Positions 1 through 57,386 of a stretch of DNA of 57,386 nucleotides are shown one piece after another. A program made the position numbers and the translations under genes. The stretch is from Prochlorococcus sp. AG-402-O21 (GTDB lineage Bacteria > Cyanobacteriota > Cyanobacteriia > PCC-6307 > Cyanobiaceae). The notes beneath the pieces were generated by a model. It had not been told where the DNA came from, ran no database searches, and was given only the letters and a program-made list of their open reading frames with translations. The stretch lies in the NCBI GenBank assembly GCA_003216375.1, contig QCIZ01000011.1:1-57386 (forward strand), given 5' to 3'. Position 1 is the first letter of the stretch, and each line of letters opens with the position of its first letter.

Positions 1-1
1 G

Positions 2-1096
2 AATTATGGTCAATGTGTTCCACTTGACGGTGGAGTCGTTATGGTTATGTCTGGTCTTCGGAAAATTAGAAATTTCGATTCAAAATCAGGTGAAGTCACA
101 GTTGAATCTGGTTGTTTGCTTAGAGATATTAATGATGAGTTGATTAAGCATGGTCGTCAGGTGCGGTCGCTTCCTAGTACATGGAGAAGCGCTTCCATTG
201 GTGGCTTTATCGCTGGCGGTTCAGGTGGGATAGGATCCGTTCGCTGGGGCTTCCTTAGGGATCCTGGGCATTTGCAGGCATTAGAAGTAATAACGACTGA
301 GGATTCACCAAGAAAACTTGAATTGAATGCAAATAATTCTGAAGCTTTAAATCATGCTTATGGAACTAACGGAATTATTACTGCATTGACATTAACAACT
401 GCTCCATGTGTTGAATGGCAACAAATAGTAGTCGATTGTTTTGATTTGGATCAAGCGGTTGACTTGCTATGCAAATTTAGTTGTGCAGCACTTGAGCTTT
501 ATTTGGGAACTTTGTTAGAGAAAGAAATTGTTACTTGTCTTCCCTCTGGGTCTGGCAAACCTTCTAACAAGCATAGAATTTTACTTTTGGTCTCTCCTGA
601 TGGTGTTAGTACCATTGAGCGACTTGCGAAATCGGCTGGAGCAGATTTTGATGACTTAGGTCCAGAAAATCTTAAGGCAGGGACAGGCCTTCGAGAGCTT
701 TCTTGGAACCATACGACTTTACATATGCGTGGTATTGATCCTGATTGGACATATTTGCAAATGCTTCTTCCTCAGCCTGAGTTGGGAATGATGAAGAAAT
801 TGAAATCTGAATGGGGATCAAATCTTTTATGGCATTTGGAATGTGTTCGTCAAAATGGAGTTCAAAGATTAGCTTCACTTCCTCTTGTTAAGTGGCAAGG
901 TGAAGAAGCTATGAATAAATTAATCACTCAATGCAAAGACCTTGGTGCAGTGATTTTCAATCCGCATACAATCACTGTTGAAGATGGAGGCCTAGGTGTA
1001 ATTGATTCTGATCAAGTGCAAGCCAAGAGTAAATTTGATCCAAAAGGGATTCTTAATCCAGGTAAACTCAAAGGGTGGAATCTAAAAGTCAATTGA
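2..1096 (+). CDS. FAD-binding oxidoreductase, 5' end missing
   Basis: This is the C-terminal part of a FAD-linked oxidase (FAD_binding_4 / GlcD-GlcE-like family). The frame is open from base 2, and the residues before the first internal ATG at position 41 (QCVPLDGGVVM) fit the flavin-binding segment, so the real start lies left of the window. Further support comes from a glycine-rich stretch (FIAGGSGGIGS), the YGTNGIITALTL segment and a C-terminal FDPKGILNPGKL, which is typical of glycolate/lactate-type dehydrogenases. Such enzymes oxidise 2-hydroxy acids with FAD. The substrate here cannot be read from sequence; a role in glycolate metabolism is only a guess. It converges on folC, with 25 bases between the two stops. 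Confidence 0.8.
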   Translation, partial: NYGQCVPLDGGVVMVMSGLRKIRNFDSKSGEVTVESGCLLRDINDELIKHGRQVRSLPSTWRSASIGGFIAGGSGGIGSVRWGFLRDPGHLQALEVITTEDSPRKLELNANNSEALNHAYGTNGIITALTLTTAPCVEWQQIVVDCFDLDQAVDLLCKFSCAALELYLGTLLEKEIVTCLPSGSGKPSNKHRILLLVSPDGVSTIERLAKSAGADFDDLGPENLKAGTGLRELSWNHTTLHMRGIDPDWTYLQMLLPQPELGMMKKLKSEWGSNLLWHLECVRQNGVQRLASLPLVKWQGEEAMNKLITQCKDLGAVIFNPHTITVEDGGLGVIDSDQVQAKSKFDPKGILNPGKLKGWNLKVN

Positions 1097-1121
1097 TTTA
1101 ATTGCTATATTTTTAAACAAT

Positions 1122-2360
1122 TTAATTTATCAATATTTTCCTTTGAAAAAGGTCACCTATTAAATATAGCGATCCTGAAATGATAGGTGGTGGAGATGGC
1201 CATTTATGTTGTTTTTTAAGTGTTGACAAAACTTCTTCAACAGTACAGGCTTCTTTGATTTGGTCTTTATATTCAGGGCGAAAACTTAAAATTTGATCTT
1301 TTGACCAGCTTTGTTGGCCTGGAACAGGAACTATCCAAGCTAAATCTTTCTCTCTAATGAGCTTATGCAAAATGCCTATAATGTCTTTTCTTTTTTGAAT
1401 CCCTAGTATCCAAATAATTCCACATTCTTGATCAGTCCATGCGTCTCTTTCAATTGATAATTGCTTAGCCGCATGAGGATTGTGTGCTCCATCAACAACG
1501 ATGGGCATCCCTTCCCATTTTGTTGTTTGAAGTCTTCCAGGCCATTTGGCAAGAGACAAGCCTTCTCGAAGTTGTCCTTCAGAAATATTCCATCCAATCT
1601 TTTTTAAGGATTCAATAACCCCTTTAGCTACAGCTGCATTTTCTTTCTGTATCGCTCCTGATAGACCGAGTTCCCAATCTGAGGGAATTGGATCTACCCA
1701 ATGAATGACTGCTTGCTTCCTCTTGGCAGTCTCTTCGAAAACTCTTTTTACAATATTGTGTTGATTAGCTGTAATTACAGTACTCTTTGTAGTTATTACG
1801 GCTGCTTTCTCAATAGCTACTTTTTCCAGGCTATTACCTAAGTATTCACAATGATCAAGCCCAACTGCTCCAAATGCAATAATAGGTCTATATTGATGCG
1901 CCGTTGTTGCATCAAGTCTGCCTCCAAGCCCTACTTCAAGGATAAGAAGTTCAACTTCCCTTAAAGTAAAATACTTAAGTGCTATTGCAATAACACATTC
2001 AAAAGGAGTCAAGCTATATTTTTTTGCAATTGGAGAAAGAGAAAGGCTTAATGATTGAAATTCTTCTTTTGATATTGGAGTCCTGTTGATACATATTCTC
2101 TCGACCCAATCAACTAAATGAGGAGAAGTGGTAACTCCAGTTTTGATATTTACTAAGCTAAGGACACTATTAATAAAAGCGCCAATAGAGCCTTTCCCAT
2201 TTGTTCCTGCTATGTGAATAGCAGGTGTTTCTTTGCAGGGATCTCCCATAGCAGTAATAGCTAATGACATACGATCTATGCCCAGATTCATATCTTTATA
2301 TTCTTTGCTCTTGCTTTCAAAAATGAAATTCGAATGTGCTATGAAAGTTTCATCAGACAT
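1122..2360 (-). CDS. folC: Folylpolyglutamate synthase / dihydrofolate synthase
   Basis: FolC adds L-glutamate to folates (and to dihydropteroate) using ATP in the cytoplasm. The 412-residue protein has the Mur-ligase-type P-loop IHIAGTNGKGSIGAF near residue 50, the LEVGLGGRLDAT motif and the VVDGAHNPHA motif of the C-terminal domain. Length and motif order match the family. The ATG start lies inside the end of argD (22-base overlap in another frame), so folC is probably translated from the same message as argD. It is the last gene of the leftward murA - tRNA-Leu - argD - folC series. Confidence 0.93.
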   Translation of the reverse strand: MSDETFIAHSNFIFESKSKEYKDMNLGIDRMSLAITAMGDPCKETPAIHIAGTNGKGSIGAFINSVLSLVNIKTGVTTSPHLVDWVERICINRTPISKEEFQSLSLSLSPIAKKYSLTPFECVIAIALKYFTLREVELLILEVGLGGRLDATTAHQYRPIIAFGAVGLDHCEYLGNSLEKVAIEKAAVITTKSTVITANQHNIVKRVFEETAKRKQAVIHWVDPIPSDWELGLSGAIQKENAAVAKGVIESLKKIGWNISEGQLREGLSLAKWPGRLQTTKWEGMPIVVDGAHNPHAAKQLSIERDAWTDQECGIIWILGIQKRKDIIGILHKLIREKDLAWIVPVPGQQSWSKDQILSFRPEYKDQIKEACTVEEVLSTLKKQHKWPSPPPIISGSLYLIGDLFQRKILIN

Positions 2361-3520
2361 TTGTCTAGTCTCGATAAAAGCTCGTTGATTTCTTTTTTTG
2401 TAATAGTTAAAGGAGGGACTATCCTTAATACTTTTACACCAGCTGATACTAGAAGAAGTTTCTCTTCTAAGGCGGATTTGACAATATCAAGAGATGTTAT
2501 TTTGGTATTGTCTTTTATAACGAGACCTTGAATAAGCCCAATGCCTCGAGTGGAAATAAATATGTCTGAGTATTTATTTGAAAGTTTAATTAATCCTTCT
2601 TTTAATTGAGAACCTCTCTCGATGACTTTCTTTAAGAGGTCTCTTTTTTGTATTTCTTTCCCAACGGTTAGAGCTGCTCTGCAAGCGAAAGGATTTCCTC
2701 CAAAAGTGCTGGCATGATCACCGGGCTGAAAGACATCAGCCAATTGATTAACCAATAGTGCTCCGATGGCATGACCTCCACCAAGCCCTTTGGCTAGTGT
2801 GAAGACATCAGGTTCAATACCTAGTTGTTCATATCCCCAAAGAGTACCTGTCCTTCCCATTCCAGTTTGGACTTCGTCAAATATCAATAAAACATTGCTG
2901 TGGGTACATTTTTTTCTTAAGAGCTCAAAAAATGATTTTTTTCCAATATTTATTCCCCCCTCACCTTGTATTGGTTCAATAAATACAGCTGCAATTTGCG
3001 GACCTGTTTTTTCTAATTCATCAAATAGATTTTCAAAAGATTCACTGTCGTTATAAGAAAAAAACTGAAATCCCTGAACCATTGGCTCGAAACCTTTGTG
3101 GTATTTCGGTTGGCCTGTAGCACTTACAGCTGCGAGTGTTCTTCCGTGAAAGCTTTCCTTTGAGCAAAGAATGACTGGATTGTCGATATTACGTTCAATA
3201 TGCCCATATTTTCTTGCCAATTTAATTGCAGCTTCGTTTGCTTCAGCACCGCTATTGCAAAAAAATACACTCTTGGCAAAACTTTGTGAAGTTAACCATT
3301 GAGCTAGTTCTTCTTGCTCTGGTATCCCGTAAAGGTTAGATACATGTTGAAGTCTTCTTAATTGTTTTGATAAGGATTTGATTAATGCTTTATCACTGTG
3401 GCCTAGTGAACAAGTTGCAATGCCAGCCACAGCATCAAGATATTTCCGGCCTTCTTTGTCCCACACCCATGAGCCTTTACCCCTAATGAGGTCTAAGGGA
3501 AAACGATTGTATGTTTTCAT
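2339..3520 (-). CDS. argD: Acetylornithine aminotransferase
   Basis: This PLP-dependent class III aminotransferase converts N-acetylglutamate semialdehyde to N-acetylornithine in arginine synthesis. Visible marks are FFCNSGAEANEAAIKLARK, ESFHGRTLAAVSATG, LLIFDEVQTGMGRTG and the PLP lysine in TLAKGLGGGHAIGA. I place the start at the ATG at 3520 (MKTYNRFP), giving 393 residues. The same frame stays open upstream only because it runs through the tRNA-Leu gene, so a longer N-terminus would be an artefact. Only 8 bases separate the tRNA 3' end from this ATG, leaving almost no room for a separate ribosome-binding site after tRNA processing. Its end overlaps folC. The succinyl-diaminopimelate role seen in some ArgD enzymes cannot be excluded. 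Confidence 0.93.
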   Translation of the reverse strand: MKTYNRFPLDLIRGKGSWVWDKEGRKYLDAVAGIATCSLGHSDKALIKSLSKQLRRLQHVSNLYGIPEQEELAQWLTSQSFAKSVFFCNSGAEANEAAIKLARKYGHIERNIDNPVILCSKESFHGRTLAAVSATGQPKYHKGFEPMVQGFQFFSYNDSESFENLFDELEKTGPQIAAVFIEPIQGEGGINIGKKSFFELLRKKCTHSNVLLIFDEVQTGMGRTGTLWGYEQLGIEPDVFTLAKGLGGGHAIGALLVNQLADVFQPGDHASTFGGNPFACRAALTVGKEIQKRDLLKKVIERGSQLKEGLIKLSNKYSDIFISTRGIGLIQGLVIKDNTKITSLDIVKSALEEKLLLVSAGVKVLRIVPPLTITKKEINELLSRLDKCLMKLS

Positions 3521-3528
3521 CAATGAAG

Positions 3529-3610
3529 TGGGAGCGGTCGGACTTGAACCGACAAACCCGAAGGTGCCGCATTTTGAGTGCGGTGCGTCTACCAATTCCA
3601 CCACGCTCCC
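3529..3610 (-). tRNA. tRNA-Leu (CAA anticodon)
   Basis: On the minus strand the sequence folds as a tRNA. It has a 7-bp acceptor stem (GGGAGCG with CGCTCCC), the D-loop sequence ending GGTAGACGC, an anticodon stem CCGCA/TGCGG around loop CTCAAAA (anticodon CAA), a short variable arm and a T-arm with GGTTCAAGTCC. The variable arm (CACCTTCGGGTTTG region) is the class II type expected for leucine. The discriminator base is A and no CCA is encoded. The gene sits 39 bases after murA and 8 bases before argD on the same strand. Confidence 0.95.
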
Positions 3611-3649
3611 ATATGTTTATTTTATGTCAAAACTAGCAAAAATATGAAA

Positions 3650-5026
3650 CTAAGCTGCATTTTTTTGAGTATTAATATTGTCTTCACTAATTATTTTGTT
3701 AGAGAAAGAACTTTGAGATGTTGGTTGATTAAATTTTCTAGAAATAATAGAACCTGCATTAGTTAATTTTTCTTCTAACTTTTCATATCCTCTATCTAAG
3801 TGTTCGAGGCCCGTGAAAATACTATTTCCTTTAGCAGAGAGACATGCAAGTATAATGGCAGCAGAAGAACGTAAATCTCCTCCCTCTACATTTGAACCTA
3901 CAAGTTCTTTTACTCCTTTAATATAAGCAGTATTGTTTTCTTGATAAATACAGGCGCCCATTTTATTTAGTTCTAAAACGTGTTGCATTCTCTTCTCAAA
4001 AACTCTTTCTTTGATTTTGCTTGAACCTTTAGCGGTGGCCATTAATGACATAAATGGAGCCTGAAGATCAGTTGGAAAGCCAGGGAATGGACTTGTGGTT
4101 ATGTCAACTCCTGAAATCTCTCTTGGAATGATTTTTAAATGATGCTCCCCATGTTGAGATATTGAACAACCACATTCTTTTAATTTTGAAATAACAGCGC
4201 TCAAATGGTTTGGGATTACTGGACCAATAATGAGAGGCGAGCGTGTTATGGCTGCAGCAATAAGAAAAGTTCCTGCTTCTATCCTGTCGGGTATAACAAA
4301 ATGAGAAGTCCCGCTTAAAGAGTCCACTCCAAGGATTGTAATTCTTTTCGTTCCAGCTCCAAAAACCTTTGCTCCCATTGAATTAAGCATTTTAGCGAGA
4401 TCCTGGATCTCTGGTTCTCTAGCGGGATTCGATATTGTTGTTTTGCCTAAAGCTAAACAAGAGGCCATCAAGATGGTTTCCGTAGCTCCAACGCTGGGAT
4501 ATTTAAGAGTAATATTTGCTCCATGTAATCTTTTGTCTTTGGTTGAAACTTGAGCTTTTACAACATCATTTATAACTTCAACTTCCGCTCCTAAAGCTTT
4601 TAGACCATTGATATGTTCATCAACTGGTCTTGCTCCAATATTGCAACCACCAGGTAAAGGAATTTTTGCTTCTCCAAGTCTTGTAAGTAAGGGACCAACA
4701 CAGAAAAAGCTTGCTCTCAAGCTATGAACTAGTTGATAGGGTAATTCAACATTATTAATGGACTCTGAAGTAATCTCGATAGAATTATTTGTTTTAGTTA
4801 ACTTTGCGCCCAAATTACGGAGAATCTCTGACATGACTTCGATGTCCGTAAGTTGTGGGACATTTTTAATAAGGAGTTTTTCTTTCGTAAGAAGAGACGC
4901 AGCCATTAAAGCTAGCGAAGAATTTTTTGCCCCACTAACTTTTAAGACCCCATTAAGCGGACGCCCTCCTTTCACCTCCAGATGTGGCGGAATAATATTA
5001 TTTTTAATTGTCGCCACACTACTCAT
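3650..5026 (-). CDS. murA: UDP-N-acetylglucosamine 1-carboxyvinyltransferase
   Basis: MurA transfers enolpyruvate from PEP to UDP-GlcNAc, the first committed step of peptidoglycan synthesis. The 458-residue protein carries the N-terminal [19 protein letters not shown] segment and the catalytic loop [14 protein letters not shown], with the PEP-binding cysteine that fosfomycin modifies in the family. It also has the later [14 protein letters not shown] segment. There are about 20 extra residues at each end compared with typical MurA. The serine/glutamine-rich tail after residue 425 has no known role. It is the first gene of the leftward series that continues through tRNA-Leu, argD and folC. Confidence 0.95.
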
Positions 5027-5268
5027 ATTGGAGCGATCTGCTTACCCCGCCATAATGCCAAGTGGATTTCAAATAGTCCAGTCAACCTTATTGAAAATTG
5101 ATGGGTTCAAATTAAACATTGATAATGTTGAAAGTCTGAATACAATTTTTAATATAGTTTTTATTGAATTTAATAAGAAAATTCAATATTGATTTCAATG
5201 CAAGAAACTTTTTTGCTTTTAAAAATTAAATAATTTGAGGTTGGAAAATTAATAAGTCATATTCGCCA

Positions 5269-6105
5269 TTGATTACAAGTAAAAGGAACCCTTTGGTTAG
5301 GAAATTGAGGGGTCTTTTGAAAAAGACTGGACGTGAAGAGCATTCTTCTCTTTTGCTTGAGGGGTCTCATTTGTTAGAAGAGGCTTTGAAAACAAGTTTT
5401 TTGCCATTAGAAGTTATTGCAACTCCTGAATGGTGTGATGAGCATGAGGAAGTTTTAAAAAAAATAGCTTCAAGATCTTTATTAACACTAGTAACTAAGA
5501 ATGTTTTAGAAGCATCTTTGTCAACAGTGACTCCTGATGGTGTCGCAGCTATATTCCCAATGCCAGGGTTGCCAGTACCTGGGAAAGCCCCAAAACACAT
5601 TTTGGCTTTAGATAGGATTCAAGATCCTGGCAATTTGGGAAATTTATTCCGATCAGCCCTTGCTGCTGAATATGAAGTTATTTGGTTGGCTTCAGGAGCA
5701 GATCCTCTAAATCAAAAGGTTTTAAGATCCTCAGCTGGCTCAGTTCTTCATTTACCTTTTGAAAGGATTGGAGATTCATCTTCTTCAAGTATTGAAATGC
5801 TTGTTTCAAAACTCAATATTGCAATTGATGATAATTATCAAGTAGTAGGAACAATTTCGCCTAATAAGATTACTGATAAGAAAGTGAAACCTTATTGGGA
5901 ATTAGACTGGGATCTCCCTACTGTATTGGTTCTTGGTAATGAAGGCTCAGGTGTTCATTCTTCAATTGAGGCCTGTTGTTCAGACTTTGTAACCTTGCCT
6001 CATAGCTCATTAGTTGATTCACTAAATGTGGCATCTGCTGCAGTTCCTCTCTTGTTGGAGCGACAAAGAGTAAAAATGGTTAAGGGTATCAAAAAAAAAT
6101 CGTGA
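5269..6105 (+). CDS. SpoU/TrmH-family RNA 2'-O-methyltransferase
   Basis: This is an S-adenosylmethionine-dependent 2'-O-ribose methyltransferase of the SPOUT class acting on rRNA or tRNA. The N-terminal substrate-binding part starts ITSKRNPLVRKLRGL. The knotted catalytic domain shows LDRIQDPGNLGNLFRSA (motif 1), VLVLGNEGSGV (motif 2) and HSSLVDSLNVASAAVPLL (motif 3). The likely start is TTG at 5269; no ATG or GTG is available upstream in frame. Its stop overlaps the GTG of the next gene (GTGA), so the two are probably translationally coupled. The modified nucleotide cannot be told from the sequence. Confidence 0.87.
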   Translation: MITSKRNPLVRKLRGLLKKTGREEHSSLLLEGSHLLEEALKTSFLPLEVIATPEWCDEHEEVLKKIASRSLLTLVTKNVLEASLSTVTPDGVAAIFPMPGLPVPGKAPKHILALDRIQDPGNLGNLFRSALAAEYEVIWLASGADPLNQKVLRSSAGSVLHLPFERIGDSSSSSIEMLVSKLNIAIDDNYQVVGTISPNKITDKKVKPYWELDWDLPTVLVLGNEGSGVHSSIEACCSDFVTLPHSSLVDSLNVASAAVPLLLERQRVKMVKGIKKKS

Positions 6106-7544
6106 GTGAAATTTCTTTTGACTTTGACTTAATTGTTGTCGGAGCTGGATATGGAGGGTTTGATGCTGCTAAACATGCAGCAGAGGCTGGCTTGAAAGTG
6201 GCGATTGTCGAATCAAGAGATATGGGTGGAACCTGTGTCAATAGAGGCTGTGTCCCCTCTAAAGCATTACTTGCAGCCAGTGGCAAAGTTCGTGAGCTTG
6301 CAAATGTTCCTCATCTTGCTGAATTTGGCATACATTCTGCTCCGGTTAGATTTGAACGTAAAAAAATTGCTGAACATGCAAAAAACTTAGTTGAGACAAT
6401 TCGAAAAAATCTAACTAAAACATTAGAAAGATCGGGAGTTGAGATACTTAGAGGAGAAGGACGTTTAGAGGGCAATCAAAAGGTCGGCTTAAGAGAAACA
6501 AATGGAGTTGATAGAATCTTTTCCGCCAGAGATATTATCTTGGCTACAGGCTCAGACCCTTTTGTACCCCCTGGAATTGAAATTGATGGACGAACTGTTT
6601 TCACAAGTGATGAGGCTATTAATTTAGAGTGGTTGCCAAGATGGATTGCAATAATTGGTAGTGGCTATATAGGTTTGGAATTCGCTGATATTTATACAGC
6701 TTTAGGGTGTGAGGTGACCATGATTGAAGCTCTTGATAAAGTAATGCCTACTTTTGATCCTGATATCACCAAAATTGCTTCAAGAAACCTAATTGATAAA
6801 AGAGATATTGAAACTCGAGCTGGAGTGTTCGCTACTAAAGTTAAGCCAGGTTGCCCCGTCGAGGTCGAGCTTACAGATGCAAAGAGTCGAGAAGTAATTG
6901 AGGAGTTACAAGTTGACGCTGTTCTGGTCGCAACAGGCCGAGTTCCGTCGACTAAAAATCTAAATCTACAATCCGTTGGTGTTGAAACAACGAGAGGTTT
7001 TATTCCAATTGATGATCAGATGAGAGTCTTGGTAAATGAAAAACCAATTTCTAATCTATGGGCAGTTGGAGATGTTACTGGTAAGTTGATGTTGGCCCAT
7101 ACCGCTGCAGCGCAAGGGAGTATTGCTGTAGATAACATTTTAGGAAAAGCAATAGAAATTGACTACAGAAGTATCCCCGCAGCGACTTTTACTCACCCTG
7201 AGATAAGTTCCGTTGGACTTTCGGAAGAAGAAGCAAAAGATCTAGCGAAAAATGAAGGCTTTGAACTTGGAATTGTTAGGAGTTATTTTAAAGCGAACTC
7301 TAAGGCCTTGGCTGAACTAGAAAGTGATGGAATTATGAAGTTGATTTTTAATAAAGAGACGGGAGAGGTCCTTGGGGCTCATATTTATGGATTACATGCG
7401 GCTGATCTTATACAAGAGGTTTCTAATGCCATTTCTAGAAGACAACGAGTCAATGACTTAGCAAAAGAAGTTCATACGCATCCAACATTAAGCGAAGTTG
7501 TTGAGGTCGCCTATAAACAGGCATCTTTACAAATAAAGAAGTAG
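6102..7544 (+). CDS. lpd: Dihydrolipoamide dehydrogenase (E3)
   Basis: E3 reoxidises dihydrolipoyl groups of 2-oxoacid dehydrogenases (and of the glycine cleavage system) with NAD+. The protein shows the FAD site VVGAGYGGFDAAKHAAEAG, the redox disulfide GGTCVNRGCVPSKALL, the NAD site IIGSGYIGLEFAD and the C-terminal dimer motif EVHTHPTLSEVVE with the catalytic His-Glu pair. Its 480 residues are normal for the family. The GTG start overlaps the stop of the methyltransferase by four bases. pdhA, encoding another part of the pyruvate dehydrogenase complex, lies about 8 kb away in this window, so the complex is not encoded as one operon. Confidence 0.94.
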   Translation: MSEISFDFDLIVVGAGYGGFDAAKHAAEAGLKVAIVESRDMGGTCVNRGCVPSKALLAASGKVRELANVPHLAEFGIHSAPVRFERKKIAEHAKNLVETIRKNLTKTLERSGVEILRGEGRLEGNQKVGLRETNGVDRIFSARDIILATGSDPFVPPGIEIDGRTVFTSDEAINLEWLPRWIAIIGSGYIGLEFADIYTALGCEVTMIEALDKVMPTFDPDITKIASRNLIDKRDIETRAGVFATKVKPGCPVEVELTDAKSREVIEELQVDAVLVATGRVPSTKNLNLQSVGVETTRGFIPIDDQMRVLVNEKPISNLWAVGDVTGKLMLAHTAAAQGSIAVDNILGKAIEIDYRSIPAATFTHPEISSVGLSEEEAKDLAKNEGFELGIVRSYFKANSKALAELESDGIMKLIFNKETGEVLGAHIYGLHAADLIQEVSNAISRRQRVNDLAKEVHTHPTLSEVVEVAYKQASLQIKK

Positions 7545-7586
7545 TAAATCAAATTTTATTTTTATAGATCATTAATTATTTAAACT

Positions 7587-8474
7587 ATGGAAATCCGAAG
7601 AAGACCTCCTAATCCAAGTATAAAAGTAGCTAATTTAGAGTATGCAATTCCTCACCCAGATTCAAAACCTAAAAATATTTTGGAGGAAATTGTTTGGGAA
7701 AAACATCTAGAAGTTGAGATTGCAAGAAAAAAAGTTTCGCTTGAAGATTTAAAGAAAAAGATCAAGGATTTACCTAAAACAAAAAAATTTATAGATGCAT
7801 TAAGAAATAGTAATTCGAAACCAGCACTAATTTCAGAAATAAAAAAAGCTAGTCCAAGTAGAGGGATAATTAGAGAGGAGTTTGACGCGAAAATAATAGC
7901 TAAAATGTATCAAGATGGAGGTGCTAACTGTATATCAGTCTTAACAGATACAAAATTTTTTCAAGGTGGTTTTGATGTCTTAGTTGAAGTTAGAAAGGAA
8001 ATCACAATCCCAATCCTCTGTAAGGATTTTATTCTTTATCCCTATCAGCTATACCAAGCAAGAGCTGCTGGCGCTGATGCTGCACTTTTGATAGCTGCAA
8101 TCCTGACTGATTCTGATTTAAAATACTTATCTAAGGTCGCTGAACATTTGGGACTGACAATATTAGTAGAGGTTCATGACTCAGAAGAACTTGAAAGAGT
8201 ACTAAATATTAACTTATTTAATTTAATTGGAATTAATAATAGAAATTTAAAGAGTTTTAAAACTGATCTTGAAGTTACGAAGAAGTTGGCTGAGAATTAT
8301 GCTAACCAAATCAAGGGAAATTCTATTACTTTGGTAAGCGAGTCAGGTTTATTTACTCGTGAGGATTTGGATTTAGTAAAGAGTTATGGGGCTGATGCTG
8401 TTTTGGTTGGTGAATCTCTTATGTCACAGGAAGATATATTAGGTGCAGTTAAAAAGTTAATTGGTAAGTTGTAA
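7587..8474 (+). CDS. trpC: Indole-3-glycerol-phosphate synthase
   Basis: TrpC closes the indole ring in tryptophan synthesis, converting carboxyphenylaminodeoxyribulose phosphate to indole-3-glycerol phosphate. The 295-residue protein has [17 protein letters not shown] with the catalytic lysine, [47 protein letters not shown] and LVSESG, the usual TIM-barrel landmarks. The first ~30 residues ([14 protein letters not shown]) form an extension common in cyanobacterial TrpC. It follows lpd by 42 bases and converges on sodX. It is monofunctional; no TrpF domain is present. Confidence 0.94.
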
Positions 8475-8506
8475 ATAAGTAAAAAATCTATACCAATCTC
8501 TTAAAT

Positions 8507-8884
8507 CTAATTAGAGAAAATTTTGTCTACTTTTCCAATGATTAAATCTAATTCAATCAAACCAAACTCTCTACTGTCAGTGCTTGAAAAGGAGTTGTCT
8601 CCCCTTAGATCAAATTTATTCTGATAAATCCTATGAATCCTTTTAATTATTAACTTATTTTTTGTTTTTGGATGAGAGGCTACGACGATATCACCAATCT
8701 CTAAGTCAATATTTTTTGGGTTTAACTTTTTATATGTTACTAAATCTCCCTCTTTAAGAGTTCTTTCCATAGAAGTACCGACAACACGTAGATGTTGTCG
8801 GTAACCGAATATTAAAGTAAATAAAGTAAATAAGTCTGGCTTGTTGAAAAGACTTTTATCAGCTTGCTGTAACCCAGCTATCAC
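8507..8884 (-). CDS. sodX: Nickel-SOD maturation protease (S26 type)
   Basis: This is a small signal-peptidase-like serine protease believed to remove the N-terminal propeptide of NiSOD so that the nickel hook can form. The 125-residue protein shows the catalytic serine in VVGTSMERTLKEGD and the general-base lysine in LIIKRIHRI, with the GDIVVASHP strand between them, as in S24/S26 peptidases. It starts with GTG at 8884 inside the last codons of sodN (26-base overlap), a strong sign that the two proteins work together. Unlike ordinary LepB, it has only a weak N-terminal hydrophobic stretch. The functional assignment rests on this pairing and on known sodN-sodX neighbours. Confidence 0.87.
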   Translation of the reverse strand: MIAGLQQADKSLFNKPDLFTLFTLIFGYRQHLRVVGTSMERTLKEGDLVTYKKLNPKNIDLEIGDIVVASHPKTKNKLIIKRIHRIYQNKFDLRGDNSFSSTDSREFGLIELDLIIGKVDKIFSN

Positions 8885-9329
8885 TTCTACCTTTTGAAGA
8901 CCAAAACATCGAGTGAATCTTTTGCACAGCTGCTAATAATTCTTCTGCCTTGGTTTGATCAATATTTACCTTGCATGCACTACAAAGCTTTGCTGCTTTC
9001 CAAAAAGTGTCATGAAGATCTGGATATGTAGCTAAGTGTTCAGGCTTAAAGTAATCAGTCCAGAGGATTAGAAGTTCTTTTTTGGCCTTTTGTGATTCTT
9101 CTTCTTTAATCGCAACGAATCTAGAAAAAGTGTTGTTATAAGCTGAAATGGAAGCTTGATCGTTGCCAGCTGGAGCTAGAGCAATAAGTTTTTTTGTCAT
9201 AGACAAAACTGCCTCTGCGGCAACTCTTGCAGAAGCAGGGTCGTATACACCGCAAGGTCCGTCACAGTGAGCGTGAACAGATTTTGCTGGAAGCTTGTTA
9301 AAGATTGATGTAAGTGTTTCGCTCAACAT
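8859..9329 (-). CDS. sodN: Nickel superoxide dismutase
   Basis: NiSOD dismutates superoxide to oxygen and peroxide with nickel instead of iron or manganese, which suits iron-poor oceans. The nickel hook HCDGPCGVYDPASAR is present: after removal of the propeptide ending VHA, the new N-terminal His and the two cysteines bind nickel. I choose ATG 9329 (MLSETLTSIF), which gives a 20-residue propeptide; an in-frame ATG at 9350 would add seven residues. The rest is the four-helix NiSOD core with KLCSACKVN near the C-terminus. It overlaps sodX and has an inverted repeat just upstream. Confidence 0.95.
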   Translation of the reverse strand: MLSETLTSIFNKLPAKSVHAHCDGPCGVYDPASARVAAEAVLSMTKKLIALAPAGNDQASISAYNNTFSRFVAIKEEESQKAKKELLILWTDYFKPEHLATYPDLHDTFWKAAKLCSACKVNIDQTKAEELLAAVQKIHSMFWSSKGRSDSWVTAS

Positions 9330-9364
9330 CTGAAAATAATTTGTGAACATTTTTTTTTACATTA

Positions 9365-9388
9365 ATGGCGTTTGTCAACAAACGCCAT
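9365..9388. promoter_or_regulatory. Perfect 10-bp inverted repeat upstream of sodN
   Basis: The arms ATGGCGTTTG and CAAACGCCAT flank a four-base loop (TCAA), 36 bases before the chosen sodN start and 36 bases after the FKBP stop. On the sodN strand no run of T follows, so it is a poor terminator for the FKBP gene. A run of T follows only on the other strand, where no gene runs into it. It could be an operator for sodN or a stem protecting its 5' end. This is inference; no regulator was identified. Confidence 0.5.
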
Positions 9389-9424
9389 AACTTTTTCTAG
9401 AGCTTTCTGAATAATTTAAGAAAT

Positions 9425-10069
9425 TCACTTAACACCCAATAATTCCACTTCAAAAGTTAAAACTGAATTAGGAGGGATTGGACCTATTCCTCTGCTGCCA
9501 TATCCCAATTCTGGTGGGATGACTAATTTTCTTTTACCTCCAACTTTCATTCCTGCGACTCCCTCATCCCAACCCTTTATCACCATCCCTGCACCTAAAG
9601 AAAATTCAAAAGGACCTCTTCCATAGCTGCTGTCAAATTCTTTTCCATCGTCAAGAGTACCCTTGTAATTTACTGAGACACTTGTTCCTGGAGTGGCTTC
9701 TTGACCATCACCTAAAACTAATTCAGTGATTTTCAGCCCGCTTGAAGTGACTTGAGATGCTCCTATCCCTGTTCCTCCGAGAGAAGCGTTGCTTGCACTG
9801 GTTTTATCTGAAGCCATAGTAAAAAGAGATGGATTTGGGTCTTCTGGATCTAATTCAAATGGATTAGTTACAGACTCGCTGGTTTTTGTGGATTGCCTTA
9901 CATCCGCATGGATTGTTTGGTCAATCTGTAAGGCATTTGTTGGAGTTGGTGAGATGATTTGGCTGATCACTGCAATCATCAAGCAGCTAAGGCAAACAGA
10001 AAAGCTAATTAAGATTTCTCTCACAGCAATATTAAGTAGTCGGAAATATTCTTGCAGATTAATACCCAA
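9425..10069 (-). CDS. FKBP-type peptidyl-prolyl isomerase, membrane-anchored or exported
   Basis: This isomerase speeds cis-trans isomerisation at proline. The C-terminal ~105 residues are a full FKBP domain: [53 protein letters not shown] and [17 protein letters not shown]. The N-terminus has a hydrophobic segment ([20 protein letters not shown]), so the protein is probably in the thylakoid lumen or periplasm, with a Ser/Thr-rich linker of about 60 residues. The listed start is TTG at 10069; a later GTG or ATG would shorten the region before the hydrophobic segment and cannot be excluded. It diverges from lnt. Confidence 0.88.
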
Positions 10070-10141
10070 ATTACATCTATTTAAAAATAACTAACCAGAG
10101 ATTATGAATTTTGTCGGTGTATATTTTATTAAATTGGATTT

Positions 10142-11614
10142 ATGAATAATATTTATTCTCTTTTTATTAAAGCTTTTTCTGGTGGAGCTCTAGCAGGAAT
10201 CTCCCTTAGTGAGGGCAATTATATATTCATGCTTTTGGGAATATCTTTATTATGGCCTGCTAGTAAAAATCCATGGGGAGGCTTTTGCTGGGGTGCGATG
10301 GCTATTTTATGGAGTCATAAGTGGTTGCTATCTTTGCATCCAATCAGTTGGGTAGGGATAAGCTCAAATTTAAGCTTACCTATTACCATTTTTATATGGC
10401 TTTTTTGTGGAGCCTTTGGAGGGGGTCTGGTTTTTATTTGGTCAGCTTTGAGTGGCTGTTTGGCTCCTGGAAGACTGCAGTTTTCTAAATTAGAAAATAA
10501 GTTTATTTATGCCGTCTTATTGTCAACGATATGGGGCCTTACTGAAGAACTATTATCTAGAGGCCCTTTGTTTTGGATGGGTGTAGGACCAAGCTTATTA
10601 CCACAAGATAGATATTTGGCTGGATTAGCAAGATGGATAGGTTCGGGCGGCTTGGCCTCTATCCATCTTTTGGTTGGATGGTGGATGTGGCAAATTTCAA
10701 TTGCTTTTCAAGCTAGAAAAAAATTCAAGAAATTTATTTTTCTTGGCTTTGCTTATTTTTCGTTGGCTCATTTAATTGGATTTATCTTGTTGTTGGATTC
10801 TCCAACTGATTCGTCAGAGAAGGTTGCGATGTGGCAAACAAATATTCCAATAAGAAAAAAATTTAGTCAGCAAGAAATAAATGCTTTGCCCTCAAAAGTA
10901 AATAGAGCATTAACTGATGCTATTGAAATGAATGCATCTTTTTTAATTGCTCCAGAGGGAACGTTGCCTCTGGATAGATCAAAGATCCGAGATTTTCCTA
11001 TTAATTTTCTCTCTGGAGGTTTCAGAAAAATAAATGGCTCTCTACGAAGTTCACTATTAGTTTTTAATCCAGGTGAAGGGTCTTTTTCGGATGTATTGGA
11101 CAAATTTAGATTAGTTCCTCTGGGAGAATGGATCCCTGCATTGCCCAACTTTTTAAGAAATGGCCTTTCTGCAGTAGGAGGAGTTGAAAGTGGGAATCCA
11201 TCAAGACTTCTTGATTGGGAGGGACCCTCATTTGCAGGTGTTATTTGTTATGAATTGAGTAATGGGAAAGCCATAGCTAAAGCAGTAAATCAAGGCGCTA
11301 AATGGATTTTAGTGATTGCAAATTTAGATCCCTATCCTATTTCTTTGCAGAGACAATTTTTATCTATGTCTCAATTAAGGAGTATTGAAACATCAAAAAA
11401 CTTAATATCTGTCTCTAATACTGGTCCAACATCTTTGATTAAAAATAATGGAAGAATTGATACCCTACTTAAACCAAATAAAGAACTTGTCCAACTCGTT
11501 GACCTGGAATTAAATGGAAAGAAAACTCTATATACCTATGCTTCTGATTTGCCTATGATTACAGCTACTTTTATAAGTTTAATAGTCGTTTTGCGTTTAC
11601 GTAAGTATGATTGA
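10142..11614 (+). CDS. lnt: Apolipoprotein N-acyltransferase
   Basis: Lnt adds the third acyl chain to the N-terminal cysteine of lipoproteins on the outer face of the inner membrane. The N-terminal ~220 residues are a series of hydrophobic helices. The rest is a nitrilase-like domain with the catalytic Glu in APEGTLP, Lys in DKFRLVPLGEW and Cys in GVICYELSN, plus one last membrane helix. The 490 residues are near the family norm. Its stop is two bases from the stop of the convergent mnmA gene, so any terminator must lie within coding sequence. Confidence 0.88.
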   Translation: MNNIYSLFIKAFSGGALAGISLSEGNYIFMLLGISLLWPASKNPWGGFCWGAMAILWSHKWLLSLHPISWVGISSNLSLPITIFIWLFCGAFGGGLVFIWSALSGCLAPGRLQFSKLENKFIYAVLLSTIWGLTEELLSRGPLFWMGVGPSLLPQDRYLAGLARWIGSGGLASIHLLVGWWMWQISIAFQARKKFKKFIFLGFAYFSLAHLIGFILLLDSPTDSSEKVAMWQTNIPIRKKFSQQEINALPSKVNRALTDAIEMNASFLIAPEGTLPLDRSKIRDFPINFLSGGFRKINGSLRSSLLVFNPGEGSFSDVLDKFRLVPLGEWIPALPNFLRNGLSAVGGVESGNPSRLLDWEGPSFAGVICYELSNGKAIAKAVNQGAKWILVIANLDPYPISLQRQFLSMSQLRSIETSKNLISVSNTGPTSLIKNNGRIDTLLKPNKELVQLVDLELNGKKTLYTYASDLPMITATFISLIVVLRLRKYD

Positions 11615-11616
11615 TA

Positions 11617-12831
11617 TCAATGCTCTTTCGAAATAAGTCCTCCTCCTAATACATAATCACCCTTATAAAATACTGCTGCTTGACCAGGAGTAATTGAAAA
11701 TTGATCTTCTTCAAAATGAACTTGACACTTTTCACAATAATTTTCTTTGTTACTGTCAATAATTGGTATTAATTTTGCTTTCACTGCTTTACTTCTATAT
11801 CTAATTTGAACCTCAACTTCAATTGGTTCTTTAGGCGCTTCAATTGATACCCAGTTTATAGCTTTTACAATACACTCTGACTTACCAGAATCTTCTCTTG
11901 GGGCAACAATTACTCTGTTTAAAGAGGCATCAATTTCAACAACATGTAAAGGGACTTCCCAGGCAATACCTAATCCCTTTCGTTGTCCTATCGTGAAATG
12001 CTGAATTCCATTATGGGAACCTATGATTTGACCGTTTTTAAGGACAACTTCTCCTTTCTTGTGGGGTAAATACTTATCAATAAATGCATTCATTGATCCG
12101 TAATGTTCAGCAAGACAAAGGTCTTGACTCTCTGGCTTTTCGGCGGTTTTTAATGAATGTTTAAAAGCTTCAATTCGTGTTATCTCTTTAGTTAATTCTC
12201 CAAGAGGGAAAATTGTTTTTCCTAAAATTTCTTGAGGAAGATCATATAAAAAATAGCTTTGATCTTTGTTGATATCTTTACCTCTTAAGAGCTTATGTCT
12301 TTTTATTCCATCACTAGGAAGATCATTTTTATTAAAAGATTCGTTTGAGTATCTAATTCTTGCGTAATGCCCAGTCGCGATCTTTTCGATATTCTTATTT
12401 TCTTTAATCCATTTGAGCATTTCTGAGAATTTGACTGATTTATTGCAGCGCGAACACGGCAAAGGGGTAATTCCTTCTTCATATCCTTTTACGACATTAT
12501 TGATTATTTCTTTTTGAAAGATTTCTTTTGAATCAACTATGTGATGCTTGATTCCAAGTTGATCACATATCCCTGCAGCATCAATCAATCCATCAGAGCA
12601 GCAAGAACCTTTTCCTTTCATTAGCCACAAAGTTAATCCCACTACATCCCAGCCAGCTTCACAGAGAAGAGCAGCAGTTAAGGAGCTGTCTACCCCGCCA
12701 GAAAGCCCCACTACAACTGAATGATTTCCAGAAAATGTGTGCAGTCTTTTTAATGTTTTTTCGACTGTTTCTTCTGAAGTCAAATGATTTAAAACTTTTT
12801 TTGTTTCTCTTGTTTCCACATTCATGGGCAT
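11617..12831 (-). CDS. mnmA: tRNA-specific 2-thiouridylase
   Basis: MnmA thiolates U34 of the tRNAs for Lys, Glu and Gln. The ATP pyrophosphatase loop [17 protein letters not shown], the first catalytic cysteine in [13 protein letters not shown], the GHYARI motif, the second cysteine in ESQDLCLAE and [10 protein letters not shown] are all visible. The 404 residues include a ~30-residue lead before the P-loop. A second ATG at 12825 (MNVETRETK) is an equal start candidate. The gene is transcribed away from the NAD(P)HX repair gene, and the two starts are about 80 bases apart. Confidence 0.93.
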
Positions 12832-12908
12832 TGATAGTAGCTTCTGTTCATAGTGGGTTTGATTGCTTTTTGATTTTGAATTGGCCTCAATTTGATTCGG
12901 AACATTTG

Positions 12909-14423
12909 ATGGTTTCCTCAGCGCAGATGAAAAACATAGAAAAAGAAATGTTTTCTATGGGTATGCCTGTTGAAGCCCTGATGGAAAAAGTAGGGATTGG
13001 TATCTCTTCATGGATATTAGACAGACAAGGATTAGTTGAAAATGGTGCAATCGTTTTAGTAGGGCCAGGTCACAACGGAGGCGATGGACTCGTTGTCGCA
13101 AGAGAACTTTATATGGCAGGCGTAGATATCTCCATTTGGTGTCCTTTCCCATTGAAAAAAGAATTAACACAAAAACATTTTGATTATGCGAGGCAGATTG
13201 GGATTCAAAATTTGGAACGTAAACCCGATTCGAATTCTCATTTATTATGGATTGAGGCATTATTTGGATTAGGACAATCAAGGACTATTTCTGAGGAAAT
13301 AGTTCATTTATTGAATTCGAAGAAGAGATTTAGTCCTGATAAATTAATTAGCATTGATGTCCCCGCAGGATTGGACTCAGATAATGGAAAAACAATATCA
13401 AATACCTCATCCAAACCTTTTTCTACAATATCATTGGGCCTATTTAAGTCGGGGTTAATTCAAGATTCAGCTATTGATTATGTAGGTAATTTAGAGAGAT
13501 TAGATATCGGGATTCCGGATAAAATCTTAGCTGATTTTCCTAAAACCCAGCCTTTAAGGATTTCTTTTTCAGACTTGTCTACTTTTACTTGGCCTAAGCC
13601 AAGTAAAAGTAAAAGTAAATACCAGAGAGGAAGAGTTCTTGTTGTTGCAGGAAGTGAAAAATACAAGGGAGCAGCATCCTTTGCTTTGAATGGTGCTTTA
13701 GCAAGTGGAACTGGAAGTATTAGCGCTTTTTTGCCTCAGTCAGTTTCATCGGGTCTTTGGGTAACTCACCCTGAGGTTTTATTGCTTGGAGATCTAAATA
13801 CTTTTCAGGATGGCTCTTCAGATTTTTCCAAAGTTTTAAATGAAGTTGACTTGAATAGGTTTGACTCGATTTTGCTCGGACCTGGATTAGGGATTGCAGA
13901 AGAAAAAGATTGTTTTGGCTCTGACTTGCAGGATTTCAAAGGTCTACTTGTTCTTGATGCTGATGCAATCAATAGGTTGTCGATAACTTCAAAAGGTTGG
14001 GAGTGGCTAAATGATAGAGAAGGTCCTACCTGGCTTACCCCTCATCTTGAAGAATTTAAAAGGCTATTTCCTTTAATTGATTGCTCCAATCCATTGAAGG
14101 CTGGAATTGAAGCTGCAAAAATTTGCAGTTCTTCTGTTTTATTGAAAGGTGCTCATAGTGTTATCTCTGATCCAGAAGGGAGAACTTGGCAAATAGGGCA
14201 AGTGAATTCAAGTGTTGCAAGAACTGGCCTTGGCGATGTTTTGGCTGGTTTCGTTTCAGGGATGGGGGCTTTTGGCTTAGCAAGCACAGAGCGACTGGAT
14301 ACTAATTTGCTCGCTGCATCAGCATTGATGCATGCATATGCTGGCGCATCATGCTCAAGAGGGAGCACGGCAAGTGCTGTCTGCACTTTTCTTGGAGAAT
14401 TAATAAAGAAAGAAAGCTCTTGA
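12909..14423 (+). CDS. nnr: Bifunctional NAD(P)HX epimerase / ADP-dependent dehydratase
   Basis: This repair enzyme interconverts R- and S-NAD(P)HX and dehydrates the S form with ADP. The N-terminal YjeF_N epimerase domain (about residues 1-205) has [19 protein letters not shown] and [14 protein letters not shown]. The C-terminal ribokinase-like dehydratase (about 225-500) has [40 protein letters not shown] and [16 protein letters not shown] start at ATG 12909 ([14 protein letters not shown]); a TTG at 12876 would add 11 residues. The frame is open further upstream but overlaps mnmA on the other strand and is not coding there. The linker between domains contains a strong hairpin. Confidence 0.88.
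13580..13611. repeat. Intragenic perfect 14-bp inverted repeat at the nnr domain junction
   Basis: Bases 13580-13593 are the exact reverse complement of 13598-13611, with a CTAA loop. The right arm runs into short AAAAGT repeats that encode PSKSKSK, the basic linker between the epimerase and dehydratase domains. No run of T follows on the coding strand. It may simply reflect repeat expansion in a tolerant linker, or it could pause translation between domains. Confidence 0.6.
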
Positions 14424-14580
14424 AATGTTTTGAAACAACCATTTTTAGGGCGGTAAATGGTGGATTTGGTGTCATTTGTTAACTAATCGTCTACAGAATC
14501 TGAAGCCTTCATGAAAGTCGGGCATCTTTTACGATTTATGTAGGAAAGTCTTATCACTTTAAGCACAGGGTCAAGAAACA

Positions 14581-15522
14581 ATGGTTTCAACTGCACCCAA
14601 GCCTGCTGAATCACAAAAACGACGCAGCAGTGATCCAATTAGTTGGTACCTTTCCTCTATAGGAAGAGTTCCTCTTTTAACTCCTGCGGAGGAAATTGAA
14701 CTTGGTAATCAGGTTCAAACTTTGATGAGTCTCACCGAGGATGGTCAGATTAAAGAGGAGAGCAAAGAATTTACCTCTCATCAAAAAAGATTGATTCGAA
14801 TTGGAAGAAGAGCAAAGGAAAGAATGATGAAGGCAAATCTTCGATTGGTTGTAAGCGTTGCAAAGAAATATCAGGGAAAAGGTCTTGAACTTTTAGATTT
14901 GGTTCAGGAAGGTTCTCTTGGATTAGAAAGAGCGGTAGAAAAATTTGACCCTACACGTGGATATAAGTTTTCCACTTATGCCTTTTGGTGGATAAGGCAA
15001 AGCATGACTAGAGCTATTGCTTGTCAGTCAAGAACAATTCGATTACCTGTTCATTTAAGTGAGAGATTAGCGACCATTAGAAAAATCAGCTTAGATTTGG
15101 CTCATAAGCTCGGTGCAATGCCTAGTCGTATTGAAATAGCTGAGGCAATGGAAATTGAGTTAGAAGAACTTGATTCGATATTGAGACAAGCTCTTACCAC
15201 AAGTAGTCTTGACGCTCCTGTGAATGGAGATGAAGGCCGTAGCTTTTTAGGTGATCTAATAGCCGATGGTTCTGGAGAAGAGCCACTAGACAAAGTTGAA
15301 CAAAAAATTCATCAAGAACAACTTGGCAGGTGGCTAAGTCATTTAAGCGAACAAGAACAGCACGTTATTAGGCTTAGATTTGGCTTGGAAGGGAATGAGA
15401 GACATACTCTCGCTGAGATAGGAAGACTATTACAAGTTTCACGTGAGAGGGTTAGACAGGTTGAGCTAAAAGCTCTAAGGAAGTTGAGAAACCTCACGAG
15501 AAAGCTTCCTAGTGGAATTTGA
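14581..15522 (+). CDS. Group-2 RNA polymerase sigma factor
   Basis: This is a primary-like (sigma-70) alternative sigma factor of the cyanobacterial type. Region 1.2 is DPISWYLSSIGRVPLLTPAE. Region 2 contains NLRLVVSVAKKYQGKGLELL, LVQEGSLGLERAVEKFDPTR and YKFSTYAFWWIRQSMTRAI for -10 recognition and melting. Region 4 has the helix-turn-helix LAEIGRLLQVSRERVRQVEL for -35 binding. At 313 residues it lacks the long N-terminal region of the principal sigma factor, so it is group 2; the exact paralogue cannot be named. A 157-base gap without a gene lies upstream. It converges on pdhA, with stops 12 bases apart. Confidence 0.9.
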   Translation: MVSTAPKPAESQKRRSSDPISWYLSSIGRVPLLTPAEEIELGNQVQTLMSLTEDGQIKEESKEFTSHQKRLIRIGRRAKERMMKANLRLVVSVAKKYQGKGLELLDLVQEGSLGLERAVEKFDPTRGYKFSTYAFWWIRQSMTRAIACQSRTIRLPVHLSERLATIRKISLDLAHKLGAMPSRIEIAEAMEIELEELDSILRQALTTSSLDAPVNGDEGRSFLGDLIADGSGEEPLDKVEQKIHQEQLGRWLSHLSEQEQHVIRLRFGLEGNERHTLAEIGRLLQVSRERVRQVELKALRKLRNLTRKLPSGI

Positions 15523-15534
15523 ATTTTATCTAAG

Positions 15535-16623
15535 TTAGTTTTCTGCCCAGATATATTTAGTTAATTCACTTGGATCAGGCTCTGGTGCGTTTAGAGCGAA
15601 TTCAACAGCGTCGTTAACTTCTAGATCAATTTCTTTTTCAATATTTTTTAATTCTTCATCAGTGACTAATCCAGAATTAGTTAGATCATTTTTTAACTTT
15701 TTTAAAGGATCTCTTTTAGCCCAGAATTCCTTTTCTTTTTCTGATCTCAGTTCATCTGGATCAGCCAATGAATGACCTCTGAATCTGTAAGTAAGGCATT
15801 CTATTAAAGTAGGCCCTTCTCCTGCCCTGGCTCTCTCAATAGCTCTTTGAGCTGCACCTCTTACAGCTAGGACGTCCATTCCATCAACCTCTTCTCCTGA
15901 CATCCCAAATGCAGAAGCTTTTCTCCAGATTTCTGTTTCACTAGTTGCTCTGTCATGGGCCATTCCAATTGCCCATTTATTATTTTCGACTACAAAAATG
16001 ATCGGTAATTTCCATAGTTGGGCCATATTTAAACATTCATAAAACTGACCTATGTTGCATGTACCATCTCCGAAAAAAGCCGCAGTTACAGAATCACTAT
16101 TTTCTTTAAGAGCTTCCCTTCTATATTTACTGGTAAAAGCAGCTCCAAGTGCGACTGGAATACCTTCACCAATAAATGCATAACCCCCAAGAAGATGATG
16201 TTCTTTTGAAAATAAATGCATTGAACCTCCTCTCCCCTTGCTGCAGCCTGTCTCCTTTCCAAATAGCTCGCTCATAACCTCTTTTGCAGGGACTCCAGCA
16301 CTCAAAGCATGAACATGATCTCTGTATGTGCTGCAAAACCAGTCATGTTTGCGTTTCATTGCACCAATAACACCCGTACTTATTGCTTCCTGCCCGTTGT
16401 AAAGATGAACAAAACCAAACATCTTTCCTCTGTAATACATTTCTGCACATTTATCTTCAAATCGTCTTCCCAAAGTCATGTCTTTGAAAAGATTTAAACC
16501 AATTTCTCTATTAATTTCAGCGGGTTTGGTATTAGCCAGATTGCTTAGTCTGTCGGCGTGTTCCCTGTGCTGAATTGGGTCTTGGCTGGTTTTGTCCTGG
16601 TTGTTAGACATGACTTTGTTCAT
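15535..16623 (-). CDS. pdhA: Pyruvate dehydrogenase E1 component, alpha subunit
   Basis: The E1 alpha subunit binds thiamine diphosphate and decarboxylates pyruvate, feeding acetyl-CoA synthesis. The TPP motif runs from [20 protein letters not shown] to IFVVENN, and the phosphorylation-loop region [15 protein letters not shown] is also present. [20 protein letters not shown] near the N-terminus is standard. Possible starts are GTG 16629, ATG 16623 and ATG 16611 (MSNNQDK); I use 16623. The beta subunit is not in this window, and the E3 gene (lpd) lies separately to the left. Confidence 0.92.
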
Positions 16624-16725
16624 ATTCACTTGTCAATCCTGTTTAGACTTTAAGCGTCAATGGATGCAAAATGGATAAAACCCCTTACGATGCCTAGAGC
16701 TTTTTTCCTAATTACCAAGTAGCGA

Positions 16726-18783
16726 TTGGAATTACCTATTGATCATTTTCGCTTATTGGGGGTTAGCCCTTCTGCAAATGCTGAAGAAGTCCTCAGGGCT
16801 TTTCAGTTAAGGCTAGATCGTCCTCCAAAGCAAGGCTTTACGTATGAAGTTTTGGCTCAGAGAGCTGAGCTTCTAAGACTTTCTGCCGATCTTCTGTCCA
16901 ATCCTGCTGAACGACAATCTTACGAACTTGCTCTCATTGAGGGTTCTTCAGGACTTGACTTGTCTTCAAACCGAGAAGTCGCGGGTTTACTTCTTTTGTG
17001 GGAGTCAAATGCTTCTTTTCAGGCTTTTAAACTTGCAAAAAAAGCATTGCAACCGCCTCAAGCCCCCGCTTTGGGAAGTGGCAGGGAGTCTGATTTAACA
17101 TTAATAGCAGCTTTGTCTTGCAGAGACGCCTCTATTGATGAGCAGGCGGGTAGAAGATACGCTTCAGGTGCTGATTTGCTCCAAGAAGGGATACAGTTGC
17201 TTCAAAGGATGGGAAAGCTTGTTGAAGAAAGAAAAACCCTTGAATCTGATTTAGAGATATTACTTCCATATAGAATTCTTGATTTAATAAGTAGAGAGAA
17301 AGAAGATGAAAAATCTCATCAGGAAGGCCTGATGCTGCTAGAAGACTTTGTTAACAAAAGGGGCGGACTAGAAGGAAAAAGAAATTCAGAAAAAATAGCA
17401 GGATTAAATCAAAACGATTTTGAGCTATTTTTCCTTCAAATTAGAAGATTTATAACTGCAAAAGATCAAGCAAAACTTTACGTGAATTGGTATCGAAGGG
17501 GTTCTGAAGATGCTGGTTTTCTTGCTGCTTTTGCCTTGATTGCTTCTGGCTTTTCTTATAAGAAACCAGAACTCTTGCAAGAGGCCCGTAAATATCTTCG
17601 AAATATCAATATTAATGGTTTTGATGCTATGCCATTAATTGGATGCCTGGATCTGTTATTAGGAGATGCAAAGCAAGCAGAGTCTCGTTTTAGAAGCAGT
17701 TCAGATGAGAAATTAAAAGATTGGTTAAATAATTATCCAGGTGAAACATTAGCTGCACTTTGTGACTATTGCAGAAATTGGTTGAGAAAAGATGTTGTAG
17801 TCGGTTTTAGGGATATTGAAATTGAATCTGTAAATCTTGATGATTGGTTCGCTAATCAAGAAGTTCAGCTTTATATAGAACAGTTGGAAACAAAAGGTGC
17901 ATTGGGAATTGCAAAAGCAGGATTTTCATTCTTATCGTCTTTTGCCCCTGATCAAGAAATTGAGAATAATTCATTAAAAAACTTGGAAGAAGAAGAAGCT
18001 AATTTGCCGATGCCAGGTGGCTCTTTTGATGAAAGCTTGAAAGGACAGTCTCTTAGAGCTAGATTAGAAAATAAAGAAGCTTTCTTAAGATCTGATTTAG
18101 TTAAAAAGATAATTTCAAAATATTATTCAGCATTTGAATTTATCAATAAATCAAACTTCAAATCTTTCATATTAAAAAGACCGATTTATCCAAGTGCTTT
18201 AGCATTTATTGGTTTATTTGTTGTAGGAACAAGCTTAGGAATACTCACAGAGAGAAAACCATCTAAAAATAATGATCTTAATGATATTTCGATCGCTGAA
18301 GTTGTTAAAGAAGAAAATGATAAAATCAAAGATGATAGCTCAAATAAAATATTTAATGATAAAGAAAGACTGGCTACAAATCTATCAATTCCTCTTACTA
18401 CATCTTCTCCTACAGATCAAGAAATTAAATATCTTATTGAATCATGGTTAAAGGGAAAAGCAGATCTATTGAAGGGTTTAGAAAGTGAAATTCTCTCTTC
18501 TGTGGCGTCTCCAAACTTATATAATATAGAAATCGAAAGGAGAAATAAATACAATAATTTAGGTCAAAATATTATTATTAATGCAAGAATAACTTCAATT
18601 GAGGTTATTAAAAAGACAAATAAAAGAATAGAAGCAGATGTTGAAATGAAATATGAAGATAAAAAGATTAGTTCTTCTGGTGACATTATAGAGTCAAGTG
18701 TTTACCCTTCTTTAAAAGTGAAATACATAATAGGTAAGAATAAAAATAACTGGCAATTAGTTGATTACATTAGTGGTAATTAA
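16726..18783 (+). CDS. ftn2: Cell division protein Ftn2 / ARC6 homologue
   Basis: Ftn2 (ZipN, the ancestor of plastid ARC6) tethers FtsZ filaments to the inner membrane and organises the divisome in cyanobacteria. The N-terminus is the J-like domain (IDHFRLLGVSPSANAEEVLR, without a clear HPD motif). A helical middle part follows, then one membrane segment near residues 488-506 (SALAFIGLFVVGTSLGIL) and a C-terminal IMS-type domain from about residue 560 (DQEIKYLIESWLKGKADLLK). The start is TTG at 16726; the upstream ATG in another frame stops at once. The segment after the membrane helix is rich in Lys, Asp and Asn and is probably a flexible linker. Confidence 0.88.
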   Translation: MELPIDHFRLLGVSPSANAEEVLRAFQLRLDRPPKQGFTYEVLAQRAELLRLSADLLSNPAERQSYELALIEGSSGLDLSSNREVAGLLLLWESNASFQAFKLAKKALQPPQAPALGSGRESDLTLIAALSCRDASIDEQAGRRYASGADLLQEGIQLLQRMGKLVEERKTLESDLEILLPYRILDLISREKEDEKSHQEGLMLLEDFVNKRGGLEGKRNSEKIAGLNQNDFELFFLQIRRFITAKDQAKLYVNWYRRGSEDAGFLAAFALIASGFSYKKPELLQEARKYLRNININGFDAMPLIGCLDLLLGDAKQAESRFRSSSDEKLKDWLNNYPGETLAALCDYCRNWLRKDVVVGFRDIEIESVNLDDWFANQEVQLYIEQLETKGALGIAKAGFSFLSSFAPDQEIENNSLKNLEEEEANLPMPGGSFDESLKGQSLRARLENKEAFLRSDLVKKIISKYYSAFEFINKSNFKSFILKRPIYPSALAFIGLFVVGTSLGILTERKPSKNNDLNDISIAEVVKEENDKIKDDSSNKIFNDKERLATNLSIPLTTSSPTDQEIKYLIESWLKGKADLLKGLESEILSSVASPNLYNIEIERRNKYNNLGQNIIINARITSIEVIKKTNKRIEADVEMKYEDKKISSSGDIIESSVYPSLKVKYIIGKNKNNWQLVDYISGN

Positions 18784-18802
18784 AAAAATCTAAAATAAGA
18801 AA

Positions 18803-20254
18803 ATGTTTGATGAACTAACCAATCAATTTGAAGATGCCGTAAAGGCATTCAAGGGAGAGGCAAAGATTTCAGAGGAAAATGTTGATGAAGCACTGAAGCA
18901 GGTAAGACGAGCTCTCCTAGAAGCAGATGTCAGTTTGTCTGTCGTAAAAGAATTTATCGAAGAAGTAAGAGTTAAGGCGATTGGCACAGAAGTTGTCAGA
19001 GGTATAAATCCTGGGCAAAAATTTATTCAAGTAGTTCACGAGCAACTGGTGAATGTCATGGGGGTAGAGAACGATCCCTTGGCAAATTCAGATGAAAAAC
19101 CAACCGTGATTTTAATGGCTGGGCTTCAGGGAGCTGGAAAGACTACAGCCACAGCAAAACTTGGATTGCTCCTTAAAGAAAAAAATCAAAAGCCATTATT
19201 GGTAGCTGCTGATACATATAGACCAGCAGCCATTGATCAATTAGTAACTCTGGGGAATCAAATTGATGTAGATGTTTTTAGTTTAAGTTCCAATTTAAAG
19301 CCAGAGGAGATTGCAAGAAAAGGCCTGGAAAAAGCTAGAGAAGAAGGATTTGATACTTTGCTTGTAGATACTGCTGGTCGGCTTCAAATTGATAAGGAAA
19401 TGATGGGTGAGATGGTTCGAATTAAAGAGGCCGTTCAGCCTGATGAAGTTTTGTTGGTAGTTGATTCAATGATTGGCCAAGAGGCCGCAGAAATTACCAG
19501 AAGTTTTCATGAAAAGGTAGGAATAACAGGTGCTGTTCTCACAAAATTAGATGGAGATTCTAGAGGTGGCGCAGCTCTTTCTATTAGGAAAATTAGCGGG
19601 AAACCAATCAAATTTATAGGAACAGGAGAAAAGGTTGAGGCATTGCAACCTTTCTATCCCGAGAGGATGGCTAGCAGAATCTTAGGGATGGGTGATGTCC
19701 TAACCCTTGTTGAAAAAGCACAGAAAGAAGTTGAAATTGCTGATGCAGAAATCATGCAAAAGAAGCTTCAAGAAGCAACTTTTGACTTCTCAGATTTTGT
19801 AAAGCAGATGAGGATGATAAAGCGAATGGGCTCGCTAGGGGGGTTGCTAAAAATGATTCCTGGGATGAATAAACTTGATGATGGAATGATTAAAAGTGGA
19901 GAAGATCAACTTAAAAAAATTGAGGCAATGATTGGTTCCATGTCAGAAGAGGAAAGAAATAAGCCTGAATTATTGGCAGCACAACCTTCAAGACGTCGAA
20001 GAGTTGCTAGTGGAAGTGGCCATCAACCGGCAGACGTTGATAAGGTCCTCGCTGATTTTCAGAGGATGCGAGGCTTGATGAAGCAAATGTCTACTGGAGG
20101 AGGACTTCCAGGCATGGATGGAGGACTTCCTGGTGGTATGCCTTCATCAGGTTCTAATCCATATCAAGCAAGGAAAGGAAGAGGAGGTGGAGCCGGTTCG
20201 GCGCCACGAAGACAGCGACCAGTTAAGAAAAAGAAAGGTTTTGGTGATCTTTAG
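18803..20254 (+). CDS. ffh: Signal recognition particle protein
   Basis: Ffh binds 4.5S RNA and signal sequences and delivers ribosomes to FtsY at the membrane. The N domain is followed by the G domain with GLQGAGKTTATAKLG, DTYRPAAIDQL, DTAGRLQID and TKLDGDSRGGAALS. The methionine-rich M domain (FVKQMRMIKRMGSLGGLLKM) includes the RNA-binding SRRRRVASGSG stretch. The last ~60 residues are Gly/Pro/Met-rich and end in a basic PVKKKKGFGDL tail. It starts 19 bases after ftn2 and is followed by rpsP, a common neighbour. Confidence 0.95.
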   Translation: MFDELTNQFEDAVKAFKGEAKISEENVDEALKQVRRALLEADVSLSVVKEFIEEVRVKAIGTEVVRGINPGQKFIQVVHEQLVNVMGVENDPLANSDEKPTVILMAGLQGAGKTTATAKLGLLLKEKNQKPLLVAADTYRPAAIDQLVTLGNQIDVDVFSLSSNLKPEEIARKGLEKAREEGFDTLLVDTAGRLQIDKEMMGEMVRIKEAVQPDEVLLVVDSMIGQEAAEITRSFHEKVGITGAVLTKLDGDSRGGAALSIRKISGKPIKFIGTGEKVEALQPFYPERMASRILGMGDVLTLVEKAQKEVEIADAEIMQKKLQEATFDFSDFVKQMRMIKRMGSLGGLLKMIPGMNKLDDGMIKSGEDQLKKIEAMIGSMSEEERNKPELLAAQPSRRRRVASGSGHQPADVDKVLADFQRMRGLMKQMSTGGGLPGMDGGLPGGMPSSGSNPYQARKGRGGGAGSAPRRQRPVKKKKGFGDL

Positions 20255-20341
20255 AGATAACAAAAGGCTAAATTAATCATCAGTGGAGTATTATTAAAGT
20301 GAAGAACCTTCGCGTTCAATCCACTTACAAATAAATAGAAG

Positions 20342-20674
20342 ATGATCAAGCTCCGCCTTAAGCGGTTTGGTAAAAAGCGTGAATCCAGTTTTCGTCTAGT
20401 TGCCTGTAATAGCACATCAAGGCGAGATGGTCGCCCCCTACAAGAACTAGGCTTTTACAATCCAAGAACCAAAGAAACTAGATTAGATACTGAGGCTTTA
20501 AGAACTCGACTAGGACAAGGTGCACAGCCTACTGATGCGGTAAGAACTTTATTAGAAAAAGGAGGACTCCTTGAAAAGAAAGTTCGACCAGCTGAAGTTT
20601 TAGGAAAGCAAAAACAAGAAAAAGAGAGATCAGCAAAGAAAAAAGATGCAGCCGCATCTGAAACTTCAGAATAA
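20342..20674 (+). CDS. rpsP: 30S ribosomal protein S16
   Basis: S16 is a primary 16S rRNA-binding protein of the small subunit. [20 protein letters not shown], the [20 protein letters not shown] loop and [18 protein letters not shown] are diagnostic. The 110 residues include a charged C-terminal extension ([20 protein letters not shown]) beyond the ~80-residue core, as in other picocyanobacteria. It lies 87 bases after ffh and 37 bases before phoH. Confidence 0.96.
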
Positions 20675-20711
20675 GAAGTTTTGATGAATATCAAAAACTT
20701 CAATAAAATGT

Positions 20712-21689
20712 ATGTCTGAAGCAACCACTGAAGGTCGCTTTTGTATAGATCTACCTGATTCCGATGCTGCTACTGCTCTATCTGGAACTGGTCAATCAAC
20801 ACTTCACAGATTGGAAAGCCTTACTGGAGCATCTTTTGCCTTAAGGGGATTACAACTTGAAATAAGAGGAAATTCTTATCAAATAGAAAGAGCGGCAGCA
20901 ATTGTTGAATTAGTTAGACCAATCTGGGAAGAAGGGCAAATTGTTTCTATCGTTGATTTACATGCTGCTGCTGGAGCATTGGATAATGGAAAAAAAAATG
21001 ATCACGTAAAATCAACAAATAAAGTTTTAGCCAGAAGTCAAAGAGGAAATCTTTTAAGACCGAGAACCATTAGGCAAAAAAATTATGTAGAAGCAATGGA
21101 AAAAAGTGATCTTACTTTCGCTTTAGGCCCTGCAGGAACAGGTAAGACATTTTTAGCAACAGTATTAGCTGTGCGAATGCTTACAGAGAGAACAATCGGG
21201 AAAATTATTTTGACAAGACCTGCGGTTGAAGCTGGAGAAAGATTGGGTTTTTTGCCAGGAGACCTGCAGCAAAAAGTAGATCCCTATTTAAGACCTTTGT
21301 ATGATTCTCTACACTCTTTACTTGGACAAGAAAAAACTAATTTACTTTTAGAAAAGAATGTGATCGAAGTCGCTCCTTTGGCTTATATGCGTGGAAGGAC
21401 TTTAGAAGAATCTTTCGTGATACTAGATGAAGCCCAAAACACCACTCCAGCTCAAATGAGAATGGTTCTTACCAGGCTTGGTGAGAGATCAAGGATGGTC
21501 GTAACTGGGGATGTAACCCAAGTAGACTTACCATTCGGACAGATGAGTGGACTTATTGAAGCAGCAGACTTACTCGAAAAGATTGATGGGATTTCTGTTT
21601 GTAGACTTACATCCGCAGATGTAGTAAGACATCCACTTGTTCAAAGCGTTGTTGATGCTTATGCAGAACTAGACAAAAAAAGACTATAG
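20712..21689 (+). CDS. phoH: PhoH-family ATPase
   Basis: PhoH-like proteins are P-loop ATPases of the helicase superfamily; their role in cyanobacteria is unclear, possibly in RNA metabolism. The N-terminal ~100 residues resemble a KH-like RNA-binding fold. The ATPase core has the Walker A ALGPAGTGKTFLA, the segment ILTRPAVEAGERLGFLPG, the Walker B SFVILDEAQNTTPAQMRMVL and MVVTGDVTQVDLP. The start is ATG 20712; an ATG four bases upstream is in another frame. The name comes from a phosphate-regulated E. coli gene, but no phosphate-box motif was seen here. Confidence 0.9.
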   Translation: MSEATTEGRFCIDLPDSDAATALSGTGQSTLHRLESLTGASFALRGLQLEIRGNSYQIERAAAIVELVRPIWEEGQIVSIVDLHAAAGALDNGKKNDHVKSTNKVLARSQRGNLLRPRTIRQKNYVEAMEKSDLTFALGPAGTGKTFLATVLAVRMLTERTIGKIILTRPAVEAGERLGFLPGDLQQKVDPYLRPLYDSLHSLLGQEKTNLLLEKNVIEVAPLAYMRGRTLEESFVILDEAQNTTPAQMRMVLTRLGERSRMVVTGDVTQVDLPFGQMSGLIEAADLLEKIDGISVCRLTSADVVRHPLVQSVVDAYAELDKKRL

Positions 21690-21764
21690 GGTGATCCGCA
21701 TTCACATTCGTGAAGAGTTATTTTTTTTGTGCCAAAATAAGTATTAATAATTACCTGGTGCGTT

Positions 21765-22502
21765 ATGCCAGCAAACAGCAATTTCCAACAAGCTATTCGT
21801 GAAGCACAATCTAGTTCACTTATTGGTCCAAATGTAGTTAATAAAGCCTTGCCCTATGTAGGCGGAGGAATGGCTTTAACAGGATTAGGTGTCTTGGGTG
21901 GACTTTCTTTACAAGCAACTAACAATCCTCTATTTGGCCCTCTATTTATAGTCGCATTTATTGCAGAAATAGTTCTATTTTTCATGGCAAGCAGCGCTGC
22001 CAACAACGCAAATAATTCTAAAGCGCTTCCACTATTGACCGGATTCAGTTTGTTAACTGGTTTTACTCTAAGTGGGATTGTTGGCTTAGCAATTCAAGTG
22101 GCAGGGATGGGAGCAATAGGAACAGCAGTATTCGCTACTGGAATCACTTTCGTGATTGCATCTGCGGTAGGTAGAAAAATGAGTGATAATGTCGGTCAAG
22201 CTTTGCAAGGTGCAGTTGGCCTTGGATTGCTAGGTTTGATTATTGCAATGGTGTTCCAATTTATTGGTGGCTTATTTGCTCCAGGGATGTTTGGAGGCAG
22301 TGGCTTTGAATTAATGATTGCAGGCTTTGGAACCGTGCTTTTCGTTGCGATGTCTTTTGTAGATTTCTATACAATGCCAAGAAGATATAACGACGATCAG
22401 TATTTAGCAGGAGCATTGGGAATGTACCTAACTTACATAAACTTATTTGTTTTTGTTCTTCGTCTGATTATCGCTCTTCAAGGTGGTGGTAGAAGAGATT
22501 AA
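21765..22502 (+). CDS. Bax inhibitor-1 / YccA-family membrane protein
   Basis: This is a multi-helix inner membrane protein of the BI-1/TMBIM family (calcium-leak channel-like in characterised members; bacterial role uncertain). At least six hydrophobic segments are visible, for example YVGGGMALTGLGVLGGLSL, PLFIVAFIAEIVLFFMASSA and LLGLIIAMVFQFIGGLFAPG. The C-terminal FVDFYTMPRRYNDDQYLAGA - LYINLF-like ending (YLTYINLFVFVLRLI) matches the family signature. The gene ends 18 bases before a strong terminator shared with the convergent neighbour. Confidence 0.86.
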   Translation: MPANSNFQQAIREAQSSSLIGPNVVNKALPYVGGGMALTGLGVLGGLSLQATNNPLFGPLFIVAFIAEIVLFFMASSAANNANNSKALPLLTGFSLLTGFTLSGIVGLAIQVAGMGAIGTAVFATGITFVIASAVGRKMSDNVGQALQGAVGLGLLGLIIAMVFQFIGGLFAPGMFGGSGFELMIAGFGTVLFVAMSFVDFYTMPRRYNDDQYLAGALGMYLTYINLFVFVLRLIIALQGGGRRD

Positions 22503-22520
22503 GACTATTAAATTAAAGAT

Positions 22521-22548
22521 AAAAAAAGAGCCGAAAGGCTCTTTTTTT
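22521..22548. terminator. Bidirectional Rho-independent terminator
   Basis: The stem AAAAAAAGAGCC / GGCTCTTTTTTT encloses a GAAA tetraloop. The GC-rich part is GAGCC/GGCTC, flanked by A-runs on one side and T-runs on the other, so it works for both converging genes. It lies between the BI-1 gene and the 22547-23059 gene, touching the latter's stop codon. Confidence 0.9.
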
Positions 22549-23059
22549 ATGTCGCAACCTCATAAATACTTTCTGATATTGCATTAATTTGTTCATCGTT
22601 ATACCCCCATTTTTTAAGAAATTTCAAGTCTGTTCCATTCCCTTTTGTTGCTTCAAGTAAAACATCTAAACGTTTTTTTACCTGAGTTGAATCTAATAGT
22701 TTAAGTAATTCAATACACCGAATTTTTATTCTTTCTGATTGGAGTCCCTGAGGATCTTTATTTATTCGATGTGTAATTATCATCGCTGAACTCATTGCGA
22801 GATTCTTTACGGTTAAGTCAACAACAATTTCACCAGCACTTCTTAATTGAAAAATTAATGCATCAGGAAATCTATCCATTAAAGGGCAATCTAAGGAGAG
22901 ACTTACAGCAAAAAATCCTCTTGCCCCCTCCACAGTTTTAATAAGCTCGCCAATTCGATCAGAAATAACTTCGTCACTTATTTCATCATTTTCCCAACTT
23001 TTGCACCAAATCATTGATGCTTGCATAGCCTCTTTAAAAGTTGGTTTCTGTTCATTCAT
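22547..23059 (-). CDS. Conserved hypothetical protein (picocyanobacterial type)
   Basis: I do not recognise a named family. The 170-residue protein is soluble, with no signal peptide or membrane helix, and looks like mixed alpha/beta. A helical start (KPTFKEAMQASMIWCKSWE) is followed by GARGFFAVSLSLDCPLMDRF and a beta-rich centre (AGEIVVDLTVKNLAMSSAMI), then a C-terminal helix-turn-helix-like KKWGYNDEQINAISESIYEV. It is transcribed divergently from era, with 51 bases between starts. It could be a small regulatory or adaptor protein, but nothing in the sequence proves this. Confidence 0.8.
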   Translation of the reverse strand: MNEQKPTFKEAMQASMIWCKSWENDEISDEVISDRIGELIKTVEGARGFFAVSLSLDCPLMDRFPDALIFQLRSAGEIVVDLTVKNLAMSSAMIITHRINKDPQGLQSERIKIRCIELLKLLDSTQVKKRLDVLLEATKGNGTDLKFLKKWGYNDEQINAISESIYEVAT

Positions 23060-23110
23060 GGTTTTATTGATCTTTTAGAGTAAGGCTATAGATGATCGTA
23101 GAGGAAGAAA

Positions 23111-24052
23111 ATGTCTTTGGGAGATTTAAATCAAGAGGAATTTAAGTCAGGATTTATTGCATTAATAGGGAGACCCAATGTTGGGAAATCAACTTTCATA
23201 AACCAATTTATTGGTGAGAAAATAGCAATTACATCACCCATTGCTCAAACAACTAGAAATCGATTAAAAGGAATACTTACGAATAAAAAGTCTCAAATTA
23301 TTTTTGTAGACACACCTGGTATTCATAAACCCCATCATTTATTAGGAGAAAGACTTGTACAGAGTGCCAAGCGATCTATTGGAGAGGTGGATGCGGTTTT
23401 AGTTATTTTTGAAGCTAATCATTATCCAGGTAGGGGGGATGCATTTATTTTGAATTTGATTAGAAATTTAAAAATCCCAGTAATTGTTGCCTTGAATAAA
23501 TGGGATCTATTAGAGTTGAGTAAATTTAAAGAAAGAAAGAAAGAATATTTAGACTTTTTTGAGGGTACAAATTGGCCACTTTTTTGTTGTAGCGCTCTTA
23601 CAGGACAGGGATGTAATGAATTGATTAATGAAATAGAAGAAAAACTACCTTTGGGACCTCAGCTTTATCCAAGTCATATGACATGTGATCATCCTGAGAA
23701 GTTTCTTATGGCTGAATTTATAAGAGAACAAGTTTTAATCAATACACGCGAAGAAATCCCTCATAGTGTTGCAGTCTCTATTGATAAAATTGAAGATATA
23801 CCCTCGAGAAACAAATCTAAAGAGAATTCAAGAACAGGAATTCTTGCAACTATTTGTGTTGAGAAAAAAAGTCAGAAAGGAATTTTAATTGGTAAAGGGG
23901 GAAGCATGTTGAAGAAGATTGGCCAGGAATCAAGAATACAAATTCAAACTTTAATTAATGGAAATGTCTATTTAGAACTGTTTGTTAAAGTTGTACCTGA
24001 CTGGAGAAGTAAATCTTCTCGGCTTAATGAGTTTGGTTATGAAGGGAGCTAA
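23111..24052 (+). CDS. era: GTPase Era
   Basis: Era binds the 3' end of 16S rRNA and checks 30S subunit maturation. The GTPase motifs are GRPNVGKSTFINQF (G1), TTRNR (G2), DTPG (G3) and NKWD (G4). The C-terminal KH domain has ILIGKGGSMLKKIGQESRIQ. The 313 residues are normal. A ~15-residue charged insertion (IPSRNKSKENSRTG) precedes the KH domain. It is followed after 3 bases by trmD, so the two form a ribosome/tRNA maturation pair. Confidence 0.94.
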   Translation: MSLGDLNQEEFKSGFIALIGRPNVGKSTFINQFIGEKIAITSPIAQTTRNRLKGILTNKKSQIIFVDTPGIHKPHHLLGERLVQSAKRSIGEVDAVLVIFEANHYPGRGDAFILNLIRNLKIPVIVALNKWDLLELSKFKERKKEYLDFFEGTNWPLFCCSALTGQGCNELINEIEEKLPLGPQLYPSHMTCDHPEKFLMAEFIREQVLINTREEIPHSVAVSIDKIEDIPSRNKSKENSRTGILATICVEKKSQKGILIGKGGSMLKKIGQESRIQIQTLINGNVYLELFVKVVPDWRSKSSRLNEFGYEGS

Positions 24053-24055
24053 TAT

Positions 24056-24835
24056 ATGAGTATATTGAGGTTCGATGTTGTAAGCCTTTTCCCAGAAGCT
24101 TTTAAAAATTTTTTTAATCACGGACTAATAAAAAAGGCATTTGAAGAGAAAATCGCATCAATTCATATACACAATCCACGTGACCATGCAATAGATAATT
24201 ATCGAAAAGTTGATGATGAACCATATGGCGGAGGCGCTGGAATGGTCTTAAAGCCCGAACCTTATTTTTCGGTATTTGATCAAATTCCAAAGCTAAATAA
24301 AAAAAGGATACTTTTGATGAGTCCACAAGGTAGAAAAATATCTCAATCTGATTTTTCTAAATGGTCAAAAGAAGAGCAACTCATTTTGATATGTGGTAGC
24401 TATGAGGGATTTGATGAGAGGATTCGGTCTCTAGCTGATGAAGAAATTTCAATTGGAGACTTTGTTCTTACCGGTGGAGAAATTCCTGCAATAACTGTTA
24501 TTAATGGAGTAGTACGTCTATTGCCTGGAACATTAGGCAGTCCCGAATCATTAGAGGATGAAAGTCATAATGAGTTTCTTTTAGAACATCCGCAATACAC
24601 TCGACCCTCAGAATTTAAAGGTATGAAAGTTCCTGATGTACTTCTAAGTGGTAACCATAAATTAATTAAAGAATGGAGGCAGAATCAAAGAGAAATTAGG
24701 ACGCAGTATCGAAGACCCGATTTGTTCGAACTTTGGAAGCTCGATCAATTATCATTCAAGAAGAGAAGTTCATTATTGAAAACTGAAGTGAGCTTAGGAA
24801 TAGGCAACGAATACGAGATTTACCCTGATTGGTAG
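24056..24835 (+). CDS. trmD: tRNA (guanine-N1-)-methyltransferase
   Basis: TrmD methylates G37 of tRNAs, which keeps the reading frame. The 259-residue SPOUT protein shows FDVVSLFPEAFKNFFNHGLI, DDEPYGGGAGMVLKPEP, ILICGSYEGFDERI, the knot sequence SIGDFVLTGGEIPAI, LPGTLGSPESLEDESH and HPQYTRPSEFKGMKVPDVLL. The catalytic Asp lies in GDFVLTGGE-type context, as expected. The start is ATG 24056, right after era. Downstream begins the gene-poor decay zone. Confidence 0.95.
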   Translation: MSILRFDVVSLFPEAFKNFFNHGLIKKAFEEKIASIHIHNPRDHAIDNYRKVDDEPYGGGAGMVLKPEPYFSVFDQIPKLNKKRILLMSPQGRKISQSDFSKWSKEEQLILICGSYEGFDERIRSLADEEISIGDFVLTGGEIPAITVINGVVRLLPGTLGSPESLEDESHNEFLLEHPQYTRPSEFKGMKVPDVLLSGNHKLIKEWRQNQREIRTQYRRPDLFELWKLDQLSFKKRSSLLKTEVSLGIGNEYEIYPDW

Positions 24836-24919
24836 TTATAATTGGGTTCTTGTGTTAGTGAATGCATTATTAACTTCTGAGGGATAAGTAACTGAAGCAC
24901 ATTTGAAAAATCTTGTTAA

Positions 24920-25003
24920 ATGAAGAACAAGTTTATAGAAAAATCGAGTATTGATTCTGTTGAAAGTACCAAGTCAACTTTTAAAGTAGTTAGTGGGGAA
25001 TAA
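24920..25003 (+). CDS. Very short possible ORF after trmD
   Basis: An ATG at 24920 opens 27 codons (MKNKFIEKSSIDSVESTKS..., ending in VVSGE) in the gap after trmD. The mix of charged and polar residues is protein-like, but there is no clear ribosome-binding site and no recognised family. It may be chance in an AT-rich gap. Confidence 0.2.
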   Translation: MKNKFIEKSSIDSVESTKSTFKVVSGE

Positions 25004-25006
25004 AGA

Positions 25007-25683
25007 TTAATTTATAGAGTTTATGATATTTGAACTAAAATAATAACCTTTATTGAATTTAGTATTCATACCAATAGATTCAGCATTCGATTCGAAATAG
25101 AACTTTCCCAAGGCTAATCTAAAGTCGAAAGAAACCATTGTTTCATCAGAAAGGTTCTCTTCAGATCCATGCATGCAATTAATATGGTCAAAACAGAATG
25201 TTTCTCCATAGGGACATTCAAGATAAATAAATTTATTACTATTAGGCCTTTCTTCTGTTTTCAATGAAGCTTGGCCTAAGTAATTTGATAGCCCTACATT
25301 AAAATTAAGTTCATAATCTTGATGATTATATGATGAGTCTTTATGAAATTCACCTACAAATTTATTCCCAGGCAAACCTATCCTAAAGGTGGGTATTTGC
25401 TGGTAAAAGAAATCTTAAGGACGAATTTAGCAACTTCATTTATAATAAAATCTTCATACAATTCCTTAAAATTTAAAGCAAAGTTAGCATAAAAAATCTT
25501 ATGCACTATTGTATTTTGATCTGTATATTTTGTAAAAGAATTAAATTTACCAAGCCATTTATGAATATCTTCTAAGGGAACGCCAAAAGTCTTTTCTAAA
25601 ATCTTTTTAAATGGATATTTTTCGACCGAATATTTAAATCTTCTTCCATGCAATATTTCTCTGATCTCTGAACAGGTTGACAT
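25007..25683 (-). pseudogene. Frameshifted StrG-like putative 2-oxoglutarate/Fe(II) dioxygenase
   Basis: Two adjacent frames on this strand together make one protein. The first (ATG 25683 to a stop near 25378) ends with a nonsense tail. The second frame opens just after a TAA at 25415-25417 and continues DFFYQQIPTFRIGLPGNKFV into the 25375-25007 part. Adding one base at about 25415-25417 restores a 225-residue product. The joined protein resembles the family annotated as streptomycin biosynthesis StrG, a phytanoyl-dioxygenase-like fold. The putative iron ligands are in FHKDSSYNH (HxD) and CMHGSEENL (distal His), and the oxoglutarate-binding Arg is in SFDFRLALG. The family match is from memory. 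It could be a true mutation or a base-calling error. Confidence 0.75.
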
Positions 25684-26536
25684 TTTAATTTTGCTATAAT
25701 TTTAATTTAACATTTTTTTGATTTTATATGAGGAGTGTCTTCTTTTTGTAATGTTATTAAAGTGAAAAAACGGATGCCTTACAAAATGGGAAATGATTAC
25801 ATGCACAATCTATAGTTGTCAGAAATTTTAGTATTTATAATAGATCTATCCTTTGTGTTTTTTTATTTTAGTTGATCGTGATTTAATTAAACTTTTACTT
25901 AAAATTCTTTTTAAGAAATTTTAAATCATTCCAACCAGTAATTACTAATTAAAATTCTATTTAGATAATTCTTTTTTTATTAGAAGGGTTTACAAAAGTA
26001 AGAGTAGCCATTTTATTAACAAAAATATTAATTAATGTGGAAGGTATTAAACGTATTAAAAATTTTGCTTTTGTGAATTTATTTTCTAAATAAACTTGTT
26101 CAATATTTTTAGGATATTCAAAATATTTGCAAAAAGTTTTTCTGGGTATTTTACTTAGTATTTCAAGTTATATCGTAGTAAAAACCTTTTTGGCGAGTTA
26201 AGGATTAAATGTTTTTTTAAAGAGAGTTGAGGATTTCATTGATATCAAGTAGAAACTAATTAAGCATTATCTAAAGTGTCAATGTGCTTTTCTTTTAGAT
26301 GAAAAAGTAAAAAACTTGAATTTAGGATTAAGCAAAATAGTGCGAACTTCATAAACGGTATTTTTTTATTCATTTCAAATATGAAAATTGGAAGTTTTTT
26401 TTTATATTCATATTTATAACTATAATGAATTGCAAACCATATCAATTTTCAAACCGAAAATTTATGAGATTCAATAATATACATATTGAAATACAGATGA
26501 AATACAGGTTGATTTCATTCCTTGAGAACCATTGAT
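25684..26536. other. Gene-poor AT-rich stretch between the StrG-like remnant and ispF
   Basis: Apart from the fragment at 25961-26167 and a doubtful 37-codon frame on the minus strand, I see no gene here. The doubtful frame starts MNKKIPFMKFALFCLILNSS at about 26370 and ends at 26260; it has one hydrophobic segment and no clear ribosome-binding site. There is no tRNA, insertion sequence, CRISPR array or clear terminator. The base composition is even more AT-rich than the flanks, which suits decayed DNA. Confidence 0.6.
25961..26167 (-). pseudogene. Startless C-terminal gene fragment
   Basis: Sixty-eight sense codons run between an in-frame TAA (26170-26168) and a TAA at 25961-25963. There is no ATG, GTG or TTG until codon 53. 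The translation (SKIPRKTFCKYFEYPKNIEQ, then VYLENKFTKAKFLIRLIPST) has a balanced charged and aromatic composition, unlike random AT-rich sequence. It reads like the C-terminus of an enzyme whose front is lost. I do not recognise the family. Confidence 0.4.
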
Positions 26537-27046
26537 ATGACCAGCTCAAATCCGCAATTTCGCATAGGCAACGGTTATGATATGCACCGATTGGCCCCTG
26601 GCCGGCCTTTAATACTTGGCGGGGTCAAGTTGAAACATCCTGAAGGTTTAGGCCTTGATGGGCATAGTGATGCAGATGTTCTTACTCATGCAATTATGGA
26701 TGCAATCTTAGGGGCATTGTCTTTGGGTGATATTGGAAAGTATTTCCCTCCAGATGACCCTAAATGGAAAAATGCAGATAGTTTGATTCTTCTTGAACAG
26801 GTAATGGAATTAATTGAAAAGAAAGGTTGGCAAATCCAAAATATTGATTCAGTTATTGTCGCTGAAAGGCCAAAATTAAAACCTTATATTGACTTGATGA
26901 AGGAAAAAATATCTAAGAAAATAGGAATTGACATTGATGATGTAGGAGTAAAAGCAACTACAAATGAGAAATTAGGTGCTGAGGGAAGAGAGGAAGGTAT
27001 ATGTTGTCATGCAGTTGTGTTAATGAAAAAAAATGAAAAAAATTAG
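26537..27046 (+). CDS. ispF: 2-C-methyl-D-erythritol 2,4-cyclodiphosphate synthase
   Basis: IspF forms the cyclic diphosphate of the MEP isoprenoid pathway, which feeds carotenoids, chlorophyll phytyl chains and quinones. The metal site is in [10 protein letters not shown] and [32 protein letters not shown] and [20 protein letters not shown] are also present. I start at ATG 26537 ([11 protein letters not shown], 169 residues); a TTG at 26522 would add five residues. The last 14 bases overlap the next gene, so the two are probably coupled. Confidence 0.93.
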
Positions 27047-27488
27047 AGAGAAAAATTTTATCGAAAAAACATTTAGGTTCCTTTTTTTAAGTTTGATTTT
27101 TCTTTCTACTATTTTTGGAAACGTGAAAAATATTAAAGCTGAGTCTTTATTGAAAGTGAATTTTCCAAAGGAATCTATTGTCGAGCACCTTAAGCTTGAT
27201 GTCCCGAAAAAATTTAAACATGCTTGGCTAAAAGCCGAAGAGGGAAGTTGGGAACCATGGTTATTGAAGAAAAATGGTTTTTTAGGGCGCCAACTTTTTT
27301 GGGATCCTAAAGATGAGGAGGCAACCTTGTTGATTGGTTGGAAGTCAAGAGATCTTTGGAAAAGCATCCCTCAATCAGAAATAAATTTTATTCAGCAGGA
27401 GTTCGAAAATATTGCCAGGAAGGAAACAGGTGAAATAAATGGAAACCCTTTCCCCTTGATTTATGAAGGAGAATTAATTCCAGAGTGA
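27033..27488 (+). CDS. Exported TIGR03792-family protein
   Basis: This is a cyanobacteria-restricted family of unknown function (TIGR03792). The N-terminal ~35 residues form a basic then hydrophobic signal peptide ([16 protein letters not shown], cleavage likely near IKAES). The core has the family hallmarks [55 protein letters not shown] and [12 protein letters not shown]. The fold may be a ferredoxin-like alpha/beta dimer related to antibiotic-synthesis monooxygenases, but no catalytic residue is known. It overlaps ispF and precedes larB by 3 bases. Confidence 0.82.
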
Positions 27489-27491
27489 CAA

Positions 27492-28139
27492 ATGGATGAA
27501 TCAATTATTGACTTTCAGAGAAGGAGACGACTCGGAGTAATTGAGGCGATATGGGGGGAGCACAAATCAATTAAACAAATTTCTGAAATATTAAAAAAAT
27601 TTCAACTTGCCTCTGAAACGGCTTTAGTTACAAGACTTACAAAAGAAAAGGCAGAAAAACTTTTAATTGACTTTCCTTTTGCAAAATTTCATGAAATCTC
27701 TAGTTGTTTAACTATGGGATCTTTTGAGGAATGTATTTCTTCTAAGGAAGAAGTAATTATTTTGACTGGAGGAACAAGTGATTTAGGCGTTGCATCAGAA
27801 GCAGAAATCGCATTGAATTTACATGGAATAAAAACGAAATTGTTGATTGATGTTGGTGTCGCTGGGATTCACAGGCTTCTAGAGAGGTTAGAAGAAATTA
27901 AATCAGCAAAAGTAGTTATTGCATGTGCAGGAATGGAAGGAGCTCTTCCTACTGTCCTCGCTGGACTAATTCCTCAGCCAATAATTGGACTTCCTGTGTC
28001 AGTTGGGTATGGGATCAGTGGTGGCGGTAAAACTGCTTTAGAAGGAATGCTTGCAAGCTGTGCGCCAGGATTAGTAGTAGTTAATATTGATAATGGCTAT
28101 GGCGCTGCTATGGCTGCTTTGAGGATTTTGGCGCCCTGA
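27492..28139 (+). CDS. larB: LarB-type nicotinate dinucleotide carboxylase/hydrolase (PurE-like)
   Basis: In characterised bacteria LarB carboxylates nicotinic acid adenine dinucleotide, the first step towards the nickel-pincer cofactor of lactate racemase. The 215-residue protein has an N-terminal lead (DFQRRRRLGVIEAIWGEHKS) and a PurE-like core: VIILTGGTSDLGVASEAEI, VIACAGMEGALPTVLAGL, LPVSVGYGISGGGKTALEGM and VVNIDNGYGAAMAALRI. Many cyanobacteria annotate it as a PurE-like AIR carboxylase. No larC or larE is in this window, so the cofactor role is inference from the family. Confidence 0.85.
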   Translation: MDESIIDFQRRRRLGVIEAIWGEHKSIKQISEILKKFQLASETALVTRLTKEKAEKLLIDFPFAKFHEISSCLTMGSFEECISSKEEVIILTGGTSDLGVASEAEIALNLHGIKTKLLIDVGVAGIHRLLERLEEIKSAKVVIACAGMEGALPTVLAGLIPQPIIGLPVSVGYGISGGGKTALEGMLASCAPGLVVVNIDNGYGAAMAALRILAP

Positions 28140-28171
28140 TTGTGATTGTTATTGAATTTTATCTAGATTTG

Positions 28172-28312
28172 TTAAATAGATTTTTTGGAATCTATTTCTA
28201 AAACTTGTTCTAACCATAATTTCATTGAATTAGGTAGAAGTCCTTTCTCATAGCGAAATATTGCTTCAGTAATAACGGGTGTATTTATCCATTGAATTTG
28301 CTTTCTTAGCAT
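28172..28312 (-). CDS. Small hypothetical protein (46 aa)
   Basis: ATG 28312 opens a 46-codon frame (MLRKQIQWINTPVITEAIFR, then YEKGLLPNSMKLWLEQVLEI) ending at TAA 28172. The composition, with two Trp and balanced charges, is protein-like, and the in-frame upstream region closes with a stop seven codons before the ATG. No family was recognised and there is no signal peptide. It may be a genuine small protein or the tail of a decayed gene. Confidence 0.45.
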   Translation of the reverse strand: MLRKQIQWINTPVITEAIFRYEKGLLPNSMKLWLEQVLEIDSKKSI

Positions 28313-28383
28313 CAACTTTTTTACTTTGACCTAAATTGGGCTATTAATTGAAGTCGCGCAAGGTGAAAAATATAGAGTTAGAA

Positions 28384-28545
28384 CTATTCGTCATATTTGC
28401 TACTGAGTCTTGTTAACTCATCACTGTTATTGCTCGATTCAACATCTAGAAGTCGATTAACCAATTCGGATAAATCACGCTGAGCTAGTTCACCCGAACT
28501 TTCCCATTTCATTGACCTTGGTTCTGGTTGTGAAGAAGCGGACAC
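28384..28545 (-). CDS. Small conserved-looking hypothetical protein (53 aa)
   Basis: GTG 28545 opens a 53-codon frame (SASSQPEPRSMKWESSGELA, then QRDLSELVNRLLDVESSNNS, ending LTRLSSKYDE); an internal ATG lies at 28512. It is an acidic, soluble, mostly helical peptide of clearly protein-like composition. The frame is too short for usual length cut-offs. I believe similar peptides occur in other picocyanobacteria but cannot verify it here. It is co-directional with the 46-aa frame downstream and with DUF1517 upstream. Confidence 0.6.
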   Translation of the reverse strand: MSASSQPEPRSMKWESSGELAQRDLSELVNRLLDVESSNNSDELTRLSSKYDE

Positions 28546-28717
28546 TTCTGTAAGGAATAAAAAACTGTGAGCGAATGCTAACTCTTATTCGTGTCTTTTT
28601 TATGCGTTGTTTACCTAAATTAGGTGAAGAAAATATAAAGAAATCAAGTTTTTGGTTACTGTAGGCACTGGTTTTATAAATCTTTAAGATTTAGCCGTTG
28701 GATTGGCGGCTTCTTCT

Positions 28718-29680
28718 TTATAAATGCTTAAGGTTTGGGTATTGAGTTATTAGTTCTTCTTCTCTCAAGGTCTCTCCTTCTCCATCTGGTTGCCAGATGA
28801 CTTCTAAAGCTATTAAGTCGCTTGATGATATTGAGCCTAATAGTCTCAATGCCTCTGTGATGAGTTCGTTGCTTGGGAAGTTGTTCAGTCTTAAATCCTT
28901 TTTTGTCGCTACTAAAATCGTAATCGCGATGTATTCATTCGTTGAATCTGAATCACCAGGATTGGATTCATTATTTGTTGATGTAGATATTTGACCGGAA
29001 TAGTTTGATGTGAGTTCTGCTTTTAATTTGCTTCTTTCAGTTATTGATATTCGATTAAATGTTGATTCTGCGGAGGCGAACGGAACAGACCCTGTTTCTA
29101 TATTTGAGTAGACCCATAATTCAGGCATCCTTAACAATGAGAGGGTTGTGTCTTGAAGAATTCTTTGAAGCCCAGATGAAGATGAGGTATTTGAAGAGGC
29201 AGCAAGCTCCCTAAGCTTCACTTGAATTTCTTTTGCACTTGCCAGTAATCCAATTTGAAACTGTATTAAAGAAACTTTTGAGGGATTCGTTGATTGAGAA
29301 GCTATTGAGTTGTTACTTGCGTTGGAAAAATTTGAAGAGTTTTTAAATGAATTAACAATTACACCAACGATTGACATGAGTATTAAAAAACCAAAAATCC
29401 CACCTCCGCCAAAGCCAAATATTGGCAATAAGAAAGGAAAACCAATACCACCTCCTCTATAGCCACTTCCATAACCTCTAAAGTTACTGCCTCCATAACC
29501 TCCGTAATTTTGCCTCTGTGGTGAAGAAGGTGCCTGAAATCCTCCGCCTATTCGTCCTCCACTTGCGGCTGCTGCAGTGCTGGGATAGGCAAAGAAAGAA
29601 GAGAAGATTATTGTTGAAACAACCAGAAAAGACAAAATCTGTTTTCTTTTGATCCAGTTAAAGCGAATAGTTTTGAACAC
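28718..29680 (-). CDS. DUF1517 family membrane protein
   Basis: This family is found in cyanobacteria and plastids; the function is unknown. The N-terminus has a signal-like segment (ILSFLVVSTIIFSSFFAYPS ending AAAA). It is followed by a Gly/Tyr-rich stretch (GGYGGSNFRGYGSGYRGGG) and a membrane helix (GFLILMSIVGVIVNSF). The C-terminal ~190 residues are the soluble domain with IQFQIGLLASAKEIQVKL and YIAITILVATKKDL. The start is GTG 29680. The gene lies just downstream of thiS on the same strand (18 bases) but no thiamine link is implied. Confidence 0.85.
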   Translation of the reverse strand: MFKTIRFNWIKRKQILSFLVVSTIIFSSFFAYPSTAAAASGGRIGGGFQAPSSPQRQNYGGYGGSNFRGYGSGYRGGGIGFPFLLPIFGFGGGGIFGFLILMSIVGVIVNSFKNSSNFSNASNNSIASQSTNPSKVSLIQFQIGLLASAKEIQVKLRELAASSNTSSSSGLQRILQDTTLSLLRMPELWVYSNIETGSVPFASAESTFNRISITERSKLKAELTSNYSGQISTSTNNESNPGDSDSTNEYIAITILVATKKDLRLNNFPSNELITEALRLLGSISSSDLIALEVIWQPDGEGETLREEELITQYPNLKHL

Positions 29681-29698
29681 TTATTTATTCAGGATTAA

Positions 29699-29917
29699 TT
29701 AACTGTAGGAACCTCCACCAACAATTGTTACAACCTCTAAGCAATCCCCATCTTTTATTTTTGTACTTATCCAATCTTTTGGATTAATAATTGCACCATT
29801 CAACTCAACCACAACCAATTGAGGCTTGAAGCCCAAGCGTTCAAGTAATCCTTCCAGTTGGATTTCTTTGTTAGATTTTTCAATAGTTTTTATTTCGCCG
29901 TTGATTTTGAAGTTCAT
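29699..29917 (-). CDS. thiS: Sulfur carrier protein ThiS
   Basis: ThiS is a ubiquitin-like protein that carries sulfur as a C-terminal thiocarboxylate for the thiazole of thiamine. The 72-residue protein has the expected start (MNFKINGEIKTIE), the central LLERLGFKPQLVVVELNGAI and the ending LEVVTIVGGGSYS. The usual C-terminus is Gly-Gly; here three more residues (SYS) follow the glycines before the stop. The ATG overlaps the thiE stop by four bases (29914-29917), so the two are translationally coupled. Confidence 0.9.
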   Translation of the reverse strand: MNFKINGEIKTIEKSNKEIQLEGLLERLGFKPQLVVVELNGAIINPKDWISTKIKDGDCLEVVTIVGGGSYS

Positions 29918-30960
29918 GTTAGGAATTTGAGAAGTTCTTCAGTTTTTAATAATGGGTCATTTGAGTTAATGATTGCATCTGATACGGCTATCCGTAGATT
30001 ATTTATATGGTTTAATTTGTTGATATTTGAGCTATTGATTCCACCAATAGCAAATGCAGGTAGGAGAGTTTTGCTTAATCCCTTTGAAAGGTAGTCAATT
30101 CCTATAGGATTTAGTTGTTTTTTTGTTTGAGAGGGGAAAATAGGGCCTATACCAATATAATCACAGCCCTCATCTTCGGCATTTTTTATATCCTCAATGC
30201 AGTGTGTGCTTCGGCCAATGATCTTTTCAGAGCCTAGGAGCTCTCTCGCAATTTTGGTTGGTATATCTTCTTGCCCTAAATGAATTCCATCGGCGTCAAC
30301 AGCAAGTGCGATATCGATACGGTCATTGACTATAAATAGTGAATTGTATTCTTTGCAAAGAGATGCTAAGCATTTAGCTTGCGAAATTTTTTCATTATCA
30401 TGTAAAAATTTCTCTCTGTATTGAACTATTTTTACGCCAGCTTTTAGGGCCTGAAGAACAACCTCTTCGAGATTCCTTCTGTTTGTGGTAATTAAATATA
30501 TGGAACAATCTTTTAAGGTTTTTTTCTTCTCAATACCTTCCGAGGTATTAAGTACTTTTAGCTCGATTTCATAAGCTTTATACCTGATTTTGGTGGCTAT
30601 TTCACAAAGTCTCGGATCTGTTGTTCGAGTAAATTCCTCTATAACTCTTAAGGCTTCTTGAACTCTGGATGAATTTGCAATAAATACAGACTCTGGGGTC
30701 GTTCTGACTTGTTGTAACGGATGTGAAACCCCCATTGCGGGGTCGTTGGATGTAAGCCTCGCTTTTCTATAAATATTGTGGTGATGGATTCCTAATTGCT
30801 GCCTCCAATCTTTGATTTGTATAGAAAAATCACTCCTCTTTAGACCAAATCTGCACCAATCTTCCATAACTCGAAGTCCTTCTCTAGCTCGATCAAGGTT
30901 CGCGTCAATCAATTGAGCAATACGATTATCAGATGGAGGGGTGACAGTCATTGATTTCAT
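29914..30960 (-). CDS. thiE: Thiamine-phosphate synthase with N-terminal extension domain
   Basis: ThiE couples the pyrimidine and thiazole phosphates to form thiamine phosphate. The C-terminal ~200 residues are the TIM barrel: SIYLITTNRRNLEEVVLQAL, VKIVQYREKF, FIVNDRIDIALAVDADGIHL, GQEDIPTKIAREL, IIGRSTHCIED and GCDYIGIGPIFPSQTKK. The first ~140 residues (IDANLDRAREGLRVMEDWCR, PAMGVSHPLQQVRTTPESVF) form the extra domain typical of cyanobacterial ThiE. The start is ATG 30960, with a second ATG nine bases downstream. No TPP riboswitch was seen in the 62-base leader. Confidence 0.92.
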   Translation of the reverse strand: MKSMTVTPPSDNRIAQLIDANLDRAREGLRVMEDWCRFGLKRSDFSIQIKDWRQQLGIHHHNIYRKARLTSNDPAMGVSHPLQQVRTTPESVFIANSSRVQEALRVIEEFTRTTDPRLCEIATKIRYKAYEIELKVLNTSEGIEKKKTLKDCSIYLITTNRRNLEEVVLQALKAGVKIVQYREKFLHDNEKISQAKCLASLCKEYNSLFIVNDRIDIALAVDADGIHLGQEDIPTKIARELLGSEKIIGRSTHCIEDIKNAEDEGCDYIGIGPIFPSQTKKQLNPIGIDYLSKGLSKTLLPAFAIGGINSSNINKLNHINNLRIAVSDAIINSNDPLLKTEELLKFLT

Positions 30961-31022
30961 GTCATCCTTTACTAGATGATATGTATCTAAATTTTATTGT
31001 GGAAAATGATTCTGAGAACAAT

Positions 31023-31115
31023 ATGACTGTACTTATTTGGGGTGTTTTTTTGTTGGGGGGCATTGGCTTATTTGTTGTGTGGGGATTATCTAATGCTTAT
31101 CCCTCAATTACTTAG
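31023..31115 (+). CDS. 30-residue single-helix membrane protein, possibly NdhP-like
   Basis: ATG 31023 opens a 30-codon frame made almost wholly of one membrane helix (LIWGVFLLGGIGLFVVWGL) followed by a short polar tail, SNAYPSIT. This is far more regular than chance. Small one-helix proteins of this kind are subunits of thylakoid complexes. The GLW-LSNAYP-like tail recalls NdhP of the NDH-1 complex from memory, but I cannot confirm it. It lies alone between the divergent thiE and the end of ribF. Confidence 0.65.
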   Translation: MTVLIWGVFLLGGIGLFVVWGLSNAYPSIT

Positions 31116-31117
31116 AT

Positions 31118-32071
31118 TTAGAGATCGTTTGCCAAAATTTCTTTTGCCAATTTTGCATCTAAACTTATTTGTTTGCTTAGTGCTTCAATGCTCTCAAACT
31201 TTTGTTGAAGTCTAATTCTTTGCACAGGTTCAATAATTAATTCTTGTCCTAACAGGTTGATTTCTTTATCAAGAAGGTGAACTTCTACTGCAGATACTGA
31301 GCTTGGATCAATAGTGGGCTGAGGTCCCATGTTCATAACGGCTGAGAAACGTTCTTTTTTGTTTGCTATTGAAGCCCAAGCTGCATAAACCCCAAATGTT
31401 GGAAGAAATTTTCGCCCATCTATTTTTAAATTTGCTGTTGGCCATCCAATTGTTTTCCCTAAACCCCTACCTTTTTCCACCATACCCATAAAGGTATATG
31501 GACGCTTTAATAGATATTTTGCATGTTTTAAATCACCTTCATTGAGTGCTTTTCTTATTCTGCTACTACTGAGTCTTCCATTATCGTCTTCAAGGATTGG
31601 AACGATAGAAACTTTTATTCCAAGAGATGCACCAATTTTCTTGAGTGTAGAAATGTCACCTTCTCTATTGCGTCCAAATCTAAAATTTTCTCCAACTGCA
31701 ATGTGCTTAGCTTGAAGGGTTTTCACAAGAATTTCATCTACAAATGTTTCAGCACTTTTAGAAGCGAGAGTTTTATTAAAAGGAACTAAAACTAATTGTT
31801 CTATTCCAAGTGGCTCTAGTAAAGACGTTTTCTCATTTGGCAAATCTAATCTTAATCTTGATTCTCCGAAGAGAACTTCTCGTGGGTGAGGCCAGAAACT
31901 GACTACAGTTGGGATACCAATTGGCTCCTTTAAGATGGCTTTTATTACTTTTTTATGACCTAAATGTAGGCCGTCGAAACTACCTAAAGCTAGTGCTGTA
32001 GGTAGTTTAGCGTTTTCAGGAGCACAGAGAGGAATCAAGATAGGCGTGCAATTTTTATGCTTAGATGGCAA
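31118..32071 (-). CDS. ribF: Bifunctional riboflavin kinase / FAD synthetase
   Basis: RibF phosphorylates riboflavin to FMN and adenylates FMN to FAD. The N-terminal nucleotidyltransferase domain has LALGSFDGLHLGHKKVI, VVSFWPHPREVLF, VGENFRFGRNREGD and the SSSRIRKALNEGD segment. The C-terminal flavokinase domain has GRGLGKTIGWPTANL and FGVYAAWA, plus NMGPQPTI. The start is uncertain: TTG 32071 is listed, but TTG 32038 (MIPLCAPENAK) gives an N-terminus closer to the usual one. The 5' end faces the DUF3611 gene on the other strand. Confidence 0.92.
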   Translation of the reverse strand: MPSKHKNCTPILIPLCAPENAKLPTALALGSFDGLHLGHKKVIKAILKEPIGIPTVVSFWPHPREVLFGESRLRLDLPNEKTSLLEPLGIEQLVLVPFNKTLASKSAETFVDEILVKTLQAKHIAVGENFRFGRNREGDISTLKKIGASLGIKVSIVPILEDDNGRLSSSRIRKALNEGDLKHAKYLLKRPYTFMGMVEKGRGLGKTIGWPTANLKIDGRKFLPTFGVYAAWASIANKKERFSAVMNMGPQPTIDPSSVSAVEVHLLDKEINLLGQELIIEPVQRIRLQQKFESIEALSKQISLDAKLAKEILANDL

Positions 32072-32098
32072 GTTTGGTTTATAGCCTTATTCATCGTG

Positions 32099-32662
32099 AT
32101 GGCAGATCAACGTGACTTTCAATTGCTTTCTTTAGGATTGAGAAGAATTGGTTGGATTCGATTTTGGATTCAAACAATTTTGGGTGTAGTAGTAGTTGGA
32201 GTTTTGTTGTTCAACAATGTTGGAAGTAGTTTAGCCAGAAACTCAGAGCGAGCATTGGGACTGGGTCCAGGTTTGTCTCTCACGACATTGGCATTTATTT
32301 TATTGCTATTTAGCCTTTGGCAAGGATGGTTAATTGTTAAGACTGGCAGAGCACTTGATAGTGAGGCACGTCCGGGTAGAGGAGAAACAAGTCGATTGCT
32401 TAAGAGAGGCTTGATTGTCGATTTGGTGGGATTAGTTTTTTCGTCGGTTGGATATCAATCCTTGGCAGGTGCTTTATTTGTTCAAGCTTCAATGCAAGCT
32501 CCTGGGATTTCTATAGGTGCAGGTATGAGGGCAATGGAAAATTATCCAATTACCTCTCTTGAAATGCTCTCTGTTTTAAGTAATACACAAGTTTTATTTG
32601 CACACTTAATAGGTTTGATTTTTTCTTTATGGTTATTACAGAGGATTTATAGGAAAAACTGA
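32099..32662 (+). CDS. DUF3611 family membrane protein
   Basis: This cyanobacterial/plastid membrane protein family has no known function. Four hydrophobic segments are visible: FWIQTILGVVVVGVLLFNNV, LTTLAFILLLFSLWQGWLI, GLIVDLVGLVFSSVGYQSLA and VLFAHLIGLIFSLWLLQRI. I start at ATG 32099 (MADQRDFQLLSLGLRRIG); the frame is open to an ATG at 32057, but that part overlaps the ribF start region and adds a segment not expected in the family. It converges on surE. Confidence 0.8.
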   Translation: MADQRDFQLLSLGLRRIGWIRFWIQTILGVVVVGVLLFNNVGSSLARNSERALGLGPGLSLTTLAFILLLFSLWQGWLIVKTGRALDSEARPGRGETSRLLKRGLIVDLVGLVFSSVGYQSLAGALFVQASMQAPGISIGAGMRAMENYPITSLEMLSVLSNTQVLFAHLIGLIFSLWLLQRIYRKN

Positions 32663-32665
32663 CTC

Positions 32666-33454
32666 TTATATTAGTTTTGGTAAATCATCTAAATCACCTC
32701 TCCAAAAGAGATCAGGTTGAATAGGGGTTAAAGAAGGAGAGCGCAAGGCTATTTGTGATACGTCACTTGGCCAGCCTTTAGGTCCTTCACCAGCTGATTG
32801 AAGATCTTTTACAGCTTCACCAGCCATCCAAAAATAGGTGTTCCCTCTTGGATCGACCCTACGAATGAATTGTTCCTCATATTGTCTTATTGAAAGTCTT
32901 GTCCAAACCAAATCTCTCATCTCTTTTTCTTCACAAGGGGGAATATTTAAATTTAGGAGTAGGTTTTTCGGCCAACTTTGTTCTATTGCTTTTTCTGCAA
33001 TATCTAGGGTTAGTTTTCCCGCAAAACTAAAACTTTTCCATTGAAAACTTGCAATGCTTACTGCAATAGAGGGAATTCCATCCAAAGTCCCTTCAAGTGC
33101 AGCAGCTACAGTTCCTGAGCAAAAAATATCGGTCCCAAGATTAGGTCCATGATTAATTCCAGAAAGGATTAAATCTGGCTTTTGAACAAGAAGTTCATTA
33201 AGTGCGAGTTTTACGCAATCAGCGGGGGTACCACTACAGCCCCAAGCTTTTATACCTTCTCCAAATAACTCGTCCGCTTTTTCAGCTCGTATTGGCGAAT
33301 GTAAAGTTAATCCATGCCCGGTTGCTGATCTTTCTTGATCTGGACAAACAACAGTAACTTTATGTCCTCTGCTAGCTGCAGATGAGGCAAGTGTTCTTAT
33401 TCCATCTGCAAAAACTCCATCATCATTACTAATTAAAATTCTCAATGGTTTCAT
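32666..33454 (-). CDS. surE: 5'-nucleotidase SurE
   Basis: SurE is a metal-dependent nucleoside monophosphate phosphatase. The 262-residue protein has the metal site [15 protein letters not shown], the [11 protein letters not shown] segment, [11 protein letters not shown] and [20 protein letters not shown]. Length and motif order are normal. It converges on the DUF3611 gene (stops three bases apart) and diverges from pheS. Confidence 0.93.
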
Positions 33455-33522
33455 TTTTTAGCTATTGGTTTTTAGAACTTGGACTGGTTGCCGATTAAAC
33501 TAGTACTCGAGATTGGAATTCA

Positions 33523-34530
33523 TTGAGTTCAACATTATTCCTAAAACAGCTCATTAATGAGCTTGAGATTTTAGAAACCGAGGCGGCAAAAGACATTGCT
33601 GCTGCTAAAGATTCTGAATCAATAGAAAAATTGAGGTTGGGTTTTCTTGGAAAGAAAGGAAAACTCTCATTTCTATTGGGGAGGATGAAGAATCTTTCGA
33701 GTGAGGAAAGACCTTTAATTGGTCAAAGAGCGAACGTTTTAAAAAACCAATTGCAAGAATTAATAAAGGAAAAGCTTGAAATTTTAAAAGCTCAAGCTTT
33801 AAATCAGATATTAATAAAAGAAACTATAGATGTTACAGCTCCTCCAACTGGCATTTCTCAAGGACATCGGCACCCCTTAATAACAACTACTGAACAAATA
33901 ATTGATCTCTTCTTAGGTCTCGGTTATCAAGTATCTGAAGGTCCAGAGATAGAAAATGATTACTACAATTTTGAAGCACTGAATATACCCCCTGATCATC
34001 CAGCTAGAGATATGCAAGATACATTTTATTTAGGAGGTGAATATCTTTTAAGAACACATACTTCCCCTGTTCAGATTCGTTGTCTTGAGAGTAAGAAGCC
34101 TCCCGTAAGGATTATTTCACCTGGTCGGGTCTATCGTAGAGATTCAGTTGATGCGACTCATTCTCCGGTTTTTCATCAAATAGAGGTATTAGCAATTGAT
34201 GAGAACCTTGATTTTAGCCATTTGAGAGGAACAGTAATGGCTTTTTTAAAAGCGTTTTTTGGAGATTTACCAATTCGTTTCAGAGCTAGTTATTTTCCAT
34301 TTACAGAACCATCAGCAGAAGTTGATGTTCAATGGAGAGGAAAATGGTTAGAGGTTATGGGTTGTGGAATGGTCGATCCTGCTGTTCTAGAAGGATTAGG
34401 AATTGATCCAGAAAAATATAGTGGATTTGCTGCTGGCCTTGGTGTGGAGAGATTCTGTATGGTTAAGCATGGTTTAGATGATATTCGAAAGTTATATACA
34501 AGTGATCTCAGGTTTTTAGAACAATTCTAA
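33523..34530 (+). CDS. pheS: Phenylalanyl-tRNA synthetase, alpha subunit
   Basis: PheS is the catalytic subunit of the tetrameric enzyme charging tRNA-Phe. The N-terminal coiled-coil (about residues 1-90, [20 protein letters not shown]) contacts tRNA. The class II core shows [64 protein letters not shown] and [20 protein letters not shown]. The start is TTG 33523. pheT is not in the window. Confidence 0.95.
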
Positions 34531-34625
34531 CTTTAAATATTTTCTGAATTAATTTTTAATTGTATTAAATAAATATTATCCACATTTAATTGCTAATATT
34601 GAAAAATTGTTTGTAAGTATGATCG

Positions 34626-35534
34626 GTGCCCCGAGTTGGACTGATCGTTAATGACGGGAAAGAGCTTGCTGTCAAGACAGCAAAAACTTTTCAGAAAAGA
34701 CTAGAAGATTCTGGTTTTGATGTTGTCAGAGTTAGCAGCTCGGGTGGTTTGTTGGGTTTTGCTAATCCTGATCAATACATGAGTTCACAAGGATATAACT
34801 CCTGTATACCTGATGGTTTTGATTCTTCGATTTTGCTTGCAGTTGTACTGGGAGGTGATGGCACTGTTTTATCTGCAGCAAGACAAACTGCACCAATGGG
34901 CATTCCCATCCTTACTATCAATACAGGACATTTAGGCTTTTTAGCAGAAGCGTATCTTTCAGATATAGATAAAATTTTCAAACATTTAGCATTAAGGAAC
35001 TGGAATATTGAGGAAAGAACTAGTCTAGTAGTAAGTGTTATGAGAGGGGATCAATGTCGATGGGAAGCCCTTTGTCTTAATGAAATGGCATTGCATAGAG
35101 AGCCTATGACAAGCATGTGTCATTTTGAGATTTCTGTTGGCCGACATGCTCCCGTAGATATTTCTGCAGATGGTGTAATCCTTTCTACTCCTACAGGCTC
35201 AACTGCTTACTCACTGAGTGCTGGGGGACCGGTAATTACCCCTGACTGTCCGGTTTTGCAGCTTACCCCTGTATCTCCTCATTCACTTGCGTCAAGAGCT
35301 CTTGTATTTAGTAATGAAGAACCAGTAACAGTTTTCCCTGCTACAACTGAAAGATTGATGATGGTTGTTGATGGTAGCGCAGGTTGTTATGTATGGCCAG
35401 AGGATCGAGTCTTAATAAGAAAAAGTGATCATCCAGTTAAATTTATTAGACTTGCAGATCATGAGTTCTTTGAAGTTCTTAGAAATAAATTAGGTTGGGG
35501 ATTACCACACGTTGCAAAGCCTGATAAAATATAA
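34626..35534 (+). CDS. nadK: NAD kinase
   Basis: NadK phosphorylates NAD to NADP. The 302-residue protein has the nucleotide motif [33 protein letters not shown], the [12 protein letters not shown] segment and the substrate loop [20 protein letters not shown]. The start is GTG 34626; the nearby ATG at 34620 is in another frame that soon stops. The 95-base gap upstream holds no gene and is very AT-rich, a likely promoter region. Cyanobacteria commonly have two NadK paralogues, and this may be either. Confidence 0.93.
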
Positions 35535-35541
35535 AAAATCA

Positions 35542-36825
35542 TTAGATTTCACCCTTTAAGATAAAAACTGGATTTAAAGGAGATAATCTTATATCTTCTC
35601 CAATACTTATACCTCTATATGATTGATGTTGACTAATAGATAACTTGTGAACTTTAGGCCTTAAAATTGACTCTAATTTTGATATAGATTTTAATGATAT
35701 TAATGGTATTACTAATATACAAGAACTATTTATTAGCTTCAATACTTCTTCAATAATTAAATGTGAATTTGATCCACCACCTCCAATAATAACCCTGTCA
35801 GGATGTAAAAGACTAGGTTTTATTTTATTTCCTTGGAATATATTTAACACTTCATCCTCAATTATTAAAGATGGACTAACACCAATTCTTCTTGCGTTTT
35901 CTTCAATTATATTTTTACTTCCAACCCTCTTGTCAATGGACACTAATCTTAGGTTTGGAGATATCCTTAATGCTTCCAAACCTATACTCCCAACGCCACT
36001 ACCTATGTCCCAAATTACTCCTTGCTTAGGGAGATTAAGCTCGGCAAGGATTTGAACTCTGACTTCTCTTTTTGTCATTAACCCAGGACAGTCTGCGTTT
36101 TGAAGAAAAACTGAATCATTTATTCCAAATAAAGGTAATTCTTCTGAAGTTCTTAGTGGCTCCTCTTTTTCAAAAAGAATAACTAGATGCAATGGATCAA
36201 GATCAATTGGGAAATCATTAATAGAAGAAATCTTTAAAATTCTTTCATTTAGGTATCCAAGCCTTTCGAAAGTCCAAAAATCATATTTCCTCTCAAGCCC
36301 CAGTGAATGAAGTAATTGGTAAACCTCTTTAGCGCCCCCTTTATTTGAGTCAGTTAAGACCACAAGTGAAGACGGAAGCTTTTTAATTGCTTTTTCAAAT
36401 GAAAGCGGCTCTCTTCCATGAAGACTTACCCATTGCGTGTTTTGCCAAGGTTTTCCAAGTCTAGAAAAAGCCAATTGGAAAGATGTAGCGGCAGGCTCAA
36501 AATAGAGTTTTGATAAAGGAAAGTTTTGAATTAATAATCTACCAATTCCAAACCAAAGAGGATCACCACCAGAAAACACAATTGTTCTTTTCTCTCCCTT
36601 TTTTAATAGATCTATAAAGTCATTTAGTTTGTCAGTTGCAACAAACTCAAATTTATGATTTTTTATATTTTTATCTTTTAACCAAGTTTTGAATGAATCT
36701 AAAATTCTTTGTGGACCAGTGATTCTTTCGGCTTTGAAAATTGGTTTTTTTTTAGCTTCAAAAAAACTTTCAACACTTGAAGTATCAATTCCTATTACGT
36801 GTATCTGCTTTGACTCATTAGGCAT
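35542..36825 (-). CDS. cobL: Precorrin-6Y C5,15-methyltransferase (CbiE-CbiT fusion)
   Basis: CobL methylates the corrin ring at C5 and C15 and removes the acetate side-chain carboxyl during B12 synthesis. The N-terminal ~200 residues are a tetrapyrrole methylase (IHVIGIDTSS, IVFSGGDPLWFGIGRLLIQN, FSRLGKPWQNTQWVSLHGRE). The C-terminal ~200 residues are a Rossmann methyltransferase (MTKREVRVQILAELNLPKQG, IWDIGSGVGSIGLEALRI, RVIIGGGGSN). This fits the pseudocobalamin pathway of picocyanobacteria. It diverges from the 95-residue gene to the right, with a 98-base shared promoter region. Confidence 0.88.
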   Translation of the reverse strand: MPNESKQIHVIGIDTSSVESFFEAKKKPIFKAERITGPQRILDSFKTWLKDKNIKNHKFEFVATDKLNDFIDLLKKGEKRTIVFSGGDPLWFGIGRLLIQNFPLSKLYFEPAATSFQLAFSRLGKPWQNTQWVSLHGREPLSFEKAIKKLPSSLVVLTDSNKGGAKEVYQLLHSLGLERKYDFWTFERLGYLNERILKISSINDFPIDLDPLHLVILFEKEEPLRTSEELPLFGINDSVFLQNADCPGLMTKREVRVQILAELNLPKQGVIWDIGSGVGSIGLEALRISPNLRLVSIDKRVGSKNIIEENARRIGVSPSLIIEDEVLNIFQGNKIKPSLLHPDRVIIGGGGSNSHLIIEEVLKLINSSCILVIPLISLKSISKLESILRPKVHKLSISQHQSYRGISIGEDIRLSPLNPVFILKGEI

Positions 36826-36923
36826 GGTTTAAATAAATGTACGTAGAAAAATTTCTTTTTTATAGGTTTACTATTTTTTCGATGAAAATCAACTAAAACT
36901 TCAATAGTTAGTTTGAAAGGTTT

Positions 36924-37211
36924 GTGAATCTTAAAAAAAATGAAGCCGAGGGACACTTGACCAGAAGATCACGACTGCATGAAATTTTGATAGCCCTGAT
37001 TAAGCAACAAAAAGATTTAGAATTGATGGACGATGGTGTCCAAGTCTTTGAAAATCCTATCAATCATTCAGAAAAATATGATCCCTCCAAAATAGTTGAA
37101 CGCAATCAACGTATCATTAAGAAATATCAGTCACTCGTTCGCTCAGCAATAGCATTAGATGCACTACTTGAATCAGAAGATTACGATATTGGTGATCGAA
37201 GGAATTCGTGA
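36924..37211 (+). CDS. Small conserved hypothetical protein
   Basis: I do not recognise a named domain. The 95-residue protein is highly charged and helical (RSRLHEILIALIKQQKDLEL, VERNQRIIKKYQSLVRSAIA), with no signal or membrane segment. The start is GTG 36924 shortly after an A/G-rich GAAAGG stretch. Its 3' end overlaps open sequence of the DUF3122 gene's possible upstream extension, and the two are probably co-transcribed with ribD. Confidence 0.75.
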   Translation: MNLKKNEAEGHLTRRSRLHEILIALIKQQKDLELMDDGVQVFENPINHSEKYDPSKIVERNQRIIKKYQSLVRSAIALDALLESEDYDIGDRRNS

Positions 37212-37221
37212 TTTATTTCGT

Positions 37222-37689
37222 ATGGTAATTGCTTCTCTTTTGATTTTTTGTTGTTTTTTTACTAGCGCAAATAAAATCCATGCAGACTCAAAAGTCACTT
37301 TAAATGATCAGAAAATAGAGATTAAAAGAAGCTTTGAGAGCCTCAAAGACTTGGATTACCAAACTTGGCAAATTATCGTATACCCAAGTTCAAAAGAGTC
37401 TAAAAATTTAATTTTAAGAATTGTGGGCTATCCAGGCTCATTAAGGATTGATCATCCAACTAACTTGATAGTTAATTCAGGGAGAAAAACTTGGTATCTA
37501 AAGGACATAACAAAAAACAGTAAAATCAAATCTGAAACTTTGAATGACTCAGCTGCAGAATTTGACCTAAGTAATTTGATAGCTGAGCTAGATAAAAACA
37601 GACCCTTGAGACTCAGCTTGCCTGGCTTGATAAATGATTTACCTATCCCGCCATACTTAGTAAGTGAATGGAGATCACTGGCTGAATAA
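37222..37689 (+). CDS. Exported DUF3122 family protein
   Basis: This cyanobacterial family has unknown function. The N-terminus is a signal peptide (VIASLLIFCCFFTSANKIHA) followed by about 130 residues of mainly beta sequence (YQTWQIIVYPSSKESKNLIL, RIVGYPGSLRIDHPTNLIV) ending LPGLINDLPIPPYLVSEWRS. ATG 37222 is chosen because it begins the signal peptide directly after the previous stop. The frame is open from 37159 and a GTG at 37192 is possible. The cysteines are not in a good lipobox, so it is probably secreted rather than lipid-anchored. ribD follows after 3 bases. Confidence 0.75.
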   Translation: MVIASLLIFCCFFTSANKIHADSKVTLNDQKIEIKRSFESLKDLDYQTWQIIVYPSSKESKNLILRIVGYPGSLRIDHPTNLIVNSGRKTWYLKDITKNSKIKSETLNDSAAEFDLSNLIAELDKNRPLRLSLPGLINDLPIPPYLVSEWRSLAE

Positions 37690-37692
37690 AAA

Positions 37693-38787
37693 ATGAGCAA
37701 TTCGCCTGAAGATCAAAAAATATGGGTGCCATGGATGAGACGTTCAATCCAGCTGGCTTTATTAGCAGAGGGTAGGACCAGCCCAAACCCCCTCGTAGGA
37801 TCTATTGTTTTGGATTCAAGTGGAAGACTTGTTGGGGAGGGGTTTCACACAGGAGCAGGGAACCCTCATGCCGAAATAGAAGCACTTGGTCAAGCGGGAA
37901 AAAAGTCGGTTAATGGAACAATCGTTGTGACTTTAGAACCCTGTTGCCATCAAGGTTTAACACCTCCCTGTACAGAAGCAATAATAAAAGCAGGTTTAAA
38001 AAGAGTTGTGATTGGGATGGTCGATCCTGATCCAAGAGTTTCAGGCAGTGGGATTTCAAGATTAAAAGACTCTGGACTTGAGGTTATCGAGGGGATTTTG
38101 AGTCAAGAATGTGAATCAATTAATCGCGCATTTAGTTTCCGAGTTCGTCATGGACGACCTTGGGGAATTCTTAAATGGGCAATGAGCTTAGATGGAAGAA
38201 TTGGCTTGCCGAATGGTTGTAGTAAGTGGATTACAGATTTTCCTGCGAGGAGTTCGGTTCATCAAATTAGATCTAAGTGTGATGCCGTAATAGTTGGAGG
38301 AGGAACAGTTCGTTCGGATAATCCTCTTTTGACTTCAAGGGGAAAATCCAATTTTGAACCCTTAAGGGTTATTTTCTCAAGGTCATTGAATTTACCTAAA
38401 GCTGCAAAACTTTGGGATACACAAATCGCGAGAACAATAATTGCTTATGGGCCAGAGGGGGATGAATCTTTCTTTTCTGATTTATCAGACGGTCCAGAGA
38501 AATTGAAATTAAATACGAATGATCCATCTGAATTGCTAAGTTCACTTGCAAGAAAAGGCTGCAATAAAATTCTTTGGGAATGCGGTCCTCAATTAGCTAC
38601 AAGTGCAATTGAAGCAAATTGTGTTCAGGAATTAATAGTTTTTGTCGCACCAAAACTCTTAGGAGGAAAGTCTGCAATGAGCCCTCTAAACAGTTTTGGA
38701 TTTGAATCAATAAGTTCTACCTACAAATTGCAACATTCCTTTTTAGATCGAAAAGGAGAAGATCTTTGTTGGAGACTACTTTTTTAG
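37693..38787 (+). CDS. ribD: Bifunctional riboflavin deaminase-reductase
   Basis: RibD carries out the second and third steps of riboflavin synthesis: pyrimidine deamination and side-chain reduction. The N-terminal deaminase has the zinc site in NPHAEIEALGQAG and LEPCCHQGLTPPCTEAII. The C-terminal DHFR-like reductase has FLKWAMSLDG-type sequence (GILKWAMSLDGRI), VIVGGGTVRSDNPLLTSRG and ILWECGPQLATSAIEANCV. The 364 residues are normal. ribF, the later flavin gene, lies about 6 kb away on the other strand. Confidence 0.93.
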   Translation: MSNSPEDQKIWVPWMRRSIQLALLAEGRTSPNPLVGSIVLDSSGRLVGEGFHTGAGNPHAEIEALGQAGKKSVNGTIVVTLEPCCHQGLTPPCTEAIIKAGLKRVVIGMVDPDPRVSGSGISRLKDSGLEVIEGILSQECESINRAFSFRVRHGRPWGILKWAMSLDGRIGLPNGCSKWITDFPARSSVHQIRSKCDAVIVGGGTVRSDNPLLTSRGKSNFEPLRVIFSRSLNLPKAAKLWDTQIARTIIAYGPEGDESFFSDLSDGPEKLKLNTNDPSELLSSLARKGCNKILWECGPQLATSAIEANCVQELIVFVAPKLLGGKSAMSPLNSFGFESISSTYKLQHSFLDRKGEDLCWRLLF

Positions 38788-38892
38788 GGGGTTAATTTTT
38801 TAGTATTTGATATTCGTTCGGATCTCCCTCCAGTTGAACAAGTCGATTTGGGATGAGAATTGATTAACTTAGTAGGAATTAAATTTTTGCTA

Positions 38893-40767
38893 ATGCCAAT
38901 ACGACAGGACGAAAATCAACCAAATAGACGTTTTGGAATAATAAACTTAGTTCTAATAGGTTTTGGAGCACTGCTTCTTTTTAGTAGCTTTTTCCCAAGC
39001 CAAAATACGCAAGTACCAAGAGTTCCTTATTCACTCTTTATCAATCAGGTAGATGATGGAGAAGTTAAACGTGCATACATCACTCAAGATCAAATTAGAT
39101 ATGAACTTTCTACAGTAGAAGAAGGAGCTCCTTCTGTTCTTGCAACAACTCCAATTTTTGACATGGAGTTACCTCAAAGGCTAGAAAAAAAAGGCGTCGA
39201 GTTTGCAGCGGCACCTCCCAAAAAACCCAATATTTTCACAACTATTCTTAGCTGGGTTGTACCACCTCTAATATTTATTCTCGTCTTACAGTTTTTTGCT
39301 CGTAGAAGCATGGGTGGCGGCGGAGCTCAAGGTGCTCTCAGTTTCACGAAAAGCAAGGCAAAAGTTTATGTTCCTGATGACGAATCAAAGGTGACCTTTG
39401 AAGATGTTGCAGGTGTTGACGAAGCAAAAGATGAACTCACAGAGATAGTTGATTTTCTCAAAAAGCCACAAAGATATACTGATATTGGCGCAAGAATTCC
39501 TAAAGGTGTTTTATTAGTAGGTCCTCCAGGAACCGGTAAAACCCTTCTTTCTAAAGCAGTAGCAGGTGAAGCTGAGGTCCCATTCTTTATTATTTCTGGT
39601 TCTGAATTCGTTGAACTATTTGTTGGTGCTGGTGCAGCAAGAGTTAGAGATTTATTCGAACAAGCCAAGAAAAAAGCTCCTTGTATTATTTTCATTGATG
39701 AACTTGATGCCATAGGTAAAAGTAGGTCAGGTTCAATGGGGGTTGTTGGCGGTAACGATGAGAGAGAGCAGACTCTAAATCAACTTCTAACAGAGATGGA
39801 TGGATTTGCTTCTACTGACAAACCAGTTATTGTTCTAGCCGCCACCAACCAGCCTGAGGTCTTGGATGCAGCTTTGCTTCGTCCTGGCAGATTCGATAGG
39901 CAAGTGTTGGTTGACAGACCTGATTTGTCTGGAAGAAAAACTATTCTTGAAATCTATACGAAAAAAGTCAAATTATCTAATGAGATTGATTTAGATCGAA
40001 TTGCTCAAGCAACTAGTGGATTTGCTGGCGCTGACTTAGCCAACATGGTTAACGAGGCTGCCCTTTTGGCTGCTCGGGGCAAAAGAACCTCAGTAGAACA
40101 GAAAGACTTAAATGAAGCCATTGAAAGAGTTGTTGCAGGACTAGAGAAAAAAAGCCGGGTGTTGCAAGATGATGAGAAAAAGATCGTTGCTTATCATGAA
40201 GTTGGACACGCTATAGTTGGCCATCTAATGCCAGGGGGTAGCAAAGTTGCAAAAATATCAATTGTTCCAAGAGGGATGAGTGCTCTAGGATATACTCTTC
40301 AATTACCTACTGAGGAAAGATTCTTAAATTCAAAAGAAGATTTACAAGGGCAAATAGCAACTCTTTTGGGCGGTAGATCTGCTGAGGAAATAATTTTCGG
40401 CAAAATCACTACTGGAGCTTCAAATGATCTCCAAAGGGCTACTGACTTAGCGGAACAAATGGTAGGAACATACGGTATGAGTGATATTTTGGGACCGTTA
40501 GCATACGATAAACAAGGGGGAGGTCAATTCCTTGGCGGTAATAACAATCCCAGAAGAGAACTTAGTGATGCTACTGCACAAGCTATTGATAAAGAAGTTA
40601 GAAGTTTGGTTGATAATGCTCATGAAAATGCATTAAACATTCTTAAAAATAATCTTTCACTTTTAGAAGATATTTCTCAAAAGATCCTTGAGAAAGAAGT
40701 TATAGAGGGAGATGAGCTAAAGGAGATGCTCTCTAATAGTGTTATGCCAGAAAAAGTTTTAAATTAA
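38893..40767 (+). CDS. ftsH: ATP-dependent zinc metalloprotease FtsH
   Basis: FtsH is a membrane AAA+ protease that degrades damaged membrane proteins, including photosystem II D1 in cyanobacteria. Two membrane helices (LVLIGFGALLLFSSFF, near the start, and ILSWVVPPLIFILVLQFFA) frame a lumenal part. The AAA domain has GPPGTGKT, FIDELDAIGKSR and an RPGRFDRQ arginine-finger region. The zinc site is HEVGHAIVGH, with the third ligand in ATDLAEQMV. I start at ATG 38893 (MPIRQDENQPNRRFG); a TTG at 38860 is unlikely. Which cyanobacterial paralogue this is cannot be told. Confidence 0.94.
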   Translation: MPIRQDENQPNRRFGIINLVLIGFGALLLFSSFFPSQNTQVPRVPYSLFINQVDDGEVKRAYITQDQIRYELSTVEEGAPSVLATTPIFDMELPQRLEKKGVEFAAAPPKKPNIFTTILSWVVPPLIFILVLQFFARRSMGGGGAQGALSFTKSKAKVYVPDDESKVTFEDVAGVDEAKDELTEIVDFLKKPQRYTDIGARIPKGVLLVGPPGTGKTLLSKAVAGEAEVPFFIISGSEFVELFVGAGAARVRDLFEQAKKKAPCIIFIDELDAIGKSRSGSMGVVGGNDEREQTLNQLLTEMDGFASTDKPVIVLAATNQPEVLDAALLRPGRFDRQVLVDRPDLSGRKTILEIYTKKVKLSNEIDLDRIAQATSGFAGADLANMVNEAALLAARGKRTSVEQKDLNEAIERVVAGLEKKSRVLQDDEKKIVAYHEVGHAIVGHLMPGGSKVAKISIVPRGMSALGYTLQLPTEERFLNSKEDLQGQIATLLGGRSAEEIIFGKITTGASNDLQRATDLAEQMVGTYGMSDILGPLAYDKQGGGQFLGGNNNPRRELSDATAQAIDKEVRSLVDNAHENALNILKNNLSLLEDISQKILEKEVIEGDELKEMLSNSVMPEKVLN

Positions 40768-40781
40768 AAGACTTGACTTTT

Positions 40782-40808
40782 ATATCCTTTATCCCCGATA
40801 AAGGATAT
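40782..40808. terminator. Stem-loop between ftsH and argF
   Basis: An 11-bp perfect stem (ATATCCTTTAT / ATAAAGGATAT) surrounds a CCCCG loop, 14 bases after the ftsH stop. A TTTGAGGC spacer and a run of six T follow. The late T-run makes it an imperfect Rho-independent terminator. It ends 14 bases before the argF ATG, so it could also act on argF expression. Confidence 0.55.
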
Positions 40809-40821
40809 TTGAGGCTTTTTT

Positions 40822-41778
40822 ATGGCTTCAGCATCTTCTGGATTAGCTTTTAATTTAAGTTCATTTAGTAAGTCGAATTTTTTATCTTCATCTGATTTAA
40901 ATAGTAATCAAATTTTATCTCTATTTGAATTAGCTAAACAACTGAAAATTGGGAATAGAAGAATAGACCTTGGAAATAGAGTTCTAGGTCTAATATTCAC
41001 AAAAGCCTCGACCAGGACAAGAGTAAGTTTTCAAGTAGCAATGGCAAGACTTGGAGGTCAAACTGTTGATTTGAACCCTCAAGTTACTCAACTTGGAAGG
41101 GGTGAGCCAATTAGGGACACAGCAAGGGTTTTGAGCAGATATTGCGATGTTCTTGCAATCAGAACTTTCTCTCAGAAAGAATTAGAAGAATATGCAGAGT
41201 GGTCTACTATTCCTGTAATTAATGCTTTAACTGATCTTGAACATCCTTGTCAGGCACTGGCAGATTATCTAACAATTCAGGAAAAATTTGGGGAGCTTAA
41301 AGGTCTTAATCTTTCTTATATTGGAGATGGCAATAATGTGGCAAATTCATTGATGATATGCGGAGCAATGTTGGGAGTTAATGTAGAAATTTGTTCTCCA
41401 AATGGTTTTGAAGTAGATTCAAATATCGTAGAGAAGGCAAAAACACTTAATGAATTTGGTTCTAAAATATCTATCTGCAACGATCCTTCAAAGGCAGTCA
41501 AAGATGCGCAGGTTATTTACACAGATGTTTGGGCTTCTATGGGACAAGAAGAGGAAATTTTAAAGAGAAAAGAAATTTTTAAAAAGTATAAAGTTGATCA
41601 GAAATTAATAGACCTTGCCGATGATGAAGTAATGCTTTTACATTGTTTGCCTGCTCATAGAGGAGAAGAAATCACAGAAGAGGCTTTGGAGGGGCGTAAT
41701 AGTTGCGTTTTTAACCAAGCGGAGAATCGTCTTCATGTTCAACAAGCCTTGCTTGCTGTTCAACTTGGAGGACTTTAG
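40822..41778 (+). CDS. argF: Ornithine carbamoyltransferase
   Basis: ArgF makes citrulline from ornithine and carbamoyl phosphate in arginine synthesis. The 318-residue protein has the carbamoyl-phosphate loop KASTRTRVSFQVAMARLGG, the ALTDLEHPCQALADY segment, NVANSLMICGAMLGV and the ornithine-site loop LHCLPAHRGEEITEEAL. The Ser/Asn-rich N-terminal ~20 residues precede the usual start of the fold. argD, also of this pathway, lies far to the left, so the arginine genes are scattered. Confidence 0.94.
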   Translation: MASASSGLAFNLSSFSKSNFLSSSDLNSNQILSLFELAKQLKIGNRRIDLGNRVLGLIFTKASTRTRVSFQVAMARLGGQTVDLNPQVTQLGRGEPIRDTARVLSRYCDVLAIRTFSQKELEEYAEWSTIPVINALTDLEHPCQALADYLTIQEKFGELKGLNLSYIGDGNNVANSLMICGAMLGVNVEICSPNGFEVDSNIVEKAKTLNEFGSKISICNDPSKAVKDAQVIYTDVWASMGQEEEILKRKEIFKKYKVDQKLIDLADDEVMLLHCLPAHRGEEITEEALEGRNSCVFNQAENRLHVQQALLAVQLGGL

Positions 41779-41794
41779 GGTTGCTATAAAGAGC

Positions 41795-41838
41795 TAGATT
41801 AGGTACATATGTATTGGAGGACATATGTACCTAATCTA
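41795..41838. promoter_or_regulatory. 18-bp perfect inverted repeat upstream of lexA (candidate double LexA box)
   Basis: Bases 41795-41812 (TAGATTAGGTACATATGT) are the exact reverse complement of 41821-41838. The 8-base centre, ATTGGAGG, contains a Shine-Dalgarno-like GGAGG. Each arm contains a smaller palindrome around ACATATGT flanked by GTAC, close to the cyanobacterial LexA box (a GTAC-N4-GTAC-like pattern, from memory). It lies 5 bases before the lexA ATG and 16 bases after argF. It could be two LexA operators for autorepression, or an RNA hairpin. The GGAGG is 23 bases before the ATG, too far for normal use. Confidence 0.65.
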
Positions 41839-41843
41839 TTCGA

Positions 41844-42452
41844 ATGCAAGGAGAAGCTTTAACTACAGCTCAGCAAGAACTCTATGACTGGCTTGTAGAT
41901 TTTATTGAAAATCAACATCATAGCCCTTCTATAAGGCAAATGATGCAAGCAATGGGCTTAAGATCTCCAGCACCTATACAAAGCAGACTAAGGCATTTAC
42001 AAGAGAAAGGTTGGATAAAATGGCAAGAAGGTCAGGCAAGAACACTTCAATTGATAGAAGAAAGCATTTCTGGTGTTCCAGTTTTGGGATCAATCGCAGC
42101 AGGAGGATTGGTTGAAACTTTTGATGATGTACAAGAAACGCTGGATTTAAATTCAGTTCTTCAGTTAAAAGGACTTTTTGCGTTGACTGTAAATGGAGAT
42201 TCAATGATTGATTCTTATATTGCAGATGGAGATATGGTCTTGATGGAACCAGTTAATGATCCTTCTCGTTTGAGAAACGGAACTGTAGTTAGTGCAATGG
42301 TGCCAGGATTGGGCACTACATTGAAACATTTTTTTCGTGATGGAAACTTAGTTCGCTTAGAAGCTGCAAACACAGCATATGAACCTATAGAAATTGATGC
42401 TGAGCAAGTTAATGTTCAAGGAAAATTAGCCGCTGTTTGGAGAAAAACTTAA
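41844..42452 (+). CDS. lexA: LexA repressor
   Basis: LexA represses DNA-damage genes and cleaves itself when RecA is activated. The N-terminal winged helix (TTAQQELYDWLVDFIENQHH, SPSIRQMMQAMGL) is followed by the Ala-Gly cleavage site in GSIAAGGLVETF. The S24 domain has the catalytic Ser in VNGDSMIDSYIADGD and Lys in GLGTTLKHFF. All key residues for self-cleavage are present, unlike some cyanobacterial LexA proteins that lack them. The start is ATG 41844; an in-frame TAA at 41832 rules out anything longer. The large inverted repeat upstream suggests autoregulation. Confidence 0.93.
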   Translation: MQGEALTTAQQELYDWLVDFIENQHHSPSIRQMMQAMGLRSPAPIQSRLRHLQEKGWIKWQEGQARTLQLIEESISGVPVLGSIAAGGLVETFDDVQETLDLNSVLQLKGLFALTVNGDSMIDSYIADGDMVLMEPVNDPSRLRNGTVVSAMVPGLGTTLKHFFRDGNLVRLEAANTAYEPIEIDAEQVNVQGKLAAVWRKT

Positions 42453-42854
42453 TTCTTTTTCCAATACTAATTAAAAACTAGTGATTCTTTTTCTAAGAAT
42501 TTTATAAAGATTTTCTTTTTTATCTTTGCTATGAAATAAATAGTTTCTTTCATTTAATTTATACTCAGTTGGCAAAAAATACCTTTCTTATTTCAATCCA
42601 TTATTAATTTTCCTTTAAATAAATTTCAGATTCCATTTTACTATCTGAAAACTCGTATTTTATTCAAATTAATTGAGAAAAGATTATGAATGAAAAGAGT
42701 AAGCTTCTAAAGAAGCCAGCATTTTGTTGAAGATCAAAAAAACCAATTAATTATGTATGTATATTTTTAAAATATAAAGACTGTAAAAGATTTTCTTAAA
42801 CCTCTCTAGGTAATGAAGCTATGTAAGTTTTGAATTTTAAATTGATTTATTATC

Positions 42855-42947
42855 TTGAAAAAGGAATTATACTTATTAACTAAAGATCTAAAAGAAGCAA
42901 AAACTCTTTTGCTAGGGCTGCTAGAAGGACTAGCAAAAAGTGATTGA
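42855..42947 (+). CDS. Very short possible ORF (30 aa)
   Basis: TTG 42855 opens 30 codons (KKELYLLTKDLKEAKTLLLG, then LLEGLAKSD), an amphipathic leucine/lysine-rich helix. A hairpin (arms at about 42909 and 42928) lies within the frame. No Shine-Dalgarno sequence is evident. It may be a small peptide or only the DNA of a structured RNA. Confidence 0.25.
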   Translation: MKKELYLLTKDLKEAKTLLLGLLEGLAKSD

Positions 42948-43268
42948 TAGGATTGTATTGAGCTTTCTTTCTCAAGTTAAAAAAAAGTATGTTTTTTGAT
43001 CAAGTGGTTTAATTTTAATATCAAAAAAATGTATTATTTCAATGATTTATCGAAGGTTTTTCCACTTTTCCACAAAATTCATGTTTTCCAAAAAAACTCA
43101 ATAGGCATGATGTCAATTGAATAAGTGGATTAATTACAAAGAGCAGTAGTTACTTTAAAAATATAGTTCTAGCAATAGTTTTCTAGGGCTTGGTATCTCT
43201 TGATACAATAAAAAGTTCTTGTCAAAAATCGCATACAAAACTTTTTGTAATATGAGGAAAGGAGAAAA

Positions 43269-43352
43269 ATGTGGAAAAGTATCAATATGTACAACAACTC
43301 TCGAAAGAGATGTGTTTGCCAAGAAAACTACTGGAAGTTTCTTTTTTTATAA
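43269..43352 (+). CDS. Very short possible ORF with a strong ribosome-binding site (27 aa)
   Basis: ATG 43269 opens 27 codons (MWKSINMYNNSRKRCVCQEN, then YWKFLFL). It is preceded by AAAGGAG at 43258-43264 at a good distance, one of the best ribosome-binding sites in the window. The peptide is basic and has a CxC pair and two Trp. A TCTC-GAAA-GAGA mini-hairpin lies inside. No family was recognised. Confidence 0.3.
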   Translation: MWKSINMYNNSRKRCVCQENYWKFLFL

Positions 43353-43463
43353 ATAGGACCCTCCTTGTTTTTTATGTGAATTTTTGTAATGAATCAACTA
43401 TCTTTAGATAATTATTTCAAAAGCGATTTAGTTTTCAACTAAAAGAAAACCTAAAATAATTTG

Positions 43464-43571
43464 ATGCAGGAAAATCTAAAATCAAGCAAAAAAAGCCATT
43501 TTTTGAAAATTAATTGGAAAATTCTTGAAGTATTATTCTCTGAAGCCGCTTTAGCTAGTTTTTGCTATTAG
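43464..43571 (+). CDS. Very short possible ORF (35 aa)
   Basis: ATG 43464 opens 35 codons (MQENLKSSKKSHFLKINWKI, then LEVLFSEAALASFCY). The residue mix is protein-like, with a basic N-terminus and an amphipathic C-terminal helix. There is no clear Shine-Dalgarno sequence and no recognised family. Confidence 0.25.
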   Translation: MQENLKSSKKSHFLKINWKILEVLFSEAALASFCY

Positions 43572-43858
43572 ATAGAGAGTCAACCAACTGAGATCAAGAA
43601 GGACGAAAAATCTTTTAATTAAATCTTGTTTTCAAGATGGACTTGAAAAAATATTTTGTTAACTGATTATTTTCGAAAATTCTTTAATTCCATAGCAATT
43701 GGAACAGTTTATAAATATTTAGTATATTAATTATTTCAATATAGTTTATATAATAAATATTTCTTGTTCCTACTCTTTTTGTTTTTATAGGAGTAATTAT
43801 CTATAATGAAATACTAAAAAGGAGATTATTTATTTAGGTTCACTTTTTTATAGTATTG

Positions 43859-45304
43859 ATGAAAAGAGATCATTTGTTACCATTAATACTTTGCGGAGGT
43901 ACTGGCTCTAGGCTTTGGCCCTTGTCTAGAGAAAGTTATCCAAAGCAATATATAGACTTAATTGATGATTCATCTAAAACACTCTTGCAACAAACTTTAG
44001 AACGACTTCGTGGAATTACAAATCAGGACGCTCCGATTTTGATTTGTAATGAGGAGCATCGTTTTATTGTTGCAGAGCAATTAAGGACGATCAATGTTAA
44101 ACCAGAAAAAATAATACTTGAACCATTTGCTCGCAATACAGCTCCTGCAATAGCTATAGCAGCAATTAAGGCCATAGAAAATGGTTCTGATCCTGTCTTA
44201 TTTGTTTTAGCATCTGATCATTTAATAAAAGATAATCAACAATTTATAAAATCTATTTCAGCAGCGAAGAATTGCGCAGAACAAGGTAAATTGGTTACTT
44301 TTGGGATTGTGCCTACATCACCTGAAGTAGGTTATGGATATATTGAATCTATTGACCCATTAGAAATTGATTCATTTGTTGCCAGTCCCATATCAAAATT
44401 TATCGAAAAGCCTGATATAGAAAAAGCAAAAAAATTAGTTTCAGATCCTCGCTTTACTTGGAATAGTGGAATGTTTCTATTCAAAGCAAGTGTCTTTCTT
44501 AAAGAGCTTGAAAAATATTCTCCACAAGTACTTAAATCATGTAAAAAGGCTTTAAAAGAAAACTTGCTTGATATGGATTTTCAAAGATTAGATAAGGAAT
44601 CTTTTGAAGATTGTCCCAATATCTCAATAGATTGCGCGGTTATGGAGAAAACCAAATTAGGTGTCGTGTTGCCTTTGAATGTTGGTTGGAGTGATATTGG
44701 CAGTTGGAAGTCAATATGGGAGGTTTCAAAAAAAGATGAAAATGGGAATGTCCTTATAGGTAATGTAATAACTAAAGATGTAAATAGTTGTTATTTAAGA
44801 AGTGAGAGTAGATTAATTGTTGGCTTAGGAATCGAGAATTTGTTAATAGTTGAAACTAATGATGCCATACTTATAGCTGACAAAAATCATGATCAAGATG
44901 TTAAACAAATAGTCAATAAATTAATTGATGGGAATAGAGCTGAAGGTACAACTCATAGGAAAGTTTATAGACCATGGGGGCATTACACTTCGGTTGTCGA
45001 AGGTTCGAGATGGCAGGTTAAGAGAATTGAGGTTAATCCTTCAGCAAGCCTTTCTTTGCAAATGCATCATCATAGAGCTGAGCACTGGATAGTAGTTAAA
45101 GGTACAGCAAAAGTAGAACTTAATAATGAAAACCTAATCCTAGGAGAAAATGAAAGTGTATATATTCCATTGGGATCTAAGCATAGGTTGATAAATCCTG
45201 GGAGAATCCCTTTGGTATTGATCGAAGTGCAAAGTGGGGCATATTTAAGTGAAGATGATATTGTTAGATTTGATGATATATATCATCGAATTAGCCCTGA
45301 ATGA
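43859..45304 (+). CDS. manC: Mannose-1-phosphate guanylyltransferase / mannose-6-phosphate isomerase
   Basis: ManC makes GDP-mannose, a precursor for mannose-, fucose- and related sugar-containing polysaccharides. The nucleotidyltransferase domain begins LPLILCGGTGSRLWPLSRES with the PKQYIDL segment, and has LFVLASDHLIKD and FIEKPD. The C-terminal cupin isomerase domain (from about residue 365) has VYRPWGHYTSVVEGSRWQVK, LSLQMHHHRAEHWIVVKGTA and the ending RLINPGRIPLVLIEVQ. The start is ATG 43859, preceded directly by an in-frame TTG. This is the first gene of the surface polysaccharide region. Confidence 0.93.
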   Translation: MKRDHLLPLILCGGTGSRLWPLSRESYPKQYIDLIDDSSKTLLQQTLERLRGITNQDAPILICNEEHRFIVAEQLRTINVKPEKIILEPFARNTAPAIAIAAIKAIENGSDPVLFVLASDHLIKDNQQFIKSISAAKNCAEQGKLVTFGIVPTSPEVGYGYIESIDPLEIDSFVASPISKFIEKPDIEKAKKLVSDPRFTWNSGMFLFKASVFLKELEKYSPQVLKSCKKALKENLLDMDFQRLDKESFEDCPNISIDCAVMEKTKLGVVLPLNVGWSDIGSWKSIWEVSKKDENGNVLIGNVITKDVNSCYLRSESRLIVGLGIENLLIVETNDAILIADKNHDQDVKQIVNKLIDGNRAEGTTHRKVYRPWGHYTSVVEGSRWQVKRIEVNPSASLSLQMHHHRAEHWIVVKGTAKVELNNENLILGENESVYIPLGSKHRLINPGRIPLVLIEVQSGAYLSEDDIVRFDDIYHRISPE

Positions 45305-45455
45305 TAGTATTTTATATCAATTTGTCTTAGGAAATTAAAGAAAATGAATGAATGAATTTTCTCTCTTACGAGATAGTTGTTCTTTCACTTTTAAAGTCTG
45401 ATTAAAATGAGAATAGTTCCAAAATTTTATATTAAGTATAATTTATTTCTATTTT

Positions 45456-45713
45456 ATGCATTTTAAATATTTCAATAATCTTGACCAAGATTTAAATCAA
45501 AGTAAGATAGAATCAAAATTTATTGACATCTTAGAGAATTCTTATGGTATGAAAACTATAAACGACTTGCATACCCTACAGCCAAGAGAGTTGAAAGCAC
45601 CTTCAAAAAATACTGATTTATTAGAAAGTCAGGTAGATTTTAGATTTTCAATATACAATAAAGTTAGTGCCTATAAATTTGCTAAATGTTATATTGATTA
45701 TTATAAAAATTAG
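45456..45713 (+). CDS. Small hypothetical protein between manC and galE
   Basis: I do not recognise this 85-residue protein. It is soluble, Asn/Asp/Lys/Tyr-rich and mostly helical (MHFKYFNNLDQDLNQSKIES, SKNTDLLESQVDFRFSIYNK). There is no signal peptide or membrane segment. Its TAG stop touches the galE ATG with no gap, so it is in the same operon and may be translationally coupled. A 151-base gap lies upstream after manC. Confidence 0.6.
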   Translation: MHFKYFNNLDQDLNQSKIESKFIDILENSYGMKTINDLHTLQPRELKAPSKNTDLLESQVDFRFSIYNKVSAYKFAKCYIDYYKN

Positions 45714-46757
45714 ATGAATATTCTAGTAACTGGAGGAGCTGGTTTTATAGGCAGTCATACTTGCTTGGCACTTCTTGAACAAGGTTATGAAGTTGTTGTG
45801 GTTGATTCTTTTATAAATAGTAATAAAAAATCTCTTGATGGAGTTATTGAAATATTAAAATTTAATAAGACCATCAAAAATATACCCCTTGAAATTATAA
45901 AAGCAGATATTCGAAATGAAAAATTACTAGATAAATTGTTTTTAGGTTATAAAAAATCAGGCAAACCCATCAATGCCGTTATACACTTTGCCGGTCTAAA
46001 ATCTGTAAAAGAATCTATCCTAAATCCTTTAAATTATTGGGATGTAAACGTAAATGGTTCCATTACTCTTTTAAGAGTAATGGATAGATATAAATGCAAA
46101 AGAATTGTATTTAGTAGTAGTGCAACTATTTATGGTTATTCAAATAAGAAATCTTTTAATGAAAATTCAGAGATTAAACCTATAAATCCATATGGCACTA
46201 CAAAAGTAGCGATAGAGCAATTTCTAAATGATGTTTATTTAAGTAACCCGAAAGAATGGGGAATAGCTAATTTGCGTTACTTTAATCCCATAGGTGCACA
46301 TCCCTCAGGCCTTATTGGTGAAGCTCCTTTAGGTGTGCCAAGTAATATATTTCCATATTTAACACAAGTTGCTGCTGGTAAGATTAATAAACTAAATATT
46401 TTTGGCAATGATTGGCCTACTAAAGATGGAACGGCTATTCGTGACTATATTCATGTTATGGATCTTGCAGAAGGTCATATCTCTGCTTTGCAAAAATTAA
46501 ACGAAAATAAAATAATGACTGTAAATCTAGGAACAGGTTTTGGGACTAGTGTTTTAGAACTTGTTAATACATTCGAGCGTGTAAATAACATAAAGATACC
46601 TATAGAATTCACTTCAAGAAGACAAGGAGATTGTTGTAGGGTAGTTGCAGATAATACTTTGGCAATTTCAAGTTTAGGTTGGTCTCCAAAGAGATACTTA
46701 GAAGAAATGTGCTTGGATGGTTGGAAATGGCAATCATTAAATCCGAAAGGTTATTAA
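45714..46757 (+). CDS. galE: UDP-glucose 4-epimerase
   Basis: GalE interconverts UDP-glucose and UDP-galactose (some members also act on the N-acetyl sugars), supplying surface polysaccharides. The NAD-binding start MNILVTGGAGFIGSHTCLAL, AVIHFAGLKSVKESI, the catalytic Ser/Tyr/Lys in VFSSSATIYGYS and PYGTTKVAIEQ, and NLRYFNPIGAHPSG are all visible. The 347 residues are normal. It is directly downstream of the 85-residue gene. Confidence 0.93.
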   Translation: MNILVTGGAGFIGSHTCLALLEQGYEVVVVDSFINSNKKSLDGVIEILKFNKTIKNIPLEIIKADIRNEKLLDKLFLGYKKSGKPINAVIHFAGLKSVKESILNPLNYWDVNVNGSITLLRVMDRYKCKRIVFSSSATIYGYSNKKSFNENSEIKPINPYGTTKVAIEQFLNDVYLSNPKEWGIANLRYFNPIGAHPSGLIGEAPLGVPSNIFPYLTQVAAGKINKLNIFGNDWPTKDGTAIRDYIHVMDLAEGHISALQKLNENKIMTVNLGTGFGTSVLELVNTFERVNNIKIPIEFTSRRQGDCCRVVADNTLAISSLGWSPKRYLEEMCLDGWKWQSLNPKGY

Positions 46758-46881
46758 TGAAAAAAAATTAATTATTTTATTTCTTCTTTTGCTAAATAGA
46801 AATAGTAGTTATTTATTTTTTCTTGAATAATGCTTAAAATATAGTAAAATTTAGTTAAATGATAGAATCTTTGACTAGGGA

Positions 46882-48573
46882 ATGAATACTAATCAACAGC
46901 TTTTTTTTAAAGAAAACAGAGATGAGTTGGGTACAGAGGAGGAGATTGATTTAAAACAATTTTATAATTTTTTATTGAGAAATACAAAATTAATTGGGAT
47001 ATTTGCTTCTCTTGGTTTATTTATTAGTTGTTTGATTGCTTTTAATACTAAAAGAGTTTGGCAGGGTGAATTCCAAATTGTTCTAGAAGGTAGTTCATCA
47101 TCATCATTGCCTTCTGTTAATCAAAGAATTGCAAGAATTGTTGGTATAACGCCTGAGGCTAATTCATTAGAAACTGAGATTGGCATTTTAAAAAGCCCAT
47201 CTGTTTTGATGAATGTTTTTGAATTTGTTAAAACGAATAAATCAGAAAAAACTAATTCTTCGATGCAAGGTTTAAGATTTAAAAAATGGCGAAAAGATTC
47301 ATTAGATATAATTTTAGAAAAAGGTACCACAATATTAAACCTCGCTTATAAAGATACAGATAAAGATCTTATCCTTCCCGTCCTAAATAACATTTCTTCT
47401 ACTTATCAAGGATTCGCTGAAAAGAAAAGAATTAGAAGTTTAGAATTAGGTTTAGATTATTTTAAAGAACAAATTAGTGTATATAAAAATAAAAGTATAT
47501 TATCACTTTCTAAGGCGCAGAAATTTGCTACTGATAATGATTTAGTTATTATACAGGATGAATCAACAATTAATTCCACTGGAAATCCAGCTAATATAGA
47601 AACTATTAGAGTCAAAGCTGCTAATCAGATAAGAATTATAGATCAACAGCTTGTTCAAATTTCTAATTTAAAAGATAAATCAGATGATCAAATAATATAT
47701 TCTGCTTCAACAATTCCTGAGATGTTAGATTTATCTAATAAGTTAAAAGATATTGATACGAAATTAGCAAGACTACGTGTGATTTATAAAGATAATGATA
47801 AAACAATTCAGAAATCGATTAAAGAAAGAGCATTTCTTATTGACTTGCTTAAGAAACAAGTTGTTGGATTCTTGAAGGCAAGAAAAGCAGATGCGCAAGC
47901 ACGTATGAAGGCAGCTGAACGCCCGGAAATAGTATTGATAGAATATAAAATGCTTTTAAGTAATGCTTTAAAAGATCAATCTACTCTTGATGATTTAGAG
48001 TCTCAGAATAGACTGCTTTTGTTAGAGAAGGCCCGTAGCAAGGAGCCTTGGAAATTAATTACTAATCCCACATTACTTCCTTATCCAGTAGCCCCAAGTC
48101 GAAAAAAGATTTTAGCTCTTGGACTTTTTTGTGGAATATTTTTGGGAACTGGTGTAGCAATGATTTCTGAAAAAAGAAAAAATATTATCTATTCAATATC
48201 TGAATTGGAGGCATTGGGTCAATGGAATTTCATCGTTGAATTATCGGGAAATCAGAAAAAATACTGGGATAAATCACTTAACTTATTAGTGACTAATCAA
48301 CTTTTAGATGTTAATGGAAGTATTGCTCTAATTGCAATTGGTGAAATCAATAATTCATTACTGGAAGAGCTTTATAAATCATTGAAGGATCTTTTAGGGA
48401 ATTGTGAGCTTATAGTTACGAAAGACTTGCTTGAATCAAATAAATTTACTAACTTAATTGTTCTAACAGCTTATGGAATAACAAGAAGAGACGAATTATT
48501 AGATACAAATATAAAGCTTTTATTGCAAAAAGAATCAGTATTAGGTTTGTTAACTTTAAACAATATAAATTAA
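46882..48573 (+). CDS. Wzz/GumC-like polysaccharide chain-length protein with degenerate C-terminal domain
   Basis: This inner-membrane polysaccharide co-polymerase regulates chain length and export. An N-terminal helix (LIGIFASLGLFISCLIAFNT, about residues 32-52) and a second helix (ILALGLFCGIFLGTGVAMIS, about 412-432) frame a periplasmic coiled-coil domain. About 130 cytoplasmic residues follow, where tyrosine autokinases have a P-loop. Here the comparable strand SIALIAIGEINNSLLEELY has no Walker A, and no Tyr-rich tail follows. It probably interacts with export machinery without kinase activity. The Wza-like gene follows after 70 bases. Confidence 0.82.
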   Translation: MNTNQQLFFKENRDELGTEEEIDLKQFYNFLLRNTKLIGIFASLGLFISCLIAFNTKRVWQGEFQIVLEGSSSSSLPSVNQRIARIVGITPEANSLETEIGILKSPSVLMNVFEFVKTNKSEKTNSSMQGLRFKKWRKDSLDIILEKGTTILNLAYKDTDKDLILPVLNNISSTYQGFAEKKRIRSLELGLDYFKEQISVYKNKSILSLSKAQKFATDNDLVIIQDESTINSTGNPANIETIRVKAANQIRIIDQQLVQISNLKDKSDDQIIYSASTIPEMLDLSNKLKDIDTKLARLRVIYKDNDKTIQKSIKERAFLIDLLKKQVVGFLKARKADAQARMKAAERPEIVLIEYKMLLSNALKDQSTLDDLESQNRLLLLEKARSKEPWKLITNPTLLPYPVAPSRKKILALGLFCGIFLGTGVAMISEKRKNIIYSISELEALGQWNFIVELSGNQKKYWDKSLNLLVTNQLLDVNGSIALIAIGEINNSLLEELYKSLKDLLGNCELIVTKDLLESNKFTNLIVLTAYGITRRDELLDTNIKLLLQKESVLGLLTLNNIN

Positions 48574-48643
48574 GGGAACTAATATCATGGATAAATCTAA
48601 TCACCTTTCGCTCGACTCCTAACTCTTATTTTTTTATAATAAA

Positions 48644-49807
48644 ATGATTAAATCATCAAATTATAAACTCCTAGCTCTAAAGTTCTTATTATTAAACTCT
48701 TTAATATTAGGTGGCTTGTATGACACAAGGCAAGCATATGGTCGAGAAAATATTAATAAGCCATCAAAAGATTATATACGACAGCTCCCAGATACTTCTG
48801 CTTATATTATAGGACCTGGTGATATATTAAAAGTAAAGGTTTCAGAAGATACAGCAGCTTTAAATAAAAGCGTCACTGTTGATAGTGAAGGAATTGTTAA
48901 CCTTGAAAGATTGAAAAGAATTTATGTTTCTGGCTTGAATATAAGCGAATTGACAGAAATTTTAAATAATGAATATTCAAAATATGTCAAAGAACCAAAT
49001 GTAGAATTATTCATAGTTAGTTATAGGCCGGTGAAATTTTATATAGATGGTGAGGTTGAGGAGCCTGGCTTACATATTTTGTCAGGTTCAGATAGTCCGT
49101 TAGATGATTTATCTTTTTTGAATAAAAAACAAAATAGTGTTGAAAATTCAATAGTTTCACCTATTAATAATTTTAAAACAAATAATATCTTTTTCCCTTC
49201 TCTTATTGATGCAATTAGAATAAGTAAAGGTATAACTCAGTATGCAGATATGAGGAATATTAAGATTACTAGAGTTGATAGTATTTCTAATGGTGGAGGT
49301 CGTATTGGAACTAAAGTAAATCTTATTGATACACTTGATTTGAAAGATGACTCTCAAAATGTACGCATTTTTGATGGTGATATGATTTTTATTCCAAAAA
49401 ATGACAAACCTGTTTTATCGGAGATATCTAAGGCTATAAAGTCAAATATAAATCCAAAATTTGTTGATATATTTCTAGGTGGAAGAGTCGAAAAACCAGG
49501 TCCCATAACAGTTAGTAAAAGTTCAGTTTTATTAGAGGCAATTCAGTTAGGAGGTGGTACAAAGTTTCTGAAAGGGAAAGTTAACTTTTTAAGATATAAC
49601 AATGATGGGACTATTGATCAAAGAGTTTTTTCATTACGTAAATCTGCTCCTAGGGGCTCGTATCAAAACCCTTTCTTAAAAAATGGAGATTTAATTTATG
49701 TGGGTAAGAGTCCTTTAAATATAACAACTGAGATACTTACTGAAATAACCTCACCAATTAGTAATATAGTTTCTACATATGGTTTATTTAAGATTATAGC
49801 TGACTAA
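48644..49807 (+). CDS. Wza/GumB-like polysaccharide export protein
   Basis: This outer-membrane/periplasmic polysaccharide export protein has an N-terminal signal-like segment (LALKFLLLNSLILGGLYDTR, no clear lipobox cysteine). The poly_export domain is YIIGPGDILKVKVSEDTAAL, and two SLBB-type repeats follow (PVKFYIDGEVEEPGLHILSG and FVDIFLGGRVEKPGPITVSK, each before an I..GG segment). The 387 residues and domain order match GumB/Wza relatives. Paired with the Wzz-like gene, it probably exports the same polymer. Lack of a lipobox suggests it is not lipid-anchored, unlike E. coli Wza. Confidence 0.86.
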   Translation: MIKSSNYKLLALKFLLLNSLILGGLYDTRQAYGRENINKPSKDYIRQLPDTSAYIIGPGDILKVKVSEDTAALNKSVTVDSEGIVNLERLKRIYVSGLNISELTEILNNEYSKYVKEPNVELFIVSYRPVKFYIDGEVEEPGLHILSGSDSPLDDLSFLNKKQNSVENSIVSPINNFKTNNIFFPSLIDAIRISKGITQYADMRNIKITRVDSISNGGGRIGTKVNLIDTLDLKDDSQNVRIFDGDMIFIPKNDKPVLSEISKAIKSNINPKFVDIFLGGRVEKPGPITVSKSSVLLEAIQLGGGTKFLKGKVNFLRYNNDGTIDQRVFSLRKSAPRGSYQNPFLKNGDLIYVGKSPLNITTEILTEITSPISNIVSTYGLFKIIAD

Positions 49808-49890
49808 AAATATCATAAATCTTTTATATTTTTTTATAAAAGAAAATTTAAATAATTAAAAATTAAAAAATACTTATTGCTAGTTGATAG

Positions 49891-50370
49891 TTAAGATAAT
49901 CCAATTCCTCTTGCCATTAAGGTTGCTAAAAATGGAATAGAAACAAAACCCACAAGCTCAATATTTAATATTAGCCTTAATCTGGAAACTAATTTTGAGC
50001 TTACATTAGGCAATTTACCTTTACTTAAAGGGATGGCCCACAAAATATATGTAAATGTTGGATAAAGTGATAATGAGCCTACTAAACCGAAAGTAACAAT
50101 CTTTGTCCAAAATATAGGATTATTAGTGTAAAACTCAGATCCTTGACCAAATTTGATAACCCTATAAATCCCGCTTACTAAAAGTGCTAATCCTGCAATT
50201 CCATAAATTATATCTGCAATAACCATTGATATAGACTCTTTTCTGTCAGGGTCAACTTTTAAAGATATTCGTTCATATATCAAGGCACCAAAACAAATCA
50301 TGAAGCTTACATAATGAACATATGCGATTGAAGCATTTTTAATAACTTCTGATGGAAAAGAAAAACCCAT
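49891..50370 (-). CDS. DUF2214 family membrane protein
   Basis: This is a four-helix integral membrane protein of a family common in cyanobacteria and proteobacteria; the function is unknown. The helices are ASIAYVHYVSFMICFGALIY, MVIADIIYGIAGLALLVSGI, WTKIVTFGLVGSLSLYPTFT and ELVGFVSIPFLATLMARGIG. A conserved-looking His (YVHYV) near the first helix and the GIYRVIKFGQG loop fit the family. The 159 residues are normal. It is transcribed against its neighbours and has a strong ribosome-binding site. Confidence 0.83.
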   Translation of the reverse strand: MGFSFPSEVIKNASIAYVHYVSFMICFGALIYERISLKVDPDRKESISMVIADIIYGIAGLALLVSGIYRVIKFGQGSEFYTNNPIFWTKIVTFGLVGSLSLYPTFTYILWAIPLSKGKLPNVSSKLVSRLRLILNIELVGFVSIPFLATLMARGIGLS

Positions 50371-50586
50371 CTAACCTCCTTTGTTATCATTTTATACTTT
50401 AATGACTATTGCAATATACCGCTCGCCAAGTTTTGTCCTCGCTTTCTTAATGAGGTAGAAGATATTTTTGAGACTTCTAAAGAATTGATATTTTATGGAG
50501 AAGAACCCTTCTTCTTATGGGTCTTATTGCTAAGTTATACATATTTTAAGGAGTATTGGCTTATGGGAGAAAGCGTTATAGTATAA
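50371..50586 (+). pseudogene. Startless protein-like reading frame
   Basis: Codons from 50371 to the TAA at 50584-50586 are open (71 sense codons), reading YFNDYCNIPLAKFCPRFLNE, then VEDIFETSKELIFYGEEPFF and LWVLLLSYTYFKEYWLMGES. No ATG, GTG or TTG is usable until codon 40 (TTG). The aromatic and acidic composition is unlike random sequence. It is probably the tail of a decayed gene whose front was lost when the DUF2214 gene was placed here. I do not recognise the family. Confidence 0.35.
50375..50382 (-). promoter_or_regulatory. Strong Shine-Dalgarno site for the DUF2214 gene
   Basis: On the minus strand AAAGGAGG lies four bases before the ATG at 50370. Most genes in this AT-rich window have weaker sites, so it supports this start and suggests good expression. 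Confidence 0.7.
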
Positions 50587-50632
50587 ATTAAATTGCTAGC
50601 TCCTAACATAATTAAATAATTGGAGACGTAGA

Positions 50633-51028
50633 ATGATAAAACAAAGGCTAAAGAAATTCTTATTAGGCTTTCTTTTTTTTATTATTGCTTTAAATATAAA
50701 CATATTTTCTAGACAACCAGAAAAAGTATTTGCTTTGGAGGATAGTGATTCTAAATTAATCGAAAAAATATCTAAAGACTACACTAAGAAATTTTGCAAT
50801 TCAATTGGCTTTGGCCTTTCGAAGGAAAGTGCTATGAAGTTTTCATTTATAGAAAATAAAGAGATTTTCAAAAGTAGGAAAGGCTTTAAAAGTATAAACA
50901 AAGAATTACTTGCACAAAAAATAGCTAATTTAGTTATTGATGGTTGTGGCTATCAATTAGATTTATACGGAGATAAAGATATTGAAGAATTTTCTGAGTA
51001 TTACTTATCTTTTGATAAAGAGAATTAA
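50633..51028 (+). CDS. Small exported conserved hypothetical protein
   Basis: The 131-residue protein has a signal peptide (KKFLLGFLFFIIALNINIFS, cleavage possibly after VFA). The helical mature domain contains CNSIGFGLSKESAMKFSF and AQKIANLVIDGCGYQLDLYG, with two cysteines that could pair. I believe similar proteins occur in other marine picocyanobacteria, but no function is known. TTGGAGA lies eight bases before the ATG. It is followed by a 550-base gap holding a gene remnant. Confidence 0.78.
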   Translation: MIKQRLKKFLLGFLFFIIALNINIFSRQPEKVFALEDSDSKLIEKISKDYTKKFCNSIGFGLSKESAMKFSFIENKEIFKSRKGFKSINKELLAQKIANLVIDGCGYQLDLYGDKDIEEFSEYYLSFDKEN

Positions 51029-51584
51029 TAACCAAAATTAATTAATAGAATACAATTAATTTATTTTTAGAAATTTATTAACCAATTAAAATAATTTTAC
51101 AGATCTAAAAAAGCGGCTGACTTAAAAGAAATCAAAACCAGATGAAATATTTTATTTTAATAATGCAGATAGTTTATTAGAAAGCTTTTCGTTATAGGGA
51201 AACAATTTAAATCAGCGATTTAGTCAGTTCTAAGTTGAATAGAAGCAATAAAGACTTTCTGGTAAAGGGTTGTCCATTTTCTAATCTAGTCAAGTTTACG
51301 CCCCATCTATCTATTTTCTTGCCAAAGAGCTTGATTATGTTTCTATTATCTCAATCTTTGAAGGCTTTCCAATTCAAGATCCTTTTAAATATTTTTCAGC
51401 AGAATATTGTTCCAAACTGTCTACCGAATATAAATTGCTAAAAGCTGCATTAATTCAACTCGCGGCCAATTGGTATTAGCCTTTTCCTAAGAACATACAT
51501 CAAGGCAAGTTTTTTAACTTCTATGGCTGATTTTAAATAGACACCACCTTCTATATTATAATTTAAATAGTTAATCTATAAATT
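51029..51584. other. Gap with a gene remnant upstream of the NeuB-like operon
   Basis: Other than the fragment at 51285-51479, no gene, tRNA or terminator is evident here. The first 200 bases are extremely AT-rich. A plus-strand frame starting about 51235 is open for 68 codons in another register; its first part may be the upstream half of the remnant before a frameshift near 51284. Confidence 0.55.
51285..51479 (+). pseudogene. Startless C-terminal gene fragment before the NeuB-like gene
   Basis: After a TAA at 51282-51284, 64 sense codons run to TAG 51477-51479 without a usable start. They read SSQVYAPSIYFLAKELDYVS, then IISIFEGFPIQDPFKYFSAE and YCSKLSTEYKLLKAALIQLA. The sequence looks strongly like a real protein C-terminus. 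I do not recognise the family; a surface-sugar enzyme would fit the neighbourhood, but that is only inference. Confidence 0.45.
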
Positions 51585-53867
51585 TTGAAGAATAATTTTC
51601 CTGAAAGGATAACTATATCTTTATCAATACTTCAGTATAGCGTTACTCCTGAATATTCAATTAAAGAAGTAATGAGTAAAATAGAATCTAATGAGAAAGG
51701 AATAGCTTTTTGTGTTGATGAACTTGGAATTCTTCAAGGTTCTATTTCCGATGGTGATATTAGAAGATGGATGATGTCAAAGTCTACAGTAAATTTAAAC
51801 TCGCTAAAAGTAAATGAAATTATAAATAAAAATTGTATTTCTGTATTTAAAGATTCAATAGAGAAAGTTGACCAACATTTTAACGACCGTTCTTTAAAAG
51901 CTGTTCCTATTATCGATAGAAATAAAAGACTCTATGCTATTGCAACAGAGGCAAATAAATCATTTGAAATTTCAAATCATATTATCAACAATGATAATAA
52001 GATTTTTGTGATTGGAGAAATTGGAAATAATCATCAGGGATCTCTTGAGAATGCAAAAAAATTAATAAAAATAGCATCTAACGCTGGAGCATCTGCAGCG
52101 AAATTTCAATTACGCGATCTTTCTTGCTTGTATGATCTTAATGATAACAAAAACAAGCTAGAAGATTTAGGCACAGAATATACAATTGATCTCTTAAAGA
52201 GGTTCCAACTAAGTGATGATGATCTTTTTAAAGCATTCGACTATTGCCACACTTTAGGAATTACACCTTTATGTACGCCATGGGATATAACATCTGTAGA
52301 AAAACTAGAGAAGTATGGAATTGAGGGCTATAAAATAGCTTCTGCTGATTTTACTAATACTGAGTTAATTAAAGCAGTAGTTAAGACACGAAAACCTATG
52401 ATTTGTTCAACTGGTATGTGTTCTGACTCCGAAATTGTTTCGGGAATAAAGAACTTAAAGAACCAATATGCAAATTTTGCATTGCTTCATTGCAACTCTA
52501 CATACCCAGCTCCTTTTAAAGATATTAATTTACGATATATCGAGAAACTATCTAAATTGGGTAAATGTATTGTTGGTTATTCAAGTCATGAAAGAGGATT
52601 TAGTGCGATTTTAGCTGCCGTAGGCTTAGGAGCAAGAATCATAGAAAAACATATTACGTTAGATAAAACCTGGGAGGGTATTGATCACAGGGTTAGTTTA
52701 ATTTATTCTGAATTTAATAATATGATTAAAGAAATTAATGACGCAAATCAATCTTTAGGATTAGGAGATTCACGGTATCTTAGTCAAGGAGAAATAATAA
52801 ATAGAGAAAATCTTGGAAAAAGTATTTTTGCTAGTAAAAATATAGAATTAGGAGAAGTTTTTACTCATGATTCATTTAGAATTATGAGCCCTGGTAAAGG
52901 ATTAAGTCCTTATTACAAAGATGACTTAATTGGTGTTAAGGCTAAAAGAAATTTTAAGGAAGGTGATATTTTAGAGATGTCTGATTTAAAGAATGATGCA
53001 GTTGTAGGACGAGAATATGTTTTTAATAGACCTTTTGGTTTGCCTGTAAGATATCATGATGCTGTTAATTTAATAGAACAAACTAATGCTAATTTAGTTG
53101 AATTTCATTTAAGTTATAGAGATTTAGAAAGAGACTATTCAGACTTCATAAGTAAAGAAAAAATAGAAAGATTACCTGAAAAGTTTGTGGTTCATTGCCC
53201 TGAGTTGTTTGCAGGTGATCATTTATTAGATCTTTGCACTAATGATGAATCATATAGAGAAGAGTCTATAAAAAATTTACAAAATACTATTAATGCAACA
53301 AATAAACTTAAAAGAATATTTCCCAATCATGAAAAGCCTATTATAGTTGTTAATGTTGGAGGTTTTACTCTAGATAATCATTTAAGCAAAGAAGAAAGAT
53401 ATATTTTATATGACAACTTAAAAGAATCACTTCAAATGATTGATCATAGCGAAGTTAGGCTTTGTCCTCAAACAATGCCACCATTTCCTTGGCATTTTGG
53501 AGGACAGAGATATCATAACTTATTTATTTATCCTGATGAAATTAATAAATATTCTAAAGAACTAGAACTAGAAATATGTTTAGATATTTCACATTCAAAG
53601 CTAGCTTGTAATTATTATAAAATTGATTTCTTAGAATTTCTTAAAACCGTATTACCTGTTACTAGTCATATGCATATATCTGACAGCTCTGGTGTGGATG
53701 GAGAAGGCTTACAAATAGGGGATGGAGATATAAATTTTGCTGAATTCTCTCCTCTAATTAATAATCTTAATCCTTATGCTTCTTTTATTCCCGAGGTTTG
53801 GCAGGGGCATAAAAACAATGGTGAGGGATTCTGGAAAGCATTGAATTATTTAGAAGAAATTTTTTAA
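51585..53867 (+). CDS. Four-domain NeuB-like sugar acid synthase (CBS pair - NeuB - SAF - TIM barrel)
   Basis: NeuB enzymes condense PEP with an N-acetylated hexose to give sialic acid-like nonulosonates. This 760-residue protein is over twice the usual length. Residues ~10-125 are a CBS pair (GIAFCVDELGILQGSISDGD, LKAVPIIDRNKRLYAIATEA). Residues ~140-395 are the NeuB barrel (FVIGEIGNNHQGSLENAKKL, SAAKFQLRDLS, GYSSHERGFSAILAAVGLGA, IIEKHITLDKTWEGIDHRVS). Residues ~400-467 are the antifreeze/SAF domain. Residues ~472-760 are a xylose isomerase-like barrel (FVVHCPELFAGDHLL, LEICLDISHSKLA, HMHISDSSGVDGEGLQIGDG). The start is TTG 51585. The last barrel may isomerise the sugar substrate. SpsF-like, transketolase and aminotransferase genes follow within a few bases. 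Confidence 0.88.
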   Translation: MKNNFPERITISLSILQYSVTPEYSIKEVMSKIESNEKGIAFCVDELGILQGSISDGDIRRWMMSKSTVNLNSLKVNEIINKNCISVFKDSIEKVDQHFNDRSLKAVPIIDRNKRLYAIATEANKSFEISNHIINNDNKIFVIGEIGNNHQGSLENAKKLIKIASNAGASAAKFQLRDLSCLYDLNDNKNKLEDLGTEYTIDLLKRFQLSDDDLFKAFDYCHTLGITPLCTPWDITSVEKLEKYGIEGYKIASADFTNTELIKAVVKTRKPMICSTGMCSDSEIVSGIKNLKNQYANFALLHCNSTYPAPFKDINLRYIEKLSKLGKCIVGYSSHERGFSAILAAVGLGARIIEKHITLDKTWEGIDHRVSLIYSEFNNMIKEINDANQSLGLGDSRYLSQGEIINRENLGKSIFASKNIELGEVFTHDSFRIMSPGKGLSPYYKDDLIGVKAKRNFKEGDILEMSDLKNDAVVGREYVFNRPFGLPVRYHDAVNLIEQTNANLVEFHLSYRDLERDYSDFISKEKIERLPEKFVVHCPELFAGDHLLDLCTNDESYREESIKNLQNTINATNKLKRIFPNHEKPIIVVNVGGFTLDNHLSKEERYILYDNLKESLQMIDHSEVRLCPQTMPPFPWHFGGQRYHNLFIYPDEINKYSKELELEICLDISHSKLACNYYKIDFLEFLKTVLPVTSHMHISDSSGVDGEGLQIGDGDINFAEFSPLINNLNPYASFIPEVWQGHKNNGEGFWKALNYLEEIF

Positions 53868-53871
53868 ACTT

Positions 53872-54624
53872 ATGAAAGTAATTGCAATAGTTCAAGCTAG
53901 AATGAGTTCAACTCGTCTTCCAGCAAAAGTACTTTTAGATCTTTACGGTAAACCTATAATTTTAAGAATGCTTGAAAGACTTATTAAATCAAAACGTTGC
54001 AATAATATTATAATTGCAACAACAATAAATCCAATTGATAATATTATTTCTGATTTATGTATTGATTCAGGTTTAGAATTCTACCGTGGTCATCCTACAG
54101 ATCTTTTAGATAGACATTATCATTGCGCAAAAAAATACAAAGCTGATTTAATCCTAAAAATCCCCTCTGATTGTCCACTGATTGATCCTTCATTAGTAGA
54201 TGAATGTATTGAATTGATACAGTCAAATAATTATGATTATGCTTCTAATATACATTCACATAATTTTCCTGATGGACAAGATGTTGAGGCTTTTAGCATG
54301 GATGCTTTAGAATATAGCTATAAAAAAGCGAATAAAGAATACCAGAGAGAGCACACTACGCCTTATATATACGAGAATAAATCTTTATTCAAAACAATTG
54401 AGATGCAGTCACCTTATGAGGAAAAAAGCTTTTACAAATATAGATTGACATTAGACTATATAGAAGATTACTGGTTGATTAGAAAAGTATATAATTCATT
54501 CAATGGAAATGTCTTTACTTTAAAGGATATAATCAAACTTTTAGATAGTAATAATTACATAAGAAATATAAATTCTTTGCACCACTCAAAAGCTTGGTAC
54601 AATAATAAGAACATATTAAATTAA
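53872..54624 (+). CDS. SpsF-like cytidylyltransferase
   Basis: This CMP-sugar synthetase relative probably activates the acid made by the upstream NeuB-like enzyme. The nucleotide loop VIAIVQARMSSTRLPAKVLL, NIIIATTINP, GHPTDLLDRHYHCAKKY, LKIPSDCPLIDPSLVDEC and the FPDGQDVEAFS segment are characteristic of SpsF/acylneuraminate cytidylyltransferases. The 250 residues are normal for the SpsF group. It begins 4 bases after the NeuB-like gene and is followed by 1 base before the transketolase gene. The true nucleotide and sugar are inferred. Confidence 0.85.
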   Translation: MKVIAIVQARMSSTRLPAKVLLDLYGKPIILRMLERLIKSKRCNNIIIATTINPIDNIISDLCIDSGLEFYRGHPTDLLDRHYHCAKKYKADLILKIPSDCPLIDPSLVDECIELIQSNNYDYASNIHSHNFPDGQDVEAFSMDALEYSYKKANKEYQREHTTPYIYENKSLFKTIEMQSPYEEKSFYKYRLTLDYIEDYWLIRKVYNSFNGNVFTLKDIIKLLDSNNYIRNINSLHHSKAWYNNKNILN

Positions 54625-54625
54625 G

Positions 54626-55489
54626 TTGAATAGAAAAAACCCTCAATTTGAAAAACTTACGAAGACATCTCTTTTGGTTAGAGAGAGTTGTTTAGGTATG
54701 GCATACAATGGAGGCTGCTTTTTAGGTGCATCTCTTTCTTGTGTAGATATCTTGGTTTATTTATATGGTCATTTTCTAAATTGTAATAAAAATAACTTCA
54801 GAAATGAAAATAGAGATTACTTGTTTCTATCCAAAGGCCATGATGTCCCTGCCCTTTATTCAGTTCTTGCAGAGAATGGTTTCTTTAGTAAAGATAGATT
54901 ATTAAATCATCTTTCAGGTAAAGATTTCATTTACTGGCACCCAAATACTAAGATACCTGGAATAGAATTTCATTCAGGTTCTCTTGGACATTTGCCCTCT
55001 GTTTCGCTAGGCGTTGCTATTAATAATAAATTAAAAAAAATAAACTCTAAAGTTATTACCATTATTGGAGATGGTGAACTTAATGAAGGTTCTATTTGGG
55101 AATGCCTATTAGTAGCATCTTCATTAAAAATTGCTAACTATTGTCTTATAGTTGATAGAAATCATTTTCAGGCTAATGGTCCTACAGAAGAGATAATGCC
55201 TTTAGAACCTCTTAGAGAAAAATTTATATCCTTTGGATGCAATGTTTATACAGTTAATGGTCACTCTTTTGAAGAAATGAATCAATGTTTTGAAAGTATA
55301 AACTTTAATTCACCTGGTACAAAAGTAATCATTTGCGATACTATTAGAGGTAAAGGTATTCCTAGTATTGAAGCAAAGGCTGACAAGTGGTTCTGCACCT
55401 TAGATAAGGAAATGTACGATAATCTCTTAATAGAATTACAAACTGGTGATGAATCTGGCGTACAAATCCCTTCAACATGTGTTAGATAA
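54626..55489 (+). CDS. Transketolase-like protein, N-terminal (TPP-binding) subunit
   Basis: Split transketolases move two-carbon ketol units between sugars with thiamine diphosphate. The 287-residue subunit has SCVDILVYLYGHFL, DYLFLSKGHDVPALYSVL, HSGSLGHLPSVSLGVAI and the TPP motif VITIIGDGELNEGSIWECLL, then YCLIVDRNHFQANG and the DTIRGKGIPSIEAKADKW segment. The start is TTG 54626. It overlaps the C-terminal subunit gene by one base. It is separate from the pentose phosphate transketolase expected elsewhere, so a sugar-specific role is likely. Confidence 0.88.
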   Translation: MNRKNPQFEKLTKTSLLVRESCLGMAYNGGCFLGASLSCVDILVYLYGHFLNCNKNNFRNENRDYLFLSKGHDVPALYSVLAENGFFSKDRLLNHLSGKDFIYWHPNTKIPGIEFHSGSLGHLPSVSLGVAINNKLKKINSKVITIIGDGELNEGSIWECLLVASSLKIANYCLIVDRNHFQANGPTEEIMPLEPLREKFISFGCNVYTVNGHSFEEMNQCFESINFNSPGTKVIICDTIRGKGIPSIEAKADKWFCTLDKEMYDNLLIELQTGDESGVQIPSTCVR

Positions 55490-56409
55490 TGGACTATATT
55501 GATGTTTTGGGGCAATTGTATAATGAAGATCCAAGTATTGTTGTAATAACAGCAGAAAATAGAGCTTTAATAAGAGATTTAGAGAAGAGATATCCTCAAA
55601 TACCTTTCATTGATGTTGGGATAGCAGAACAAACTGCTGTTGGTGTTTCTGCAGGATTAGCTAAGTCAGGAATGAAACCAATAGTTCATGGTCTTGCCTC
55701 TTTCCTTACAATGAGATCCTATGAATTTATCAGGACAGATATAGCTTTACCAAAATTAAATGTAAAATTTGTTGGCTTTATACCAGGTTTACTTTCGGAG
55801 GCTAATGGTCCTACACATCAAGCTATACAAGATTTAGCATTAATGCAAACTATGCCAGGAATGAATATTTTCCTTCCGTCAGATTATGAAGATATGCTTG
55901 AATGTTTACCAGAAATAATAAAAAATGATGGCCCTAGCTATATAAGAGCTAATCATATTAGATCAGGTGTAAATCATTCTAGATTCATAATTCCTGAGTC
56001 TGAAAAAATTAGAAGTGGTAGCGATATTACAATACTTTCTTATGGACCGTTGTTAGAACAAAGTAATAAACTATGCGATAGATTAATTGATAATTGTATT
56101 TATTCAGACTTATATAATATAAGGTCATTTACCCCTTTTGATAAAAAGCTTTTAAGAAAACTATATAAAGAAAATAAGCCAATAATTGTGATAGAGGATC
56201 ATTTGGAATTTGGTAGTCTATACAATCATTTATTAACTATTAGTAAGAAAGATGATGAAAGACTAAATCTATTCCCTATTAATTTGGGCAACAATTACCA
56301 TAAACCTCTATTGCTTAAAGATTTAATGGCAGAAGATTGTTTTTCTATTAACAATTTATATGAACTTATAATAGATTTTATAAAAGATCCTAAATTAAAT
56401 AAAGCATAA
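55489..56409 (+). CDS. Transketolase-like protein, C-terminal subunit
   Basis: This is the partner of the preceding subunit. The pyrimidine-binding domain has VVITAENRALIRDL, FIDVGIAEQTAVGVSAGLAK (with the catalytic Glu that activates the TPP pyrimidine), PIVHGLASFLTMRSYEFIRT, GLLSEANGPTHQAIQDLALM and MNIFLPSDYEDMLECLPEII. The C-terminal domain has TILSYGPLLEQSNKL and PIIVIEDHLEFGSLYNH. The 306 residues are normal for the split form. Stop and start share one base (TAATG), so translation is coupled to the first subunit. Confidence 0.88.
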   Translation: MDYIDVLGQLYNEDPSIVVITAENRALIRDLEKRYPQIPFIDVGIAEQTAVGVSAGLAKSGMKPIVHGLASFLTMRSYEFIRTDIALPKLNVKFVGFIPGLLSEANGPTHQAIQDLALMQTMPGMNIFLPSDYEDMLECLPEIIKNDGPSYIRANHIRSGVNHSRFIIPESEKIRSGSDITILSYGPLLEQSNKLCDRLIDNCIYSDLYNIRSFTPFDKKLLRKLYKENKPIIVIEDHLEFGSLYNHLLTISKKDDERLNLFPINLGNNYHKPLLLKDLMAEDCFSINNLYELIIDFIKDPKLNKA

Positions 56410-56435
56410 TGCGCTAATGATTAAAACTTAATCCT

Positions 56436-57386
56436 ATGAATTCAGTAAAAAAATCATTATCTCTATTGGAAGAGGCAAGAAAAATAATGTACCCCCCTAC
56501 TCAAACAATTGCAAAAGGTCCATCTCAATTTGTTGAGGGGGTATCTCCTGTTTTCGCTAAAAAAGGTAAGGATGGACACATATGGGATGTAGATGATAAT
56601 GAATATATAGATTTAAATATGGCTGTAGGACCAGTTTCTCTTGGATATTGTTTTGATAAAGTAGATTCTGCAATTAAAAGTCAGTTAGAGAAGGGCATTA
56701 CTTTTAGTCTAATGCACCATCTAGAATATGATTTATCTAAAATAATTAATAATGTAATTCCTAATGCAGAGGTTGTTAGATTTAGTAAAACAGGAGCAGA
56801 TGTTTGCTCAGCAGCAATAAGAGTAGCTAGAGCATATACAAAGAAAGAAAAAATAATTTGCTGTGGCTACCATGGTTGGCATGATTGGTATATCTCTACT
56901 TCATCAATGAATTCAGGGATACCAATTTCTAACATGTCAGAAGTTTCATCCGTGCCTTACAATGATATAGATATAGTTAAATCGAAAATAGATTCTAATA
57001 CGGCTGCTGTGATATTAGAACCAGTTTTATTTGAGAAGCCTAATCCTAATTTTCTCTCCGAACTTTTGGATATTTGTAATCAAAAAGGTGCTCTTCTTAT
57101 CTTTGATGAAATGTGGACTGGTTTTAGACTTGCATTAGGGGGAGCTCAAGAATTCTTTGATGTTGTTCCACACTTATCTGTATTTTCAAAGGCTTGTGCC
57201 AACGGAATGCCTCTATCTATACTTACTGGAAAGAAAGAGATAATGAGTGTGTTATCTGATGAAGTTTTCTTTTATACAACATTCGGCGGAGAAGCTTTAT
57301 CTTTAGCAGCGGCGAAGACCACTATCGAAATAATGCAGAACGAACCTGTAATAAAAACTATTTGGGAAAATGGAGAAACTTTAATC
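56436..57386 (+). CDS. Class III (glutamate-1-semialdehyde-type) aminotransferase, 3' end cut by the window
   Basis: This PLP enzyme resembles glutamate-1-semialdehyde aminomutase but sits in a sugar operon. ATG 56436 opens a frame (MNSVKKSLSLLEEARKIMYP) that is still open at the window end, so no stop is seen. GIRM-like family marks are present: RFSKTGADVCSAAIRVARAY, CCGYHGWHDWYI, AAVILEPVLFEKP, LLIFDEMWTGFRLALGG and the PLP lysine in LSVFSKACANGMPLSILTG. Context suggests it transfers an amino group to a keto- or aldo-sugar made by the transketolase. The substrate is inferred. Confidence 0.85.
   Translation, partial: MNSVKKSLSLLEEARKIMYPPTQTIAKGPSQFVEGVSPVFAKKGKDGHIWDVDDNEYIDLNMAVGPVSLGYCFDKVDSAIKSQLEKGITFSLMHHLEYDLSKIINNVIPNAEVVRFSKTGADVCSAAIRVARAYTKKEKIICCGYHGWHDWYISTSSMNSGIPISNMSEVSSVPYNDIDIVKSKIDSNTAAVILEPVLFEKPNPNFLSELLDICNQKGALLIFDEMWTGFRLALGGAQEFFDVVPHLSVFSKACANGMPLSILTGKKEIMSVLSDEVFFYTTFGGEALSLAAAKTTIEIMQNEPVIKTIWENGETLI

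Follow-up and report, generated by a model that had tools for sequence, protein, structure and literature searches.

A Prochlorococcus operon that may serve a second, non-canonical ulosonic acid pathway

We identified an operon in Prochlorococcus sp. AG-402-O21 in which a fused NeuB synthase is encoded beside an SpsF-type cytidylyltransferase, a transketolase-like pair, and a class III aminotransferase. We favor, at a probability of roughly 0.55, the reading that this operon serves a second, non-canonical ulosonic acid pathway. Nonulosonic acids are mostly predicted via a small number of gene sets. A step that depends on thiamine would, to our knowledge, be new chemistry for them. At title and abstract level, and among the matches listed, the literature held no description of a set that combines NeuB, transketolase, and a class III aminotransferase.

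Five genes at a contig end

The window – the whole stretch of DNA analyzed, 57,386 nt – is the entire contig C11 of the assembly, so the operon at its right end is truncated by the assembly and the genes further right are not readable. The operon comprises:

51585..53867, + strand: gene 1, fused ulosonate synthase, 760 aa (open reading frame, Pfam)
53872..54624, + strand: gene 2, SpsF-type cytidylyltransferase (CTP_transf_3), 250 aa (Pfam 2.1e-35)
54626..55489, + strand: gene 3, transketolase-like N-terminal (ThDP-binding) subunit, TKN, 287 aa (Transketolase_N 1.9e-18)
55489..56409, + strand: gene 4, transketolase-like C-terminal subunit, TKC, 306 aa (Transket_pyr 6.8e-27, plus Transketolase_C)
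56436..57386, + strand: gene 5, class III aminotransferase AT3, glutamate-1-semialdehyde (GSA)-aminomutase-like (Aminotran_3 3.5e-46)

The initial annotation had described five tightly spaced, same-strand genes, which the spacing of +4, +1, –1, and +26 bases bears out, and Pfam concurs with the names it gave them (NeuB, SpsF, split transketolase, class III aminotransferase). The AT3 frame is still open at 57386, with only 317 residues before the contig end. Against NF004856 (glutamate-1-semialdehyde 2,1-aminomutase PRK06209) this cut protein scored 279.2 bits (4.8e-83; cut-off 486); a hunt with the same model for the operon's missing right part gave no match to the C-terminal remainder of AT3 at E ≤ 1. 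Promoter and terminator scans were at chance level (38 vs 39.6 and 3 vs 2.6, respectively).

The five genes likely form one functional unit around the NeuB synthase and the SpsF-type cytidylyltransferase, and the grouping appears to exceed chance because the same families are found together again in other loci. Judging by their position, Wzz/Wza-like proteins encoded upstream could export the product; their genes are separated from the operon by 1,777 bases that include an opposite-strand DUF2214 gene. Also upstream of gene 1, at a distance of 4.8 kb, is a GalE gene.

Gene 1 is a fused synthase that lacks Arg314

Gene 1 had been read simply as a NeuB-like synthase. The NeuB domain is there (PF03102, 9.3e-74), which places the protein in the NeuB/sialic acid synthase superfamily, but that reading missed CBS, SAF, and xylose-isomerase-like AP_endonuc_2 parts:

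51627..51944, + strand: CBS domain pair, residues 20–117, related to its counterpart in arabinose-5-phosphate isomerase KpsF (TIGR00393 4.9e-7)
52002..52994, + strand: NeuB catalytic and SAF domains, residues 140–470
52113–52115, + strand: Arg177 of the KxQxR motif (alignment)
52887–52889, + strand: Ser435, aligned with Arg314 of the N. meningitidis NeuB
53076..53855, + strand: AP_endonuc_2 domain, residues 498–757 (Pfam 1.4e-19)

Pfam delimits the CBS stretch to residues 19–64 and SAF to residues 413–469. A profile from an alignment of 19 of the 38 fused proteins matched the CBS part of arabinose-5-phosphate isomerase in the PDB (4o9k, 2.2e-12), and the CBS pair is possibly a feedback sensor. 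Among these 19 proteins K173, Q175, K250, H335, and H356 of the NeuB domain are invariant, and include what we take to be the conserved lysines and metal-binding histidines of NeuB; D667, H670, H695, H697, and E737 of the AP_endonuc_2 domain are invariant too and look like a metal site. Gene 1 scored under the cut-offs for both the N-acetylneuraminate synthase equivalog TIGR03569 (271.8 bits, cut-off 399.65) and pseudaminic acid synthase TIGR03586 (233.2 bits, cut-off 340.25).

Of 400 genomes sampled from the cyanobacterial family, 53 encode the fusion of NeuB with the isomerase-like domain; within the same sample, gene 1 relatives aligned end to end, at 47–50%, in 41 genomes other than this one. 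An Ensifer megaplasmid also encodes an end-to-end match (47%). Three phage records matched the NeuB part only, a scan of genome contigs gave one weak locus, and a scan of viral contigs gave six pattern matches and no relatives.

In sialic acid synthase, Arg314 positions the N-acetyl group (PMC6795526). We found a residue other than arginine at this position in all 38 fused NeuB proteins read, a set that covers the 29 family loci except L015 and L028. Of NeuB proteins that lack the CBS/AP fusion, 14 were readable at this site and 13 have arginine. With Arg314 lost, the sugar probably lacks an N-acetyl group at C2, so the product would be Kdn-like, not Neu5Ac-like. The fused proteins also carry the KxQxR arginine, which was present in 15 of 15 sequences (13 fused proteins, the Methylomagnum NeuB described below, and the second NeuB of locus L051) vs 0 of 26 other NeuB proteins; for L149, whose row in the tree alignment is too short at this site, the residue was taken from a separate alignment. 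The NeuB tree, which includes 13 fused proteins, puts these and Methylomagnum on one side of a 15/26 split (support 100/96), and also supports a split of the 13 fused proteins from 28 others including Methylomagnum (99/97). Such a synthase branch, with Arg314 lost and KxQxR gained, would imply that ulosonates in this family are being misnamed or overlooked.

A matching enzyme block in Methylomagnum

A matching enzyme block is carried by the distantly related methane-eating bacterium Methylomagnum ishizawai, whose plasmid NZ_AP019784.1 encodes SpsF, TKN, TKC, AT3, SDR, NeuB, and HAD in a single run. Identities with Prochlorococcus are 42% for SpsF, 52% for TKN, 38% for TKC, and 53% for AT3, and the proteins of the two organisms are sisters in each of the three trees built (TKN, 100/100; AT3, 99/98; SpsF, 97/96). 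The search for the five-gene set elsewhere thus recovered the SpsF–TK–AT3 block together with NeuB, but in Methylomagnum NeuB is unfused and without SAF, and the full set containing the transketolase (TK) pair is known from two loci only. The top match of the Methylomagnum HAD is KDN-9-P phosphatase, at 153.7 bits (under the cut-off of 180); against the KdsC subfamily it scored 143 bits (over the cut-off of 106.95).

That the Methylomagnum block comes with its own unfused NeuB, and that the Prochlorococcus operon is truncated, speak for a competing reading in which the operon combines two pathways. One ulosonic acid would be made by the fused NeuB, as in related cyanobacteria, and SpsF, TKN, TKC, and AT3 would serve a second sugar whose NeuB or other genes are located past the contig end. 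Fused NeuB commonly occurs without TK or AT3 – among 20 fetched loci a TK pair was found in one and a distant class III aminotransferase in one – so the operon may indeed carry two sugar pathways. In seven of the 20 loci, sulfotransferases and DUF6716 putative glycosyltransferases accompany the fused NeuB, and in seven the stretch encodes another kind of cytidylyltransferase (c5). However, the AT3-type SpsF is the sole cytidylyltransferase visible next to the fused NeuB in this operon, and the fused and Methylomagnum NeuB proteins share KxQxR and the 15/26 split, though the tree's 13/28 split is supported too. On balance we regard this arrangement as a rather unlikely, if serious, competitor to a single second pathway.

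AT3 keeps company with NeuB and SpsF across many loci

The initial annotation had proposed an operon for an amino-ulosonate. A likely NeuB/SpsF unit with an aminotransferase is supported: of 44 AT3 loci (the Prochlorococcus locus included, and L137 and L138, identical in AT3 and NeuB, both counted), 28 have NeuB within 10 kb and 26 have SpsF within that distance, and SpsF and AT3 form a single open frame in 5, both domains being found by Pfam in the one such frame tested (L193). Counting against the favored reading, TKN is within 10 kb in only 2 of the 44 loci, and TK is absent from 15 of 15 Pseudomonadota loci. These counts are lower bounds because several of the 44 loci end at contig ends. 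One further TK pair, in L149, lies ~5 kb from AT3 but is of a different type and sits inside a legionaminic-type cluster. AT3 is not bound to SpsF, since a PseF-type enzyme replaces SpsF beside it in L198 and L200. AT3 relatives from haloarchaea and Agrobacterium (L118, L119, L172) were judged to belong to other pathways, their surroundings being free of NeuB and SpsF matches over 7–8 kb on each side. Matches to the Methylomagnum AT3 occur in 60 phage records (30–40% among the matches listed), and AT3 occurs in 177 plasmid records, four of which were examined.

A separate legionaminic-type set in the same genome

As first claimed, none of the Neu, Leg, or Pse sets is matched by what can be seen of the operon: 4,6-dehydratase, DegT aminotransferase, and NDP-sugar hydrolase genes are absent from the five genes of this locus, which is cut at 57386. 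The reported lack of NeuC, PseB, and LegB holds for the visible part, but elsewhere in the genome contig C8 encodes LegB, LegC, and NeuC over cut-off. An apparent LegB match 9.7 kb from the Prochlorococcus AT3 is the upstream GalE. This legionaminic-type set has its own NeuB, with Arg314 retained, and its own cytidylyltransferase, so the gene 1 operon looks like a second system; for the same reason C8 is probably not the missing right part of the operon. Elsewhere in the genome, CTP_transf_3 matches comprise one clear case on C8 (83.8 bits) and one marginal case on C2 (22.8 bits).

Could the operon instead belong to a pathway of the pseudaminic or legionaminic type that employs unusual accessory enzymes, its dehydratase, PseC/LegC-type aminotransferase, and hydrolase lying downstream or on C8? 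AT3 relatives do occur in Pse-type clusters – in L120, AT3 and SpsF relatives lie inside a full set with PseB (529.5 bits), PseC (552.9), PseG (328.4), and PseI (486.7) all over cut-off – so AT3 by itself is no marker of a non-Pse product. An SpsF-like domain has likewise been proposed as a cytidylyltransferase substitute in the pseudaminic variant of Vibrio B9-25K2 (PMC7371886). The operon resembles PseBCHGIF in its NeuB-family synthase and SpsF-type activator, and the legionaminic pathway in having a NeuB-family synthase and a cytidylyltransferase. Unlike PseBCHGIF, both the visible operon and the Methylomagnum run have a TK pair instead of PseB, PseC, and PseG, and no match to these or to LegB or LegC was found within 10 kb of the Methylomagnum AT3. 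Unlike a legionaminic set, the operon holds none of the LegB, LegC, and NeuC genes, which sit with the separate C8 synthase, and the fused NeuB is set apart by its Arg314 loss and KxQxR. We consider such a pathway improbable.

The transketolase-like pair has lost conserved residues

The pair retains the ThDP motif (GDGE..N) and GIAEQ with its catalytic glutamate, and its best PDB matches are to the split transketolase of Carboxydothermus hydrogenoformans, 6YAK and 6YAJ (6.8e-47 and 7.9e-32), with which it also shares the two-gene split. Unlike that enzyme, TKN has phenylalanine at a site where 6YAK and 38 of the 39 further split TKs have histidine, and a second phenylalanine in place of the histidine of 6YAK's WH; TKC has isoleucine and asparagine at the sites of a histidine and an aspartate in 6YAJ. 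Presumably all of these are substrate-pocket positions, and neither the TKN His nor the TKC His/Asp of a transketolase pocket is present in the pair. We rejected the TKC changes as a special feature, since most other split TKs have lost both residues and L158 has the same asparagine; this left the odds of the readings unchanged, since neither the tree nor the TKN changes are affected. With ThDP motifs kept and conserved TKN residues replaced, even the label 'transketolase' is unproven, and building or trimming of the sugar skeleton by the pair, as originally suggested, is no more than a possibility.

Split-TK relatives occur in 35 of the 400 family genomes. Most of 20 fetched cassettes adjoin RmlB/GalE/RmlA-like genes, as do many on viral contigs, and the TKC pocket is altered in these as in the operon; by analogy the product of TK and AT3 might be a branched or amino sugar linked to NDP and unrelated to the ulosonate, but this is the least probable reading, since the Prochlorococcus and Methylomagnum TKNs form their own clade (100/100, stem 1.82), distinct from the cassette clade of 16 rows, carry residues absent from cassette-type TKN, and have no RmlB/GalE-type gene in the five genes or the annotated Methylomagnum run, GalE lying upstream.

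A candidate pathway

For a second, non-canonical pathway, the best reading of these sequences is that the substrate would be a non-N-acetylated, perhaps phosphorylated, sugar that AT3 aminates and SpsF activates. We infer reactions, step order, and chain length from what is observed, namely gene and domain content, recurrence, and residue changes. The isomerase-like domain of gene 1 would provide an aldose, which the NeuB domain would join to PEP, giving a Kdn-like product, perhaps formed as the phosphate. AT3 would add an amino group to the skeleton or a precursor; the thiamine-dependent pair would shift or remove a short stretch of carbons ahead of amination or alongside it; and SpsF would couple CMP. 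The first gene past AT3, in the unsequenced gap, is predicted to be an SDR, as in Methylomagnum.

In its fullest form the proposal is tentative, and we regard it as a possibility well short of even odds: a new amino-ulosonic acid would be reached without sugar nucleotides, by a route in which a two-subunit thiamine enzyme with a non-transketolase pocket would remodel a sugar (phosphate), a GSA-aminomutase-like enzyme aminate it, a Kdn-type KxQxR synthase, joined in this operon to an isomerase and a CBS sensor of its own, add PEP, and SpsF add CMP, the product being a surface sugar other than Neu, Leg, Pse, Kdn, or Kdo.

In the Kdo8N branch, KdnA and KdnB oxidize and then transaminate the ulosonate ahead of CMP activation. 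This offers a model for SDR, AT3, and SpsF, though the aminotransferase class differs.

The Kdn pathway of Bacteroides thetaiotaomicron and Prymnesium parvum (PMC6200933) condenses Man-6-P, the substrate of Kdn-9-P synthases, with PEP to Kdn-9-P, which a phosphatase and activation convert to CMP-Kdn. The operon would share with it a NeuB-family synthase for a non-N-acetyl sugar and, in the Methylomagnum copy, a KDN-9-P-phosphatase-like HAD. It differs in that no KdsC-like phosphatase was found in the Prochlorococcus genome (best E 0.26), in the fusion of the Prochlorococcus synthase to CBS and isomerase-like domains, and in the additional thiamine-dependent pair and aminotransferase.

A candidate operon for a variant ulosonate pathway

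Judged from its sequence, the five-gene operon makes a good candidate for a variant pathway to a ulosonate. The initial annotation had already proposed a ulosonate pathway operon, and this core idea holds – but it missed both a fusion in gene 1 and a second NeuB set on contig C8 of the same genome. The window is the whole of contig C11, from a genome of 1.76 Mb, and the contig end interrupts the operon; its five open reading frames and the gaps between them were confirmed. We regard the genome as cyanobacterial, and probably from a marine picocyanobacterium, since it encodes a relative of the photosystem II reaction centre: the psbA model scores 160.6 bits, under its cut-off of 596, and in a control set of 14 genomes matched Synechococcus elongatus alone. 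The operon has a G+C content of 30.8%, versus 36.7% in bases 1–43000. Putative export genes lie upstream:

Window 46882-51028: export genes resembling Wzz and Wza

An opposite-strand DUF2214 membrane gene and a 131-amino acid open reading frame, which had no match in a Pfam search, separate these genes from the operon. A role in the putative pathway is unproven for the export genes and for the split transketolase pair (TKN and TKC).

Gene 1 is a fused NeuB with an altered active site

Pfam assigned a CBS stretch, NeuB, SAF, and AP_endonuc_2 domains to gene 1, all within one fused protein. In a HMMER alignment to Neisseria meningitidis NeuB, Ser435 of gene 1 falls at the Arg314 position (the reference being 1XUU; 4IPI and 4IPJ deviate there). 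We take this position to be the one numbered 314 in the N. meningitidis enzyme, in agreement with PMC6795526. In that paper, Arg314 is described as positioning the ManNAc N-acetyl group (PMC6795526). Arginine is absent at this position from all 38 fused proteins that were read, and present in 13 of the 14 NeuB proteins that lack the CBS/AP fusion and could be read here, including the C8 NeuB. Within a 41-row set, a KxQxR motif occurs in all 13 fused proteins, the Methylomagnum NeuB, and a second NeuB of locus L051, and in none of the remaining 26 NeuB proteins. The corresponding tree supports the split of the 15 KxQxR proteins from the 26 others (100/96) and also that of the 13 fused proteins from the other 28 (99/97), making the Methylomagnum type intermediate. 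In the AP domain, D667, H670, H695, H697, and E737 are kept in 19 of 19 aligned fused proteins. From these features, we infer that gene 1 probably encodes a bifunctional isomerase-synthase whose substrate sugar lacks an N-acetyl group.

Matches to gene 1 at 1e-60 were present in 54 of 400 genomes sampled from the same cyanobacterial family (window genome counted). Whole-length matches came from 41 other genomes at 47–50% and three at 35%; eight partial matches (29–49%) comprised the NeuB and AP parts without CBS, and one comprised NeuB alone. Within the genus, 2 of 41 had any match at 1e-3, the second to the CBS part only. A relative at 47% is encoded on Ensifer canadensis plasmid pT173e. Gene neighbours of the fused NeuB differ among 20 fetched family loci: DUF6716 putative glycosyltransferases and sulfotransferases accompany it in seven (an annotation made in one of these, L038), and L042 is the only one whose 20-kb stretch includes a split transketolase pair. 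At L050 (7384-9756), a 790-amino acid open reading frame beside a CBS-NeuB-AP fusion combines a UDP-galactopyranose-mutase/amine-oxidase-like flavoprotein region with a NeuB domain.

A second nonulosonate set in the same genome

Contig C8 of this genome (G000) carries a legionaminic-type set in two groups ~28 kb apart:

C8 1267-3398 (L005): legionaminic-type set, one group
C8 31431-36769 (L006): legionaminic-type set, other group

NeuC (390.2; cut-off 235.9), LegB (508.1; 475), and LegC (489.3; 420) all score above their cut-offs; NeuB (396.2; 399.65) and a PseF-like cytidylyltransferase (157.1; 205.7) score below. A CBS-nucleotidyltransferase is also included. Given this set, the window operon does not seem to be required for a legionaminic-type sugar.

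A related Methylomagnum block and a distinct transketolase pair

On Methylomagnum ishizawai plasmid pRS11DPr1, the gene order is SpsF, TKN, TKC, AT3 (the class III aminotransferase), SDR, NeuB, HAD. Identities to the window are 42% (SpsF), 52% (TKN), 38% (TKC), 53% (AT3), and 35% (NeuB domain). Window and Methylomagnum proteins are sisters in the trees, which covered TKN (45 rows, 100/100), AT3 (30 rows, 99/98), and SpsF (17 rows, 97/96). The top NCBIfam match of the HAD protein is KDN-9-phosphate phosphatase (153.7 bits, below the cut-off of 180), followed by KdsC (143 bits, above the cut-off of 106.95). An lplT-annotated gene and those beyond it look unrelated to the block. The order transketolase, AT3, SDR, NeuB, HAD could possibly be read as a route via phosphosugars, though gene order is weak evidence.

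The closest solved relatives of TKN and TKC are both chains of one split transketolase (6YAK/6YAJ), and the ThDP-binding and GIAEQ motifs are retained. In window and Methylomagnum TKN, F stands at a position with H in 38 of 39 other split transketolases and R in the remaining one; both also have EFHSGSLGHL, versus EAATGSLGHG in the cassette type. At a further position, the H of 6YAK's WH is replaced by F. Relative to 6YAJ, an H of TKC is replaced by I (window) or F (Methylomagnum) and a D by N. At these positions most other split transketolases compared show G and L or a different residue, and L158 shares the N, so the distinctive changes are those of TKN, not TKC. In transketolases, the residues normally present at the altered positions have roles in sugar binding. 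About half of 20 other split transketolase loci fetched share one RmlA/RmlB/GalE-like cassette, conserved in the cyanobacterial family and possibly a branched-sugar pathway:

L090-L093, L095-L097, L102, L103, L106: split transketolase, RmlB- and GalE-like genes (RmlA-like in most), several unassigned genes

Together with this cassette setting of other split transketolases, the TKN residue changes mark the window and Methylomagnum pair as a distinct subfamily at the sequence level.

AT3 and a possible late amination

AT3 is rare in the family (3/400 genomes at 1e-60) and the phylum (5/358 at 1e-85, Methylomagnum query) and commoner in Pseudomonadota (15/388 at 1e-80). Within 10 kb of AT3 at 44 loci, window counted, we found NeuB (28), SpsF (26), PseB-like (23; tblastn matches at 1e-5, which may include other dehydratases), aldo-keto reductase (15), PseC-like (12), TKC (3), and TKN (2) genes. 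One stop-free frame spans SpsF and AT3 in 5 of the 44 loci, as Pfam confirms for L193, and such fusions suggest that AT3 works close to the activation step. KdnB/KdnA make Kdo8N, and class III enzymes frequently act on aldehydes, so an SDR and AT3 could yield a primary amine in the manner of that route. Amination as a late step is thus favoured, not proven.

PseB, PseC, and PseG score above cut-off at L120 and L147, as does PseI at L120. At L198 and L200, AT3 is partnered by a PseF-type enzyme instead of SpsF. Viral contig L132 (5264-14030) and its kin L131, L133, L134, and L137 carry NeuB, a PseB-like dehydratase, and AT3, with SpsF in all except L134. L132 additionally has GNAT genes and an SU10-type phage adaptor gene; a DegT aminotransferase was not found there. 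These contigs perhaps represent phage-borne nonulosonate synthesis in which AT3 replaces PseC. At L202 (10866-12923), AT3, SpsF, and an aldo-keto reductase have a Maf flagellin-glycosyltransferase as their neighbour, which suggests flagellin glycosylation.
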